Source of the DNA: Pseudomonas sp. PA15(2017) | GTDB lineage: Bacteria; Pseudomonadota; Gammaproteobacteria; Pseudomonadales; Pseudomonadaceae | Assembly (NCBI RefSeq): GCF_001945395.1 | Contig: NZ_MSXV01000058.1 | Coordinates: 374,317-438,316 of the forward strand | Direction of reading: 5' to 3' | Length of the DNA stretch: 64,000 nucleotides | Part shown: in pieces, positions 1-64,000 of the stretch | Position numbering within the stretch: position 1 is the stretch's first letter | Layout: the number at the start of each line of letters is the position of its first letter | Position numbers and translations under genes: made by a program | Notes under the pieces: model-generated | Database searches by the model: none | The model's input: the letters and a program-made list of their open reading frames with translations, nothing else | Told to the model about the DNA's origin: nothing

Positions 1-1
1 C

Positions 2-67
2 TTCGCCGCGCTGGCGGTCTATGCGGCCTATCAGGCCATGCTGTTGAGCGGATTTCTGAACGGCTGA
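2..67 (+). CDS. C-terminal end of an unidentified membrane protein (partial)
   Basis: An open frame enters from the left edge and ends at a TGA at 65-67. The 21 visible residues are hydrophobic (FAALAVYAAYQAMLLSG...), like the last transmembrane helix of an inner-membrane protein. Too little is present to name a family. The plus orientation makes it convergent with the M48 gene, and a stem-loop lies between them. Confidence 0.5.
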   Translation, partial: FAALAVYAAYQAMLLSGFLNG

Positions 68-80
68 TCGCTTGTGACAG

Positions 81-106
81 GGCCAACGCAGAGCACGGCG
101 TTGGCC
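81..106. terminator. Stem-loop between convergent genes
   Basis: Perfect 9-bp arms GGCCAACGC (81-89) and GCGTTGGCC (98-106) with an 8-nt loop, 14 nt after the stop of the partial gene. There is no clear T-run on either strand, so this is a 3' stabilising hairpin or weak terminator rather than a textbook one. Confidence 0.45.
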
Positions 107-175
107 TCGGGCAACGCGGCTGACCCGCTACCCAGCTGATGCACGCGCCCTGGCAGCAGGTCATCGCTCCCGTGA

Positions 176-994
176 TCAGCCTTTGCCGGCTTGCTGATAC
201 AGCGGCATGACCTTCGGAATGGCAGCCTGCAGGGAGGCGATGCGGCTCGACGAGGACGGGTGCGTGCTCATGAACTGTGGCGGCTCTCCTTCGCTGGCCT
301 TGGCCATTTTCTCCCACAGGCTGATCGCTGCGTTGGGGTTGTAGCCGGCACGGGCAGCGAGTTCGATGCCGATCAGGTCAGCTTCGTTTTCGTTGCTGCG
401 GCTGTTGGGCAGTGTCATGCCATAGTTCACCGCTGCATCGGCCAGCGCCATCTGGTCCGAACTCACACCCAGCAAGGCAGCAGCACCCTGCTTGGCCAGG
501 TTCACGCCGTAGGCCTTGGACATCGCCTCGCGGCCATGCTCACGCAGGGCGTGAGCGATCTCGTGGCCCATGACTGCGGCGATTTCATCGTCGGTAAGCT
601 CCAGCTTCTCGATGATGCCGGTGTAGAAGATGATCTTGCCGCCAGGGCCGCAGTTGGCATTCAGCTCGGGGCTCCTGATCAGGTTTACCTCCCACTGCCA
701 TTGAGCCGCATCCGGGCGAAACAGCGGAGCCTGCTTGATCAGGCGGTCGGCGACACGCTGCAGGCGCTTGGCCTCGGCGCTGTTCTTGTCCAGCGCGCCC
801 TGGTTCGAGGCTTCCTGCAGCGTCTTCTGATAAGACTGGGCGTACATCTGGTTGACCTCATCGGTCGACAATGCGCTGAACATGTATTGCTTGCGCTCGA
901 CGCCGACCGATCCACCACTGGTGGTGTTGACGGCTTGGCATCCTGCCAGCAGCAGAGCCGCAGTCAGCGTGGTAATGGACAACGACGGTTTCAT
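176..994 (-). CDS. M48 family metalloprotease, lipoprotein
   Basis: A 272-residue protein with a lipoprotein signal peptide (LLLAGC, lipid-attached Cys19), so probably membrane-anchored in the periplasm. The zinc motif HEIAH is at residues 144-148. A downstream NENEAD segment supplies the usual third Glu ligand, followed by the A-x-x-G-Y-N-P region typical of M48 (LoiP/YcaL/BepA-like) proteases. By family, a role in quality control of outer-membrane or periplasmic proteins is likely; the substrate is unknown. It appears to lack the C-terminal TPR domain of BepA. It is read alone on the minus strand. Confidence 0.88.
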   Translation of the reverse strand: MKPSLSITTLTAALLLAGCQAVNTTSGGSVGVERKQYMFSALSTDEVNQMYAQSYQKTLQEASNQGALDKNSAEAKRLQRVADRLIKQAPLFRPDAAQWQWEVNLIRSPELNANCGPGGKIIFYTGIIEKLELTDDEIAAVMGHEIAHALREHGREAMSKAYGVNLAKQGAAALLGVSSDQMALADAAVNYGMTLPNSRSNENEADLIGIELAARAGYNPNAAISLWEKMAKASEGEPPQFMSTHPSSSSRIASLQAAIPKVMPLYQQAGKG

Positions 995-1026
995 GCTGGA
1001 TCTCCCTGGTAACTGTGCAAGGTATG

Positions 1027-1056
1027 CTAGGGGCTGCCCCTATTTCAGCGCAAGCC
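1027..1056 (+). repeat. Degenerate copy of a CTAGGG-type intergenic element
   Basis: These 30 nt align without gaps at 23 of 30 positions with 41340-41369, beside the long hairpin downstream of tsf. Here the element also makes a short palindrome TAGGGGC-T-GCCCCTA (1028-1042). It sits between the SRAP stop and the M48 start. The copy number elsewhere is unknown. Confidence 0.4.
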
Positions 1057-1062
1057 AAAGCC

Positions 1063-1680
1063 TCAGGCAGGCGTCAGACACTCCGGCCCGTCGAGCGTCG
1101 GGTCATTGACCAGATTGCTCAATACTCGTTCGCGCAGCGCTGTCGGCTTGGCGACAAGCAGCGTCTGCAGCTCCTCGAGTGGTGTGTCGGCGGCCAGCCA
1201 GCGTTGCCGCTGCTCGGCATCGAGAATCAATGGGCGGCGTAGCGTCGCGGCTGCCTGGGTGATCATGGCGGTGCTCAGGTAAACATGGCCCTCTACCGGA
1301 TAGGCTTCCCAGACCGCAGCGAAGTACAGCAGCGAATCTTCGCCACTCACCCAGTACGGCCGTTTGCGCGCCGCGCCGCGCCACTCATAGAAGCCGTTGG
1401 CAGGAATGAGGCAACGGCGCAGGCGAAACGCGTCGCGAAACATCGGCTGTTCGGCGAGGGTTTCGGCGCGGGCGTGGGCCGGGGTTTTCGACAGATCCTT
1501 CAGCCAGGCGGGAGTCAGCCCCCAGCGCGCCCGCGTCAGCGGCGGCGGCTCATGCTCGCTGCGCAGCACGAGTACCTGGGAGCCAGGCGCCAGATTCCAG
1601 TGCGGCTGCTGGTCAGCAGGAAAACCTGGCTGCGCCGCGAAGGCAGGCGTCCAGCGAAACAGCGCAAAGCGTCCACTCAT
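1063..1680 (-). CDS. SRAP (YedK/HMCES-like) family protein lacking key active-site residues
   Basis: A 205-residue member of the SOS response-associated peptidase family, whose canonical members (E. coli YedK, human HMCES) crosslink to abasic sites in ssDNA through Cys2. Family landmarks are present: GRF at 3-5, ARAET at 70-74, NGFYEW at 95-100 and RRPLIL at 148-153. Compared from memory with YedK, Cys2 is Ser, Asn75 (of NARxET) is His69, His160 (of HDRRP) is Thr147, and only Glu105 is kept as Glu99. The start is fixed because MSGRF aligns with the family N-terminus MCGRF. It is probably a divergent paralogue unable to form the thiazolidine crosslink; ssDNA binding could remain. Family assignment is firm; loss of chemistry is inferred. 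Confidence 0.85.
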   Translation of the reverse strand: MSGRFALFRWTPAFAAQPGFPADQQPHWNLAPGSQVLVLRSEHEPPPLTRARWGLTPAWLKDLSKTPAHARAETLAEQPMFRDAFRLRRCLIPANGFYEWRGAARKRPYWVSGEDSLLYFAAVWEAYPVEGHVYLSTAMITQAAATLRRPLILDAEQRQRWLAADTPLEELQTLLVAKPTALRERVLSNLVNDPTLDGPECLTPA

Positions 1681-1716
1681 GAAAGACTCATCAGGATGGG
1701 TGGGCGCACCCGCTGC

Positions 1717-1977
1717 TCAACACAGCAGCACGCCCTGAGGGGGATCCGGCTCGTCACCGGGTAGCGGTTGCGCGCCATTGTACTCGGCGATCAACCAGCG
1801 GGCGCGCTCGGCGTCGCCGTCTTCCACCAGCATGCCGAGCAGCCCGCACGCCGGCAGCTCGCCCACCGCGCCGGCCAGATGGGCGCCGACCAGATGCGCC
1901 TGGATGCCCTCGCTGGCGAGCATGGCCTTCAGCAACTCGCCTTCCATCAGGTTCTGGGGCTCGTAGACTCGTTTCAT
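1717..1977 (-). CDS. DUF2007-type small protein
   Basis: An 86-residue protein starting MKRVYEPQNLMEGELLKAML. It has the N-terminal pattern of DUF2007 (putative signal-transducing) proteins: an early Tyr, an E-x-x-L-L-K helix, then an ILVEDGDAERAR-like strand-helix. Its ATG shares one base with the TGA of the upstream CPXCG gene (TGATG), so the two are probably translationally coupled. No enzymatic motif is visible. The open frame extends further upstream, but that part is a shadow of the CPXCG gene. Confidence 0.75.
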   Translation of the reverse strand: MKRVYEPQNLMEGELLKAMLASEGIQAHLVGAHLAGAVGELPACGLLGMLVEDGDAERARWLIAEYNGAQPLPGDEPDPPQGVLLC

Positions 1978-2159
1978 CAATCGTTCTCCCCGCGCACGTC
2001 CAGATGCCAGCTCTGCCCGTCGGTTTCTAGCAGAAAGACGATGGGCCTGCAGCATACCGGGCAGTCCTCGATGTAGTGCTGATCGCCGGCCGACAAGTCC
2101 AGTACCGCCTCGACGGGCTCGCCGCAATAGGGGCACTGATAATCCTGGGTTTCCAACAT
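1977..2159 (-). CDS. CPXCG-motif cysteine-rich small protein
   Basis: A 60-residue protein with two zinc-ribbon-like knuckles: CPYCG (9-13) and CPVCC (33-37), separated by an acidic stretch. It matches the CPXCG-motif-containing cysteine-rich family found next to DUF2007 genes in pseudomonads. Probable zinc or metal binding; function unknown. First gene of a two-gene minus-strand unit divergent from the acyltransferase. Confidence 0.8.
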   Translation of the reverse strand: MLETQDYQCPYCGEPVEAVLDLSAGDQHYIEDCPVCCRPIVFLLETDGQSWHLDVRGEND

Positions 2160-2301
2160 GGGGCGCCTCCGTGTGACTTGCAGGGTATAATGGGTGGTCT
2201 ATCACTGCTCCCAAAGTTGCTTCACGCTGTATCGGCGCGTAATCACGGCACGGGGCGCAGCGCATTCCACCTTTCAATCGCAGCGATAATCACAAGAGAT
2301 C

Positions 2302-3468
2302 ATGATGGGCGAATTCGACAGCATCCGACCCTACGCCGACGCGGAAATTCCAGCGGTTCTGGCGCGCCTGTTGGCCGACGATGCGTTTCTCGACATCCTT
2401 ACCCAATTTCGCTTTCCGCGCATGGCTGGCCCGTTTGGCTGGTTGCTCAAACCTCTTATAGCCCATCGACTGCGGTCACAGTTCCGCCACATCGATTCGG
2501 TTCGCGCATTGCAGGAATCCATCGAGCCGTACATCGACCGCACCGTCGAGCATGCCACCGATGGCGTGACCTATTCGGGCGTGGAAACATTGAAGGCTGG
2601 CAGCCCGTACCTGTTCCTGGCCAACCACCGCGACATCGTCATGGACCCGGCATTCGTCAATTACGCCGTTTACCATGCCGGCCTGCAGACGCCGCGCATC
2701 GCCATTGGCGACAACCTGCTGCAGAAGCCCTTCGTCAGCGACCTGATGCGCCTGAACAAGAGTTTCATCGTGCATCGCTCGATCACCGGCCGCCGCGAAA
2801 AGCTCGCGGCTTACCAGCTGCTTTCGGCTTACATCAGCCATTCGATCCGCCAGGATGGCGAGTCGATCTGGATCGCCCAGGCCGAAGGCCGCGCCAAGGA
2901 CGGTGATGACCGCACCGATTCGGCAATCCTCAAGATGTTTCATATGAGCCGCAAGGACGAGCCGTTCGCCGACGTCATCGCCAGCCTCAAGCTGACTCCG
3001 GTGTCGATCAGCTACGAGTACGATCCCTGCGACCAGGCCAAGGCCCGCGAGCTGTTCACGCGCGCAACCACAGGCAGCTACACCAAGCAACCGGGCGAGG
3101 ATGACAAGAGCATTGGCCTGGGCATCACCGGTTACAAGGGCCGTGTCCACGTGCACTTCGGCGACCCGATCACCAGCGGTTTCGAGGACGCCAAACAACT
3201 GGCCGCCCTGACCGATGCGCAGATCCTTACCGGCTACCGCCTGTTCCCCGTGCACTACCTGGCGTACGCCATGTGGAGCGAGCGCGATCCGCAACTGCAA
3301 GTACCAACGGCCGACACGCTGTTCGACGCCGCCGAGCTGGCTGCTGCGCGAGAGCAATGGCAGCAGCGCCTGGCCCGTTGCCCAAGCGAGCAGCAACCCT
3401 ACCTGATACTTCAGTACGCGACGCCGGTGCGCAACCAATACCGCGTCAAGGCCGGGCTGCCACTCTGA
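2302..3468 (+). CDS. 1-acyl-sn-glycerol-3-phosphate acyltransferase-like protein
   Basis: A 388-residue PlsC-superfamily acyltransferase. The catalytic box reads NHRDIVMDPAF (108-118), a variant of the usual NHx(S)xxD motif in which Asp is one place further on; I recall this HRDI-x-[LM]D form in a subfamily of long acyltransferases. An EGRAKDG motif (about 195-201) corresponds to the acyl-acceptor-binding EGTR motif. There is no transmembrane segment, so it is probably peripheral on the inner membrane and acts on glycerophospholipid precursors. ATG at 2302 or 2305 is possible; GAGA lies just upstream. A strong terminator follows. Confidence 0.75.
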   Translation: MMGEFDSIRPYADAEIPAVLARLLADDAFLDILTQFRFPRMAGPFGWLLKPLIAHRLRSQFRHIDSVRALQESIEPYIDRTVEHATDGVTYSGVETLKAGSPYLFLANHRDIVMDPAFVNYAVYHAGLQTPRIAIGDNLLQKPFVSDLMRLNKSFIVHRSITGRREKLAAYQLLSAYISHSIRQDGESIWIAQAEGRAKDGDDRTDSAILKMFHMSRKDEPFADVIASLKLTPVSISYEYDPCDQAKARELFTRATTGSYTKQPGEDDKSIGLGITGYKGRVHVHFGDPITSGFEDAKQLAALTDAQILTGYRLFPVHYLAYAMWSERDPQLQVPTADTLFDAAELAAAREQWQQRLARCPSEQQPYLILQYATPVRNQYRVKAGLPL

Positions 3469-3481
3469 TCAACAGCCGATG

Positions 3482-3509
3482 AAAAAGCCCCGACATGTCG
3501 GGGCTTTTT
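3482..3509. terminator. Bidirectional rho-independent terminator
   Basis: A 28-nt perfect palindrome: five A, stem GCCCCGACA/TGTCGGGGC, five T. It lies between the convergent acyltransferase (stop 3468) and yajG-like (stop 3526) genes and can terminate both. Confidence 0.9.
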
Positions 3510-3525
3510 CTTGTCTACCGTCAGC

Positions 3526-4110
3526 TCACTGACCGCTGAGAATCTGCCCCAGAGTCGGGTCCTTGAAGGTGCGGGTCAGGGCATCGCTGAGCACGTCGCT
3601 GACCAGCTTGGTGTTGGTTTCCTGGTTCGGCGCCATGCCGAAACGCTGGTTCAGCGAAGCGCCATAACGGCCACTGTAACGACGGTTGCTGTTCTGCACA
3701 TCGGCACGGAAGCTGGCGGTCATGTCGGCCTCGGTCACGTACATGCCTTCCTTGGGCGACTGGTACTTCAGCTCGGCCAGGGTCAGGGTCAGTTGCGGGG
3801 CGTTGTAGGCATTGGCCGACGGAGTGAAACCCAGCAGGCGAACGGCGGCCTCGGCCTGAGCCTGCAGCTTGGGCAGCACGTCCTGGCCCGATACGCTGAT
3901 GGCACTGGTCTCCGGGTACAGGCCGCCGCGGGTGCCCAGTACCGGAGAAGGACGCCCATCCACCACGCGCACCACCACTGGCTGGCCTTGGCCTACGGGA
4001 GTCAATGACCCAATCAGCCTGGGCTGTGGGCTAAGCTGTTGCGGGCTGTGGGCACAACCGACAAGAGCCAGACTGATAACGGCAACCAGACCAAACAACA
4101 GGCGATTCAT
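3526..4110 (-). CDS. yajG: YajG family lipoprotein
   Basis: 194 residues from the ATG at 4110, which gives a proper lipoprotein signal (MNRLLFGLVAVISLALVGC, lipidated Cys19). The Asp-rich VVRVVDGRPSPVLGTRGG-like segment after the signal is typical of YajG (DUF4410-like) outer-membrane lipoproteins. Function is unknown in the family. A longer upstream frame exists but would bury the signal peptide, so the internal ATG is preferred. It shares the terminator at 3482-3509 with the gene facing it. Confidence 0.82.
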   Translation of the reverse strand: MNRLLFGLVAVISLALVGCAHSPQQLSPQPRLIGSLTPVGQGQPVVVRVVDGRPSPVLGTRGGLYPETSAISVSGQDVLPKLQAQAEAAVRLLGFTPSANAYNAPQLTLTLAELKYQSPKEGMYVTEADMTASFRADVQNSNRRYSGRYGASLNQRFGMAPNQETNTKLVSDVLSDALTRTFKDPTLGQILSGQ

Positions 4111-4253
4111 ACTCGGTTCTCCATGAGAGGCACTTAAGGCTCGCGAAGTATAACGAATCGACCTGTAAACGGTGAGCACGGTTCCACGTCACATTCTTGT
4201 TACATGCTGGCGGTATAAGACTTTGGTCGCTTTGCATGAACGGAGCTTGTTTG

Positions 4254-4448
4254 ATGCGCGCACTTCTGCAGAAATTTGCCGCCACCCCGAATCCGAGAAT
4301 TTACGCCTGCCTGGATGAGCACGGCATCTGCCGTGCATTTCGTCGAAGTGCCCAGCCACCGGGCCCCGCAGGCTGGCACGAGGTCAAGGAGCAGCGTCTG
4401 GCATGGCTCGGCGCGCCGTTGCCGAAAAGCGCATTTACCCGCCATTGA
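4254..4448 (+). CDS. Small conserved-looking hypothetical protein
   Basis: 64 residues from ATG 4254 (MRALLQKFAATPNPRIYACL), with GGAG about 9 nt upstream. The composition is protein-like (ACLDEHGICRAF, GWHEVKEQRLAWL, two Cys, conserved-looking Trp) and it ends cleanly at 4448. There is no signal peptide or TM segment. I do not recognise a named family; the style resembles short Pseudomonas-only hypotheticals. An in-frame ATG at 4236 could add six residues. Confidence 0.6.
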   Translation: MRALLQKFAATPNPRIYACLDEHGICRAFRRSAQPPGPAGWHEVKEQRLAWLGAPLPKSAFTRH

Positions 4449-4475
4449 GCGTCAGCGCCGGCATCTGCCCACCTC

Positions 4476-4489
4476 ATTGCATGTGCAAT
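4476..4489. promoter_or_regulatory. Operator-like inverted repeat ATTGCA-N2-TGCAAT
   Basis: Perfect 6-bp arms with a 2-nt centre, followed by AT-rich sequence, 28 nt after the small ORF and 41 nt before a TATAAT box. The geometry fits a dimeric transcription-factor site; no known regulator is assigned. Confidence 0.35.
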
Positions 4490-4526
4490 AAAAGTCACAC
4501 GCACCTGATCACTTCCCTCGCTTTCG

Positions 4527-4553
4527 CCTTATAATCGCGCCCCGATTATAAGG
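4527..4553 (+). promoter_or_regulatory. Palindrome embedding a TATAAT box
   Basis: Perfect 11-bp arms CCTTATAATCG (4527-4537) and CGATTATAAGG (4543-4553) around CGCCC. Each arm contains TATAAT, so it could serve as a -10 on both strands or fold as a stem-loop. No T-run follows, so a terminator is unlikely. No good -35 was found at 16-18 nt. It is in the 480-nt gap before mqo. Confidence 0.45.
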
Positions 4554-4592
4554 ACGCCTCCTGATCGGCATCGCCGTACCGCTGATGCAGTC

Positions 4593-4766
4593 ATGCCATC
4601 GGCAACGCCACAGAGAGTCGCCCACTTCGTGCTGCTCGATATCGAAGGCTTTCCTCCATGCGATGGCCGCGTTTTCGCGGAACATCTGCCGGCTGGAACG
4701 GCCCAACAGGCACATGAACTTTTGAGGTTCGCGTTCCAAAAGAACGTGAAAAGACGGTTTCAATAA
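4593..4766 (+). CDS. Possible 57-residue small ORF upstream of mqo
   Basis: ATG 4593 to TAA 4766 encodes a soluble, protein-like sequence (start MPSATPQRVAHFVLLDIEGF, then PPCDGRVFAEHLPAG, ending NVKRRFQ). Codon third positions are less GC-biased than in neighbouring core genes. There is no strong Shine-Dalgarno before this ATG and the frame is open further upstream, so the start is uncertain. It competes with a less convincing 111-codon frame on the opposite strand (4509-4844). I recognise no family. From 4767 to 4928 I see only the likely mqo promoter and leader. Confidence 0.4.
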   Translation: MPSATPQRVAHFVLLDIEGFPPCDGRVFAEHLPAGTAQQAHELLRFAFQKNVKRRFQ

Positions 4767-4928
4767 CTTCACAAGAGTGTGGCGAACATATGAATCATCT
4801 TGCGGCAGGACACGGCGACCTCCTCCCGTTATCCCAATCCTCAATACAGCTCGGCAACCGCTGACAGGCGCCTTTGACGCCCAGGCCGACGGCCTATGAC
4901 TGGACGCTGATTATTTGGAGATGTGGTG

Positions 4929-6431
4929 ATGGCGCAGAACGATTACGAAGCTGTAGATGTGGTGCTGGTCGGTGCCGGCATCATGAGCGCAACGCTGGCG
5001 GTGCTGCTCAAGGAGCTCGACCCCGGCATCAAGCTGGAGGTCGTCGAGGCGATGGACTTCGGTGCGGCGGAGAGTTCCAACCCGTGGAACAACGCGGGTA
5101 CTGGTCACGCCGGCCTGTGCGAACTCAACTACACCCCCGAGTCTGCCGACGGTTCCATCGATATCAAGAAGGCGGTGAGCATCAACGCCCAGTTCGAGGA
5201 ATCCAAGCAATTCTGGGCCTACCTGGTCAGGAAAGGCACCTTCGGCTCGCCCAAGTCCTTTATCAATCCCGTTCCGCACTTGAGCTACGTCCGTGGCCAA
5301 AAAGGCATCGACTACCTCAAGAAGCGCTTCGAGGCGCTGCATGTGCACCACGCTTTCGAAGACATGGTGTACAGCGAAGATCGCGCCACCATGAGCGAAT
5401 GGATGCCGCTGATGATGCCTGGCCGTGACCCGAACGAGCCCATTGCAGCAACCCGTGTAGCCAACGGTACCGACGTCAATTTCGGCGCACTCACCAAGAG
5501 CCTGCTCGACCATCTGGTTCAGCAGAACGAGGCTCGGGTAACTTTCAACCAGCGCGTTACCGACCTCACTCGCAACGAGCACGGCTGGCGCGTGAGCACC
5601 AAGGATCAGAAGAGCGGCAATCACCGCCAGATCCAGGCGCGCTTCGTGTTCCTCGGCGCTGGTGGCGGCGCCCTGCCCCTGCTGCAGATGTCCGGCATCG
5701 CCGAAGGCAAGGGCTTTGGTGGCTTCCCGGTCAGCGGCCAGTGGCTGCGCTGCGACAACCCGGAAGTGGTGAACCAGCATCAGGCCAAGGTGTACAGCCA
5801 GGCTGAAGTTGGCTCGCCACCCATGTCGGTGCCGCACTTGGACACGCGCGTGGTCGACGGCAAGAAATCACTGCTGTTCGGGCCTTATGCCGGTTTCACT
5901 ACCAAATTTCTGAAGAAGGGCTCGTTCCTCGACCTGCCAATGTCGGTGCGCCTGAACAACATCGGCCCGATGCTGGCGGTGGCCCGCGACAACTTCGACC
6001 TGACGCGTTACCTGGTCAAGGAAGTCATGCAGTCCCAGGAGCAGCGCCTGGATACCCTGCGCGGCTTCTACCCGCAGGCCAAGGCCAGTGACTGGCGCCT
6101 GGAGATTGCCGGCCAGCGCGTGCAGATCATCAAGAAGGACGCCAAGAAAGGCGGCATCCTGCAATTCGGCACCGAGCTGGTGGCTGCTCAGGATGGCTCC
6201 ATTGCCGCCCTGCTTGGCGCTTCCCCGGGCGCCTCGGTGACCGTTTCGATCATGCTCGACCTGATCCGCCGCTGCTTCCCTGAGCAATCGGCGTCGGTCG
6301 AATGGAGTAGCAAGCTGAACGAGATGTTCCCGGTACCCGCGGCGACGCTGGTCAGTGACGCCGAACAATACCGCGCCGTTCAGGCTCAGTCGGATAAGCT
6401 GCTGCAGCTGCGAGATGCCCTGCCGGCCTGA
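4929..6431 (+). CDS. mqo: Malate:quinone oxidoreductase
   Basis: A 500-residue FAD-dependent, membrane-associated dehydrogenase that oxidises malate to oxaloacetate and reduces quinone (TCA cycle/respiration). The N-terminal dinucleotide motif [16 protein letters not shown] is followed by [20 protein letters not shown], characteristic of Mqo. Near the C-terminus [18 protein letters not shown] is also diagnostic. ATG 4929 is chosen because GGAG sits 8 nt upstream; the two preceding GTG codons have no such spacing. It has a long non-coding leader and is transcribed alone, convergent with rpoS. Confidence 0.95.
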
Positions 6432-6450
6432 TCAAGGCCTGTCGAAGACG

Positions 6451-6471
6451 GCGCCCGCGTGGCGCTGTTTT
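6451..6471 (+). terminator. Probable mqo terminator
   Basis: Short stem GCGCC/GGCGC (loop CGCGT) followed by TGTTTT, 20 nt after the mqo stop. The stem is short, so moderate confidence. Confidence 0.5.
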
Positions 6472-6546
6472 CATTTCTCCGTCCAAGAACCTGTTCACGA
6501 TCTTCATGCGCCTGAAGCGGCAACTACAAGGCAGCTCGCCGAGCTA

Positions 6547-6603
6547 CTGTGGGAGCGCACCATGCGCGCAAAAAATCGCGAGCGTCCTCACCCGCTCCCA
6601 CAG
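6547..6603. repeat. REP-like inverted pair
   Basis: CTGTGGGAGCG (6547-6557) and CGCTCCCACAG (6593-6603) are perfect 11-bp arms, the GTGGGAGC signature of Pseudomonas REP elements. The 22 nt at 6548-6569 match 13545-13566 in inverse orientation with one mismatch. The rest of the 316-nt mqo-rpoS gap holds only the two terminators; no small RNA with repeated GGA loops (RsmZ-like) was seen. Confidence 0.75.
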
Positions 6604-6697
6604 GCGCTGCACCGATGTACGCCCGCGCCACCTGGCGGCCAAAATTGGTGAACCTGGGCCGAAAGATCATGAGCAGGCGCTAGAGGCCCGAGACGAT

Positions 6698-6725
6698 AAA
6701 AAAGCCAGTCAGCAAGCTGACTGGC
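6698..6725 (-). terminator. rpoS rho-independent terminator
   Basis: Arms GCCAGTCAG (6704-6712) and CTGACTGGC (6717-6725) with a 4-nt loop. A run of A on the plus strand at 6698-6703 gives a U-tract on the minus-strand transcript. It lies 22 nt beyond the rpoS stop. Confidence 0.9.
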
Positions 6726-6747
6726 CGAGGGCCTGGCAGGCCGGGTG

Positions 6748-7758
6748 TTACTGGAACAGCGAGTCGGCGGAAAGGCCGTTCTTCTCGAGTATCTCGCGCA
6801 ACCGCTTGAGTGCTTCGACCTGAATCTGCCGCACGCGCTCACGTGTCAGGCCGATTTCCTGGCCAACCTCCTCGAGCGTGCAGCTTTCGTGGCCACGCAG
6901 GCCGAAGCGTCGCACGACCACCTCGCGTTGCTTCTCGGTCAGCTCCGACAGCCATTGGTCGATGCTCTGGGACAGATCGTCGTCCTGCAGCAACTCGCAA
7001 GGATCCGTCGGGCGATCATCGGTAAGGGTGTCGAGCAGCGTCTTATCGGAGTCTGGCCCCAGGGACACATCCACCGAAGACACGCGCTCGTTGAGGCCGA
7101 GCATGCGCTTGACCTCGCCAACCGGTTTTTCCAGGAGGTTGGCGATTTCCTCCGGGGAGGGTTCGTGATCGAGCTTCTGGGTCAGCTCCCGCGCAGCGCG
7201 CAGGTAGACGTTGAGTTCTTTGACGACGTGAATGGGCAAACGAATGGTGCGGGTCTGATTCATGATCGCCCGTTCGATGGTCTGCCGGATCCACCAGGTG
7301 GCATAGGTGGAGAAGCGGAAGCCGCGCTCCGGGTCGAATTTCTCGACGGCACGAATCAGGCCGAGATTGCCCTCTTCGATCAGGTCCAGCAGTGACAACC
7401 CGCGGTTCACGTAGCGACGGGCAATCTTTACCACCAGCCGCAGGTTGCTTTCGATCATGCGCTTGCGCCCGGCGGGATCGCCCTTCTGCGCCAGACGCGC
7501 GAAGAACACCTCTTCTTCCGGGCTGAGAAGTGGCGAGAAGCCGATTTCGTTGAGGTACAGCTGCGTGGCGTCGAGCGCCCGGGTGTAGTCGATGTACTTG
7601 TGCTGCTTGCTGCCGCTAGGCTGTTTGGCCTTGCTCCGCGTGGCGACCTTGGCAGTGGCCGCCTTGTCGTCAGCCTCGTCAAGATCGATGTCCGGCTCCA
7701 TCAGGAGCACTTCGTCATCGATGTCAAACTCCGGCGCTGCCTTGGTATTGAGTGCCAT
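6748..7758 (-). CDS. rpoS: RNA polymerase sigma factor RpoS (sigma-38)
   Basis: 336 residues from ATG 7758, close to the usual length of about 334. Acidic N-terminus, then region 1.2 ([16 protein letters not shown], about 68-83), region 2 with [27 protein letters not shown]-type core binding and -10 recognition (105-165), region 3, and region 4 helix-turn-helix ([19 protein letters not shown]). It is the master regulator of stationary-phase and stress genes. It lies directly downstream of nlpD, inside which the main rpoS promoter lies in E. coli and Pseudomonas. The 5' leader holds a notable inverted repeat at 7795-7830. Confidence 0.97.
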
Positions 7759-7794
7759 TTTATTGTTCCGTCCCTTGCTGAGTTCGACCAGCAA

Positions 7795-7830
7795 GCTCCG
7801 ATGTGCACTTATCCTTGGCAACATCGGAGC
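7795..7830 (-). promoter_or_regulatory. Inverted repeat in the rpoS leader
   Basis: Perfect 10-bp arms GCTCCGATGT (7795-7804) and ACATCGGAGC (7821-7830) enclose 16 nt, 36 nt upstream of the rpoS ATG in the nlpD-rpoS spacer. In the transcript it can fold into a stem-loop near the ribosome-binding region. As DNA it is a dyad of operator geometry. Confidence 0.55.
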
Positions 7831-7867
7831 CCGTCCATCCCACGCGAGCGGGCGAACGAGCGACAGA

Positions 7868-8725
7868 TCAACGACGTGGCAGGTATTGCATTGGATCTAC
7901 AGGCTTACCCTGGCGGCGAATTTCGAAGTGAAGCTTCACCCGGTCAGTTCCCGTGGAACCCATCTCGGCAATCTGTTGCCCGACTTTGACCTGCTGCCCC
8001 TCACGTACCAGCAGCCTGCGGTTGTGGCCGTAGGCACTCACGTAGGTATCGCTGTGCTTGATGATCACCAATTCGCCGTAGCCCCGTAACCCACTCCCGG
8101 CGTAGACAACGGATCCTCCAGACGCAGCAAGGACAGGCTGTCCCAATTCACCTGCTATATCAATGCCTTTATTCAAACTACTGTTTGAGGAAAAACGGCC
8201 GATAATCGCACCACTCGCCGGCCACGCCCAGCCTGCTGCAGAACGCTGCACCGGCTCCACAGGGGTGGTGGCAGGTGTCGTCACGATCGGTGTTATCGGA
8301 CGAGTGGTGGTTTGTGCCGGAGGTGCCTGTACTGGCGTGGAAGCCCGACTGGGCGTGGTCACGACGGGCCTCGAGGCAGGAGGCGCGGAGGCGGTGACGG
8401 GCCTGCCCGAACTGCCGGAACCGAAACGAATCACCTGGCCGATGCGGATCATGTACGGGGGCGCGATGGCGTTGTGCGCAGCCAGTGCTTTCCAGTCCCA
8501 GCCGTAGCGGAAGGCGATCGAGTAAAGTGTGTCCCCACGTTGCACTCGGTACTGGCCAGAGGTGACCGGCTGGCGCTGCGAAGCAGCGTTATTGCGATCG
8601 ACGACCTGCACACCACCCGATGGCGAACTGGCGCAGCCGGCCAGCAGCGCACCCACGGCGGTCATCACCAACAGGTTGCGCAGCATGCCCGAGGAACGAT
8701 GTCCTTGTTTGGCTGTGGAACTCAC
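7868..8725 (-). CDS. nlpD: NlpD-type lipoprotein (LysM + degenerate LytM)
   Basis: 285 residues from a GTG at 8725 with GGGGAG 7 nt upstream; the ATG at 8686 is an alternative. Lipobox LLAGC with Cys31; LysM domain about 58-101 ([13 protein letters not shown]); Pro/Thr linker; M23/LytM domain 165-285. Zinc-site positions are lost: NKGID instead of HxGxD (Asn185) and KLHF instead of HLHF (Lys264), so it should not cut peptidoglycan. As known for E. coli NlpD, it probably activates an AmiC-type amidase for daughter-cell separation. It precedes rpoS in the standard order. Confidence 0.92.
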
Positions 8726-8777
8726 CCCAATCTCCCCTGCAGACGGCCCCGAGCAACCGGTAACAAGCGCCGAGACG

Positions 8778-9707
8778 TCATACCTCTTCAACCTGGCGGC
8801 GTCGCGCCAGCCACTCGACGCCCAATACCAGAGCAATGGCGCACAGGCTCAGCACGATGGCCAGCAGCAGTTGCGCATCTTCGCCGCTCACCTCGGCAAA
8901 CTGCCATGGCAATAGATTGACCTGCTCGAGTGGAAACGATTCACCATGACGATTGGTTTGCCATGTCAGGGTCTGTTTCCAGGGCCAGACCTTGACCAGC
9001 GAGCCGAGCATCAGGCCGGCCAGAAAGGCCATGGTCAGGTCGCGCATGTTGGCGAGCAGCCAGCTCAGTACCTTCGAGAAGGTCAGCAGACCAAGCAGGC
9101 AACCGGCGCAGAACACCGCCAGCACGGCCAGATCGAAATTCTTCACCGCCCCAAGCACTACCGGATAAAGTCCCAGCAGCACCAGGATGAAGCTGCCCGA
9201 GATACCCGGCAGGATCATCGCGCTGATGGCGATGGCACCGGCGAAGAACAGCATCAACGGGTCGGCGGACAGTTGCATGGGCACTGCCAGGGTAATCCAC
9301 AATGCGAATGCCAGGCCGACGGCAAAGCCGATCAGCCGGTTACCGCGCCAGGCCTGCACCTCGCGCCCCACCAGGTAGACGGACACCAGTACCAGCCCGA
9401 AGAAGAACGCCCAGAGCGGCACCGGGTGCTCGTTCATCAGGTAGCTGATGGCCCGCGCCAGGGTGAAGATACTGCTGAGAATGCCCAGCAGAACCACCAG
9501 CAGAAAGCTGGCATTGCAAGCCTGCCACGCCGCGGCGATGCGCCCGCGCACGAGCAGCATCAAGGCCTGGGGCATGGCGGCGAACGAGGCGAGAAGCTTG
9601 TCGTATATACCGGTGATCAGGGCAACGGTGCCGCCGGAGAAACCAGGCACCACATCGACCGCGCCCATCGCCATTCCTTTGGTATACAGCAGCAAGGTCT
9701 TCTTCAT
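8778..9707 (-). CDS. DUF368 (PopT-type) polyprenyl-phosphate transporter
   Basis: A 309-residue, very hydrophobic protein with about 8-9 predicted membrane segments. The GMAMGAVDVVPGFSGGT N-terminal motif is the DUF368 signature, and a second PGISGSF motif in mid-protein (about 167-173) gives the internal repeat. DUF368 proteins (PopT) were recently identified, with DedA/UptA proteins, as candidates for returning undecaprenyl phosphate across the inner membrane; the role here is by homology. It lies between pcm and nlpD on the minus strand, 22 nt after pcm, so probably co-transcribed. Confidence 0.85.
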   Translation of the reverse strand: MKKTLLLYTKGMAMGAVDVVPGFSGGTVALITGIYDKLLASFAAMPQALMLLVRGRIAAAWQACNASFLLVVLLGILSSIFTLARAISYLMNEHPVPLWAFFFGLVLVSVYLVGREVQAWRGNRLIGFAVGLAFALWITLAVPMQLSADPLMLFFAGAIAISAMILPGISGSFILVLLGLYPVVLGAVKNFDLAVLAVFCAGCLLGLLTFSKVLSWLLANMRDLTMAFLAGLMLGSLVKVWPWKQTLTWQTNRHGESFPLEQVNLLPWQFAEVSGEDAQLLLAIVLSLCAIALVLGVEWLARRRQVEEV

Positions 9708-9729
9708 GCATCCTTCCGTTCGATTCGAG

Positions 9730-10398
9730 TCAGGCCAGCGGGCCGTTAAGCAGGGGCACGAACCGTACTGCGTCGAGTACGTGCCGAGAGAAACCCTGTT
9801 CCTCGCGAATGATCAATAACAGTTGCTGAACGTCACCTGAACCGACGGGAATCACCAATCGGCCGCCTGGAGCCAGCTGATCCAGCAGCGCCTGGGGCAC
9901 TTGCGAGGCGGCAGCAGTGACGATGATACCGTTGTAGGGCGCCAGGGCCGGCCAGCCTTCCCAGCCATCGCCCCAGCGAAAGACCACGTTGCGCAGGCTG
10001 AGTTTGACCAATCGTTCCTTCGCCCGTTCCTGCAGCCCCTGAATGCGCTCGACGGTGAACACTCGCTCGACCAGTTGCGCCAGGATGGCCGTCTGGTAGC
10101 CGGAGCCCGTGCCGATTTCCAGCACCTTGTCCAGCGGGCCGGCAGCGAGCAATAGCTCGCTCATGCGCGCCACCATGTAGGGTTGCGAGATGGTCTGGTT
10201 GTGGCCGATCGGCAGCGCGGTATCTTCATAGGCGCGATGAGCCAGGGCTTCGTCGACGAACAGATGACGTGGCGTGCGCCTGATCACCTCGAGCACGCCG
10301 GCGTTGGACAAGCCTTCTTCATAGAGTCGCTGGATCAGGCGTTCGCGCGTGCGCTGCGAGGTCATGCCAATCCCGTGGCGGTCATGCTCCCGATTCAT
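9730..10398 (-). CDS. pcm: Protein-L-isoaspartate O-methyltransferase
   Basis: 222 residues from ATG 10398, which overlaps the surE stop by 4 nt (ATGA). SAM motif [19 protein letters not shown]. The family marker [16 protein letters not shown] lies upstream of it and the C-terminal GGRLVIPVG segment is typical. It repairs isoaspartyl damage in aged proteins, which fits its neighbourhood with surE and rpoS. A second in-frame ATG ([10 protein letters not shown]) is a possible start 33 nt inside. Confidence 0.95.
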
Positions 10399-11147
10399 GT
10401 CATCAACCCCTCCAACCAGGGTTTGAGGCGGTTGAGTCCATCCTGATAGGTGCGGTCGAGCTGCAGCGGTGTGACCGACACGTAGCCTTGCATGACGGCG
10501 TGGAAGTCGGTGCCTTCGGCGCCATCCTCGACATCCCCGGCGGCAGCGATCCAATAACCGGCCTTGCCTCGCGGGTTGACGTCCTTCACCGGCGCGGCGG
10601 CGCGGGCACGGTGGCCCAGGCGGGTCAGTTGCACGCCACGGATACGGTCGAGCGGCAGGTTCGGCACGTTGACATTCAGCACCGTGCGCGGCGGCAGGTC
10701 GAGCTGTTCGTGAGCCTCGACCAGCTTGCGGGCGAAGTGGGCCGCGGTGGGCAGATTCTCGGCCGAACGGGAGACCAGCGAAAAGGCGAATGCCGGGCGC
10801 GCCAGAAAGCGGCCCTCGAGCGCGGCGCCGACGGTACCGGAATACAGCACGTCATCGCCCAGGTTGGCGCCCATGTTGATGCCCGACACGACCAGATCCG
10901 GCACATCGGGCAGCAGCCCGTTGATGCCCAGGTGTACGCAATCGGTGGGCGTGCCATTGAGGCTGATGTAGCCATTGGCCTGGGTGCAGGGGTGCAGCGG
11001 GCGATCCAGGGTCAGCGCGCTGCTGGCGCCACTACGGTCGCCGTCAGGGGCGATCACCGTGCAGTCGGCGTAATCAGCCAGCGCAGCGTGCAACGCGGCG
11101 AGGCCCGGTGCGGCCACGCCGTCATCGTTAGAAATCAGAATACGCAT
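10395..11147 (-). CDS. surE: 5'/3'-nucleotidase SurE
   Basis: 250 residues from ATG 11147, beginning [15 protein letters not shown], the SurE metal-binding Asp8-Asp9 motif. [22 protein letters not shown] is the second family signature. It dephosphorylates nucleoside monophosphates and is linked to stationary-phase survival. Its start overlaps the truD 3' end by 13 nt and its stop overlaps pcm by 4, so the three are translationally linked. Confidence 0.96.
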
Positions 11148-12193
11148 GGGTTGTCCGTCTGCCCTACCGGCAAAAGCTCGACGATTTCGCGCACCAGAGC
11201 GGTGGCGAAACATCCAGCCGGCAGGACGAATTCCAGTTGCAGAATGTCAGGCTCGGGATAATGCCACGTCAAACCGCTAATGGGGAGGCGCAGGATACGC
11301 CGTTCGTGCGCCATGTCCGCTTGTGCGAGCCAGTGCGTCAGCTGTGCCTCGGCAGTGGCGACACGCTGCTCGAGATCGCCCGTCGCGCCCTGCGCAGGCG
11401 AAGCGCCTTCGCCCCACAGAGGCCCGGTGGGATGCAGATCGAGCGCATCCAGGCGCGGATCCTCGCATTCGGCCTCGCCAGCGGCGAAAAAACTGCGGCT
11501 GTCGGTGAACGCCAGAAGATCGCCAGGCAGCGCCTGGTTCCAGGTGCCGGCTGCAACGCGCTCGGCCAGCACCTGGTTGAACACGAAGCTGCGCGCCGCC
11601 GAGAGCACCCGCGAACGCACGTTACGCTTTTCCGGCAATTCACCGCGCTCGGCGAAATGCCGGGCATGGGCCACGTTGCCGCCCTCGAAACCAAAGCGCT
11701 GGGCGCCATAGTAGTTGGGAATGCCCTGCTCGCGAATGATGTGCAGGCGCTGATCCAGGGTGGCCTTGTCGGCCTGCAACCCGGTCAGGCGCAGAGTGAA
11801 GCCATTGGCGGCATGGGCACCGCGCTGCAGCTTGCGGGTATGTCGCACCTGCCTGAGGATCGCCAAGGTGTCGTCCTGAGCCGCCGTCAGGTCGGGATCC
11901 TGCTTGCCTGGCAGGTGCAGGCTGAACCATTGCCGGGTCAGCGCCTGTTTGTCCTTCAAACCGGCGTAACTGATCATCCGGACCGGCACACCAGCTGCGC
12001 GCGCCAGGCGACGCGCAGCATCCTCGGTATTCAGCCCGCGCTTCTCGACCCACAGCCACAGGTGCTCACCCACCCCGGACAGCTCGATGTCGAGCACCTC
12101 GTCGACCTGAAAATCCTCGGCGCTGGCCTTGAGCATGGCATGCCCGCAGGGATTGCCGTGGGCGCGCGGGCCGAGCAATTGCATTTCCGTCAT
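11135..12193 (-). CDS. truD: tRNA pseudouridine(13) synthase
   Basis: 352 residues, the usual TruD length. The catalytic motif GLKDKQALT places the nucleophile at Asp81. [14 protein letters not shown] and the [11 protein letters not shown] helix are further family markers. It converts U13 of tRNA(Glu) to pseudouridine. The start ATG overlaps the ispF stop by 4 nt. Confidence 0.96.
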
Positions 12194-12663
12194 GCGCTGA
12201 CCAGCAGCGCGACCGCGTGTACGGCGATGCCTTCCTCGCGACCGACGAAGCCCAGCTTCTCGGTCGTGGTGGCCTTGACGTTGACCTGATCGAGCTCGAC
12301 CTGCAGGTCCTCGGCGATCAGCGCACGCATGGCCTCGATGTGCGGCGCCATCTTCGGTGCCTGGGCTTCGATCGTGGCGTCGACATTGCCCACCTTAAAG
12401 CCCTTGGCATGTACCAGGCCGAGCACATGACGGAGCAGCACGCGGCTGTCGGCGCCCTTGAAGTTCGGGTCGGTGTCGGGGAAATGCTTGCCGATGTCAC
12501 CCAGCGCCACGGCGCCAAGCAAAGCGTCGCTCAGCGCGTGCAGCACCACGTCGCCATCGGAATGGGCGACCAGACCGAACTTGTGGGGAATGCGTACGCC
12601 GCCCAGGGTGATGAAATCCCCGTCGCCGAAGCGATGCACATCGTAACCATGGCCGATCCGCAT
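12190..12663 (-). CDS. ispF: 2-C-methyl-D-erythritol 2,4-cyclodiphosphate synthase
   Basis: 157 residues from ATG 12663. GYDVHRF supplies the Asp8/His10 metal ligands and [10 protein letters not shown] the His42 region; the trimer-interface [17 protein letters not shown] segment is near the C-terminus. It is the fifth step of the MEP isoprenoid pathway; ispD and dxr of the same pathway are also in this window. First gene of the coupled ispF-truD-surE-pcm unit. Confidence 0.97.
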
Positions 12664-12912
12664 GAGCCGTTGCCCTCGCAAAAAGGTCGATTCTACCCGA
12701 AAGCGCGAGACGAAGCGGGCTTGCCCGGCGAGCGAGGAGGCCATGAGCCTGGAAACCTCCGGCCGCCGGCGATCTGGCGGCTAACGCGGCGCTGTCAGCG
12801 GGTACTAGGCTGCACACCGCGAACGGGCTCCGATGAAAAACGTGGGAATGTTTTTGCGCTTGCAGGAGTCGACAAGGAGTAACAGAGACTTCCCGCAACC
12901 ATGGAGAACATC

Positions 12913-13470
12913 ATGGCCGTCGCAAAGAAACCGGCAGTAGCTAAACCCAAGGCAAAAACAGCACCGAAAACCGCAGCGTCGAAACTCAAGGGCGATGGCC
13001 TGAGTATCAACACCAGCGTCGATCGTGGCGCCCGCGAAAAAGTCGCCGAGGCTCTGACCAAGGCAGTGGCCGACAGTTACACCCTGTACGTGAAGACGCT
13101 GGGTGTGCACTGGAACGTGCAGGGCGGCAATTTCTATGGCCTGCACAAGCTGACCGACGAGCAGTACAACGAGCTGCACCAGGCTGCCGACGAAATCGCC
13201 GAGCGCATCCGTGCGCTGGGCAAGTTGGTGCCGACTGGCGGGGAAACCTTCCGCGCGCTGACGGTGATCGACAACGAGGCGCCCCACGGCACCACGCCGC
13301 AGATGATCAAGCAACTGGTGCTGGACAACGAGACCGTTGCCCGACGCATGAGCGAGTTCGCGGAGCTGGCCGAAGAGGCTGGCGATCTGTTCACCCACGA
13401 CATGCTGGTGGCGCGCATCGGCGTGCATGAGCAGAACGCCTGGATGCTGCGTTCCAGCCTGGGCGAATAA
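12913..13470 (+). CDS. dps: Dps/ferritin-like DNA-protection protein with a basic N-terminal tail
   Basis: 185 residues from ATG 12913, preferred over ATG 12901 because GGAG lies 8 nt before it. The first ~27 residues are Lys/Ala/Pro-rich (VAKKPAVAKPKAKTAPK...), like the DNA-binding tails of Dps/mycobacterial Dps2. The ferritin core has YVKTLGVHWNVQGGNFYGLH with the inter-subunit ferroxidase His, then D-E-x-A-E-R. It would oxidise and store iron and shield DNA under stress. It stands alone on the plus strand between ispF and the formaldehyde genes, with its own terminator. No OxyR or Fur site was obvious. Confidence 0.9.
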   Translation: MAVAKKPAVAKPKAKTAPKTAASKLKGDGLSINTSVDRGAREKVAEALTKAVADSYTLYVKTLGVHWNVQGGNFYGLHKLTDEQYNELHQAADEIAERIRALGKLVPTGGETFRALTVIDNEAPHGTTPQMIKQLVLDNETVARRMSEFAELAEEAGDLFTHDMLVARIGVHEQNAWMLRSSLGE

Positions 13471-13486
13471 CCGTCCGATGGTACAG

Positions 13487-13523
13487 AAAGGGCGCTGCGG
13501 ATACGATCTGCAGCGCCCTTTTT
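13487..13523 (+). terminator. dps terminator
   Basis: Arms AAAGGGCGCTGC and GCAGCGCCCTTT (with an 11-nt loop) followed by T residues, 16 nt after the dps stop. The A-run on the other side could also allow some termination from the opposite strand. Confidence 0.88.
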
Positions 13524-13544
13524 CCATGCTTTCACTATCGCTTC

Positions 13545-13566
13545 GCGCGCATGGCGCGCTCCCACA
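13545..13566 (-). repeat. Second copy of the REP-like GTGGGAGCGC element
   Basis: Read on the minus strand, this is the same 22-mer as 6548-6569 with one difference (GCGCC for GCACC). It follows the dps terminator; a weaker GGGAGCGAGCC half lies nearby at about 13585-13595. Confidence 0.7.
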
Positions 13567-13644
13567 CGATGAGCGGGAACCTGAGGGAGCGAGCCGGGAC
13601 GCCTAGTTCATACCCGCGAAAGCCCCTCCTGTCGAAGAACTACT

Positions 13645-14490
13645 TCAGCCAGCCAACGCCTCGGCATGATGGCGCAGATGATCCTCTATGAAGCTGGCGA
13701 TGAAGTAATAGCTGTGGTCGTAACCCGGCTGCAGGCGCAAGTCGAGCGGATGCCCCGCCGCTTTGGCCGCCGCCTCGAGAGCCTTGGGTTTGAGCTGGCC
13801 ATCGAGAAAATCGTCGCGGTCCCCCTGGTCGACCAGAATCGGCAGCTTCTCCGAGGCCTCAGCGATCAGCACACTGGCATCCCATTCGCGCCAGCGCGAA
13901 CGGTCCTCGCCCAGGTAGTTGCTGAAGGCTTTCTCGCCCCACGGGCAATTGACCGGATTGGCGATCGGTGAAAACGCCGAAACCGACCGATAGCGCCCCG
14001 GGTTCTTCAGCGCGCAGATCAGCGCACCATGGCCGCCCATGGAATGACCAGCGATTGCGCGTTTGTCCGAAACGGGGAAGTTGGCCTCGATCAGCGCCGG
14101 TAACTCCTGCACGACATAGTCGTACATGCGGTAATGACGGGCCCAGGGCTCCTGGGTGGCATTGATGTAAAAGCCGGCGCCGAGGCCGAAGTCATAAGCG
14201 CCATTGGCGTCATCCGGCACGCCCTCGCCCCGCGGGCTGGTGTCTGGCGCGACGATGATCAAGCCCAACTCGGCGGCCATGCGCTGGGCACCGGCCTTCT
14301 GCATGAAGTTCTCGTCGGTGCAGGTCAGGCCGCTCAGCCAGTACAGCACCGGCAACCTGGCGCCCTGCTCGGCCTGGGGCGGCAGATAGACGGCGAATAC
14401 CATGTCGCAGTTGAGGCTGGAAGAGCGATGCTTGTAGCGTTTGTGCCAGCCGCCGAAGCTCTTGTTGCTGGATACGATTTCCAAAGTCAT
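13645..14490 (-). CDS. fghA: S-formylglutathione hydrolase
   Basis: 281 residues, esterase-D fold. The nucleophile elbow GHSMGG and the N-terminal [17 protein letters not shown] segment are characteristic, as is the C-terminal [10 protein letters not shown] with the catalytic His. It hydrolyses S-formylglutathione to formate and glutathione, completing formaldehyde detoxification begun by the frmA/adhC product 59 nt upstream on the same strand. Probably one operon. Confidence 0.96.
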
Positions 14491-14549
14491 GACAAATCCT
14501 CACGGGCGGTGGACAAGCCGTCCTGCAACGGCGTTGCCCACCCTACTGA

Positions 14550-15743
<1,194 letters not shown>

Positions 15744-15785
15744 TTATTGCTCTATAGGGATAATCACCATGTCGCGAGTGATGCC

Positions 15786-16673
15786 GTGAATCGCTGGGAA
15801 GGGCTCGACGAATTCGTCGCCGTGGCCGAATGTGGCCAGTTCACGGCAGCGGCAGAGCGCCTGGGCCTGTCATCCTCACAAGTGAGCCGGCAGATCGCCC
15901 GCCTCGAGGAACGCCTGCACACCCGCCTGTTTTACCGCACCACACGCAAGGTCGCCTTGACCGAGGCCGGTCAGACCTTTCTGCAACACTGCCAGCGTCT
16001 GCAGGATGCTCGCGAAGAAGCGCTGAACGCCATCGGCGATCTGGGCAGTGAACCCAAAGGCTTGTTGCGCATGACCTGCGCAGTGGCCTACGGCGAGCGC
16101 TTCATCGTGCCGCTGGTGACGGCGTTCATGGCGCGTCACCCGCGGCTCTCCGTGGAAGTGGAGCTGAGCAATCGCACGCTCGACCTGGTGCAGGACGGTT
16201 TCGACGTCGCCATTCGCCTGGGTCGCCTGCAGGACTCGCGCATGCTGGCGACCCGACTGGCGCCAAGGCGCATGTACCTGTGCGCGTCGGCAGACTACCT
16301 GCAACGCTACGGGCGTCCGCACAGCCTGTCGGAACTGGCTCGGCACAATTGTCTGATCGGCAGCAGCGACGTCTGGACCTTCCAGCTCGAAGGCCGCGAA
16401 GCTTCGCAGCGGATCAATGGCAACTGGCGCTGCAACAGCGGCCAGGCCGTTCTGGACGCTGCCCTGGCCGGGCTCGGTCTGTGCCAGTTGCCGGATTACT
16501 ACGTCCTCGAGCATCTGCGCAGCGGCGCCCTGGTTTCGCTGCTCGACAATCACCAACCGCCCAACACCGCGGTGTGGGCGCTGTATCCGCAACAGCGGCA
16601 CCTGTCGCCCAAGGTCAGGCAACTGATCGACGCATTACGTTACGGTCTCGCCCTGCGCCCGGAATACGCCTGA
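15786..16673 (+). CDS. LysR-family regulator divergent from frmA-fghA (GfnR-like)
   Basis: 295 residues from a GTG at 15786 (NRWEGLDEFVAVAE follows), with the winged HTH at about 5-60 (GQFTAAAERLGLSSSQVSRQI) and a substrate-binding domain from about 90. The divergent position beside frmA predicts that it controls them. From memory, the P. aeruginosa homologue at this position (PA3630) is GfnR, a formaldehyde-detoxification regulator. The open frame extends upstream to a TTG at 15747, but without a ribosome-binding site. Confidence 0.85.
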   Translation: MNRWEGLDEFVAVAECGQFTAAAERLGLSSSQVSRQIARLEERLHTRLFYRTTRKVALTEAGQTFLQHCQRLQDAREEALNAIGDLGSEPKGLLRMTCAVAYGERFIVPLVTAFMARHPRLSVEVELSNRTLDLVQDGFDVAIRLGRLQDSRMLATRLAPRRMYLCASADYLQRYGRPHSLSELARHNCLIGSSDVWTFQLEGREASQRINGNWRCNSGQAVLDAALAGLGLCQLPDYYVLEHLRSGALVSLLDNHQPPNTAVWALYPQQRHLSPKVRQLIDALRYGLALRPEYA

Positions 16674-16801
16674 AAGCCTGATTTCGCGCACGGCGCTCAT
16701 AGAATGTCACAACCGTCTGCGAACCCTGCCGGTGAGGTTCCGTCGTAATCCATGAGGCCCCTGTTCGGGTCGATGCGAACCCCCAGCATGAGGACATGGT
16801 T

Positions 16802-17125
16802 ATGCAAGTCATGGTCAACAGCGGAAAGCACGTCGACACCTCAATGGCATTTAAGACTGACATTCGCAGTCGAGTGCGCGACAAACTCCAGCGCTACGAA
16901 GAGCATCTCACCCGGGTGGAAATCCACCTGTCGGACGAGAACGCCCTCAAGAGCGGCCCCCAGGACAAACGCTGCAAGGTCGAAGCACGGATGAAGGGGC
17001 GCGACCCGATGTCGGTTTCCTATGACGCCTGCGAACTGCAGCAGGCCATCGACGGCGCCATGAACAAGCTGACATCGGTGCTGGAACGCAACATCGGCAG
17101 GAATGCCAAGAAGTGGATTCACTGA
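16802..17125 (+). CDS. HPF/RaiA-family ribosome-associated protein
   Basis: 107 residues from ATG 16802 (GAGGA lies at workable spacing; the ATG at 16796 is too close to it). It has a sigma-54-modulation/HPF-type fold: MQVMVNSGKHV strand, helix DIRSRVRDKLQRYEEHL, a beta-hairpin and a second helix DACELQQAIDGAMNKL. It lacks the long C-terminal domain of long HPF. Members bind the decoding site of idle ribosomes or variants of that role; the exact role here is unknown. Convergent with ispD with only 15 nt between them. Confidence 0.8.
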   Translation: MQVMVNSGKHVDTSMAFKTDIRSRVRDKLQRYEEHLTRVEIHLSDENALKSGPQDKRCKVEARMKGRDPMSVSYDACELQQAIDGAMNKLTSVLERNIGRNAKKWIH

Positions 17126-17140
17126 ACCCCAGACGGTGAC

Positions 17141-17851
17141 TCAGTGGCGGCCTCGCCAGAGGCGCTCCAGGTAATGCAAGTCTTCCGGGCGGGTAACCTT
17201 CAAGTTGTTCGCCCGGCCTTCGATCAGCCGCGGCGAATGCCCGGCCCACTCCATCGCCGAGGCTTCGTCGGTGACAACCACATCCGACACCAAGGCTTCA
17301 GCCAGCGCCTGATGCAGGGCACCGAGACGGAACATCTGCGGTGTATAGGCCTGCCAGATAACCGAACGATCAATGGTCTCACGCACGCGGCCATCGCTAC
17401 CCACACGCTTGAGCGTGTCGCGGGCCGGCACGCCGAGCAGCCCGCCCACGGCATCGTTTGCCAGCTCAGCGAGCAGCAGGTCGAGGTCGGCTTGCGCCAG
17501 GTTGGGCCGTGCGGCGTCATGCACCAGCACCCAGTCCTGCTCGCCGGCGCCCAGCTCGGTCAAGCGCAACAGGGCGTTGAGCACCGAGTCGGCGCGTTCG
17601 GCACCGCCGGCGGCCGTATGGATTCGCCCGTCACGGGCGCACGCGAGCGATGGCCAGAAGGGGTCGTCTTCGGCCAGGCTGACCACCACGCCACGCAGGC
17701 ACGGATGATCGAGAAAACAGTGAAGGGTGTGCTCCAGAATGCTCTTGCCGGCCAGTTGCAGATACTGCTTTGGCCTGTCGGCACGCATGCGGCTACCGAT
17801 GCCGGCGGCCGGAATCACCGCCCAGAACGACGGCAGATCAGGTTTGTTCAT
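17141..17851 (-). CDS. ispD: 2-C-methyl-D-erythritol 4-phosphate cytidylyltransferase
   Basis: 236 residues. The N-terminal CTP-binding motif AAGIGSRMRADRPKQYLQL and WVLVHDAARP are diagnostic; VTDEASAMEW lies near the C-terminal active-site loop. Third step of the MEP pathway. Its ATG overlaps the ftsB stop by 4 nt. Confidence 0.97.
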   Translation of the reverse strand: MNKPDLPSFWAVIPAAGIGSRMRADRPKQYLQLAGKSILEHTLHCFLDHPCLRGVVVSLAEDDPFWPSLACARDGRIHTAAGGAERADSVLNALLRLTELGAGEQDWVLVHDAARPNLAQADLDLLLAELANDAVGGLLGVPARDTLKRVGSDGRVRETIDRSVIWQAYTPQMFRLGALHQALAEALVSDVVVTDEASAMEWAGHSPRLIEGRANNLKVTRPEDLHYLERLWRGRH

Positions 17852-18126
17852 TCAGCCAACTGATAGAGGGTTTCGCCGTCCTTGACCATCCCCAGCTCAT
17901 GGCGGGCACGCTCCTCGACGGTTTCCATACCTTTCTTCAACTCCATCACCTCGGCTTCGAGGATACGGTTGCGTTCGAGCAGGCGTTCGTTTTCGCCCTG
18001 CTGATCGGCAATGTTCTGCTGAAGCTCGGTCACCTGCGCCAAGCTGCCCTCGCCCACCCACAGGCGATACTGCAGGCCTGCAAGCACGAGGATCAGAACG
18101 AGAAATAGCCAGTAAGGACTACGCAT
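17848..18126 (-). CDS. ftsB: Cell division protein FtsB
   Basis: 92 residues: a single N-terminal TM helix (YWLFLVLILVLAGLQYRLW), then a coiled coil (about 30-70, ELQQNIADQQGENERLLERN) and a short C-terminal region (EERARHELGMVKDGE). It acts with FtsL and FtsQ in the divisome. It precedes ispD in the standard order. Confidence 0.94.
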   Translation of the reverse strand: MRSPYWLFLVLILVLAGLQYRLWVGEGSLAQVTELQQNIADQQGENERLLERNRILEAEVMELKKGMETVEERARHELGMVKDGETLYQLAE

Positions 18127-18242
18127 GGCAGGTGAGGCACTCGGGTAGGAAGGGGTCGCTGCGACGGACATCCGTGGATTCTCCCTGCGTCATCGATATC
18201 CGGCAAGGCCGCCAGCGAAACCGGCGGTGCTCCAGAGAAGCC

Positions 18243-18275
18243 CGCGCGGCGGCAGATGTTCATCTGCGCCGCGCG
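18243..18275 (-). terminator. Strong hairpin downstream of eno
   Basis: Nearly perfect arms CGCGCGGCGGCAGATG (18243-18258) and CATCTGCGCCGCGCG (18261-18275), one bulge, TT loop. It lies 8 nt past the eno stop (minus strand). No U-run follows on the transcript, so this may be a 3'-stabilising hairpin rather than a full terminator. Confidence 0.55.
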
Positions 18276-18283
18276 ACCCCGAC

Positions 18284-22261
<3,978 letters not shown>

Positions 22262-22487
22262 TTAGCAAACATGGCGAACCATGCCGGCAAATAGCAAACA
22301 TCCACCGCTTCTGGAAGAAGCAGCGAATACCTGAATAGAGACGGGAGCGTAGTCTACCGGAAACGTGCTGAGGGGGGAAGAACGGCAAGCCAGTGCAGCG
22401 CGAAAACGGCTGCCGACAGAATACGGGTTTCGCAGAAAATACCCGCCGAATCAAAACCTTGCATATCGACAGCGAGTTGTTGCGTGA

Positions 22488-23798
22488 TCAGCCTGGCGCA
22501 ACCGGTCGCACCCACGAGGAAAAGTGCCAACGCAATTCACCGCACGCCGGATCGAGCGGCAAATTGGCGACCGCTACCAACTGGCCATCGCGCCGCAACA
22601 GCGGCAGCCGAGGCCGGATGAACTCGGGTATGCCGGCCTCCTGCAGCAAGCGCTTGAGATCACGCCGACCACGGCCCGGAACGTCGAGCACTTCGCCGCC
22701 TTGCCGGTAAGCAATGCTCAGCCGCCCATCGGGGACCTGCCCGGCCATTTCGACCATGCCGTTGCCAGGCAGCGGGAGCGGCTGTCGACCATCTGGCCAG
22801 GGCTGCTCCTGGCTCTCCCAGGGAGCGCTCCACGCAGCCTCCAGCCACGACAATCGTTCACCATGGCGACGCAGCTCGCCGCTTTCCAGTCGCCAGATTG
22901 GCGACGCATCCGCGGCAGCATCGCGCAAATCCGCCCAGCCCTGCCAATGCCGGCTGTCCGGCAGGCGAGTACGGTCGCCCAGCCAGCGCCTGAGCAGATT
23001 GCGCTGGCGTGCCTCGGAGAGCTGGCGAAGTATCCGTAAATCGAGGCTGGGGATGCTCAACCATGGAAGACCGAGCGCAGCGTGCGAGCGCTGCAGGTCG
23101 ATGTCAGCGAGCTCGTCCAGGAGCGCCTGAGCTTCGGCCTGGTGGGCTGCCGCACGGGCCAGCACCGCGCACGCGCCGGGCCAGTGGCCAGCCAGACGCG
23201 GCAGGATGTCCTGACGCAGAAAGTTGCGAGCCAAGCCACTGTCGCCGTTCGAAGGATCTTCCACCCAGTGCAGCCCATGACGCGACGCATAGGCTTCCAG
23301 CGTCTTGCGAGGCTCGTCCAGCAGCGGCCTGACGGCATGCCCCCGCCCCAGCGGACGGCTATGGGCCATGGCCGCCAACCCTCGCACCCCGGCACCGCGC
23401 AACAGACGATAGAGCAGCGTTTCCGCCTGATCATTCTGATGCTGGGCCAGCACCAGCACCTCGTCCGGCACCATCAGCGCGGAAAACGCCGCATAGCGCG
23501 CCTCGCGGGCGGCGCGTTCCAGGCTGGCGCCCGGCTCGACCTGCACGTGACGGACGTCCAGGGCGACACCCAGGCTGTCGCACACCTGCTGACAATGCGC
23601 AGGCCACTCATCGGCGGCCGCCTGCAACCCATGATGAACATGGATAGCGCGGATGGGTGGCAGATCATGGCGCCGGGCAGCGCTGGCCAAAAGGTGCAGC
23701 AGCACCGTGGAATCGAGCCCGCCGGAAAACGCTACCCGCCACAGCGGCGCATGGCGACACGCCGCAAGGCGTGCAAGCACGGCAGATTCAAGAGACAT
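22488..23798 (-). CDS. tilS: tRNA(Ile)-lysidine synthase
   Basis: 436 residues from ATG 23798. The PP-loop ATP pyrophosphatase motif SGGLDS is at 25-30, with AQHQNDQAET downstream, then the TilS substrate-binding middle domain and C-terminal domain. It modifies C34 of tRNA(Ile2) to lysidine so that it reads AUA; essential in most bacteria. Located 75 nt after accA. Confidence 0.95.
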   Translation of the reverse strand: MSLESAVLARLAACRHAPLWRVAFSGGLDSTVLLHLLASAARRHDLPPIRAIHVHHGLQAAADEWPAHCQQVCDSLGVALDVRHVQVEPGASLERAAREARYAAFSALMVPDEVLVLAQHQNDQAETLLYRLLRGAGVRGLAAMAHSRPLGRGHAVRPLLDEPRKTLEAYASRHGLHWVEDPSNGDSGLARNFLRQDILPRLAGHWPGACAVLARAAAHQAEAQALLDELADIDLQRSHAALGLPWLSIPSLDLRILRQLSEARQRNLLRRWLGDRTRLPDSRHWQGWADLRDAAADASPIWRLESGELRRHGERLSWLEAAWSAPWESQEQPWPDGRQPLPLPGNGMVEMAGQVPDGRLSIAYRQGGEVLDVPGRGRRDLKRLLQEAGIPEFIRPRLPLLRRDGQLVAVANLPLDPACGELRWHFSSWVRPVAPG

Positions 23799-23873
23799 GC
23801 AGAGGTCAGTGAAGCGACCCCGCAAGCATGGCGGCCATCGGGGCGATTGGCCTGCTTGCGGGGGGAAGCGGCA

Positions 23874-24824
23874 TCAGGCGATACCGTAGCTCATCAGGCG
23901 CTCGTAGCGACGAGCCAGCAGCCCGTCGGTATCGAGCTTGCGCAGGTCCTCGAGCTGAGCGGCCAACGTCTGGCGAATCGATTCGGCAGTGGCGGCCGGA
24001 TCACGGTGTGCGCCACCCAGCGGCTCGGCGATCACCTTGTCGACGATACCCAGGCCTTTCAGGCGCTCGGCGGTGATGCCCATGGCTTCGGCGGCTTCCG
24101 GCGCCTTCTCGGCGGTCTTCCACAGAATCGAAGCGCAGCCTTCCGGCGAGATCACCGCGTAGGTCGAGTACTCGAGCATGTTGAGGTTATCGCACACACC
24201 GATGGCCAGTGCGCCGCCGGAGCCGCCCTCACCAATCACGGTGGAGATGATCGGCGTCTTCAGGCGTGCCATGACGCGCAGGTTCCAGGCGATCGCCTCG
24301 CTCTGGCCACGCTCTTCGGCGTCGATACCCGGATAGGCGCCCGGGGTGTCGATGAAGGTCAGGATCGGCATCTTGAAGCGCTCGGCCATTTCCATCAGGC
24401 GGCAGGCCTTGCGGTAGCCTTCCGGGCGCGGCATGCCGAAGTTGCGGCGTACCTTCTCGCGAACTTCACGGCCCTTCTGGTGGCCGATGACCATCGCTGG
24501 CTGGCCATTCAGGCGCGCGACGCCACCGACGATGGCCGCGTCGTCGGAGAAATGGCGGTCGCCATGCAGCTCGTCGAACTCGGTAAAGATGTGCTGCAGG
24601 TAATCCAGGGTGTACGGACGCTGCGGATGACGCGCGAGGCGAGCGATCTGCCAGCTGGTCAGATTGCTGAAGATGCTCTCGGTGAGCGTGCTGCTCTTGT
24701 CCTGCAGGCGGGCGATTTCGTCGCCGATGTTCAGGGAGTTGTCGTTACCGACCAGACGAAGCTCTTCGATCTTGGCTTGCAGGTCGGCAATCGGCTGTTC
24801 GAAATCGAGATAATTCGGGTTCAT
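23874..24824 (-). CDS. accA: Acetyl-CoA carboxylase carboxyltransferase subunit alpha
   Basis: 316 residues from ATG 24824 ([15 protein letters not shown]); the ATG two codons earlier has no room for a ribosome-binding site. [20 protein letters not shown] and [14 protein letters not shown] are the carboxyltransferase signatures. It transfers carboxyl to acetyl-CoA for fatty-acid synthesis with AccD. It lies between dnaE and tilS in the standard order. Confidence 0.97.
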
Positions 24825-24969
24825 AGGCATCCGTCATGCGTCGACGGCCAAAAAGGCCGGGGAGCGTGTATCCAATTGGCGCCTACCTTATAGGAACAGG
24901 CGCCTTCAGGTCGACACCTGCTGTGCACTTCGGGCGAAAATGCCGGCAAATGCGCCAGGCATTCGCTCG

Positions 24970-24996
24970 GCAACCCGATCACGCGGATCGGGTTGC
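24970..24996. repeat. Perfect palindromic hairpin between dnaE and accA
   Basis: 11-bp arms GCAACCCGATC (24970-24980) and GATCGGGTTGC (24986-24996) around ACGCG. It lies 70 nt past the dnaE stop and 146 nt before the accA ATG. No T-run, so a rho-independent terminator is unlikely; a leader hairpin or operator dyad is possible. Confidence 0.55.
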
Positions 24997-25065
24997 GGCG
25001 GAGGCAAGCATGCGGTGTCAGGGCTGGAAGACAGGGCCTGAGCCCGGACTTTCAGCGCCGCTATT

Positions 25066-28605
<3,540 letters not shown>

Positions 28606-28682
28606 GAAGAAGCCCTGCAGGAAAAGCGACAAAACGCGGATTGTACCGTAACTGGAAGGATGGACAGCGGCCTGAGTTACGC

Positions 28683-29291
28683 TCAGTTGTCGCTCATGGC
28701 TTCCAGCAGGCGGCGTACCGGCGCGAAGGAGCGCCGGTGGATGGGCGTCGGGCCCAGACGGGTCAGGGCCTCGAGATGAACGGGCGTCGGATAGCCCTTG
28801 TGCAGCGCGATGCCATAGCCTGGGTAGAGTGCGTCCAGCTCGCGCATTTCGCGGTCTCGACTGACCTTGGCGAGGATCGAAGCGGCGGCGATGGCCGGCA
28901 CCTGGGCATCACCCCCGATCACCGGTGCGCTGGGCACCGAGAGCTTCGGGCAGCGATTGCCGTCGATCAGCGCCAGTTTCGGTGTCACGCTCAGGCCTTC
29001 GACCGCGCGCTGCATGGCCAGCATGGTGGCGTGCAGAATATTGAGGCGATCGATCTCTTCCACCTCCGCGCGGGCAATGCACCAGGCCAGCGCCTTTTCG
29101 CGAATTTCATCGAAGAGTTTTTCGCGCCGCGCCTCGGTCAGCTTCTTGGAATCGTTGAGCCCGAGAATCGGCCGCGCCGGATCGAGAATCACCGCCGCGG
29201 TCACCACCGCACCACAGAGCGGCCCGCGGCCCACTTCATCGACGCCGGCAACCAGCTCCTCGACGGTAGCGAAATCCAGGCCCAACTGCAT
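28683..29291 (-). CDS. rnhB: Ribonuclease HII
   Basis: 202 residues. [16 protein letters not shown] carries the catalytic Asp18-Glu19, LALIDGN the third acidic residue, and [15 protein letters not shown] the fourth. It removes ribonucleotides embedded in DNA. Its ATG shares one base with the lpxB stop (TGATG coupling). Confidence 0.97.
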
Positions 29292-30424
29292 CAGCTGCGC
29301 CCCAACAGGTCGAGCACCGCCGTAGCCGCGCGCTCGGAGGCATCGCGGCGCAGGGTGCGGTGGATGGCATCGAAGCCTTCGGTCTGCACCTCACCGTCCA
29401 CCAGCAACGGCGCGACCGCCTGCGCCAGGGCATCGGCGGTGGCCGCATCCTGGATCAGCTCGGGGACCAGCAGCCGCTGGGCGAGCAGATTGGGCAGCGA
29501 GATGTACGGGCTCTTCACCAGACGCTTGAGAATACTGAAGGTCAGCGGCGCGACACGATAGGCCACCACCATCGGCCGCTTGTAGAGCAGCGCCTCGAGG
29601 GTCGCGGTGCCGGAAGCGATCAGCACCGCATCGCAAGCAGCCAGCGCATCGTGGGAGCGGCCGTCGAGCAATTGCAGTGGCAGGTCACGACCGCCAAGCA
29701 TCTGTTCGAGCTGCTGGCGACGTTCCGCACTGGCACAGGGCAGTACGAAACGCACGCCCGGCCGCAGCGCACGCAATCGCTCGGCAGCATCGAGAAACAG
29801 GCCGCCCAGGCGCGACACCTCGCCGCCCCGGCTGCCTGGTAACAACGCCACCACGGCTGCATCGAGCGGCAGGCCGAGCTGTTCACGGGCTGCAGTGCGA
29901 TCAGCCTGCAGGGGAATCGCATCGGCCAGCGGATGTCCCACGAAGCAGACCGGCACCTGGTGCGCCTCGTAGAACTGCGCCTCGAAGGGAAACAGGGTGA
30001 GCATCAGGTCGCAGGCATCGCGAATCTTCAACACACGCTTCTGCCGCCACGCCCATACCGAGGGGCTGACGTAGTGCACGGTGCGAATGCCGGCCTGGCG
30101 CAACTTGAGCTCGACACCGAGGGTGAAATCCGGCGCGTCGATGCCAATGAACACATCGGGCTTGCGCTCGATCAGGCTGGCAATCAGCCGACGGCGACGC
30201 GACAACAGCTCGGGCAGCCGACCCAGTACTTCGACCAGGCCCATGACCGCCAGGCGCTCAATGGGAAAATCGCTGACCAGCCCCTCGGCCTGCATGCGCG
30301 GGCCGCCTACGCCGATGAACTCCACGTTGGGGTGCTTGATCTTGAGCGCCTGCATCAGGCCTGCGCCGAGAATGTCGCCGGATGCCTCGCCGGCAACCAG
30401 CGCGACACGCAATACCTCAGCCAT
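29291..30424 (-). CDS. lpxB: Lipid-A-disaccharide synthase
   Basis: A 377-residue GT19 glycosyltransferase. [21 protein letters not shown] at the N-terminus and [13 protein letters not shown] in mid-protein are diagnostic. It joins UDP-diacylglucosamine and lipid X to give the lipid A disaccharide. Downstream of lpxA by 3 nt. Confidence 0.97.
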
Positions 30425-30427
30425 GGT

Positions 30428-31204
30428 TCAGCGAGTAATGCCGCGACTGGAGGTCAGGATCGAATCGCGGAAAACCGCTACTTCGGAGAACTGAGCAGCC
30501 ACTTCTTCCAGCTCGACCAACGCTTCTTCGATGGTGAAGCCCTGGCGGTAGACGATCTTGTAGGCGCGGCGCAGCGCCTGCATCGACTCGGCGCTGAAAC
30601 CACGACGGCGCAGGCCCTCGAAGTTCATGCTGCGCGCTTCGGCCGGGTTGCCCGATACCGTCACGTAAGCTGGGACGTCCTTGCCGATCGCCGCGCCCAT
30701 GCCAGCAAAGGCATGCGCGCCGATATGGCAGAACTGGTGCACCAGGGTATAACCGGACAGGATGGCCCAGTCGCCGATGTGCACGTGTCCGGCCAGGGCC
30801 ACGTTATTGACCAGAATGCAGTGATTGCCGACCACGCTGTCGTGGCCGATATGGGCATAGGCCATGATCAGGTTGTGGTCACCGATGGTGGTTTCGTCAC
30901 GATCCTGAATAGTGCCACGGTGCATGGTCACGCCTTCACGGATGATGTTGTGATCACCGATGACCAGGCGCGTAGGCTCACCCTTGTACTTGCGATCCGG
31001 GGTGTCTTCACCCAGGGAGGCGAACTGGTAGATCTTGTTGTGCTTCCCGATCCGGGTAGGGCCCTTGATAATCACGTTGGGACCCAGCACACAGCCCTCG
31101 CCAATTTCTACGTCGGGCCCAATGATCGACCAAGGGCCGACGACGACGTCGTCTGCCAGCTTGGCGCTGGGATCGATGATGGCGCGAGGGTCAATCAAAC
31201 TCAT
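30428..31204 (-). CDS. lpxA: UDP-N-acetylglucosamine acyltransferase
   Basis: 258 residues from ATG 31204 ([16 protein letters not shown]), a left-handed beta-helix of hexapeptide repeats with an alpha-helical C-terminus. First acylation of lipid A; in Pseudomonas the chain is typically 3-OH-C10. The ATG overlaps the fabZ stop by 4 nt. Confidence 0.97.
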
Positions 31205-31641
31205 AACTTGCGTTCCGCACAGATGATTTCGGCCGAGCACACTTCTTTACCGTCGACCGTGGCCTTGCATTCGAACTTCCAGATGCTGCGCTTGCTGCTG
31301 AGGAACTTGGCCTCGAGGATCAGCTGGTCACCGGGCACAACCGGCTGACGAAAGCGTAGCTTATCGGAGCCGACGAAGTAGTAGAGCGTGCCGTCGGCAG
31401 GCTTCACGTCCATCATCTTGAAACCGAGGATACCGGCTGCCTGGGCCATGGCCTCGATGATGAGAACGCCCGGCATGATCGGGTGCTCGGGAAAATGGCC
31501 GTTGAAGAATGGCTCGTTGACGCTGACATTCTTATAGGCACGAACGCACTTGCCATCAAGATCCAGATCCGTGACCCGATCCACCAGCAGGAACGGATAA
31601 CGGTGCGGCAAGTACTCGCGAATTTCGTTGATTTCCATCAT
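31201..31641 (-). CDS. fabZ: 3-hydroxyacyl-ACP dehydratase FabZ
   Basis: 146 residues. The hotdog-fold signature YPFLLVDRV and the catalytic H-x8-P ([13 protein letters not shown]) with downstream Glu ([10 protein letters not shown]) are present. It dehydrates 3-hydroxyacyl-ACP in fatty-acid synthesis, competing with LpxA/LpxD for the same substrates, which explains its place between them. Two tandem ATGs (31641, 31638) are possible starts. Confidence 0.97.
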
Positions 31642-31685
31642 TTCCAGAGAAGCCCGTAATAAAAAGAAGAGAGCCAGCCATTGGC

Positions 31686-32747
31686 TCAGGCATCAGATGA
31701 GGCATTCCCGCTCGAGGTCACGGCAGCGAGCTGTTTTTCCAACTGCTTCACACGCCGCGCCATGTCGTCCAGCTGGCGGATACGCGCCACGCTTTTCTTC
31801 CACTCGGCCGCAGGTTGCATGGCGGTGCCCGACGAATAGGCACCAGGCTCGGTGATCGAGCGCGTGACCATGGTCATGCCGGTCACGAATACGCCATCAC
31901 ATACATCGATATGACCGACCATCCCCACGCCGCCGGCGATCATACAGTTCTTGCCGATCGACGTGCTGCCGGAAATCCCGACACAGGCAGCCATCGCCGT
32001 GTTGTCGCCGACCTGCACGTTGTGCGCGATCATGATCTGGTTATCCAGCTTCACGCCGTTGCCGATACGTGTGTCGGACAGGGCACCGCGATCGAGGGTG
32101 GTGTTGGCGCCGATTTCGACGTCATCACCAATGCTCACGCCACCAATCTGGGCGATCTTCTGCCAGACGCCCTTCTCGTTGGCGAAGCCGAAGCCCTCAC
32201 CACCGATCACCGCACCGGACTGGATGACCACGCGTTTGCCGATGCGCACGTCGTGATACAGGGTGACCCGCGGCGCCAACCAGCCACCCTCGCCGATTTC
32301 GGAGCGCGCGCCGACCACGCAATGGGCACCGACGGTGACCCCGGCAGCGATCTTCGCGCCTGCCTCGATCACCGCATACGGGCCGATCGCCGCGCTCGGG
32401 TCGACCTGCGCATCGCTGGCGACAACTGCCGTCGGGTGAACACCCGGCGCAGCCTTGGGCTTGCGATCGAACAGGTGGGATAGCGAGGCGTAGGCCAGGT
32501 ACGGATTGGCGACGATCAGCATATTGCCGGTGAAGCCTTCCGCATCCGCCGCCGTGAGCAGCACCGCCGCCGCCTGGCAACTGCCCAAGTGCTTGCGATA
32601 CTGCGCATTGGACAGGAACGTCAGCTGAGACGGGCCGGCATCCTGCAAGGTTGCCAGCCCGTCGACCCGAAGCTCAGAGGCGCCACGCAAGGTGGCGCCC
32701 AGCTGCTCGGCCAACTGGCCGAGCGTGAATACCGGTGTGGACATCAT
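31686..32747 (-). CDS. lpxD: UDP-3-O-(3-hydroxyacyl)glucosamine N-acyltransferase
   Basis: 353 residues from ATG 32747 (or 32744). N-terminal uridine-binding domain ([15 protein letters not shown]), hexapeptide-repeat helix with the catalytic His region ([11 protein letters not shown]) and a C-terminal helix ([13 protein letters not shown]). Third step of lipid A synthesis. The TGA of skp and the ATG of lpxD share a base. Confidence 0.96.
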
Positions 32748-33250
32748 CAACGCATCTGGTTCATGCGCTCGATGACCTGGCGGGTGATGTCGAACTGCGG
32801 TTTGACATCGATGACCGCGCCGCGCTCGAGCACCAGGTCGAAGTTGCCATTCTTGATGACGTCTTCGACGGCCTTGTCCAGGTTGGGCTTGAGCTTCTTG
32901 AGCATGTCGCGATCAGCCACGGCCTTGGCTTCGTTCAGCTCCTTGGACTGGAACTGGAAGTCACGGGCCTTTTGCTTGAAATCCAGCTCGAGACGCTCGC
33001 GCTCGGCGGTCTGCATCTTCTCGCCGTCTTTGACGATGCGATCCTGAATGCGCTTGGCATCGCTTTCCAGGGTCTTGAGCTTGTTCAGTTGCGGGCCGAA
33101 TTTCTTCTCGGCGTCGACGGCGTAGCGCTTGGCCGCGTCGGACTCGAGCAGGGCCATCTGGTAGTTGAGCACCGCGATCTTCATTTCGGCGAAGGCCGGG
33201 GTGGCCAGCATGGTGACGCTTAACAGAACCAATTGAGTCAACTTACGCAC
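32747..33250 (-). CDS. skp: OmpH/Skp periplasmic chaperone
   Basis: 167 residues starting at GTG 33250, with GGAG about 7 nt upstream. Sec signal peptide cleaved after TPAFA, then a small core and long charged coiled-coil helices (about 45-125) that form the tentacles of the Skp trimer. It escorts unfolded outer-membrane proteins from Sec to BamA, encoded just upstream. Confidence 0.93.
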
Positions 33251-33298
33251 GGTGCAACTCCTGCAGAAAAACTGTCTTGGTGATTCGTGAGCAGACGC

Positions 33299-35659
33299 TT
33301 AGAACGTCTGGCCGAGGGAGAACTGGAATACCTGGGTATCGGCGTCATCCGGCTTCTTGACCGGCATCGCCAGGCTGAAGCTCAGCGGGCCGAGTGCCGT
33401 GATCCAGGTAACGCCGACACCCACCGAACTGGCCAGGTTGCCGAAACTGATGTCGCAGCTGTCGCCACGGCGTTTCTGGCCAGCGCTGCAGTCGGTGTCG
33501 AACACGTTACCCACGTCCCAGAACAGCGCAGTACGCAGCGAGCGCTGATCCTTGACGAAGGGCAGCGGGAACAGCAACTCGGCGCCGCCCTGGATCAACA
33601 CGTTACCACCGAACGGCAGCGGATCCTGGTCCGGATCGCGCAGCGTACCCGGATTGGTACCGGTACTTGGCGTACTGCGCGGGCCCAGACTGCTGTCCTT
33701 GAAGCCACGCACCGAGTTGAAACCGCCTGCGTAGTAGTTCTCGTAGAACGGCAGCTTGTCGGTGGAGCCGAAAGCGCCGCCGTAACCCAGCTGCGTGTGG
33801 AAGCGCATGGTGTAGGTATCGGTCAGCGGCTTGAAGACCTGGCCGCGGTAATCGAGTTTGTAGAACGACAGGTCACTGCCCGGCACGGTGGTTTCGAGGA
33901 CCAGGCTCTGGGAATGCCCCCGGTTGGCCAGTACGCCACGGTTGAGGGTGGACTCGGACCAGCCGACGGAGGCTTTGAAGTTAAGGTACTTCTCGCCTTG
34001 CTGACGGGTGAAGTCGAAGATCTCGTCGACGGTATAGCGACCGGTTTTGATTTCGTCCTGCTGAACGGTCAGGCCGTAGGTCAGGCGCGACGTTTCACTG
34101 ATCGGATAGCCGATGTTGACGCCGGCACCAAGGCTGTCGACCGAGTAGCTGGATACGTCGACATCAAGCTCGTCGTAGTCGGTGGTGCGGTAGAAGGCGT
34201 TGTAGCCCAGGCTCACACCATCCTCGGTCCAGTACGGATCGGTGAACGAGAAGTTGTAGCGGCTCTGGTATTCGCTACGGGTCAGGCCGAGGCTGACGCG
34301 GTTACCGCTACCCAGGAAGTTGTTCTGGGTGATCGAGCCACCGAGGATCAGACCGGCATTCTGGGCGAAACCCACGCTCGCGGTGATCGAGCCGGACGCC
34401 TGCTCCTCGACGCTGTAGTTGACGTCGACCTGGTCGTCGGTACCCGGCACCTGCGGAGTCTCGACGTTGACCTCCTTGAAGAAGCCCAGACGTTCCAGAC
34501 GTGTCTTCGACTGGTCGATCAGGTAGGTCGATGCCCAGCCGCCTTCCATCTGCCGCATTTCGCGGCGCAGCACTTCGTCTTCGGTCTTGGTGTTGCCGCG
34601 GAAGTTGATGCGGTTGACGTAGGCGCGCTTGCCCGGATCGACGACGAAGGTGATCGATACCGAGTTGTCGTCGTTGTGTGGCTCAGGCACGCCGTTGACG
34701 TTGGCGAAGGTGTAACCCTCATTACCCAGGCGACGGGTGATCAGCTCGCTGGTGCTGGTCATCACCTTGCGGGAGAACACCTGGCCCTCTTTGACCAGCA
34801 GCAGCGCGCGCACTTCCTCTTCCGGCACCTTGAGGTCGCCGGACAGTTTCACATCACGAACGGTGTATTTCTCGCCTTCATCGATATTGACGGTGATGTA
34901 GACGTGCTTCTTGTCCGGGGTGATGGATACCTGGGTGGAGGTGATATCCATGTTGATGTAGCCGCGATCCAGGTAATAGGAGCGCAGGCGCTCCAGATCA
35001 CCGGAGAGTTTCTCGCGGGCGTACTTGTCGTCGTTACGGAAGAACGACAGCCAGTTGGTGGTCTTCAGCTCGAACAGGTCCTGCAGGTCTTCGTCGGAGA
35101 AAACCTTGTTGCCGACCACGTTGATGTGCTGAATGGCCGCGACGCTGCCTTCGTTGATGTTGATCTTCAGCGCAACGCGGTTGCGCGGCTGAGGAATCAC
35201 TTCGGCGTCGATCTCGGCGGAGTAACGGCCCTGGGCCACGTACTGGCGCTGCAGTTCGTTACGCACGCCTTCCAGGGTCGCACGCTGGAAGATTTCGCCT
35301 TCGGCCAGGCCCGACTGGTTCAGGCCCTTGAGCAGATCGTCACTGCTGATGGCCTTGTTGCCTTCGATCTCGATGCTGGAGATCGACGGGCGCTCGACCA
35401 CGGTAATGACCAGCACGTTGCCGTCACGACCCAGTTGAATGTCCTGGAAGAAGCCGGTCCTGAACAGTTCGCGCGTCGCCTCGGTGAGCGTACGGTCATC
35501 GGCCGCCTCGCCGACGTTCAGCGGCAGCGCGCCAAACAGGCTGCCCGCGGAGACGCGCTGCAGGCCGTTAACGCGGATATCGGAGATGGTGAAGGACTCG
35601 GCGTGAACTTCGGCGATCATCAATGCGGAAAGAACCGCAGGTAGCAGCAGACGTTTCAT
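33299..35659 (-). CDS. bamA: Outer-membrane protein assembly factor BamA
   Basis: 786 residues: signal peptide (cleaved after EVHA), five POTRA domains (about 22-425) and a 16-strand beta-barrel ending in the C-terminal Phe (FSLGQTF). Lid/loop-6 motif VRGF (residues near 645) is present in NSVRGFKDSS. It folds and inserts beta-barrel proteins. Flanked by rseP and skp as usual. Confidence 0.97.
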   Translation of the reverse strand: MKRLLLPAVLSALMIAEVHAESFTISDIRVNGLQRVSAGSLFGALPLNVGEAADDRTLTEATRELFRTGFFQDIQLGRDGNVLVITVVERPSISSIEIEGNKAISSDDLLKGLNQSGLAEGEIFQRATLEGVRNELQRQYVAQGRYSAEIDAEVIPQPRNRVALKININEGSVAAIQHINVVGNKVFSDEDLQDLFELKTTNWLSFFRNDDKYAREKLSGDLERLRSYYLDRGYINMDITSTQVSITPDKKHVYITVNIDEGEKYTVRDVKLSGDLKVPEEEVRALLLVKEGQVFSRKVMTSTSELITRRLGNEGYTFANVNGVPEPHNDDNSVSITFVVDPGKRAYVNRINFRGNTKTEDEVLRREMRQMEGGWASTYLIDQSKTRLERLGFFKEVNVETPQVPGTDDQVDVNYSVEEQASGSITASVGFAQNAGLILGGSITQNNFLGSGNRVSLGLTRSEYQSRYNFSFTDPYWTEDGVSLGYNAFYRTTDYDELDVDVSSYSVDSLGAGVNIGYPISETSRLTYGLTVQQDEIKTGRYTVDEIFDFTRQQGEKYLNFKASVGWSESTLNRGVLANRGHSQSLVLETTVPGSDLSFYKLDYRGQVFKPLTDTYTMRFHTQLGYGGAFGSTDKLPFYENYYAGGFNSVRGFKDSSLGPRSTPSTGTNPGTLRDPDQDPLPFGGNVLIQGGAELLFPLPFVKDQRSLRTALFWDVGNVFDTDCSAGQKRRGDSCDISFGNLASSVGVGVTWITALGPLSFSLAMPVKKPDDADTQVFQFSLGQTF

Positions 35660-35732
35660 GAAGTCCTTTCTTATTCCAACTAACGATAAGAAATCAGTCG
35701 TTCGAGACGAAAGATATATAATTCAGCTGAGC

Positions 35733-37085
35733 TCACAGGCGACCAAGGTCGTTGACCAGCGCCAGCAGCATCACCCCGATCACCAGGCTGATGCCAATCT
35801 GCATCCCCCAACCCTGCACCCGTTCGGACAGTGGGCGGCCTCGCACCCACTCGACCAGGTAATAAAGCAGATGTCCGCCATCCAGAACCGGAATGGGCAG
35901 CAAATTGAGAACGCCGAGGCTGATACTCAGGTAGGCGAGGAAATTCAAAAAGTCCCCAAGGCCCGACTCGGCCGAAGCGCCCGCCACTTTAGCAATGGTT
36001 ATCGGCCCGCTCAAGTTTTTTACCGAGAGCTCACCGAACAGCATTTTCTTCAGTGAATCGAGGGTCAGAAGGCTCATTGTCCAGGTTCGCGCGCCAGCCT
36101 CGCTGATCGCTTCGAGTGGCCCGTAGCTGATTTCGCGAAGCATCTGCGCCGGCCATTGTGCCGGCGCCACACCGGCGCCGAGGTAGCCGGTGGCCGCTTC
36201 GCCCTCGCCTTTCGAGGCCAGGGTCACAGGCACATCCAGGCGCTGACCGTCACGCTCCAGGGCAATGCTCACCGACTTGCCCGGCAGCCCGCGCACACGA
36301 TCGACCAGATTCTGCCAATCATTCAGCGGTTGCCCGTCCAGCGCCAGCAGGCGATCGCCGAGCTTTAAACCGGCGGCCTGTGCAGGCCCCTGCGGGTCGA
36401 ACTCGGCGAGCACCGGCGCCAGGCTCGGGCGCCACGGGCGAATACCCAACGAGGCGATCGGATCAGGCTCGTTGGCGCCACGCAGCCAGTTGTCCAGTTC
36501 GACACGATGGGCCATATCTGCACCACCATCGGGATGCCGCGTAGTGATCAGCAGCTCACCGCTTTCACCGAGACGACGTACCAACTGCAGGTTGACCGCC
36601 GACCAGCCGGTAGTGGCCTTGCCATTGACCGCGACGATTTCCTCACCCGCCTGCAGGCCGGCGACCTGAGCGAGACTCCCCGCCTCCACCGCGCCGATGA
36701 CCGGCCGCACCTGCTGGCTGCCGAGCATGGCCACCAGCCAGAAGAACACCAGCGCCAAGGCGAAGTTGGCCGCCGGGCCCGCCGCCACGATGGCGAAGCG
36801 TTGCTTGACGGTCTTGCGGTTGAACGACTGCTCGGCCAACCCCGGCGGCACGTCGCCTTCGCGCTCGTCGAGCATCTTCACGTAGCCGCCCAGCGGGATG
36901 GCGGCGATCACGAACTCGGTGCCTTGGCGGTCGTGCCAGCGCACCAGCGGCGTGCCGAAGCCCACGGAGAAACGCAGTACCTTGACGCCGCAGCGGCGTG
37001 CTACCCAGAAGTGACCGTATTCATGGAAGGTCACCAGCACCCCGAGCGCGATCAGGGTGCCAACGATCATATAGAGTGCGCTCAT
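35733..37085 (-). CDS. rseP: Site-2 (RIP) metalloprotease RseP
   Basis: 450 residues from ATG 37085. HEYGH (21-25) is the zinc motif in TM1; two periplasmic PDZ domains occupy about 115-310; [11 protein letters not shown] near the C-terminus carries the third ligand Asp. It cleaves the anti-sigma factor MucA/RseA within the membrane to release AlgU/sigma-E. The longer upstream frame is discarded since the ATG overlaps the dxr stop by 4 nt. Confidence 0.96.
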
Positions 37086-38275
37086 GCCACCTCTCCGCGA
37101 TTCAACCACTGCCCGGCCAGCTCCCGCGCACGGCGGTCGGCTTCGAGCACGGTATCGAGGCAATCCACCGCAACCACCGGTTCGGCCTCGAGAACGCCGC
37201 CAATGATACGCGCGATATCGGTAAAGCGAATCTGCCGCTCGAGAAATGCCGCTACCGCCACTTCGTTCGCGGCATTGAGCATCGCCGGTGCGCTGCCGCC
37301 CGCCTCTGCCGCTTCACGGGCCAGACGCAGACAGGGAAAGCGGACGTCGTCCGGAGCCTGGAAATCCAGGCGCGCCACGGCGAGCAGATCCAGCGGCGCG
37401 ACGCCCGAGTCGATACGCTGCGGCCAGGCCAGGGCATGGGCGATGGGCGTGCGCATGTCGGGGTTGCCCAACTGGGCGAGCACCGAGCCGTCGACGTAAT
37501 CGACCAGAGAATGGATGACGCTCTGGGGATGGATCAGCACCTCGACCTGCTCGGGCCGTGCGTCGAACAGCCAACAGGCCTCGATCAGCTCCAGCCCCTT
37601 GTTCATCATGCTGGCCGAGTCGACGGAAATCTTGCGACCCATCGACCAGTTGGGATGGGCACAGGCCTGCTCGGGCGTTACCGCGTGCAGCGCCTCGGGC
37701 GAGGACTGACGGAACGGCCCGCCGGAAGCGGTGAGCAGGATACGTCGTACGCCGACCGGCTGCAGACCGCGTGCATAATCCTGCGGCAAACACTGGAAGA
37801 TCGCGTTGTGCTCGCTGTCGATCGGCAGCAGCACAGCACCACTCTGACGCACCGCGCGCATGAACAGCGCGCCGGACATCACCAATGCTTCCTTGTTGGC
37901 GAGCAGCACCTTCTTGCCGGTTTCGACCGCTGCCAGGGTCGGCTTGAGCCCCGCTGCACCAACGATGGCCGCCATCACGGCATCCACCTCGGCATGGGCG
38001 GCGACCTCGCACAATCCGGGCTCGCCAGACAATACGCGAGTATCCAGCCCAGCCTGCTGCAGGCGTGCTTGCACAGCGGCTGCTGCAAGGGCATCGGCAA
38101 CCACGGCGAAACGCGGGCGGTGAATGATGCAAAGCGCTTCCAACTCGGCCAGGCGACTGAAGGCGGTCAGGGCGAATGCCTGGTAGCGCGACGGATGGCG
38201 CGCGATGACATCGAGAGTGCTCAGGCCGATCGAACCGGTAGCGCCCAGAACGGTGATCTGTTGAACCTGGCTCAC
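37082..38275 (-). CDS. dxr: 1-deoxy-D-xylulose-5-phosphate reductoisomerase
   Basis: 397 residues from a GTG at 38275 that overlaps the cdsA stop (GTGA). NADPH motif [15 protein letters not shown]; metal/substrate motif [14 protein letters not shown]-like segment and [12 protein letters not shown]. Second MEP-pathway step, the target of fosmidomycin. Confidence 0.97.
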
Positions 38276-39087
38276 AATGCGCCCCAACCAGCCAGCCACA
38301 GCAGCATGGCGAATACGGGAACCGCCGCCGTCAGGCTGTCGATGCGGTCGAGCACACCACCATGGCCAGGCAACAGGTTGCTGCTGTCCTTGATGCCGGA
38401 CTGGCGCTTGAACATGCTCTCGGTCAGATCACCGACCACCGAGATCAGCACCACCAGCGCAGCGGCCGGCAGCGCGAGAAGAAACTGCGTGAACGACCAC
38501 TCGCGATAAAAGCCCACCACTACCGTCAACAGTAGACTGAGCAGCAGACCGCCGACCAGGCCTTCCCAGCTTTTGCCGGGGCTGACCCGCGGCGCCAGCT
38601 TGCGTTTGCCGAAACGCTTGCCGGAGAAATAGGCGCCGATGTCCGCGACCCAGACCAGCGCCATCACCGCCAGGATCAGCCAGTTGGCCAGTTGCCATTG
38701 CTTGATCACCACCAGCCCTTGCCAGGCTGGCAGCAGAATCAGCAGGCCAATCGCCAGGCGCCCCGGCAGGCCGCCCCAGTAGCGGCTGCTATCCGGGTAG
38801 TTGAGCACCAGAAAGGTCGCAAAGGCCCACCACAGCACGCCGGCGGACAGCAGCCAGGGCGCCAGCACGGGGGCGCTATAAAGCAGATAAAGCAGTACCG
38901 CCACCAGGGCGGCATAGGCGACACGCAACGGCTGAGCTTCGAAGCCCGCCAGACGGGCCCACTCCCACGCACCGAGTACGACCACGACGGCGATGAACAG
39001 CGCGAACGCGCCACCTTCGAGCAGGAAGAACCCTGCCAGGGCGATCGGCAGCAGGATCAGCGCCGTAATGATTCGTTGCTTGAGCAT
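38272..39087 (-). CDS. cdsA: Phosphatidate cytidylyltransferase
   Basis: A 271-residue integral membrane protein with about 7-8 TM helices. The C-terminal signature [21 protein letters not shown]-like and [12 protein letters not shown] is the CDP-diglyceride synthetase motif. It makes CDP-diacylglycerol from CTP and phosphatidate. One-base overlap with uppS. Confidence 0.96.
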
Positions 39088-39851
39088 CAGGCGCGGGCCT
39101 CGGCTTCGACTTGTTCACTGGTCTTGCCAAAACGTCGCTGACGCTTGGCGAAATCCGCCAGCGCTGCGCGCATGGCGTCGTGCTTGAAGTCCGGCCACAG
39201 CAGGTCGGAGAAGTACAGTTCACTGTAGGCCATCTGCCAGAGCAGGAAATTGCTGATCCGATGCTCGCCGCCCGTGCGAATGCACAGATCCGGCAGCGGC
39301 AACTCACCGGTGGCCAGGCAGCCCTGGAGCAGGCGCGGGGTGATGTCCTCGGGCTGCAGGTGACCGCCCTGCACCTCACGCGCCAGGCGCTGCGCGGCCT
39401 GGGCGATATCCCACTGACCACCGTAGTTGGCGGCGATCTGCAGGATGAAGCGTTTTTCGCCGGCGGCACCAGCGGTCGCCGCTTCGGCTTCGCGCATGGC
39501 AGCCTGCAATTCGGGATGGAACCGCGAGCGGTCGCCAATGATGCGCAGGCTGATACCGTTCTCGTCGAGCTTGCGTGCCTCGCGGCGCAAGGCGCTGAGG
39601 AACAGCTCCATCAACGCACCGACCTCATCGGCCGGGCGCTGCCAGTTCTCGCTGGAGAAGGCGAACAGGGTCAGCACTTCCACGCCCGAATCGGCGCAGA
39701 CCTCGATGACCGCTCGTACCGCATCAACGCCCGCCTTGTGCCCGGCCACACCGGGCAGCAGGCGCTTGCGCGCCCAGCGGTTGTTACCATCCATAATGAT
39801 CGCCACGTGCCGTGGAACGGCCATCACGGCACCGACTTTGGAATTGTCCAT
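39087..39851 (-). CDS. uppS: Undecaprenyl diphosphate synthase (cis)
   Basis: 254 residues. HVAIIMDGNNRWA contains the catalytic Asp; LTLFAFSSENW and the C-terminal RTGGEHRISNFLLWQ are family motifs. It makes the C55-PP carrier for peptidoglycan and O-antigen, linking the MEP genes in this window to the PopT-like transporter at 8778-9707. Confidence 0.97.
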   Translation of the reverse strand: MDNSKVGAVMAVPRHVAIIMDGNNRWARKRLLPGVAGHKAGVDAVRAVIEVCADSGVEVLTLFAFSSENWQRPADEVGALMELFLSALRREARKLDENGISLRIIGDRSRFHPELQAAMREAEAATAGAAGEKRFILQIAANYGGQWDIAQAAQRLAREVQGGHLQPEDITPRLLQGCLATGELPLPDLCIRTGGEHRISNFLLWQMAYSELYFSDLLWPDFKHDAMRAALADFAKRQRRFGKTSEQVEAEARA

Positions 39852-39867
39852 GGCGACTTCCTGGCCG

Positions 39868-40425
39868 TCAGACGGCCATCAGGTCCGCTTCTTTCTGCTT
39901 CACGGCGACGTCGATCTCGGCCACGAACTTGTCGGTCAGCTTCTGTACGTCGTCAGCAGCGCGACGCTCTTCGTCTTCGCTGATTTCCTTTTCCTTGACC
40001 AGATCCTTGAGCTGGCTCATGGCGTCGCGACGAATGTTGCGCACGGCAACGCGGGCGTCTTCGGCGGCATCACGGGCCTGCTTGGTGAAGCCCTTGCGGG
40101 TTTCTTCGGTCAGTGCCGGCATGGTGACCAGCAGCAACTCGCCCAGGTTGGTCGGGTTGAAGCCCAGGCCGGCGCTCTGGATGGCCTTGTCGACCGCGCT
40201 CAGCATGCTGCGCTCGAACGCCACGACCTGCAGGGTGCGCGAATCCTTGACGGTTACGCTGGCGACCTGGTTCAGCGGGGTGTCCGCGCCGTAGTAAGGC
40301 ACCATCACGCCGCCGAGGATGCTGGGGTGAGCCTGACCGGTACGAATGCGGCTGAATGCGTGAGCCAGCGATTCCAGGCTCTTCTGCATGCGAACCTGGG
40401 CGTCCTTCTTGATTTCGTTAATCAT
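39868..40425 (-). CDS. frr: Ribosome recycling factor
   Basis: 185 residues, full length, from [13 protein letters not shown] to [21 protein letters not shown] and the three-helix bundle match RRF. It splits post-termination ribosomes with EF-G. Its ATG overlaps the pyrH stop by 4 nt. Confidence 0.97.
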
Positions 40426-41165
40426 TCTTTACCTTCCTCGACCAAAGTTCCTTCGGCGCCGCCCACCACGACGTTGAGCAGGGCACCGGGCTTGTTCATA
40501 TTGAAAACACGCAGCGGCATGTTGTGATCACGGCACAGGCAGATGGCCGTCAGGTCCATCACGCCCAGCTTGCGATCCAGCACCTCGTCATAGGTGAGAC
40601 GATCAAATTTTTCCGCGTGCGGATCCTTGAATGGATCGGCAGTGTACACACCATCCACCTTGGTTGCCTTCAGCACCACATCGGCGTCGATCTCGATACC
40701 GCGCAAGCAGGCGGCCGAGTCGGTGGTGAAGAACGGATTGCCAGTGCCAGCGGCGAAGATCACCACCTCACCGGTTTTCAGGTGGCGCATCGCCTTGCGG
40801 CGATCGTAGTGGTCGGTAACGCCGACCATGGAGATGGCCGACATGACCAGCGCAGGAATGTTCGAGCGCTCCAGGGCGTCGCGCATGGCCAGGGCGTTCA
40901 TTACCGTGGCCAGCATGCCCATGTGGTCACCGGTGACCCGATCCATACCGGCGGCGCTGAGCGCTGCACCACGGAACAGGTTGCCACCGCCAATCACCAC
41001 ACCCACCTGTACGCCGATACCGACCAGTTGGCCGACTTCCAGCGCCATGCGATCGAGCACCTTGGGATCGATGCCGAAATCTTCCGAGCCCATCAGGGCC
41101 TCGCCGCTGAGTTTGAGCAGAATGCGCTTGTAGCGCGGTTGACGACCACTCACCTGCTGAGCCAT
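40422..41165 (-). CDS. pyrH: UMP kinase
   Basis: 247 residues from ATG 41165 ([24 protein letters not shown]). Amino-acid-kinase fold: GGGNLFRG, and [19 protein letters not shown] for nucleotide binding. It phosphorylates UMP to UDP, upstream of PyrG. A terminator and hairpin lie in the 236-nt gap from tsf, so it may have its own promoter. Confidence 0.97.
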
Positions 41166-41292
41166 TACCATTCTCTCCTGCGGCGTAAGAAAAACCTGCG
41201 AACCGAGTGGCTCGCATATCGAGCGCTTCGACAGCGCTCACGACCGTGAGTGCCACGGGCACCGACCATCGTTTCGAAAAAAATCCCCTTTG

Positions 41293-41328
41293 AAAAAGAG
41301 GCCGCGCGCGTGAGCGGGCAGCCTCTTC
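41293..41328 (-). terminator. Terminator between tsf and pyrH
   Basis: Arms AAGAGGC (41296-41302) and GCCTCTT (41321-41327) with a GC-rich loop; the plus-strand A-run at 41293-41297 gives a U-tract on the minus-strand transcript. It lies 74-109 nt past tsf and could terminate rpsB-tsf transcription. Confidence 0.75.
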
Positions 41329-41342
41329 TGGGGCGCTAACTA

Positions 41343-41392
41343 GGGTCTGTTGCCATTTCAACGCGAGCCGTGCGTGAAACGGCAACAGCCCC
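41343..41392. repeat. Long imperfect hairpin element downstream of tsf
   Basis: 18-nt arms, GGGTCTGTTGCCATTTCA (41343-41360) and TGAAACGGCAACAGCCCC (41375-41392), pair at 16 of 18 positions. Its left flank (41340-41369) resembles 1027-1056. The hairpin begins 9 nt after the tsf stop. It looks like a mobile-type intergenic repeat co-opted as a 3' structure. Confidence 0.6.
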
Positions 41393-41401
41393 TAACAGTT
41401 A

Positions 41402-42265
41402 TCACTGCTTGCTGGCAGCAACCTGAGCAGCAACTTCGGCAGCGAAGTCGGTCTCGGCCTTCTCGATGCCCTCGCCCACTTCGTAACGAACGAAGGAAAC
41501 GACTTCGGCACCGGCTTTCTTCACCAGGTCACCGACCTTGACTTCCGGATCCATGATGAAGGCTTGCTCGACCAGGCTGGCTTCGGCGAGGAACTTGGCG
41601 ATACGGCCCTTGACCATGTTCTCGACGATGTTTTCCGGCTTGCCGGCGATCTTCTCGGCGTTCAGCTGCAGGAAGATTTCCTTTTCCTTGGCAACCAGTT
41701 CCTCGGAAACCTGGTCAGCGGAAACAACGGCCGGGTTGGACGCAGCAACGTGCATGGCAACGTGTTTGGCCAGCTCGTCGTTGCCGCCCTTCAGGACGAC
41801 CAGAACGCCGATGCGGTGGCCGTGCAGGTAGGCGCCAACGGTGTCACCGGAAACAGCGGTCAGACGACGGATGTTGACGTTCTCGCCGCACTTGGCAACC
41901 AGGGCTTCACGAGCGGATTCGCGCGAGGCGATCAGCGGAGCGGCTTCGGTCAGGTTCTTCTCGAAGGCTTCGTCCAGGCTCTCCTTGACGAAGGCTTTGA
42001 AGTCATCCTGCAGAGCCAGGAAGTCGGTCTGCGAATTGACTTCGATGATCAGGCCGCGATTGCCTTCGACGCGAACGGCGATGGAGCCTTCGGCAGCGAT
42101 GTTGCCAGCCTTCTTGGCAGCCTTGATGGCGCCCGAAGCACGCATGTCATCGATCGCTTTCTCGATGTCGCCACCAGCGGCAACCAGTGCCTTCTTGCAC
42201 TCCATCATGCCTTGGCCGGTACGCTCGCGCAGTTCCTTGACCAGTGCTGCAGTAATCTCTGCCAT
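41402..42265 (-). CDS. tsf: Translation elongation factor Ts
   Basis: 287 residues: N-terminal UBA-like MAEITAALVKELRERTGQGMMECKKAL, then the TDFLA motif (SQTDFLALQDDFKAF) of the core, the dimerisation region and C-terminal module. It exchanges GDP on EF-Tu. Separated from rpsB by a 128-nt spacer with a complete terminator-like hairpin. Confidence 0.98.
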   Translation of the reverse strand: MAEITAALVKELRERTGQGMMECKKALVAAGGDIEKAIDDMRASGAIKAAKKAGNIAAEGSIAVRVEGNRGLIIEVNSQTDFLALQDDFKAFVKESLDEAFEKNLTEAAPLIASRESAREALVAKCGENVNIRRLTAVSGDTVGAYLHGHRIGVLVVLKGGNDELAKHVAMHVAASNPAVVSADQVSEELVAKEKEIFLQLNAEKIAGKPENIVENMVKGRIAKFLAEASLVEQAFIMDPEVKVGDLVKKAGAEVVSFVRYEVGEGIEKAETDFAAEVAAQVAASKQ

Positions 42266-42331
42266 CTTGAAAATCCTCTTGGTAGGTCTTCAACCATCAC
42301 CCGCGAGGCGGGCGATCAAATCTTTGAGTGA

Positions 42332-42358
42332 CAAAAAGGGGGCCTAGCCCCCTTTTTG
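42332..42358 (-). terminator. Terminator/attenuator between rpsB and tsf
   Basis: Perfect 12-bp arms CAAAAAGGGGGC (42332-42343) and GCCCCCTTTTTG (42347-42358) with a CTA loop and an in-stem U-run. It stands 35 nt after rpsB and 66 nt before tsf, within what is normally one operon, so it probably attenuates tsf relative to rpsB. Confidence 0.85.
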
Positions 42359-42393
42359 CGCAGCGCATAACACTAGATGCTCTGCGTTACCGC

Positions 42394-43137
42394 TTAGCCT
42401 TCGGCAGCTTCAGCAGCCGGAGCTTCTTCGACGAACTCTTCGGTAGCGCCGCCGGTGTTGCTGCGACCACGGATAACGGCGTCGGCCATGGCACCCATGT
42501 ACAGCTGGATGGCGCGGATGGCGTCGTCGTTACCCGGAATGATGTAGTCAACGCCTTCCGGGCTGCTGTTGGTATCGACAACGCCGATAACCGGGATGCC
42601 CAGCTTGTTGGCTTCGGTGATCGCGATGCGCTCGTGATCGACGTCGATGACGAACAGTGCGTCCGGCAGGCCGCCCATGTCCTTGATACCGCCCAGGCTG
42701 CGATCCAGTTTTTCCAGATCACGGGTGCGCATCAGCGCTTCTTTCTTGGTCAGCTTGCTGAAGGTACCGTCCTGGGACTGCACTTCCAGATCACGCAGAC
42801 GCTTGATCGAGGCACGGATGGTCTTGTAGTTGGTGAGCATGCCGCCCAACCAGCGGTGATCGACGAACGGCGAGTTGCAACGAGCCGCTTCTTCGCGAAC
42901 GATCTTGCCAGCGGAACGCTTGGTGCCGACGAACAGGATCTTGTTCTTGCCAGCAGCCAGCTTTTCAACGAACGACAGCGCGTCGTTGAACATCGGCAGG
43001 GTCTTTTCCAGGTTGATGATGTGAATCTTGTTACGCGCGCCGAAAATGTACTTGCCCATTTTCGGGTTCCAGTAACGGGTCTGGTGGCCGAAGTGCACAC
43101 CGGCCTTCAGCATATCGCGCATGTTGACTTGGGACAT
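42394..43137 (-). CDS. rpsB: 30S ribosomal protein S2
   Basis: 247 residues from ATG 43137 ([27 protein letters not shown]). [11 protein letters not shown]-type segment ([15 protein letters not shown]) and [15 protein letters not shown]-like core are diagnostic. The acidic Ala-rich C-terminus is usual. Transcribed divergently from map. Confidence 0.98.
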
Positions 43138-43272
43138 GATAGTTCCTTGATAAGTCGGGTTAGGCCTCCACGCATCCCAATTTCCAACCCTTGCGGGCAC
43201 CCAGGAAATCGTGTCGATACGTGTGTGGGGTTAGGCTTTCGGGGTCTACCCCGCAAAGCGGCGCGTTTTATA
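43138..43272 (-). promoter_or_regulatory. rpsB promoter (-10) and structured leader
   Basis: On the minus strand a TATAAA -10 (43267-43272) is followed by a GC-rich discriminator (ACGCGCCGC), typical of stringently controlled ribosomal promoters; no clear -35 was found. The ~120-nt leader carries a CGGGG-TAGA-CCCCG hairpin (about 43239-43252). Gammaproteobacterial rpsB leaders are known to bind S2 for autoregulation; that function here is inferred. Confidence 0.5.
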
Positions 43273-43399
43273 CCATAGAAACCGCTCTTGGGCTACATGC
43301 ATGTTCGGTATCGATGACCGCCCCGCCATCCATGGGCGCTTCAAGGTTGGCGGCGCAAACTGTTACCATGCCGCCCTTTACAGAGCTACCGAGATCACC

Positions 43400-44200
43400 A
43401 TGACCGTCACCCTCAAGACGCCCGACGAAATCGAGAAAATGCGCATCGCCGGTCGCCTGGCCGCCGACGTGCTGGAGATGATCGCCGAGCATGTCAAACC
43501 CGGCGTCACCACGGACGAACTCAATACCATCTGCCACAACTATATCGTCGATGTGCAGAAGGCCACCCCCGCCCCGCTCAACTATGGCGCGGCACCGGGT
43601 CGCCCGGGCTTTCCGAAATCCATCTGCACCTCGCTCAACCACGTGGTATGCCACGGCATTCCCAACGACAAGCCGCTCAAGGAAGGTGATGTGATGAACA
43701 TCGACATCACCGTGATCAAGGACGGCTACTACGGCGACACCAGCCGCATGTTCCACGTCGGCAAGGTGCCGGAATGGGCCGAGCGCCTGTCGCGCGTCAC
43801 CCAGGAATGCCTCTATAAAGGCATCGAAGCGGTTCGCCCCGGCGCGCGCCTCGGCGATATCGGCGAAGTGATCCAGAAGCACGCCGAGAAGAATGGCTTC
43901 TCGGTGGTTCGCGAGTTCTGCGGCCACGGTATCGGCTCGGTGTTCCACGAAGACCCGCAAGTGCTGCACTACGGCCGCGCGGGCACCGGCATGGAACTCA
44001 AGGAGGGCATGACCTTCACCATCGAGCCGATGATCAACCAGGGTCGCCCGGAAACCCGCGTGCTGGGCGACGGCTGGACCGCGATCACCAAGGATCGCAA
44101 GCTGTCCGCCCAATGGGAGCACACCCTGCTGGTCACCGCCGACGGCTACGAAATCTTCACCCTGCGCGGCGACGACACCATCGCCCGCACCTCAGCCTGA
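43400..44200 (+). CDS. map: Methionine aminopeptidase, type I
   Basis: 266 residues from ATG 43400. All five metal ligands fall in their normal contexts: NIDITVIKDGYYGDTSRMF (two Asp), GHGIG (His), FTIEPM (Glu) and WEHTLLV (Glu). It removes the initiator Met. It is followed 37 nt later by glnD on the same strand. Confidence 0.97.
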   Translation: MTVTLKTPDEIEKMRIAGRLAADVLEMIAEHVKPGVTTDELNTICHNYIVDVQKATPAPLNYGAAPGRPGFPKSICTSLNHVVCHGIPNDKPLKEGDVMNIDITVIKDGYYGDTSRMFHVGKVPEWAERLSRVTQECLYKGIEAVRPGARLGDIGEVIQKHAEKNGFSVVREFCGHGIGSVFHEDPQVLHYGRAGTGMELKEGMTFTIEPMINQGRPETRVLGDGWTAITKDRKLSAQWEHTLLVTADGYEIFTLRGDDTIARTSA

Positions 44201-44237
44201 TACGAGCATCCACCTGTAGATGAAGGAAGGCCGCCGC

Positions 44238-46931
44238 ATGTCGCTGCTAGACGCCGAGTTGTTCGATCGCGGCCAGTTCCAGGCGGAACTGGCCCTCAAG
44301 TCCAGCCCCATCGGCGCCTTCAAGAAAGCCATCCGCCGCGCCCATGAGGTGCTGGATGCGCGCTTTCGCGACAACCGCGACGTGCGTCGGCTGGTCGAAG
44401 ACCGCGCGCGCTTCACCGACCAGATCCTGCTCGAAGCCTGGAACCGCTTCACCTGGAGCAGCGAGGCGGAAATCGCCCTGCTGGCGGTGGGCGGTTACGG
44501 GCGCGGCGAGCTGCATCCCTATTCCGATATCGATCTGTTGATCCTGTTGGGCGGTGACGATCAGGAAACCTTCCGCGAGCCCATCGAAGGTTTTCTCACC
44601 CTGCTCTGGGACATCGGCCTGGAGGTCGGCCAGAGCGTGCGCTCGGTGGCCGAGTGCGGCATCGAGGCCCGCGCCGACCTGACCGTCATCACCAACCTGA
44701 TGGAAAGCCGCACCATCGCCGGCCCCGAGTACCTGCGCGAGCGCATGCAGGAAGCGACCGCTAGCGCCCACATGTGGCCGAGCAAGGCGTTCTATCTGGC
44801 CAAGCGCGAAGAGCAGACGGCCCGCCACGCCAAGTACAACGACACCGAGTACAACCTGGAGCCCAACGTGAAGGGCTCGCCGGGTGGTTTGCGCGACATC
44901 CAGACCATCCTGTGGGTGGCGCGCCGGCACTTCGGCACCCTCAACCTGCATGCCATGGTCGGCCAGGGCTTTCTGCTGGAAAGCGAATACGCCCTGCTCG
45001 CCTCCTCCCAGGAGTTTCTCTGGAAGGTGCGCTATGCCCTGCACATGCTCGCTGGGCGCGCCGAGGACCGCCTGCTGTTCGATCACCAGAGCAAGGTCGC
45101 CGAGCTGCTCGGCTATAACGAAAGCGACACCAAGCGCACCATCGAGCGCTTCATGCAGAAGTATTACCGCGTGGTGATGGCCATCGCCGAGCTGAGCGAC
45201 CTGATCAACCAGCACTTCGAGGAAGAGATCCTCCGCGCTGGCGACAGCACGCCGGCCAAACCGCTGAACAGTCGCTTCCAGGTGCGCGACGGCTACATCG
45301 AAGTGACCCACGCCAACGTCTTCACGCGCACGCCGTTCGCCATCATCGAGATCTTCGTGCTGATGGCCCAGCATCCAGAGCTCAATGGCGTGTGCGCCGA
45401 CACCATTCGCCTGCTGCGCGACCACCGCTACCTGATCGACGACGAATTCCGCCGCGATATCCGTAACACCAGCCTGTTCATCGAGCTGTTCAAGTGCGAG
45501 CAGGGCATCCACCGCAACCTGCGGCGCATGAACCGCTACGGCATCCTCGGCCGCTACCTGCCCGAGTTCGGCCATATCGTCGGGCAGATGCAGCACGACC
45601 TGTTCCACATCTATACGGTCGACGCCCATACCCTCAACCTGATCAAGCACCTGCGCAAGTTCAAGTGGCCGGAACTGGCGGAGAAGTTTCCGCTGGCCAG
45701 CAAGCTCATCGACAAGCTGCCCAAACCCGAGCTGATCTACCTGGCCGGGCTGTACCACGACATCGGCAAGGGCCGCGGCGGCGACCACTCGGAGCTCGGC
45801 GCCCTGGACGCCGAAGCCTTTGGCCAGCGCCATCACCTGCCCGCCTGGGACACCGGGCTGATCGTCTGGCTGGTGCAGAACCACCTGGCAATGTCGACCA
45901 CCGCCCAACGCAAGGACCTGTCCGACCCGCAGGTGATCAACGACTTCGCTGCCTTCGTGGGCGACCAGACGCACCTGGATTACCTCTACGTGCTGACCGT
46001 GGCCGACATCAACGCCACCAACCCGACGCTTTGGAATTCCTGGCGTGCCAGCCTGATGCGCCAGCTCTACACCGAGACCAAGCGCGCTTTGCGCCGCGGC
46101 CTGGAGAACCCGGTGGAGCGCGAGGAGCAGATCCGCCTGACCCAGAGCGCCGCGCTCGACACCCTGGTCAATGGCGGCACCGACGCGGACGACGTCGAGC
46201 AACTGTGGTCGCAGTTGGGCGATGACTACTTCCTGCGCCATACCGCCAGCGATGTGGCCTGGCACACCGACGCGATCCTCCAGCACCCCGACGATGGCGG
46301 CCCACTGGTATTGATCAAGGAAACCACCCAGCGCGAGTTCGAGGGTGGCACGCAGATATTCATCTACGCGCCGGACCAGCACGACTTCTTCGCAGTGACG
46401 GTGGCGGCCATGGCGCAACTGAACCTGAGCATCCACGACGCGCGGATTCTCACCTCCACCAGCCAGTTCACCCTCGATACCTACATCGTGCTCGAGGCCG
46501 AAGGCGGCTCGATCGGTGACAACCCCAAGCGCATTCAGCAGATCCGCCAGAGCCTGGTCGACACCCTGATGCACCCGGACGAATACCCGAACATCATCCA
46601 GCGCCGCGTACCGCGCCAGCTCAAGCACTTCGCCTTCGCGCCCCAGGTGACCATCCACAACGATGCCCAGCGGCCGGTCACCGTGGTGGAACTGACCGCT
46701 CCGGATCGCCCGGGCCTGTTGGCCAAGATCGGGCGCATCTTCCTGGACTTCGACCTGTCGGTGCAGAACGCCAAGATCGCCACCCTGGGCGAGCGCGTGG
46801 AAGACGTGTTCTTCGTCACCGACGCCAACAACCTGCCGCTGTCCGACCCCGAGCTGTGCGCGCGCCTGCAGCAGACCATCATCACCAAGCTATCGGCAAG
46901 CAGCGCCAGCCCGTTGCAAATCAGCATCTGA
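44238..46931 (+). CDS. glnD: Bifunctional uridylyltransferase/uridylyl-removing enzyme
   Basis: 897 residues from ATG 44238, with GAAGGAAGG upstream; the earlier ATG 44220 has no ribosome-binding site. Nucleotidyltransferase motif [16 protein letters not shown] (85-100), HD hydrolase domain with [17 protein letters not shown] in mid-protein, and two C-terminal ACT domains ([37 protein letters not shown]). It modifies PII protein according to glutamine level, setting nitrogen status. Confidence 0.97.
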
Positions 46932-46970
46932 ATGCAGTGCGCGCTCCGCCTGGGGCCCGCACCGTATTCG

Positions 46971-48863
46971 TCAGATCCGGAAGCTGTCCACCAGTTGCTT
47001 GAGCCGCCCGACCTGCCGGTCCAGCTCGGTACAGGCACTCAGGCTGGCCTGCAGGTTACGCACACCATCCTGGTTCAGCGTGTTGATCTCGGTGATGTCC
47101 ATGTTCAGGCTCTCGATCACCGAGGTCTGCTCCTCGGTAGCGGTGGCCACGGACTGGTTCATGCCATCGATCTCGCCGATGCGGCGGGTCACGCCGCGCA
47201 GGTTCTCACCGGCCTGGCCGCCAATGCGCACGCTGTCGTCGCTGAACCGGCGGCTTTCGCCCATGGTCGCCACCGCATCGCGGGCCCCGGCCTGCAGCTG
47301 CTCGATCATCTGCTGGATTTCCTGAGCCGAGCTCTGCGTGCGCTGGGCCAGGTTGCGCACTTCGTCGGCCACCACGGCGAAACCGCGGCCCGCCTCGCCA
47401 GCACGTGCCGCTTCGATGGCGGCATTGAGCGCCAGCAGGTTGGTCTGCTCGGAAATGCCCTTGATGACGTCGAGGATCTGGCCGATGTCGTTGCTCTTCT
47501 CGCTCAGCAACTCGATGTGGCTGCCCGACGCCTGGATCTTGTCCGACAGGTCGCCCATCGAGCCCAGCGTGCGCTCGACCATACCCTGACCTTCCTCGGC
47601 ATCGCGGCGCGCCTCGCTGGCCTGCACCGATGCATCGGCGGCATTTCGAGCGATTTCCTGGGCAGCGGCACCCAGTTCGTTGATCGCCGCAGCGACGCTG
47701 TCGGTGCGCGCCGCCTGCTCGCTGGAGTTGCCCATGGACGCGTTGGACGCCTGTACCACGGTGCTGACCCGGGCATGCACTTCGCGGGTGGTCGAAGCCA
47801 CTTCGCGGATGGACTCGTGAATGCGCTCGACGAAGCGGTTGAAGGCGCCGGCCAATTCGCCGAACTCGTCGCCGGAGTCGATCTTCAGACGCTGGGTAAG
47901 GTCACCCTCGCCTTCGGCGATGCCACTCATGGCACCGCTCATCACGTGCAATGGGCGCAGCAGAATGCGAATCAGCGCACCGAGCAGCAGCAGGATGGCG
48001 ATCACCCCGATGACCGTGGAGGTCAGCGCCGAGACACGGAACTCGCGCAGCGCCGCGAACGCCTGGCCCTCGTCGACCGACAGGCCGACGTACCAGCGCA
48101 CGCCCGCCAGGCCTTGCACCGGCAGGAAAGTGACGATGCGCGCACTGCCATCGGCTGCCGAAACGTCCTGCAGGCCTGGCTCCAGGCGCGGCGCACCACT
48201 CGGGAACAGGTCGGCGAGCTTCTTCAGCACCAGGCTCTTGTCCGGGTGCACGAACACCGTGCCCTTGTCGTCGACCAGAAAGGCATAACCCATGCCGCCC
48301 AGGTCGAAGGAGTTGAGGATGTCGTCGATGGTCTGCAGCTTGAGGTCACCGCCGACCACGCCTTGCAGGGCCCCGCCGACGCTGACCGGACGGGTGATGG
48401 TGATCAGCAGACCGTCACGCGGGTCGGCCGCCAGATACGGCTCGGTCAGGCCCGGGCCGCTGCTGCCTGCGGCGCTCTTGTACCAGGGGCGCTGACGCGG
48501 ATCGTAGCCGGCCGGCAGCTCGCTGGGTGGAAACTGGGTGTAGGTGCCGTCGTTCTGGCCGTAGTAGGCATATAGAAAAGCCGAGGCGACGCTGCGGTGC
48601 TGCAGGTTTCTGGCGAGCGGCGCTGGCGAGCTGTCGTCCTGTACCGACTCGGCCAGGTTGTCGAGCAACTGCATGCGCCCGGAGAGCCAGTGCTGGATGT
48701 TGCCAGTGGAAACCTGGCCGACATCGTTGAGGTAGTTGGCCAGGTTGTCGCGAATCGACGTGCGCTGCAGGTAGTCGTTGTACAGCGCGAAGGATGCGAA
48801 GGCCGCAATGACCACCAGGGAAGCAGCCAGCATGATCTTGTGGCTGAATTTGAGGGTGCGCAT
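46971..48863 (-). CDS. Methyl-accepting chemotaxis protein, PctA/PctB-like dCache receptor
   Basis: 630 residues from ATG 48863, nearly the length of PctA (629). TM1 about 10-29; periplasmic double-Cache domain 30-280 with RQRPWY (123-128) and GGDLKL (171-176); TM2 about 283-305; HAMP; signalling tip with [19 protein letters not shown]. The amino-acid-contacting Asp of EPYxD (PctA, from memory) reads EPYLAAD here, so ligand range may differ. It lies between glnD and dapC, which are adjacent in P. aeruginosa as I recall. A sigma-28 promoter precedes it. Confidence 0.93.
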
Positions 48864-48909
48864 GAGGGAGCTCTCGCTGAAAGGGATGCCGGGAGGGATT
48901 ACCCACAGG

Positions 48910-48936
48910 CTATCGACCCGAAGCGGAGCGTCTTTA
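48910..48936 (-). promoter_or_regulatory. Sigma-28 (FliA) promoter of the chemoreceptor
   Basis: On the minus strand TAAA (48933-48936) and GTCGATAG (48910-48917) are spaced by exactly 15 nt, against the FliA consensus TAAA-N15-GCCGATAA. It lies 47 nt upstream of the ATG. The 345-nt divergent gap (48864-49208) otherwise holds the dapC promoter side, where a GCCGATAA occurs near 49111 but without a matching -35. Confidence 0.7.
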
Positions 48937-49208
48937 GCCTGTTTCATGAAAAACATGACCAATGCGTCAGCCAAAATAATGGCGACTGAAAAGCGCGTTC
49001 TTGAGCGGCAAACGTGGGTTTTCAATTAGCCATTTCGTTCGGTTCGATAGCTGCCAGTCCTTTCGCCTGCTATCAGCCAGCCCGCTGCGCGTCTGCGGCT
49101 CACTGCGCCGATAACGCCTGTCACACCGATAAGCAATTTTCCTCGGCCGGCCCACGTGCTAGTGTCGGCAAATTTGTCGTCGCCTCACAAAGGACCCGTC
49201 GGATCATC

Positions 49209-50405
49209 ATGAACCACGCCCTCGCCCAGCTGCAGCCCTACCCCTTCGAGAAACTGCGCGCCCTGCTCGCTGGCGTCGCCCCCGCTGCGGATCGCTCGCC
49301 CATCGCCCTGTCGATCGGCGAACCCAAGCACCGCTCGCCGGCTTTCGTCGCCCAGGCCCTGACCGACAACCTCGACCAGATGGCGGTCTATCCGACCACC
49401 CTGGGTATCGCGGCGCTACGCGAAGCCATCGCCGCCTGGTGCGAGCGGCGTTTCAAGGTACCGGCTGGCTGGTTGGACGCCGCCCGCCACGTGCTGCCGG
49501 TCAACGGCACTCGCGAGGCGCTGTTCGCCTTCACCCAGACCGTGGCGCAGCGCGATGTGGGCGGCCTGGTGGTCAGCCCCAATCCGTTCTACCAGATCTA
49601 CGAAGGCGCGGCCCTGCTCGCCGGCACCCAGCCCCATTACCTGCCGTGCCTGCAGGAACATGGTTTCAATCCGGACTTCGACGCCGTGGCGCCTGAAGTC
49701 TGGCAACGCTGCCAGATTCTCTTCCTGTGCTCGCCGGGCAACCCGACCGGCGCCCTGATCCCGCTGGATACCCTGAAGAAGCTGATCGCCCTGGCCGACC
49801 AGTACGACTTCGTGATTGCCGCCGACGAGTGCTATAGCGAGCTGTATTTCGACGAGGAAAATCCACCCGCCGGCCTGCTGACCGCCTGCGCCGAGCTGGA
49901 CCGCAGCGATTTCAAGCGTTGCGTGGTGTTCCACAGCCTGTCCAAGCGCTCCAACCTGCCGGGCCTGCGCTCGGGGTTCGTGGCCGGTGATGCGGAAATT
50001 CTCAAGGCCTTCCTGCTGTACCGCACCTACCATGGCTGTGCCATGCCGGTGCAGACCCAGCTGGCCAGCATCGCAGCCTGGCAGGACGAAGAGCACGTGC
50101 GCGCCAACCGCGACCTGTACCGCGAGAAGTTCGACGCCGTGCTGGCGATACTCGAAGGCGTGATGGACGTGCAGCGCCCCGACGGCGGCTTCTACCTGTG
50201 GGCCAGGACGCCAGGCGACGATGCCGAATTCACCCGCGCGCTGTTTGCCAAGGAACACGTCACCGTGGTGCCGGGCTCGTACCTGTCTCGCGACGTGGAG
50301 GGTTTCAACCCCGGTGCAGGCCGTGTACGCATGGCGCTGGTCGCACCGTTGGCAGAATGCGTGGAAGCGGCGCAGCGCATTCGCCGCTTTATCGAAAGCG
50401 CCTGA
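49209..50405 (+). CDS. dapC: Succinyldiaminopimelate transaminase
   Basis: 398 residues from ATG 49209. Class I/II PLP aminotransferase with CSPGNPTG (174-181), AADECYSELYF (205-214) and the PLP lysine in SLSKRSN (Lys246). LQPYPFEKLRALL at the N-terminus is typical of DapC in proteobacteria. It makes the lysine/diaminopimelate precursor. Ordinarily beside glnD. Confidence 0.93.
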   Translation: MNHALAQLQPYPFEKLRALLAGVAPAADRSPIALSIGEPKHRSPAFVAQALTDNLDQMAVYPTTLGIAALREAIAAWCERRFKVPAGWLDAARHVLPVNGTREALFAFTQTVAQRDVGGLVVSPNPFYQIYEGAALLAGTQPHYLPCLQEHGFNPDFDAVAPEVWQRCQILFLCSPGNPTGALIPLDTLKKLIALADQYDFVIAADECYSELYFDEENPPAGLLTACAELDRSDFKRCVVFHSLSKRSNLPGLRSGFVAGDAEILKAFLLYRTYHGCAMPVQTQLASIAAWQDEEHVRANRDLYREKFDAVLAILEGVMDVQRPDGGFYLWARTPGDDAEFTRALFAKEHVTVVPGSYLSRDVEGFNPGAGRVRMALVAPLAECVEAAQRIRRFIESA

Positions 50406-50449
50406 CGCCCGGGCGCCGAGGGCCCGCAACGGCCTTCAGCGCCACGTCG

Positions 50450-51421
50450 TCAACCTGCCGTACGGGTAACGGTCAGCACCACCGCCGCGATGCGCTCGAC
50501 CTGCTCGTAGCCGGGCTTGAGCAATTCCTCGCCGAACACGTCCGGATCCACTTCCTCATATCGCCAGGCCAGCGACGCATCGCCCAGGGTGCGCCTGACG
50601 TAGGCCAGGAACGGGTCGCCCGCCGCCGTCATCGCCACACCGGTGTACAGCAACAGGCTGCCACCCGGCGCCAGCCGGCCAATCGATGCTTCGACGATCG
50701 CCTCGGACAACCCGGCGCCCAGCTCACCACCGCCATCGCGGTAGGCACGGCTATCAGCGTCGAGCATGTAGGGCGGATTGGCAACGATCAGGTCAAACTG
50801 GCCGTCGACGTTTTTCAATAGATCGCTGTATCGCGCCTCGACGTTGTTCACCCCAGCCAGCGCTGCGTTGATGCGGGTGAACGCCAGCGCCTGCGGGTTG
50901 ATGTCTACCGCCAGCACTTCGGCGGCGGGCCGTGCCTGGGCGATGCACAGGGCGCCCGGCCCGGCGCCGCAGCAGATATCCACGGCCCGCGACACGGCCG
51001 CAGCCGATGGCGTGGCGAAAAAGGCGTCGATGGCACGCACGAAACGATAGGTATCGGGCCCGAAGAACACGGCGTCGGCCTGTACGGTCGGATAGCGTGA
51101 ATGCACGAACAGGTTGTCACCGAGGCTCGACCAACGCACTGCGCTGCAAAGCTGTTGGCCCTGCTGCTGCAAGACGCCGCCCACGCGCATCAGCTCGAGC
51201 AACTCGCCATCCACCACCTGTGCCTCGAACGGCCTGCTCCAGCCGAATACACCAATCAGGTCCCGCGCCTGCTGGCTTTCGCCACGGGCGTTGACCCGCT
51301 CGTGAGTCAACGGCGTACCGGTGGTGAATCGATAGCCCTGCTGCTCGAGGGCCTGACCAAGGCTCAATAGTGCCTGCTGTTGCGCGGTGTTCTGCTCGCT
51401 ATGCATCGATGCCCCGGACAT
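50450..51421 (-). CDS. Class I SAM-dependent methyltransferase with NPPY motif
   Basis: 323 residues. The SAM-binding motif DICCGAGPGALCIA is at 148-161 and NPPY at 215-218; NPPY marks N-methylation of amide or base nitrogens (HemK/PrmC, PrmB, RlmG-type). An N-terminal ~130-residue domain without known motif precedes it. It starts 2 nt after the HDO gene stop, so the two are one transcript. ATG 51421 or 51406 (MHSEQ) may be the start. Substrate unknown; a modification enzyme for the product of its neighbour, or an unrelated RNA/protein methylase. Confidence 0.8.
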   Translation of the reverse strand: MSGASMHSEQNTAQQQALLSLGQALEQQGYRFTTGTPLTHERVNARGESQQARDLIGVFGWSRPFEAQVVDGELLELMRVGGVLQQQGQQLCSAVRWSSLGDNLFVHSRYPTVQADAVFFGPDTYRFVRAIDAFFATPSAAAVSRAVDICCGAGPGALCIAQARPAAEVLAVDINPQALAFTRINAALAGVNNVEARYSDLLKNVDGQFDLIVANPPYMLDADSRAYRDGGGELGAGLSEAIVEASIGRLAPGGSLLLYTGVAMTAAGDPFLAYVRRTLGDASLAWRYEEVDPDVFGEELLKPGYEQVERIAAVVLTVTRTAG

Positions 51422-51423
51422 GG

Positions 51424-52800
51424 TTATTGGAGATAAGCGTTGAACAGCCGTGTGGCCAGCAAGCCGGCCGGTGTGAAGTGGCTGGCGGGTGACATCAGCC
51501 CGATGAGCTTGTCGGCCTGCTGCTGGGGCGGCAGCGCGCGAAGCGCGGCGTGCAGTGCCTGCGCTTCATCGTCCAGGCCCACGGCCTGCTCGGTACTGGC
51601 CACTGCCGAGCGGCGACGCAGTCGGCCGCGACTCCGTGCGGGTGCCCAGTTACCGGCAATCCAGTCGTGCAGCAGTTGCTGTTCATAGCTGCTGAACACC
51701 CCGAACATGGCGGCGCGATCGCCCTGCACCAGTTGCCAGAAACGACTGTTCTGCGGGTCTTCGTCACGGCGAATCCAGCCGCGTTTCTGCAGAGCCTCGA
51801 GAAAGGCACGCACCTGACCGGGCTCGCTGAGCCATTCGTTGACGGTACGCCCCTCGATCCGACAGTAGTCGGAGTGCACCTGGGTAGCCACTTCGCGCTT
51901 GCGCTCGAGCATCGCACAGACTTCGTCCTCGAGATCGAAGGCGGCGATCACTGCCGTGGAGCCAATGCCCAGATCGTTGAGCTGATAGCCACGAATCACG
52001 CGGCGGTAGAAGTCCTCGCGATCACCGACCAGCGGCAGATTTTCCAGCACGGCCTGCACGGCCTTCTGGGCATGGCCGGTGCTGGCATTGTCGATGGTCA
52101 CGTGCAGCTGGAAATAGTAAGGGTCGATATCCAGCTCGGTCAGCTCATAGCTGGTGATCAGCAGGTGCAGCGGCAATTGCTCGTAGCCCAGGTTGTAGCC
52201 GATCACTTCGGGCAGGTAATCATCGGCCAGATGACCGAGCGCCAGTTGCTGAGCGCCCTGCAGAAAATGCTCGTCTTCCAGCTCGGCCAACTCGTCGCAG
52301 CCGTGCTGGGCCAACAGCTGCTTGTACAGCACCACATGGTTCATGACCGGAACGCCGTCGCCCAGCTCTTCGAGATAGGTGCGCAGCAATGGCCGCAGGC
52401 GCTGTTCCTGCCAATGCCGGAGCAGCCCGTATAGCCAGGCGCCGTCGACCAGTTTGGTAGGCGCGACATGACGCAGAAAATACAGGGCATGGGCACGATT
52501 GCTGAAATAGCGCCGCGGCGCCCCCTGACGCCTCGCCTGCAGGTACTGCCCATAGGCCTCGGTGGTGCGCTGGGCGGCCGTCCGCATCCAGTCGAGCAAC
52601 GCCTCGGGCTGGGTGGGTACGTCACAAGGCAGCTCCTGGGCCTTGGCCAGTTGGCCATCCAGAAAACTGCGCGCCTCGTTCAACGCCCCCTCGTCCAGCT
52701 CGGGTTGCATCAGTCGCTCGTACAGCGTGCGCGCCGGACCAGCCTGCAGAAAATTGCAGCTCTGGCTGGGCGTGGTGAAGATCGGCATCAAAGTCGTCAT
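51424..52800 (-). CDS. Iron-containing redox enzyme, haem-oxygenase-like diiron oxidase (HDO) family
   Basis: 458 residues. Candidate metal ligands sit in one block: Glu207 (GYEQLP), Glu219/222 (YELTELDIDPYY), His233, Asp237 and His243 (YFQLHVTIDNASTGH), the arrangement of Pfam Haem_oxygenas_2 HDO proteins (UndA, SznF, BesC relatives). APTKLVDGAWLYG (113-125) is a conserved helix. A C-terminal ~150-residue extension (300-458) has no recognised motif. Members use O2 at a di-iron site for C-C cleavage, N-oxygenation or desaturation; the reaction here cannot be read off. Paired with the methyltransferase. Confidence 0.75.
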   Translation of the reverse strand: MTTLMPIFTTPSQSCNFLQAGPARTLYERLMQPELDEGALNEARSFLDGQLAKAQELPCDVPTQPEALLDWMRTAAQRTTEAYGQYLQARRQGAPRRYFSNRAHALYFLRHVAPTKLVDGAWLYGLLRHWQEQRLRPLLRTYLEELGDGVPVMNHVVLYKQLLAQHGCDELAELEDEHFLQGAQQLALGHLADDYLPEVIGYNLGYEQLPLHLLITSYELTELDIDPYYFQLHVTIDNASTGHAQKAVQAVLENLPLVGDREDFYRRVIRGYQLNDLGIGSTAVIAAFDLEDEVCAMLERKREVATQVHSDYCRIEGRTVNEWLSEPGQVRAFLEALQKRGWIRRDEDPQNSRFWQLVQGDRAAMFGVFSSYEQQLLHDWIAGNWAPARSRGRLRRRSAVASTEQAVGLDDEAQALHAALRALPPQQQADKLIGLMSPASHFTPAGLLATRLFNAYLQ

Positions 52801-52976
52801 GGTCGGGGCCTTGCGTGGGCAGTTCGGAGGCGCCGTGAAACGAGGCGGCGCTCAAGCGATTCTTGGAATGGCCGACGCGAATGCCGCGCCAAGGCCTTAT
52901 GGAATAGGGAGAATGGCGCGCGATAAAAGATTCAATCTGAAGGATCAGCGGCAGCCAACCCATTGCCTCAGGCACG

Positions 52977-53009
52977 AAAAAGCCAGGTCGAGCAGTGCTC
53001 GCCTGGCTT
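52977..53009 (-). terminator. Terminator of the hybrid kinase gene
   Basis: Arms AAGCCAGG-t-CGAGCA and TGCTCG-CCTGGCTT (52980-53009) with a single-base loop and bulge. A-rich sequence at 52977-52981 gives the U-tract on the minus strand. It lies 47 nt past the kinase stop and separates it from the HDO gene. Confidence 0.85.
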
Positions 53010-53056
53010 CATCGAGGGTTTGGGGACCTTCAGCTATGAGCGGGTAATTGGCCCAG

Positions 53057-55462
53057 TCAAACCGTGCGGCACAGCACCCAGTCATGTAACAGTACGCGCA
53101 GTTCGTCGAACTTCACCGGTTTGGCCAGGTAATCGCTCATCCCGGCCGCCAGGCAGCGCTCACGATCCCCAGACTGGCTGTGGGCAGTGATCGCCAGCAC
53201 CGGTAAGTCGATGCACGCCGGCAACTGGCGTATGGCGCGGCAGGTGGCGAAACCATCCATCACCGGCATCTGGCAATCGAGCAGCACCGCGTCGACGGCC
53301 TCACGCTGCAGGCATTCCAATGCCTCGTTGCCGTTGTCTGCAGTGCGTACGCGATAACCGAGCTTGAGCAGCATGCCGCGAATCACCAACTGGTTGATGG
53401 CATTGTCTTCGACCACCAGCACCGTGCACTGCTCGGGCGCACGCACAGCCGTGCCAGCGCTGCGCCGCACGGTGGGTTCTTCGGCGAGCGTCTTTACGGG
53501 TAGCGCCAGTGCCAGGTCGAGACGGAAGATGCTGCCGCCCGCTCCGGCGCGATTGGGCTCGTAGGCGAGAGTGCCGCCCAGCAGGTCGACCAGTTGCCGG
53601 CAGATGCTCAGGCCGATGCCCAAGCCGCCGTATTCGCGAGTCAACGAGGTATCGAGCTGATGAAAACGCCGATACAAGTCGGTCTCGCGGACGTTCTCCA
53701 GGCCGATGCCAGCATCGATCACCTCGAAGCTCAGCGGCAGGCTGTCCACCGCGGCCTGAGCATTGCTGCGCACGCGCAGGCGAACCTTACCCACCGCAGT
53801 GAACTTGATGGCGTTGTCGAGCAGGTAGCCCAGCGCCTGCGCCAGCTTCTGCCCATCGCCCTCGACGGTATCGGGCAGACGCTCGTCGAGATCCAGCTTG
53901 AAGTCCAGCCCCTTGGCGCGGGCCCGGCCCTCGAAGTTCGCGCACAGGCCGTCGAGCAACCCGCGCAGGCTGAAGGTTTCCCGCCGCGGATAGAGCCGGC
54001 CGGCCTGCAGTTCGGTCAATGCGAGGATATCGTTGACCATCTGCATCATGTCCCGCGCCGAACGGGTCGCGGTCTTCTGATATTGCTCGACCTCGGGGTC
54101 CAGGCGCAGGGTCTGCATCAGCTCCAGCGAGCCGATCACGCCGTTCATCGGCGTACGCAGCTCGTGGGTGACGGTGGCCAGGAAGTCGTCCTTGAGACGG
54201 TTGCTGTCGGCCAGTTCGTGGTTGAGCATCTCCAGCTTGGCACTGGCACTCTGCAGGATGCGCGCACGCTCCTCCTTCATGCCATTGATACGGTCGGCCA
54301 GGGCCAGGGACAGCAGCGCCACCTCGATGGCACTGCCAATCTGGCTGGCGTACATGGTCAGGAACACGTTGGGCAGGTAGCCGAGCACCATCAGCGTGTT
54401 GACCACTCCACCGAGCAGGAACGCCGCCCAGGCGATCAGGAAATACCGCGCCACACGCATGCCGCGCCACCAGGCCAACGCGCCGGCGATCGGCACCACC
54501 AGGGTGAACACCAGGGCCAGCACCGTGGCCAGGCGCAGCGACAGGGCGTAACTGACGCACAGCGCCAGGACCATCACCAGCGCGCCCCAGAGCATCAGCA
54601 GCAACAAGCTGCGGTCGATCCAAGGGCTGTGCTCGCGGGTATGCAGGAAGCTGCGCGCGAACTGGCAGCCGAACAGCGCCGTGGCGCCGATCAGAAACGG
54701 CGTCGCGGCGTTGGCCCACCAAGGGTTGTCCGGCCAGAAGAACTCGATGCCGGCGCCATTGACCGACACCTGGTACAGGCCGAACGAGGCGATGTAGAGG
54801 ATATAGTAGAGGTAGCTGGTGTCCCGCACGCTGATGAAGATGAACAGGTTGTAGATCGCCATCACCAGCAACACGCCGTAGATGATGCCCAGCACATAGA
54901 TACGCGCCGGCTGTTCTTCCAGATAGGCGGCTGGCGACCACAGGCTCAGCGGTGCCTGGATCGAACCCTGGCTTTCCAGGCGCAGGTAGACACGGCGTAC
55001 CTGCTCGGGCTGGAACTCGAGGGCGAACAGGTAGTTGTTCTGGCGGATCTCGCGGCTGGAGAACGGCAATGCGTCGCCGGTGCGATGACTGAGCTGGAAG
55101 CGGCCATCGGCGCCTTCTTCATAGAGTTCCAGATGGTCCAGCGGTGGGTAGGCCAGCTCCAGCAACCAGCTCTGCGGATTGACGCTGGCCGCGCCGCGAG
55201 GCCGAAACTGCAGATCAATGCGCAACCAGAACGCCGAACGCGAGTAGCCGGCGTTCAGCACCGCCTTGTCGTGCTGGCGGAAGCTGCCTTGCAGGGCATT
55301 GGAAGTCACGTCGTCGATGCCCTTGTCGCCGCGTACGTCCTCGAATACCGCGATGTGCTCGCCGAGCGGCAAGACGCGAGTGCGCTCGTCGAATACCACC
55401 GGCTCGGCAGCACTGGCCAACAACGGGCAGAGCGCCAGAAGAACAATCAGAAAAACACGCAT
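53057..55462 (-). CDS. Hybrid sensor histidine kinase, 7TMR-DISM type
   Basis: 801 residues from ATG 55462. Signal peptide (1-18); periplasmic 7TMR-DISMED2 domain about 25-175; seven TM helices about 188-390; HisKA with phospho-acceptor His433 (THELRTPMNG); HATPase with N-box DNAIKF (549-554), DAGIGL and GGLGIGLSI; C-terminal receiver with Asp685-686, phospho-acceptor Asp729 (LLDCQMPVMDG) and Lys781. The architecture resembles LadS/RetS of P. aeruginosa; there is no Hpt domain and no adjacent response regulator. Carbohydrate-like ligands are suspected for DISMED2; the real signal is unknown. Confidence 0.9.
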   Translation of the reverse strand: MRVFLIVLLALCPLLASAAEPVVFDERTRVLPLGEHIAVFEDVRGDKGIDDVTSNALQGSFRQHDKAVLNAGYSRSAFWLRIDLQFRPRGAASVNPQSWLLELAYPPLDHLELYEEGADGRFQLSHRTGDALPFSSREIRQNNYLFALEFQPEQVRRVYLRLESQGSIQAPLSLWSPAAYLEEQPARIYVLGIIYGVLLVMAIYNLFIFISVRDTSYLYYILYIASFGLYQVSVNGAGIEFFWPDNPWWANAATPFLIGATALFGCQFARSFLHTREHSPWIDRSLLLLMLWGALVMVLALCVSYALSLRLATVLALVFTLVVPIAGALAWWRGMRVARYFLIAWAAFLLGGVVNTLMVLGYLPNVFLTMYASQIGSAIEVALLSLALADRINGMKEERARILQSASAKLEMLNHELADSNRLKDDFLATVTHELRTPMNGVIGSLELMQTLRLDPEVEQYQKTATRSARDMMQMVNDILALTELQAGRLYPRRETFSLRGLLDGLCANFEGRARAKGLDFKLDLDERLPDTVEGDGQKLAQALGYLLDNAIKFTAVGKVRLRVRSNAQAAVDSLPLSFEVIDAGIGLENVRETDLYRRFHQLDTSLTREYGGLGIGLSICRQLVDLLGGTLAYEPNRAGAGGSIFRLDLALALPVKTLAEEPTVRRSAGTAVRAPEQCTVLVVEDNAINQLVIRGMLLKLGYRVRTADNGNEALECLQREAVDAVLLDCQMPVMDGFATCRAIRQLPACIDLPVLAITAHSQSGDRERCLAAGMSDYLAKPVKFDELRVLLHDWVLCRTV

Positions 55463-55616
55463 GCGCCACCACGAATAGTCAGGCTGAGCTGCACCGCAGG
55501 GTGCCTCTCCGAGCTTATACCCCTGCACAGCTCGGATATAGGAATGCCGGCCATTCTTTATGGCTGTCAGCCTGCCGTCGCAGGCCAGATGACGACAAAA
55601 CGCGGGCGTCAATATA

Positions 55617-56495
55617 TCACTTTGAAGGGATGCGCAGTAACGCCTCGGTAATGGCTTCTGCCAGGTATTCAATGGAGAACACCCCGCCGTAGGTCCAGGT
55701 CGAGCGCATGGCCCCGAAGCGGCCCTCTCGCACGAAGGGCATCGCCTGCCACAGTGCGGTGGCGAACAATTGCTCCTGCTGGGCAAATGGCTCGATATGC
55801 AGAATCACGCCATCGTCGATTCGCCCGAGGGTCGTCACCGGGACTTGAACGATGCCCCATGGGCTGCGCGGTAACGGGTAGGCCGGCTGCAGGTGCAGCA
55901 TGTTCATCGCGTGGTCGGCCATGGAGTTCTCGCCATTGATGAACACCGCGGTGGGCGACGAGAAGCGGATCACCGTGACCTTGGGCAGCGTGCCTTGAAA
56001 ATGCGCCACCAGCCGCCGGTGCAGCTCATCAACACGGGCCTGCATGGCGGCCAGCTCGGTCAGCGCCTGTTCTTCACGGCCAAAGTGGCGCGCCAGTTCC
56101 AGGTAGTTGTCTCGCGAGGTCAGGTAGTTGTCGTGGGCCTGGCTGAAGCTGCTGAACGACAACACCGGAGCAATGCGCTTGAGCTTGCCGCGGATATCCT
56201 CCAGCAGCGGTGGAATGACGATCAGCTGCGGCTTGAGCTGCGCCAGCAATTCCAGATTCGGCTCGGTGCGCGAACCGGCACTGGGTACGTCGTCTGGCAA
56301 GGCCGGGCGTACCACCCAGGTGCGGTAGTCCTCGGCATCGGCTACCGCCAGCGGAGTGATACCCAGCTTGAGCAGATGCTCGGCGGCCTCCCAGCCCAGT
56401 GCCACCACCCGGGGCTCGGCCGTGCCCTGCCCCTGCGCCCATAGCGGCAGCAGGCAGAGCAACGGCACCAGCCAGGCCCGCAACCATCCGTTCAT
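55617..56495 (-). CDS. fhuD: Iron-siderophore ABC transporter, substrate-binding protein (FhuD-like)
   Basis: 292 residues from ATG 56495, overlapping the fhuB stop by 4 nt. Sec signal peptide (LVPLLCLLPLWAQGQG), no proper lipobox, so soluble periplasmic as in E. coli FhuD. Peripla_BP_2 fold: ALGWEAAEHLLKLGI, EPNLELLAQLKPQLIV. It would carry ferric hydroxamates to FhuB. Last gene of the fhuF-C-B-D run. Confidence 0.85.
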   Translation of the reverse strand: MNGWLRAWLVPLLCLLPLWAQGQGTAEPRVVALGWEAAEHLLKLGITPLAVADAEDYRTWVVRPALPDDVPSAGSRTEPNLELLAQLKPQLIVIPPLLEDIRGKLKRIAPVLSFSSFSQAHDNYLTSRDNYLELARHFGREEQALTELAAMQARVDELHRRLVAHFQGTLPKVTVIRFSSPTAVFINGENSMADHAMNMLHLQPAYPLPRSPWGIVQVPVTTLGRIDDGVILHIEPFAQQEQLFATALWQAMPFVREGRFGAMRSTWTYGGVFSIEYLAEAITEALLRIPSK

Positions 56496-58507
56496 GCCAA
56501 ACGCCTCTTGACCAACAGATAAACGAAATAACTGCCACACACGACCGAAGCGACGATACCCACCGGAAGTTGCAGCGGGAATATCAGCACGCGGCCGAAC
56601 CAGTCAGCCAGCAACATCAGCACACCGCCCAGCGCCGCCGCCAGCAACAGTTGCGGCAGCACGCGGCGGGCGCCGAGGATCGCCGCCATATGCGGTGCCA
56701 GCAAGCCCAGAAAGGCCACCGGCCCCATCAGGCTGGTGACCAGCGCACAGAGTAGCGACACCAGCACCAGCAACGCCAGGCGTGCCTTGCGCACATCCAG
56801 GCCGCGGCTCAGAGCCACGCCGTCGCCAATCGAGATCAGCGTCAGGGCACGGTGGCAGAGTATGCTCAGCACGCCAAGCAGCAGCACGCCACACGACAGC
56901 CACAGTGCCTGGCTGGCAGACACCCGATAGGTCGAGCCGGCCAGCCAGCCGAGCAATGCAAAAGAGTCTGCGGTGCCCTTGGCTAGGCCGAACTGCAGTG
57001 CAGCATTGAGCAAGGCGGTCAGGGATATACCGACCAGCGCCATCAGCGCCGGCGAATACTGGTGCCTGCGCCCCAGCAACAGCAGAATGCCGAGCACCGC
57101 CAGGCTGCCGACAAAGGCCGCTATCGGCGCCACAAAACCGAGCAGCGAGCCGCCAAACACCATCAGCGCCAGCATCACCGCCAACGTGGCGCCAGCGGAC
57201 AGACCGAGAATGTCCGGGCTGGCCAGCGGGTTACGCAACAGCCGCTGCAGCAGCACGCCGGCAATCGCCAGGCCGCAGCCAGCGGCAGCAGCGGTCAGCA
57301 CCCTGGGCCAGCGCAGCGCCCAGATCAGCTCCGACGGCCATTGCAGCTGCCAGCCCGTGCTGGTGCGCCCCAGACAGACGCTCAGCAGCACCGCGCCCAG
57401 GGCCAGCAGCACGACCAGCAGGGCATAGCGTCGGCGCAGACGCTCCGGCCCCTCGGGCAACTGCAGGCCACGGGCATCCTCGGCGGACAGCTTGCGCCGC
57501 GACAGCCACAGCAAGGCGGGCGCGCCGATCAGCGCGGCGGCCGCACCGCTGGGCACCAGGTCGGCGGTCCAGCGGTTGGCCAGCAGCGCCAGGGCATCGG
57601 TGGCGAGCAGCAGCACGGCGCCGAGCAACACACTGTAGAGCAGTTCGTCCCGAGCCCGGCGGGCACCAAACAGGCGCGCCAGGTTCGGCGTCAGCAGGCC
57701 GATGAAACCGATCAGCCCCACGGCGGTGATCGATACCGCCGTCATCCAGATCGACACCACGAACAGCCCGAGCATGATCGGCCAAAGGTTCAGGCCGCGG
57801 GCCTGGGCACCTTCACTGCCGAGCTGCAGCAGGGTCAGCGGGCGTGGCGCCAGGGCGATGACCAGCACGCCAACGAGCAATTTGGGCCATAGCCAGCCCA
57901 CCCAGTGCCAGTCGATCTGCGCCAGGTCGCCAGCGCCCCAGACGAACAGCCCGCTGGTGTACTGGTTGTTGAGCAGCACCAGGCCGGAGGCCAGAGCACC
58001 AAGCAGCAGGTTCAGGGCCATGCCGGCGAGCACCACCGGCAGCCCGGCGATACCGTTGCGCCCGGCGATCAGCACCACCAGGCCCACCGCCAGCAGTGCA
58101 CCGCACAGCGCCGCCCAATGGCCATGGCTGGCCGCGAAGGTCGGCACCAGCAAGGTCGCACACACCAGGCCGAGCCAGGCGCCGGACGAGGCACCAATGG
58201 TCATCGGCGATACCAGGCGATTCTGCGTCAGTTGCTGCAGCACGCTGCCGGACAGCCCCAGGGCGGCGCCAACCAGTATTGCCATGCACAGCCGCGGCAG
58301 GGCCGAAAGGTTGAATTGCAGGGCATCGAAATCATTGTGCGCCGCCCCGCTGATCACCGCCCATTGTTGCGCCAGCGGCAAGGCGGTGCTCAGTTGCAGG
58401 TGCAGCATCAGCAAGATCAGCAGCACCAGGAAGGTCAGCCCATAACGCAACAACTGCCCTCTCAGCTCGTTGGCCAGCGCGCTCGGTCGCGCCTCGGTAA
58501 CCCCCAT
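56492..58507 (-). CDS. fhuB: Fused iron-hydroxamate ABC permease FhuB
   Basis: 671 residues from ATG 58507, twice the length of a single FecCD permease. Two tandem FecCD halves (about 1-340 and 345-671), each with roughly ten TM helices and a G-x-[IV]-A-x-x-G-(V/A)-x-x-Q motif (AALGLSGSVLQQL; LAIAGVLLQRL). This fused form is specific to hydroxamate uptake. A TTG two codons upstream is less likely as the start. Confidence 0.92.
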   Translation of the reverse strand: MGVTEARPSALANELRGQLLRYGLTFLVLLILLMLHLQLSTALPLAQQWAVISGAAHNDFDALQFNLSALPRLCMAILVGAALGLSGSVLQQLTQNRLVSPMTIGASSGAWLGLVCATLLVPTFAASHGHWAALCGALLAVGLVVLIAGRNGIAGLPVVLAGMALNLLLGALASGLVLLNNQYTSGLFVWGAGDLAQIDWHWVGWLWPKLLVGVLVIALAPRPLTLLQLGSEGAQARGLNLWPIMLGLFVVSIWMTAVSITAVGLIGFIGLLTPNLARLFGARRARDELLYSVLLGAVLLLATDALALLANRWTADLVPSGAAAALIGAPALLWLSRRKLSAEDARGLQLPEGPERLRRRYALLVVLLALGAVLLSVCLGRTSTGWQLQWPSELIWALRWPRVLTAAAAGCGLAIAGVLLQRLLRNPLASPDILGLSAGATLAVMLALMVFGGSLLGFVAPIAAFVGSLAVLGILLLLGRRHQYSPALMALVGISLTALLNAALQFGLAKGTADSFALLGWLAGSTYRVSASQALWLSCGVLLLGVLSILCHRALTLISIGDGVALSRGLDVRKARLALLVLVSLLCALVTSLMGPVAFLGLLAPHMAAILGARRVLPQLLLAAALGGVLMLLADWFGRVLIFPLQLPVGIVASVVCGSYFVYLLVKRRLA

Positions 58508-58509
58508 GG

Positions 58510-59277
58510 TCAAGCGACCACGGCAATCTTGCGCGCCGAACCCGGCTGCTCGATCAGCTCGATGTCGATATCGTACAGCTGGCTGAGCAGCGGGCTGTGC
58601 AGCAGCTCGTCCGGCGTGCCGTCGAAGAAGATCCGCCCCTGTTTGAGCGCGACGATGCGGTCGGCGTAGCGGCAGGTCAGGTTGATGTCATGCAGGATGG
58701 CGACGATGCCACGCCCGGTGCTCAGGTTGAGCTCGCGCAGCAGGGTCATCAGCTCGTACTGATGCGCCAGGTCAAGGGCCGAGGTCGGCTCGTCGAGAAG
58801 AATTAGCGGTGACTGCTGGGCCAGCAGCATGGCGATCCAGGCCCGCTGGCGCTCGCCACCGGAGAGGGTATCGGCCAGGTGATCGGCGTACCGAGCGACA
58901 TCGGTCTGTTGCATGGCCTGCTCGATGGTCTCGCTGTCTTCACGTTGCCAGCGGCCCAGCAAACCGCGCCAGGGAAAGCGCCCCAGGCGCACCAGTTCAC
59001 GCACCGTGAGCCCGGCGACATCCGGCAGACGCTGGGGCAGAAAGGCCACCAGACGGGCGAAATCACGCTGACTGAAACGGCCCAGCGCCTTGCCATCGAG
59101 ATGAAGGGTGCCGGTATCGGGCAGCAACTGGCGGGCGATCAGGTTCATCAGCGTCGATTTGCCGGAGCCGTTGTGACCGAGAATCACCGTGAACTGGTCA
59201 CCGGCCAGCTGCAGTTCGTCCACCGCCAGAGTCAGGCGACCGTCACGGCGCACCTGGATCGCTTCGAGTTTCAGCAT
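58510..59277 (-). CDS. fhuC: Iron-hydroxamate ABC ATPase FhuC
   Basis: 255 residues from ATG 59277, overlapping the fhuF stop by 7 nt. Walker A GHNGSGKS (34-41), signature LSGGERQR (138-145), Walker B LILLDEP (158-164), H-loop in AILHDINL. FepC/FhuC subfamily. It powers FhuB. Confidence 0.93.
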   Translation of the reverse strand: MLKLEAIQVRRDGRLTLAVDELQLAGDQFTVILGHNGSGKSTLMNLIARQLLPDTGTLHLDGKALGRFSQRDFARLVAFLPQRLPDVAGLTVRELVRLGRFPWRGLLGRWQREDSETIEQAMQQTDVARYADHLADTLSGGERQRAWIAMLLAQQSPLILLDEPTSALDLAHQYELMTLLRELNLSTGRGIVAILHDINLTCRYADRIVALKQGRIFFDGTPDELLHSPLLSQLYDIDIELIEQPGSARKIAVVA

Positions 59278-60029
59278 TCGAGACTGAGTTCCTGACGCAG
59301 GCGCGCCAGGCGCTCTTCCTGCTTGAGTTTCGGACAGGTGCTGCAAAAGTTGCCGTCGGCGCGGCGAAAGTGCTGGCAACAGACCTTGCGCCCCAGGGCC
59401 AGGCGCTCGCGGCCATCGTCCAGACACACCCCGATGAGCGAGCTGTCGCCGCGCAGCTCGAGGGCGTCCAGCCAGCGGCTTTCCAGCTGCTGCAGGCGGT
59501 CATTGGCCAGCGACTGCTGGCGCTGGATCATCAGCAACGCGCCCAATACGCAATCCGCCTGCAGGCGCCGCGCCAGCTTACGGTGAATGCCGGCCACGGC
59601 ATCGAACTCCTGCCACTGGCGCTCGACCAGGGCCTGCATCTGCTCGGCAGCGAAGTCGATCAGCACCGCCTGGCTGGCCCGCCGCGGGCAGTGCTCGGGC
59701 AGGCAGAAGCCATAGACCATGTTGTCGCATACCGTCTGCCCCATGCCATCGAGGCAGGGCACACGATCGGCCAGGTGTACGCCGAACAGGCTCAGGTAGA
59801 TGGGCTGCCAGATCAACAGCGTCCAGGTGCGCACCGTCCAGTAATGCACGCCAGCCTCGGGAAAGCTCTGCTGCAGCGACGCATACAGGGCAGCGACCCG
59901 CTCCAGGTTGCCCGCCGCGCCGCAGGCCAGCTCGTGGTGCGCACTGACGCCTACCCGCGCGGGAATGCCCGGCAGGGTGCGTGCGGTGACATCGAGCAGA
60001 TGGTTGAGATCGCTGTTGGCCTGATACAT
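59271..60029 (-). CDS. fhuF: Siderophore-iron reductase FhuF
   Basis: 252 residues. The C-terminal [2Fe-2S] motif is C-C-x10-C-x2-C (Cys217, 218, 229, 232), unique to FhuF-type ferric-siderophore reductases. The N-terminal part has the usual FhuF domain (YWTVRTWTLLIWQPIYLSLFG). It reduces cytoplasmic ferric hydroxamates to release iron. First gene of the fhu run; a Fur-like site lies about 80 nt upstream. Confidence 0.88.
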   Translation of the reverse strand: MYQANSDLNHLLDVTARTLPGIPARVGVSAHHELACGAAGNLERVAALYASLQQSFPEAGVHYWTVRTWTLLIWQPIYLSLFGVHLADRVPCLDGMGQTVCDNMVYGFCLPEHCPRRASQAVLIDFAAEQMQALVERQWQEFDAVAGIHRKLARRLQADCVLGALLMIQRQQSLANDRLQQLESRWLDALELRGDSSLIGVCLDDGRERLALGRKVCCQHFRRADGNFCSTCPKLKQEERLARLRQELSLEC

Positions 60030-60107
60030 CTGGCGGCCCCGGAGAGCATGGGTAACGGCCGCACGACAAGGCGGCAGATCACGAATTTAACCACGCCCAT
60101 CGAGAAC

Positions 60108-60126
60108 GCATCAAATTATCATTCGC
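60108..60126 (-). promoter_or_regulatory. Fur-box-like site upstream of fhuF
   Basis: Minus strand GCGAATGATAATTTGATGC matches the 19-bp Fur consensus at 11 positions, with an intact AATGATAAT core. It overlaps the end of the MFS gene and lies 79 nt before fhuF, as expected for iron control of fhuF-C-B-D. Confidence 0.5.
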
Positions 60127-61309
60127 GTACAGGCGATTTTTGCGGTGACGTGCGAATCAACAGCGGAAATACCGCTGCGGTCAGTACCAGCCCGGCCGCC
60201 CCGACCCAGAATGGCATGTGCTGGCCATAATGGCTGACCAACAACCCGGCGCCGTAGGCCGCCCCCATGCTACCCAGGCACTGGAAGATGTTGATCTTGC
60301 TGAAGTCCACGCCGTAGTTGTCCGGTGTACTCAATTCGAACAGCAGCGCATCCAGGCGTACCGTGATCTGGTACAGCGCCCAGCCGAACAGCACGCGGCC
60401 GAGCAGGATCAGCCACTGATCGTCGAAGCCCTGGATGAAGGTCGCCGCCGCACCGAGCAGCAAGCCGGCAAGAATGCCGTCGCGGGTCGCGCCCTTGGCT
60501 GCCGAGCGTTTGCTCCACCACAAGGCGAACACCGCCACTGCGCCCGGCAGGGCATACACGAAGCCGGCCATCAGCTCACTGTTCCAGCTTGCCACCTGCT
60601 GCCAGTACACCGCGAAGAATGGCCGGGTGACGTAGGCGACGAAGTAGAACAGCAGCATTACCACGCACAACCTGTAGATCGCCATCAGGCTGCGGCTACG
60701 GGTGGCCGCCGGGTTGGCCGGCGCGGCCTGATCGGTTTGCGTCTCGGCTTCGCCACTGCGCGGCAGGTGACCACGCACCAGGTGCATGCAGATGGCCATC
60801 TGGATGAAGTCACCGGCGGCCATGATCAGAAACACATCGCCAATGCCCATCACCTGCAGCACCAGCCCGCCCGCTGCCGCACCGAGAATCGCGCCGAAGT
60901 GCACCACCACCGACAGGGTACCGATAGTCTGGGTGTGATTGTCGTGCTGCTGCAGGCTCATCACATAGGGGTACATCAGCAGGTAGCTGCCCTTGAACAC
61001 CACCATCACCAGCGACACCACCCAGAACAGTGGCAGCGAATCAATAAAGGTCAGCGCCGCCGTCAGGGTGCCAGCCATAAACTGCGCACCGATCAGGATA
61101 CGCACCGGGTGTACCCGCTTGGCCAGCCGCGCCCAGAGCGGAAACACTGCCATCACCGTCAGGCTGATCGCCGCCAGGTACAGGCCGACATGCTCGGGCG
61201 GCGGATTGTCGAAACGCTCGGCGAAATACTGCGGGTAGAAGGGAATGATCAGGTTGTCGGTGACCACCGCCAGGGCGGTCATGGCGATCAGATAGAAACG
61301 CAGGTTCAT
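60119..61309 (-). CDS. MFS transporter, probably siderophore-related
   Basis: 396 residues from ATG 61309 (MNLRFYLIAMTALAVVTDNL), about 12 TM helices with a charged central loop (about 185-205). The AKRVHPVRILIG loop between TM2 and TM3 fits the MFS motif-A position. It is upstream of fhuF with only 89 nt between. Related MFS proteins in iron clusters either export a siderophore or import ferric siderophore across the inner membrane; direction cannot be told here. The longer upstream open frame is not protein-like. Confidence 0.75.
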   Translation of the reverse strand: MNLRFYLIAMTALAVVTDNLIIPFYPQYFAERFDNPPPEHVGLYLAAISLTVMAVFPLWARLAKRVHPVRILIGAQFMAGTLTAALTFIDSLPLFWVVSLVMVVFKGSYLLMYPYVMSLQQHDNHTQTIGTLSVVVHFGAILGAAAGGLVLQVMGIGDVFLIMAAGDFIQMAICMHLVRGHLPRSGEAETQTDQAAPANPAATRSRSLMAIYRLCVVMLLFYFVAYVTRPFFAVYWQQVASWNSELMAGFVYALPGAVAVFALWWSKRSAAKGATRDGILAGLLLGAAATFIQGFDDQWLILLGRVLFGWALYQITVRLDALLFELSTPDNYGVDFSKINIFQCLGSMGAAYGAGLLVSHYGQHMPFWVGAAGLVLTAAVFPLLIRTSPQKSPVRE

Positions 61310-61523
61310 GGCGGGCGGCGGCTGGCGGGCTGGGCGCAGCATGATGCATGGCCGTGGCCAGAAAAGCGAACTGGCATGCCGGGTGGCAAGGCGGCCCAGA
61401 AACAGCCGATACAATGGTAAACTCGCGCCCCACCCGCATGCTGCCGGCCATTGGCTGCGGCGAGCCCGATCCATCAGGTGCTGCGTGAGCCGCGGCATCC
61501 GCCAACCGGAACCTGCCTCACAG

Positions 61524-62357
61524 ATGATCGATTTCGGCCTTCCCGACTACGAACGCAGCACCGCCCGCCTCGCGCCTTCGCGCCCGGTCGTGTTGTGCCT
61601 GTCCGGCCATGACCCGAGTGGCGGCGCCGGCCTGCAGGCCGATATCGAAGCGCTGATCGCCCAGGGCTGCCACGCCGCTGCGGCCGTGACCGCACTGACC
61701 GTGCAGGATACCGTCGACGTCAGCGACTTCCGGGTGCTCGACCGCGACTGGGTACTGGCCCAGGCCCATGCGGTGATCGCCGACATGCCGGTGGCTGCGG
61801 TCAAGCTGGGCATGCTCGGTTCGGTCGAGATGGTCGACACGGTGCTGATGATCATGGCCCTGCTGCCCGGTATCCCGCTGGTCTGCGATCCAGTGCTGCG
61901 CGCCGGCGGCGGCGGTGCCCTGGGCAAGGAGGACGTCGGCTACGCCATGCGCGAACGCCTGTTCGCCGCCTCCACCATCGCCACGCCGAACCTGCCCGAA
62001 GCACGCATTCTCGCCGAGCTGCCCGATGGCAGCGCTGACCAGTGCGCTGAAAAGCTGCTGCCCTATATCGAGCACCTGCTGATCACCGGTGGTCACGGCG
62101 ATGAAAGCGAGGTCCATAACCGCCTCTACCTGCGCGACGGCAGCCGCCACGATTTCACCTGCCCGCGCCTGCCCGGCAGCTACCATGGCTCGGGCTGCAC
62201 CCTGGCCAGTACCCTGGCCGGCCGCCTGGCGCTCGGCCAGGACCTGATCGGCGCCGTGCAGACCGCCCTGGACTACACCTGGCGCACCCTGCGCGATGCC
62301 GAACAGCCAGGCCGCGGCCAGTTCGTGCCGCGCCGCCTGCCACTGGACCTCAGCTGA
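61524..62357 (+). CDS. thiD: Hydroxymethylpyrimidine/phosphomethylpyrimidine kinase
   Basis: 277 residues from ATG 61524. [20 protein letters not shown] is the substrate motif and [18 protein letters not shown] the anion-hole/catalytic-Cys motif of ThiD. It makes HMP-PP for thiamine. No TPP-riboswitch core was visible in the 214-nt upstream gap; a TACAAT box is at 61410-61415. One-base overlap with thiE. Confidence 0.94.
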
Positions 62358-62998
62358 TGGCCACGCACGGCAAACTGCGAGGCCTATACGCCATCACCGA
62401 CAGCCAATTACTCGCCGGCGGCAAGCTGCTGCCCTACGTAGAAGCCGCCTTGGCCGGTGGCGCACATCTCGTGCAGTACCGCGACAAATCCACCGACGAA
62501 GCGCGCCGCCTGCGTGAGGCCGAGGCCCTGCGCGCGCTGTGCGAGAATTACCGCGCCACGCTGATCATCAATGATGACGCCGAGCTGGCGGCGCGCCTGG
62601 GTGTCGGCCTGCACCTCGGTCAGGAAGATGGCTCGCTGGCCGCGGCCCGCGCCCTGCTCGGCCGCCAGGCGATCATCGGCGGCACCTGCCACGCTCAGCT
62701 CGCCCTGGCCGAACGGGCGGCCGGCGAAGGTGCCAGCTACGTGGCCTTCGGCCGCTTCTTCAACTCACTGACCAAACCCGGCGCCCCAACCGCCACGCTG
62801 GATCTGCTCGAGGCCGCCAAGGCCCGCATGGCCCTGCCGATCGTCGCCATCGGTGGTGTCGACCTGCACAACGCCGCCCCACTGATCGAACGTGGCGCCA
62901 GCATGATCGCGGTGATCCATGCGCTGTTCGCCGCCGATTCACCCACCGAGGTCGAGCACCGCGCGCGCGCCTTCAGCGCCCTGTTCGAATCGAACTGA
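62357..62998 (+). CDS. thiE: Thiamine-phosphate synthase
   Basis: A 213-residue TIM barrel. [38 protein letters not shown]-type (GLHLGQED) and [10 protein letters not shown] phosphate-binding loop are all ThiE motifs. It couples HMP-PP and thiazole phosphate. TGATG coupling with thiD. Confidence 0.95.
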
Positions 62999-63020
62999 CT
63001 GACCTTTTCAGGAGACCCCA

Positions 63021-64000
63021 ATGTCCCGCTCCGAAACGCTATTCGCCAACGCCCAGAAACACATTCCCGGCGGTGTGAACTCGCCCGTGCGCGCCTTCAA
63101 GAGCGTGGGCGGCACGCCACTGTTCTTCAAGCACGCCGAGGGCGCCTACTTCACCGATGAAGACGACAAGCGCTATGTGGACTACGTCGGCTCCTGGGGC
63201 CCGATGATCCTCGGCCACAGCCACCCGGACGTGCTCGATGCCGTACGCCGCCAGCTCGACCACGGCCTGTCCTACGGCGCGCCGACCGCCATGGAAACCG
63301 AGATGGCCGACCTGGTCTGCTCGATCGTCCCGTCGATGGAGATGGTGCGCATGGTCAGCTCGGGCACCGAAGCGACCATGAGCGCCATCCGCCTGGCCCG
63401 CGGCTACACCGGCCGCGACGCGATCATCAAGTTCGAAGGCTGCTACCACGGCCATTCCGACAGCCTGCTGGTCAAGGCCGGCTCCGGTCTGCTGACCCAG
63501 GGCGTACCCAGCTCTGCAGGGGTCCCGGCGGATTTTGCCAAACACACCCTGACCCTGCCGTTCAACGACATCGACGCAGTCGCCGAAACCCTCGCCGAAG
63601 TCGGCCAGAGCGTGGCCTGCATCATCGTCGAGCCGGTGGCCGGCAACATGAACTGCGTCCCGCCGGCGCCGGGCTTTCTCGAAGGCCTGCGCGAGCAGTG
63701 CGACCGGCACGGCGTGGTGCTGATCTTCGACGAGGTGATGACCGGTTTCCGCGTCGCCCTCGGCGGCGCTCAGGCCCACTACGGCGTTACCCCGGATCTG
63801 TCGACCTTCGGCAAGATCGTCGGTGGCGGCATGCCGGTGGGCTGCTTCGGTGGCAAGCGCGCGATCATGGAGCGTATCGCCCCGCTCGGCCCGGTCTACC
63901 AGGCCGGCACCCTGTCGGGTAACCCGCTGGCCATGGCCGCTGGCCTGACCACCCTGAAGCTGATCAGCCGCCCGGGCTTTCACGCCGAACTCACCGATTA
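63021..64000 (+). CDS. hemL: Glutamate-1-semialdehyde 2,1-aminomutase (5' part)
   Basis: The first 326 residues are visible; the gene runs off the right edge. GGAG lies 7 nt before ATG 63021. [13 protein letters not shown] start, [33 protein letters not shown] and the PLP lysine in TFGKIVGGG are diagnostic. It makes 5-aminolevulinate for haem. It follows thiDE, as commonly found in pseudomonads. Confidence 0.96.

Follow-up and report, generated by a model that had tools for sequence, protein, structure and literature searches.

A core SRAP protein of Pseudomonadaceae without the crosslinking cysteine: a possible natural Schiff-base handler of abasic sites

The SRAP family (PF02586) includes the abasic-site crosslinkers YedK of Escherichia coli and HMCES of humans. 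YedK acts in two stages: a Schiff base is made by the alpha-amine of residue 2, and the thiol of the same cysteine then closes a thiazolidine (PMC9436759, in the portions of that paper used here). When a SRAP protein has no such thiol, no DNA–protein crosslink (DPC) is made and lyase products are seen; borohydride can nevertheless trap the Schiff bases of the C2A and C2S variants of YedK, the link being to the N-terminal amine (PMC9436759). Glu105 is essential, and the C2A/E105Q variant suffers a 10- to 25-fold loss. The C2A/H160Q variant keeps its Schiff-base rate (1.8 vs 1.7) with a lyase rate just 2.5-fold lower, and the effect of N75A is mild (PMC9436759). His160 has been assigned to ring opening, and formation of the reactive aldehyde is described as depending on it; an H160Q protein with a blocked Cys2 gave no strand cleavage (PMC9436759). 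Met1 was still lost in the active-site mutants tested, whose residues have no role in its removal (PMC9436759).

Published descriptions of SRAP proteins term Cys2 absolutely conserved or invariant (PMC3765255; PMC9436759). In addition, two conserved arginines have been proposed, in another numbering, to contact DNA, and a peptidase role was the one first proposed for the family (PMC3765255, in the portions used here). Searches of the open-licence PMC literature listed no paper on SRAP proteins lacking Cys2.

The window analysed here, a stretch of 64,000 nucleotides from Pseudomonas sp. PA15(2017), encodes a divergent SRAP protein of 205 amino acids on the reverse strand (1063–1680). It matches PF02586 with 147.5 bits (cut-off 27.1) over residues 1–193 and profile positions 1–213 of 214. 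The translated ORF begins MSGRFALFRW (start ATG AGT), so that Ser2 (codon AGT, 1675–1677) stands where YedK has Cys2. Alignment to YedK chain 6kcq_B places His69 (CAC, 1474–1476) at Asn75 and Glu99 (GAG, 1384–1386) at the essential catalytic Glu105. Both conserved arginines with a proposed DNA contact are also present by alignment, as Arg71 (YedK Arg77; 1468–1470) and Arg148 (YedK Arg162). The latter is part of TLRRP (1231–1245), where a shortened loop has lost His160 and Asp161: in the sequence alignment the stretch between T141 and R148 has six residues, against twelve between T149 and R162 in YedK. The earlier note had described Cys2, Asn75 and His160 as all replaced and had read HDRRP as TLRRP with Thr147. 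Ser2, His69 and the TLRRP motif are borne out; His160, in contrast, was lost by deletion of its loop and not by substitution, and the threonine is residue 146, residue 147 being Leu. Its statement that the catalytic Glu is retained as Glu99 holds. Sequence alignments restore none of the canonical residues, and structural alignment agrees on the fold. The protein belongs to the SRAP fold family, but it lacks three of the four residues of the crosslinking class (Cys2, Asn75 and His160), with only Glu105 retained, and classing it with the YedK/HMCES-type crosslinkers would be wrong.

An AlphaFold model of the window SRAP (mb4748c386d12; 58 diverse relatives as input) reached a pLDDT of 94.1 and superseded an earlier model from 37 close sequences (pLDDT 71). 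In VIA-align comparisons, the model gave Z scores of 25.0 to 2f20_B, 24.0–24.5 to the DNA-bound SRAP domain of HMCES and 23.0–23.6 to DNA-bound YedK, and the 15 entries listed all scored between 18.9 and 25.0. Window SRAP and YedK/HMCES thus have the same fold (residues 2–205, Z 22.5–24.5, rmsd 2.1–2.7 Å), and have in common the essential Glu, the equivalents of Arg77 and Arg162 and a small residue 2. Unlike YedK and HMCES, the window protein has Ser2, a His in place of Asn75 and a His160 loop shortened by six residues; its gene also differs in being a core chromosomal gene, in lying in a row with DUF2007 and CPXCG genes and in having no good LexA box.

This gene row is strongly conserved among 80 named loci, the best 80 of 552 relatives. 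Directly upstream of the SRAP gene is a gene for a DUF2007 protein (1717–1977, reverse strand; PF09413, 43.2 bits), found upstream on the same strand in 80/80 of these loci, and the row begins with a gene for a CPXCG Cys-rich protein (1977–2159, reverse strand; PF14255, 81.1 bits; 79/80). An acyltransferase gene is the divergent neighbour (2302–3468, forward strand; PF01553, 41.3 bits; 80/80). A LoiP-like M48 metallopeptidase gene lies downstream (176–994, reverse strand; PF01435, 136.6 bits; 74/80) as a looser neighbour; distances were listed for 16 named loci, and in 4 of these it is about 3 kb off. In the window, the end of the CPXCG ORF and the start of the DUF2007 ORF share base 1977, and 36 bases separate the end of the DUF2007 ORF from the SRAP gene. 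Because of this shared base and short gap, the CPXCG–DUF2007–SRAP row looks like an operon.

The same genome contains three SRAP proteins (PF02586 search), and the other two are canonical, with MCGRF, NARIET and HDRRP. The earlier note had asked for a second, canonical YedK in the genome, and two were found, each with Cys2, Asn, Glu and His all in place. Their genes (L001, 1501–2193; L002, 1453–2139) each adjoin, by eye, a LexA/UmuD-like ORF, and perfect LexA-type boxes, CTGTATGCATATACAG and CTGTATATGCATACAG, lie close to their starts. The two canonical proteins share with the window SRAP the fold and family, and differ from it in their intact active-site residues, in these boxes and in the LexA/UmuD-like neighbour. 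At the window locus, the row begins with CPXCG, and the 151 bases that precede this gene contain no CTGN10CAG; the only similar element is a weak palindrome, CTGCTCAACACAGCAG, at 1713–1728, 32 bases 5' of the SRAP start. Any CTGN10CAG within 800 nt upstream of the SRAP gene was found in only 5 of the 80 named loci (best 80 of 552 relatives). SOS control of the row therefore seems unlikely from these upstream sequences, although the weak palindrome just 5' of the SRAP gene leaves it some probability.

With the window protein as query, a match was obtained in 248/249 genus genomes (E <= 1e-10), the sole exception (G223) being 73% complete. At family level, a profile search was positive in 141/148 genomes (E <= 1e-20), in 135/139 good ones and in 18 of the 19 genera; the weakest of these matches (e.g., G260, 1.8e-22) may be other SRAP proteins. 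In a sample of 244 genomes of the order, the highest score outside the family was 147 bits. Canonical copies are absent from many congeners. In 49 of 80 genus genomes, drawn by eye from 92 with a single SRAP match among the matches listed, the loop-deleted protein was the only SRAP found. The same is true of 6 of the 16 genus genomes that lack the Cys2 pattern described below; 7 others have another long SRAP match, two (G001 and G194) have besides only a short C-terminal SRAP piece, and G223 has none. For no fewer than 55 of the Pseudomonas species sampled (49/80 and 6/16), it is thus the only SRAP found; a few of their genomes are less than 90% complete. On these counts, the window SRAP is the core chromosomal, syntenic SRAP of Pseudomonadaceae and the canonical copies are accessory. 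Recent transfer by plasmid or phage was considered and rejected: none of 1,658 plasmid records with a match reached 60% identity, and 1 of 51 phage records lay at 60–80%. This record (MT836019.1, an unannotated ‘Bacteriophage sp.’ of human faecal origin) carries, near one end, a SRAP stretch 68% identical over 84%, perhaps Pseudomonas host DNA.

Residue 2 varies within this core gene. A DNA pattern for MCGR[F/Y]xLFRW was found in 233/249 genus genomes, and the remaining 15 genomes with the gene, the window's own included, all have proteins that start MSGR. The best 80 of the 552 relatives (the named loci) comprise 69 with Cys2 and 11 with Ser2. Closest to the window (80–92% identity) are eight loci, from P. 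straminea, P. argentinensis, P. punonensis, P. daroniae, P. flavescens, P. seleniipraecipitans and two strains that lack a species name. All eight have Ser2 and His69, so that the clade with these two residues which the earlier note had suggested looking for exists, from P. straminea to P. seleniipraecipitans. The recurrence of Ser2 in the 15 genus genomes (window's own included) and the eight named relatives, with an omega of about 0.10, led us to reject a pseudogene or sequencing error, and no internal stop was seen among the listed matches to the window SRAP in the genus genomes. Elsewhere in the family, some genera have Cys at residue 2, whereas others have Ser or Thr. Overall, it was C, S, T or A in 249/249 distinct proteins tallied, from which one broken protein with Trp2 had been left out beforehand. 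The latter is encoded by an extra SRAP gene (L108, 1777–2151, genome G138) that starts MWGR and contains an in-frame TAG.

A tree of 115 SRAP proteins, built without the four active-site columns, gives the loop deletion a single origin (70 rows, SH-aLRT 99). The His160 loop is missing from all 70 rows, and position 75 is H or Q in 70/70. Glu99 is likewise kept in 70/70, Arg71 in 41/41 Ser/Thr2 and 29/29 Cys2 rows, and Arg148 in 41/41 Ser/Thr2 rows. Residue 2 behaves differently: it must have switched between Cys and not-Cys 8 times or more, with 3 of these changes imposed by branches of good support, and these counts are minima, with branch order in the clade weakly supported (38/112 inner branches open). 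A careful tree of 74 rows, built without column 139 as well, also gives 8 changes when outgroups are counted (8–9 in bootstrap), 5 of them forced and 7 inside the loop-deleted clade. The serine codons at residue 2 belong to both the AGT/AGC and the TCT/TCC/TCG sets, which are not one base change apart and therefore argue for separate origins of Ser2. Cys2 thus gave way to Ser or Thr more than once and in distinct lineages, that of the window among them, the clade alone accounting for 7 changes or more. The three changes listed in the earlier note do not form one package: on the tree the loop was lost once, and Asn75 is replaced in 70/70 clade rows, yet Cys2 is kept in 233/248 genus genomes with the gene. 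Losing His160 and Asn75 is therefore not in itself losing the Cys2 chemistry, and within most of the genus it is, by alignment, only Ser2 that sets the window's species group apart, the other two changes being common to the 70 clade rows.

When 128 variable columns of the clade were compared with residue 2 in a tree-based test for dependent change, residue 139 stood out (p = 9e-7; next best column 0.0036), and the 7 of 128 columns with p <0.05 are about what chance would give. The coupling persisted on the 74-row tree built without column 139 (p = 6e-7). The window SRAP has Met139 (1264–1266), aligned with YedK Ile147, two residues before Thr149; from this alignment, residue 139 would lie near the active site. 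Val or Ile occupies it in 34/46 Cys2 rows and 0/69 others of the 115-row tree. Similarly, among 202 distinct loop-deleted proteins, Val139 occurs in 141/159 Cys2 and 0/43 Ser/Thr2 forms; the other 18 of the 159 Cys2 forms have Leu or Met, which makes the coupling one-way, with Val139 only beside Cys2. Tests of dependent evolution are prone to over-call when few changes are involved. In the dependent models on the 74-row tree most rates lay at their bounds, so that a loss of Cys2 without regain is at most suggested by them. Residue 69 was considered as a coupled replacement of Cys2 and rejected (tree test p 0.08, sign test p 1).

The Ser2 genes of the window's group have a median omega of 0.098 (45 pairs of 10 genes), against 0.091 for Cys2 pairs of similar distance (1,026 pairs with dN 0.03–0.12, from at most 4,000 random pairs). 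Of the earlier view that the gene is under selection but not for crosslinking, the first half is supported by this purifying selection; the second would be reasonable for the Ser2/Thr2 lineages only.

Three groups of relatives have lost further or other parts of the active site. In genus g5 (L171–L188), residue 2 is Ser or Thr, Asn75 remains in 2/18 rows, Glu105 is replaced by Leu, Val or Ile in 18/18, and Arg77 is lost in 11/18, so that hardly anything of the active site is left although the gene is retained. The g5 gene has the same genomic place as that of the window, with the acyltransferase in 4/4 loci checked, CPXCG in 3 and DUF2007 in 1; its omega of 0.159 (40 pairs; median dS 1.28, range 0.035–1.67) says little. 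Family f36 (L154, L156–L163) is a second group without Cys2, with MAGRLY or MTGRLH starts, Ala/Thr2, Cys75 and Val/Ile/Leu105; window-type neighbours were found in 0/4 loci checked. The equivalent of Arg148 is kept in 18/18 g5 and 9/9 f36 rows. Family f8 (L151–L153, L155, L169, L303) has Cys2 and Asn75 without His160, and residue 105 is Asp in 4 rows and Gln in L169; at the one locus checked (L303, the place of L151), the neighbours are DUF2007 and acyltransferase genes. With these neighbours kept, f8 may be an intermediate, and the window clade, g5, f36 and f8 together look like a graded series of erosion.

The window SRAP has the residue set of a Schiff-base AP lyase, namely a small, thiol-free Ser2 and the catalytic Glu99. 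Its closest functional analogues are the C2A and C2S laboratory mutants of YedK, which also lack a thiol at residue 2, are expected to have a free alpha-amine and keep the Glu; unlike them, the window protein is natural and selected, also lacks His160 and Asn75, and has a co-evolving residue 139. By this analogy, we give slightly less than even odds (about 0.45) to the reading that it is a natural Schiff-base AP lyase or a transient handler or binder of AP sites. On this reading, the stable-crosslink chemistry of the core SRAP was dismantled stepwise; the sequences show a single deletion of the His160 loop, His or Gln for Asn75 in every sampled clade row, and the change from Cys2 to Ser or Thr in separate lineages with a switch at residue 139 (Val versus Met/Leu), with the fold, Glu99, Arg71 and Arg148 kept. 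A small residue at position 2 permits removal of Met1, and since Ser2 is small, Met1 is probably cleaved off the window SRAP. The free alpha-amine of Ser2, aided by Glu99, would then form a Schiff base with the abasic-site aldehyde in ssDNA. With no Cys thiol there would be no stable thiazolidine, and the complex would be transient, ending by hydrolysis or beta-elimination. The protein would probably be produced outside SOS control, together with its two small neighbour proteins. The earlier note had offered a pseudoenzyme or a new Ser2 chemistry; the data on YedK C2A and C2S favour something more specific, an alpha-amine Schiff base with lyase activity for which the serine side chain would not be needed (PMC9436759, in the portions used here).

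Such lyase activity is supported by the match between the window residues (thiol and His160 absent, Glu retained) and C2A/H160Q-type YedK. Against it speaks the lack of cleavage by Cys2-blocked H160Q (PMC9436759), as a protein without His160 may open AP sites poorly. In addition, an AP lyase acting on ssDNA would cause strand breaks, whereas HMCES is described as guarding against them. The strong retention of Cys2 in most genus genomes suggests that crosslinking still matters there, so any lyase activity of the Ser lineages may be a by-product. The coupling of residue 139 would fit any remodelled pocket, a pure binding pocket included, and is thus not specific to a lyase. Further, the 18 g5 rows without Glu imply that the gene can persist without Schiff-base chemistry. 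It is chiefly these relatives, in the same genomic place, that bring close behind the lyase a possible, if doubtful, alternative: a pseudoenzyme that only binds, shielding or sensing abasic sites or ssDNA, or signalling to DUF2007 or CPXCG, with no covalent step. The further erosion in g5 (Ser/Thr2, Asn75 in 2/18, no Glu) and the Ala/Thr2, Cys75 and Val/Ile/Leu105 of f36 point this way, the more so as Arg148 is yet kept throughout both groups. However, it is hard to see why a protein that only binds would need a catalytic Glu, and Glu99 is present with Arg71 and Arg148 in the window clade (70/70 rows for Glu99); the equivalent of Arg71 is moreover lost in 11/18 g5 rows.

The least probable account is that Ser2 still crosslinks, through a slow or reversible oxazolidine or imine and with His69 helping instead of His160, so that the function is unchanged but weaker. 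Ser and Thr do retain a side-chain nucleophile, and His69, at the Asn75 position that touches residue 2 in YedK, occurs in 38/41 Ser/Thr2 against 14/29 Cys2 tree rows. This association is not significant (p 0.08 on the tree, 1 by sign test), however, and YedK without the Cys2 thiol forms no DPC, borohydride being needed in the case of C2S (PMC9436759). A role away from AP sites, either N-terminal-nucleophile or peptidase-like or a regulation tied to DUF2007 and CPXCG, is also quite unlikely. The conserved gene row (79–80 of the 80 named loci, best 80 of 552 relatives) without a good LexA box and the peptidase idea of PMC3765255 would fit it, but the arginines with proposed DNA contact are kept, the Ala2 of the f36 relatives would abolish nucleophile chemistry, and the active-site residues of YedK play no part in removing Met1 (PMC9436759).

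More generally, and still tentatively, SRAP proteins may repeatedly have turned, through loss of Cys2, from suicidal crosslinkers into turnover-capable Schiff-base AP lyases, with residue 139 as a coupled switch; the core SRAP of Pseudomonadaceae would then be the first natural family of this kind, outside SOS. A selected, syntenic and widespread subfamily with repeated loss of a cysteine that is called invariant in print provides natural separation-of-function variants, which could tell which SRAP activity serves the cell: crosslinking, Schiff-base formation or binding alone. As this is the only SRAP found in many sampled Pseudomonas species, annotation of its genes as ordinary crosslinkers may be wrong where residue 2 is Ser or Thr, and the pairing of residues 2 and 139 yields a prediction that can be tested directly in YedK and HMCES.

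The start of the gene has a further peculiarity: codons 2–5 (1666–1677 in the window) are, here and in the relatives, unusually AT3-rich and conserved in otherwise GC3-rich genes. Among the Cys2 genes, the cysteine codon is TGT in 154/157 and the glycine codon GGA in 140/157, and GC3 is 0.11 over codons 2–5 versus 0.78 over codons 31–200, which possibly reflects a constraint on translation start.
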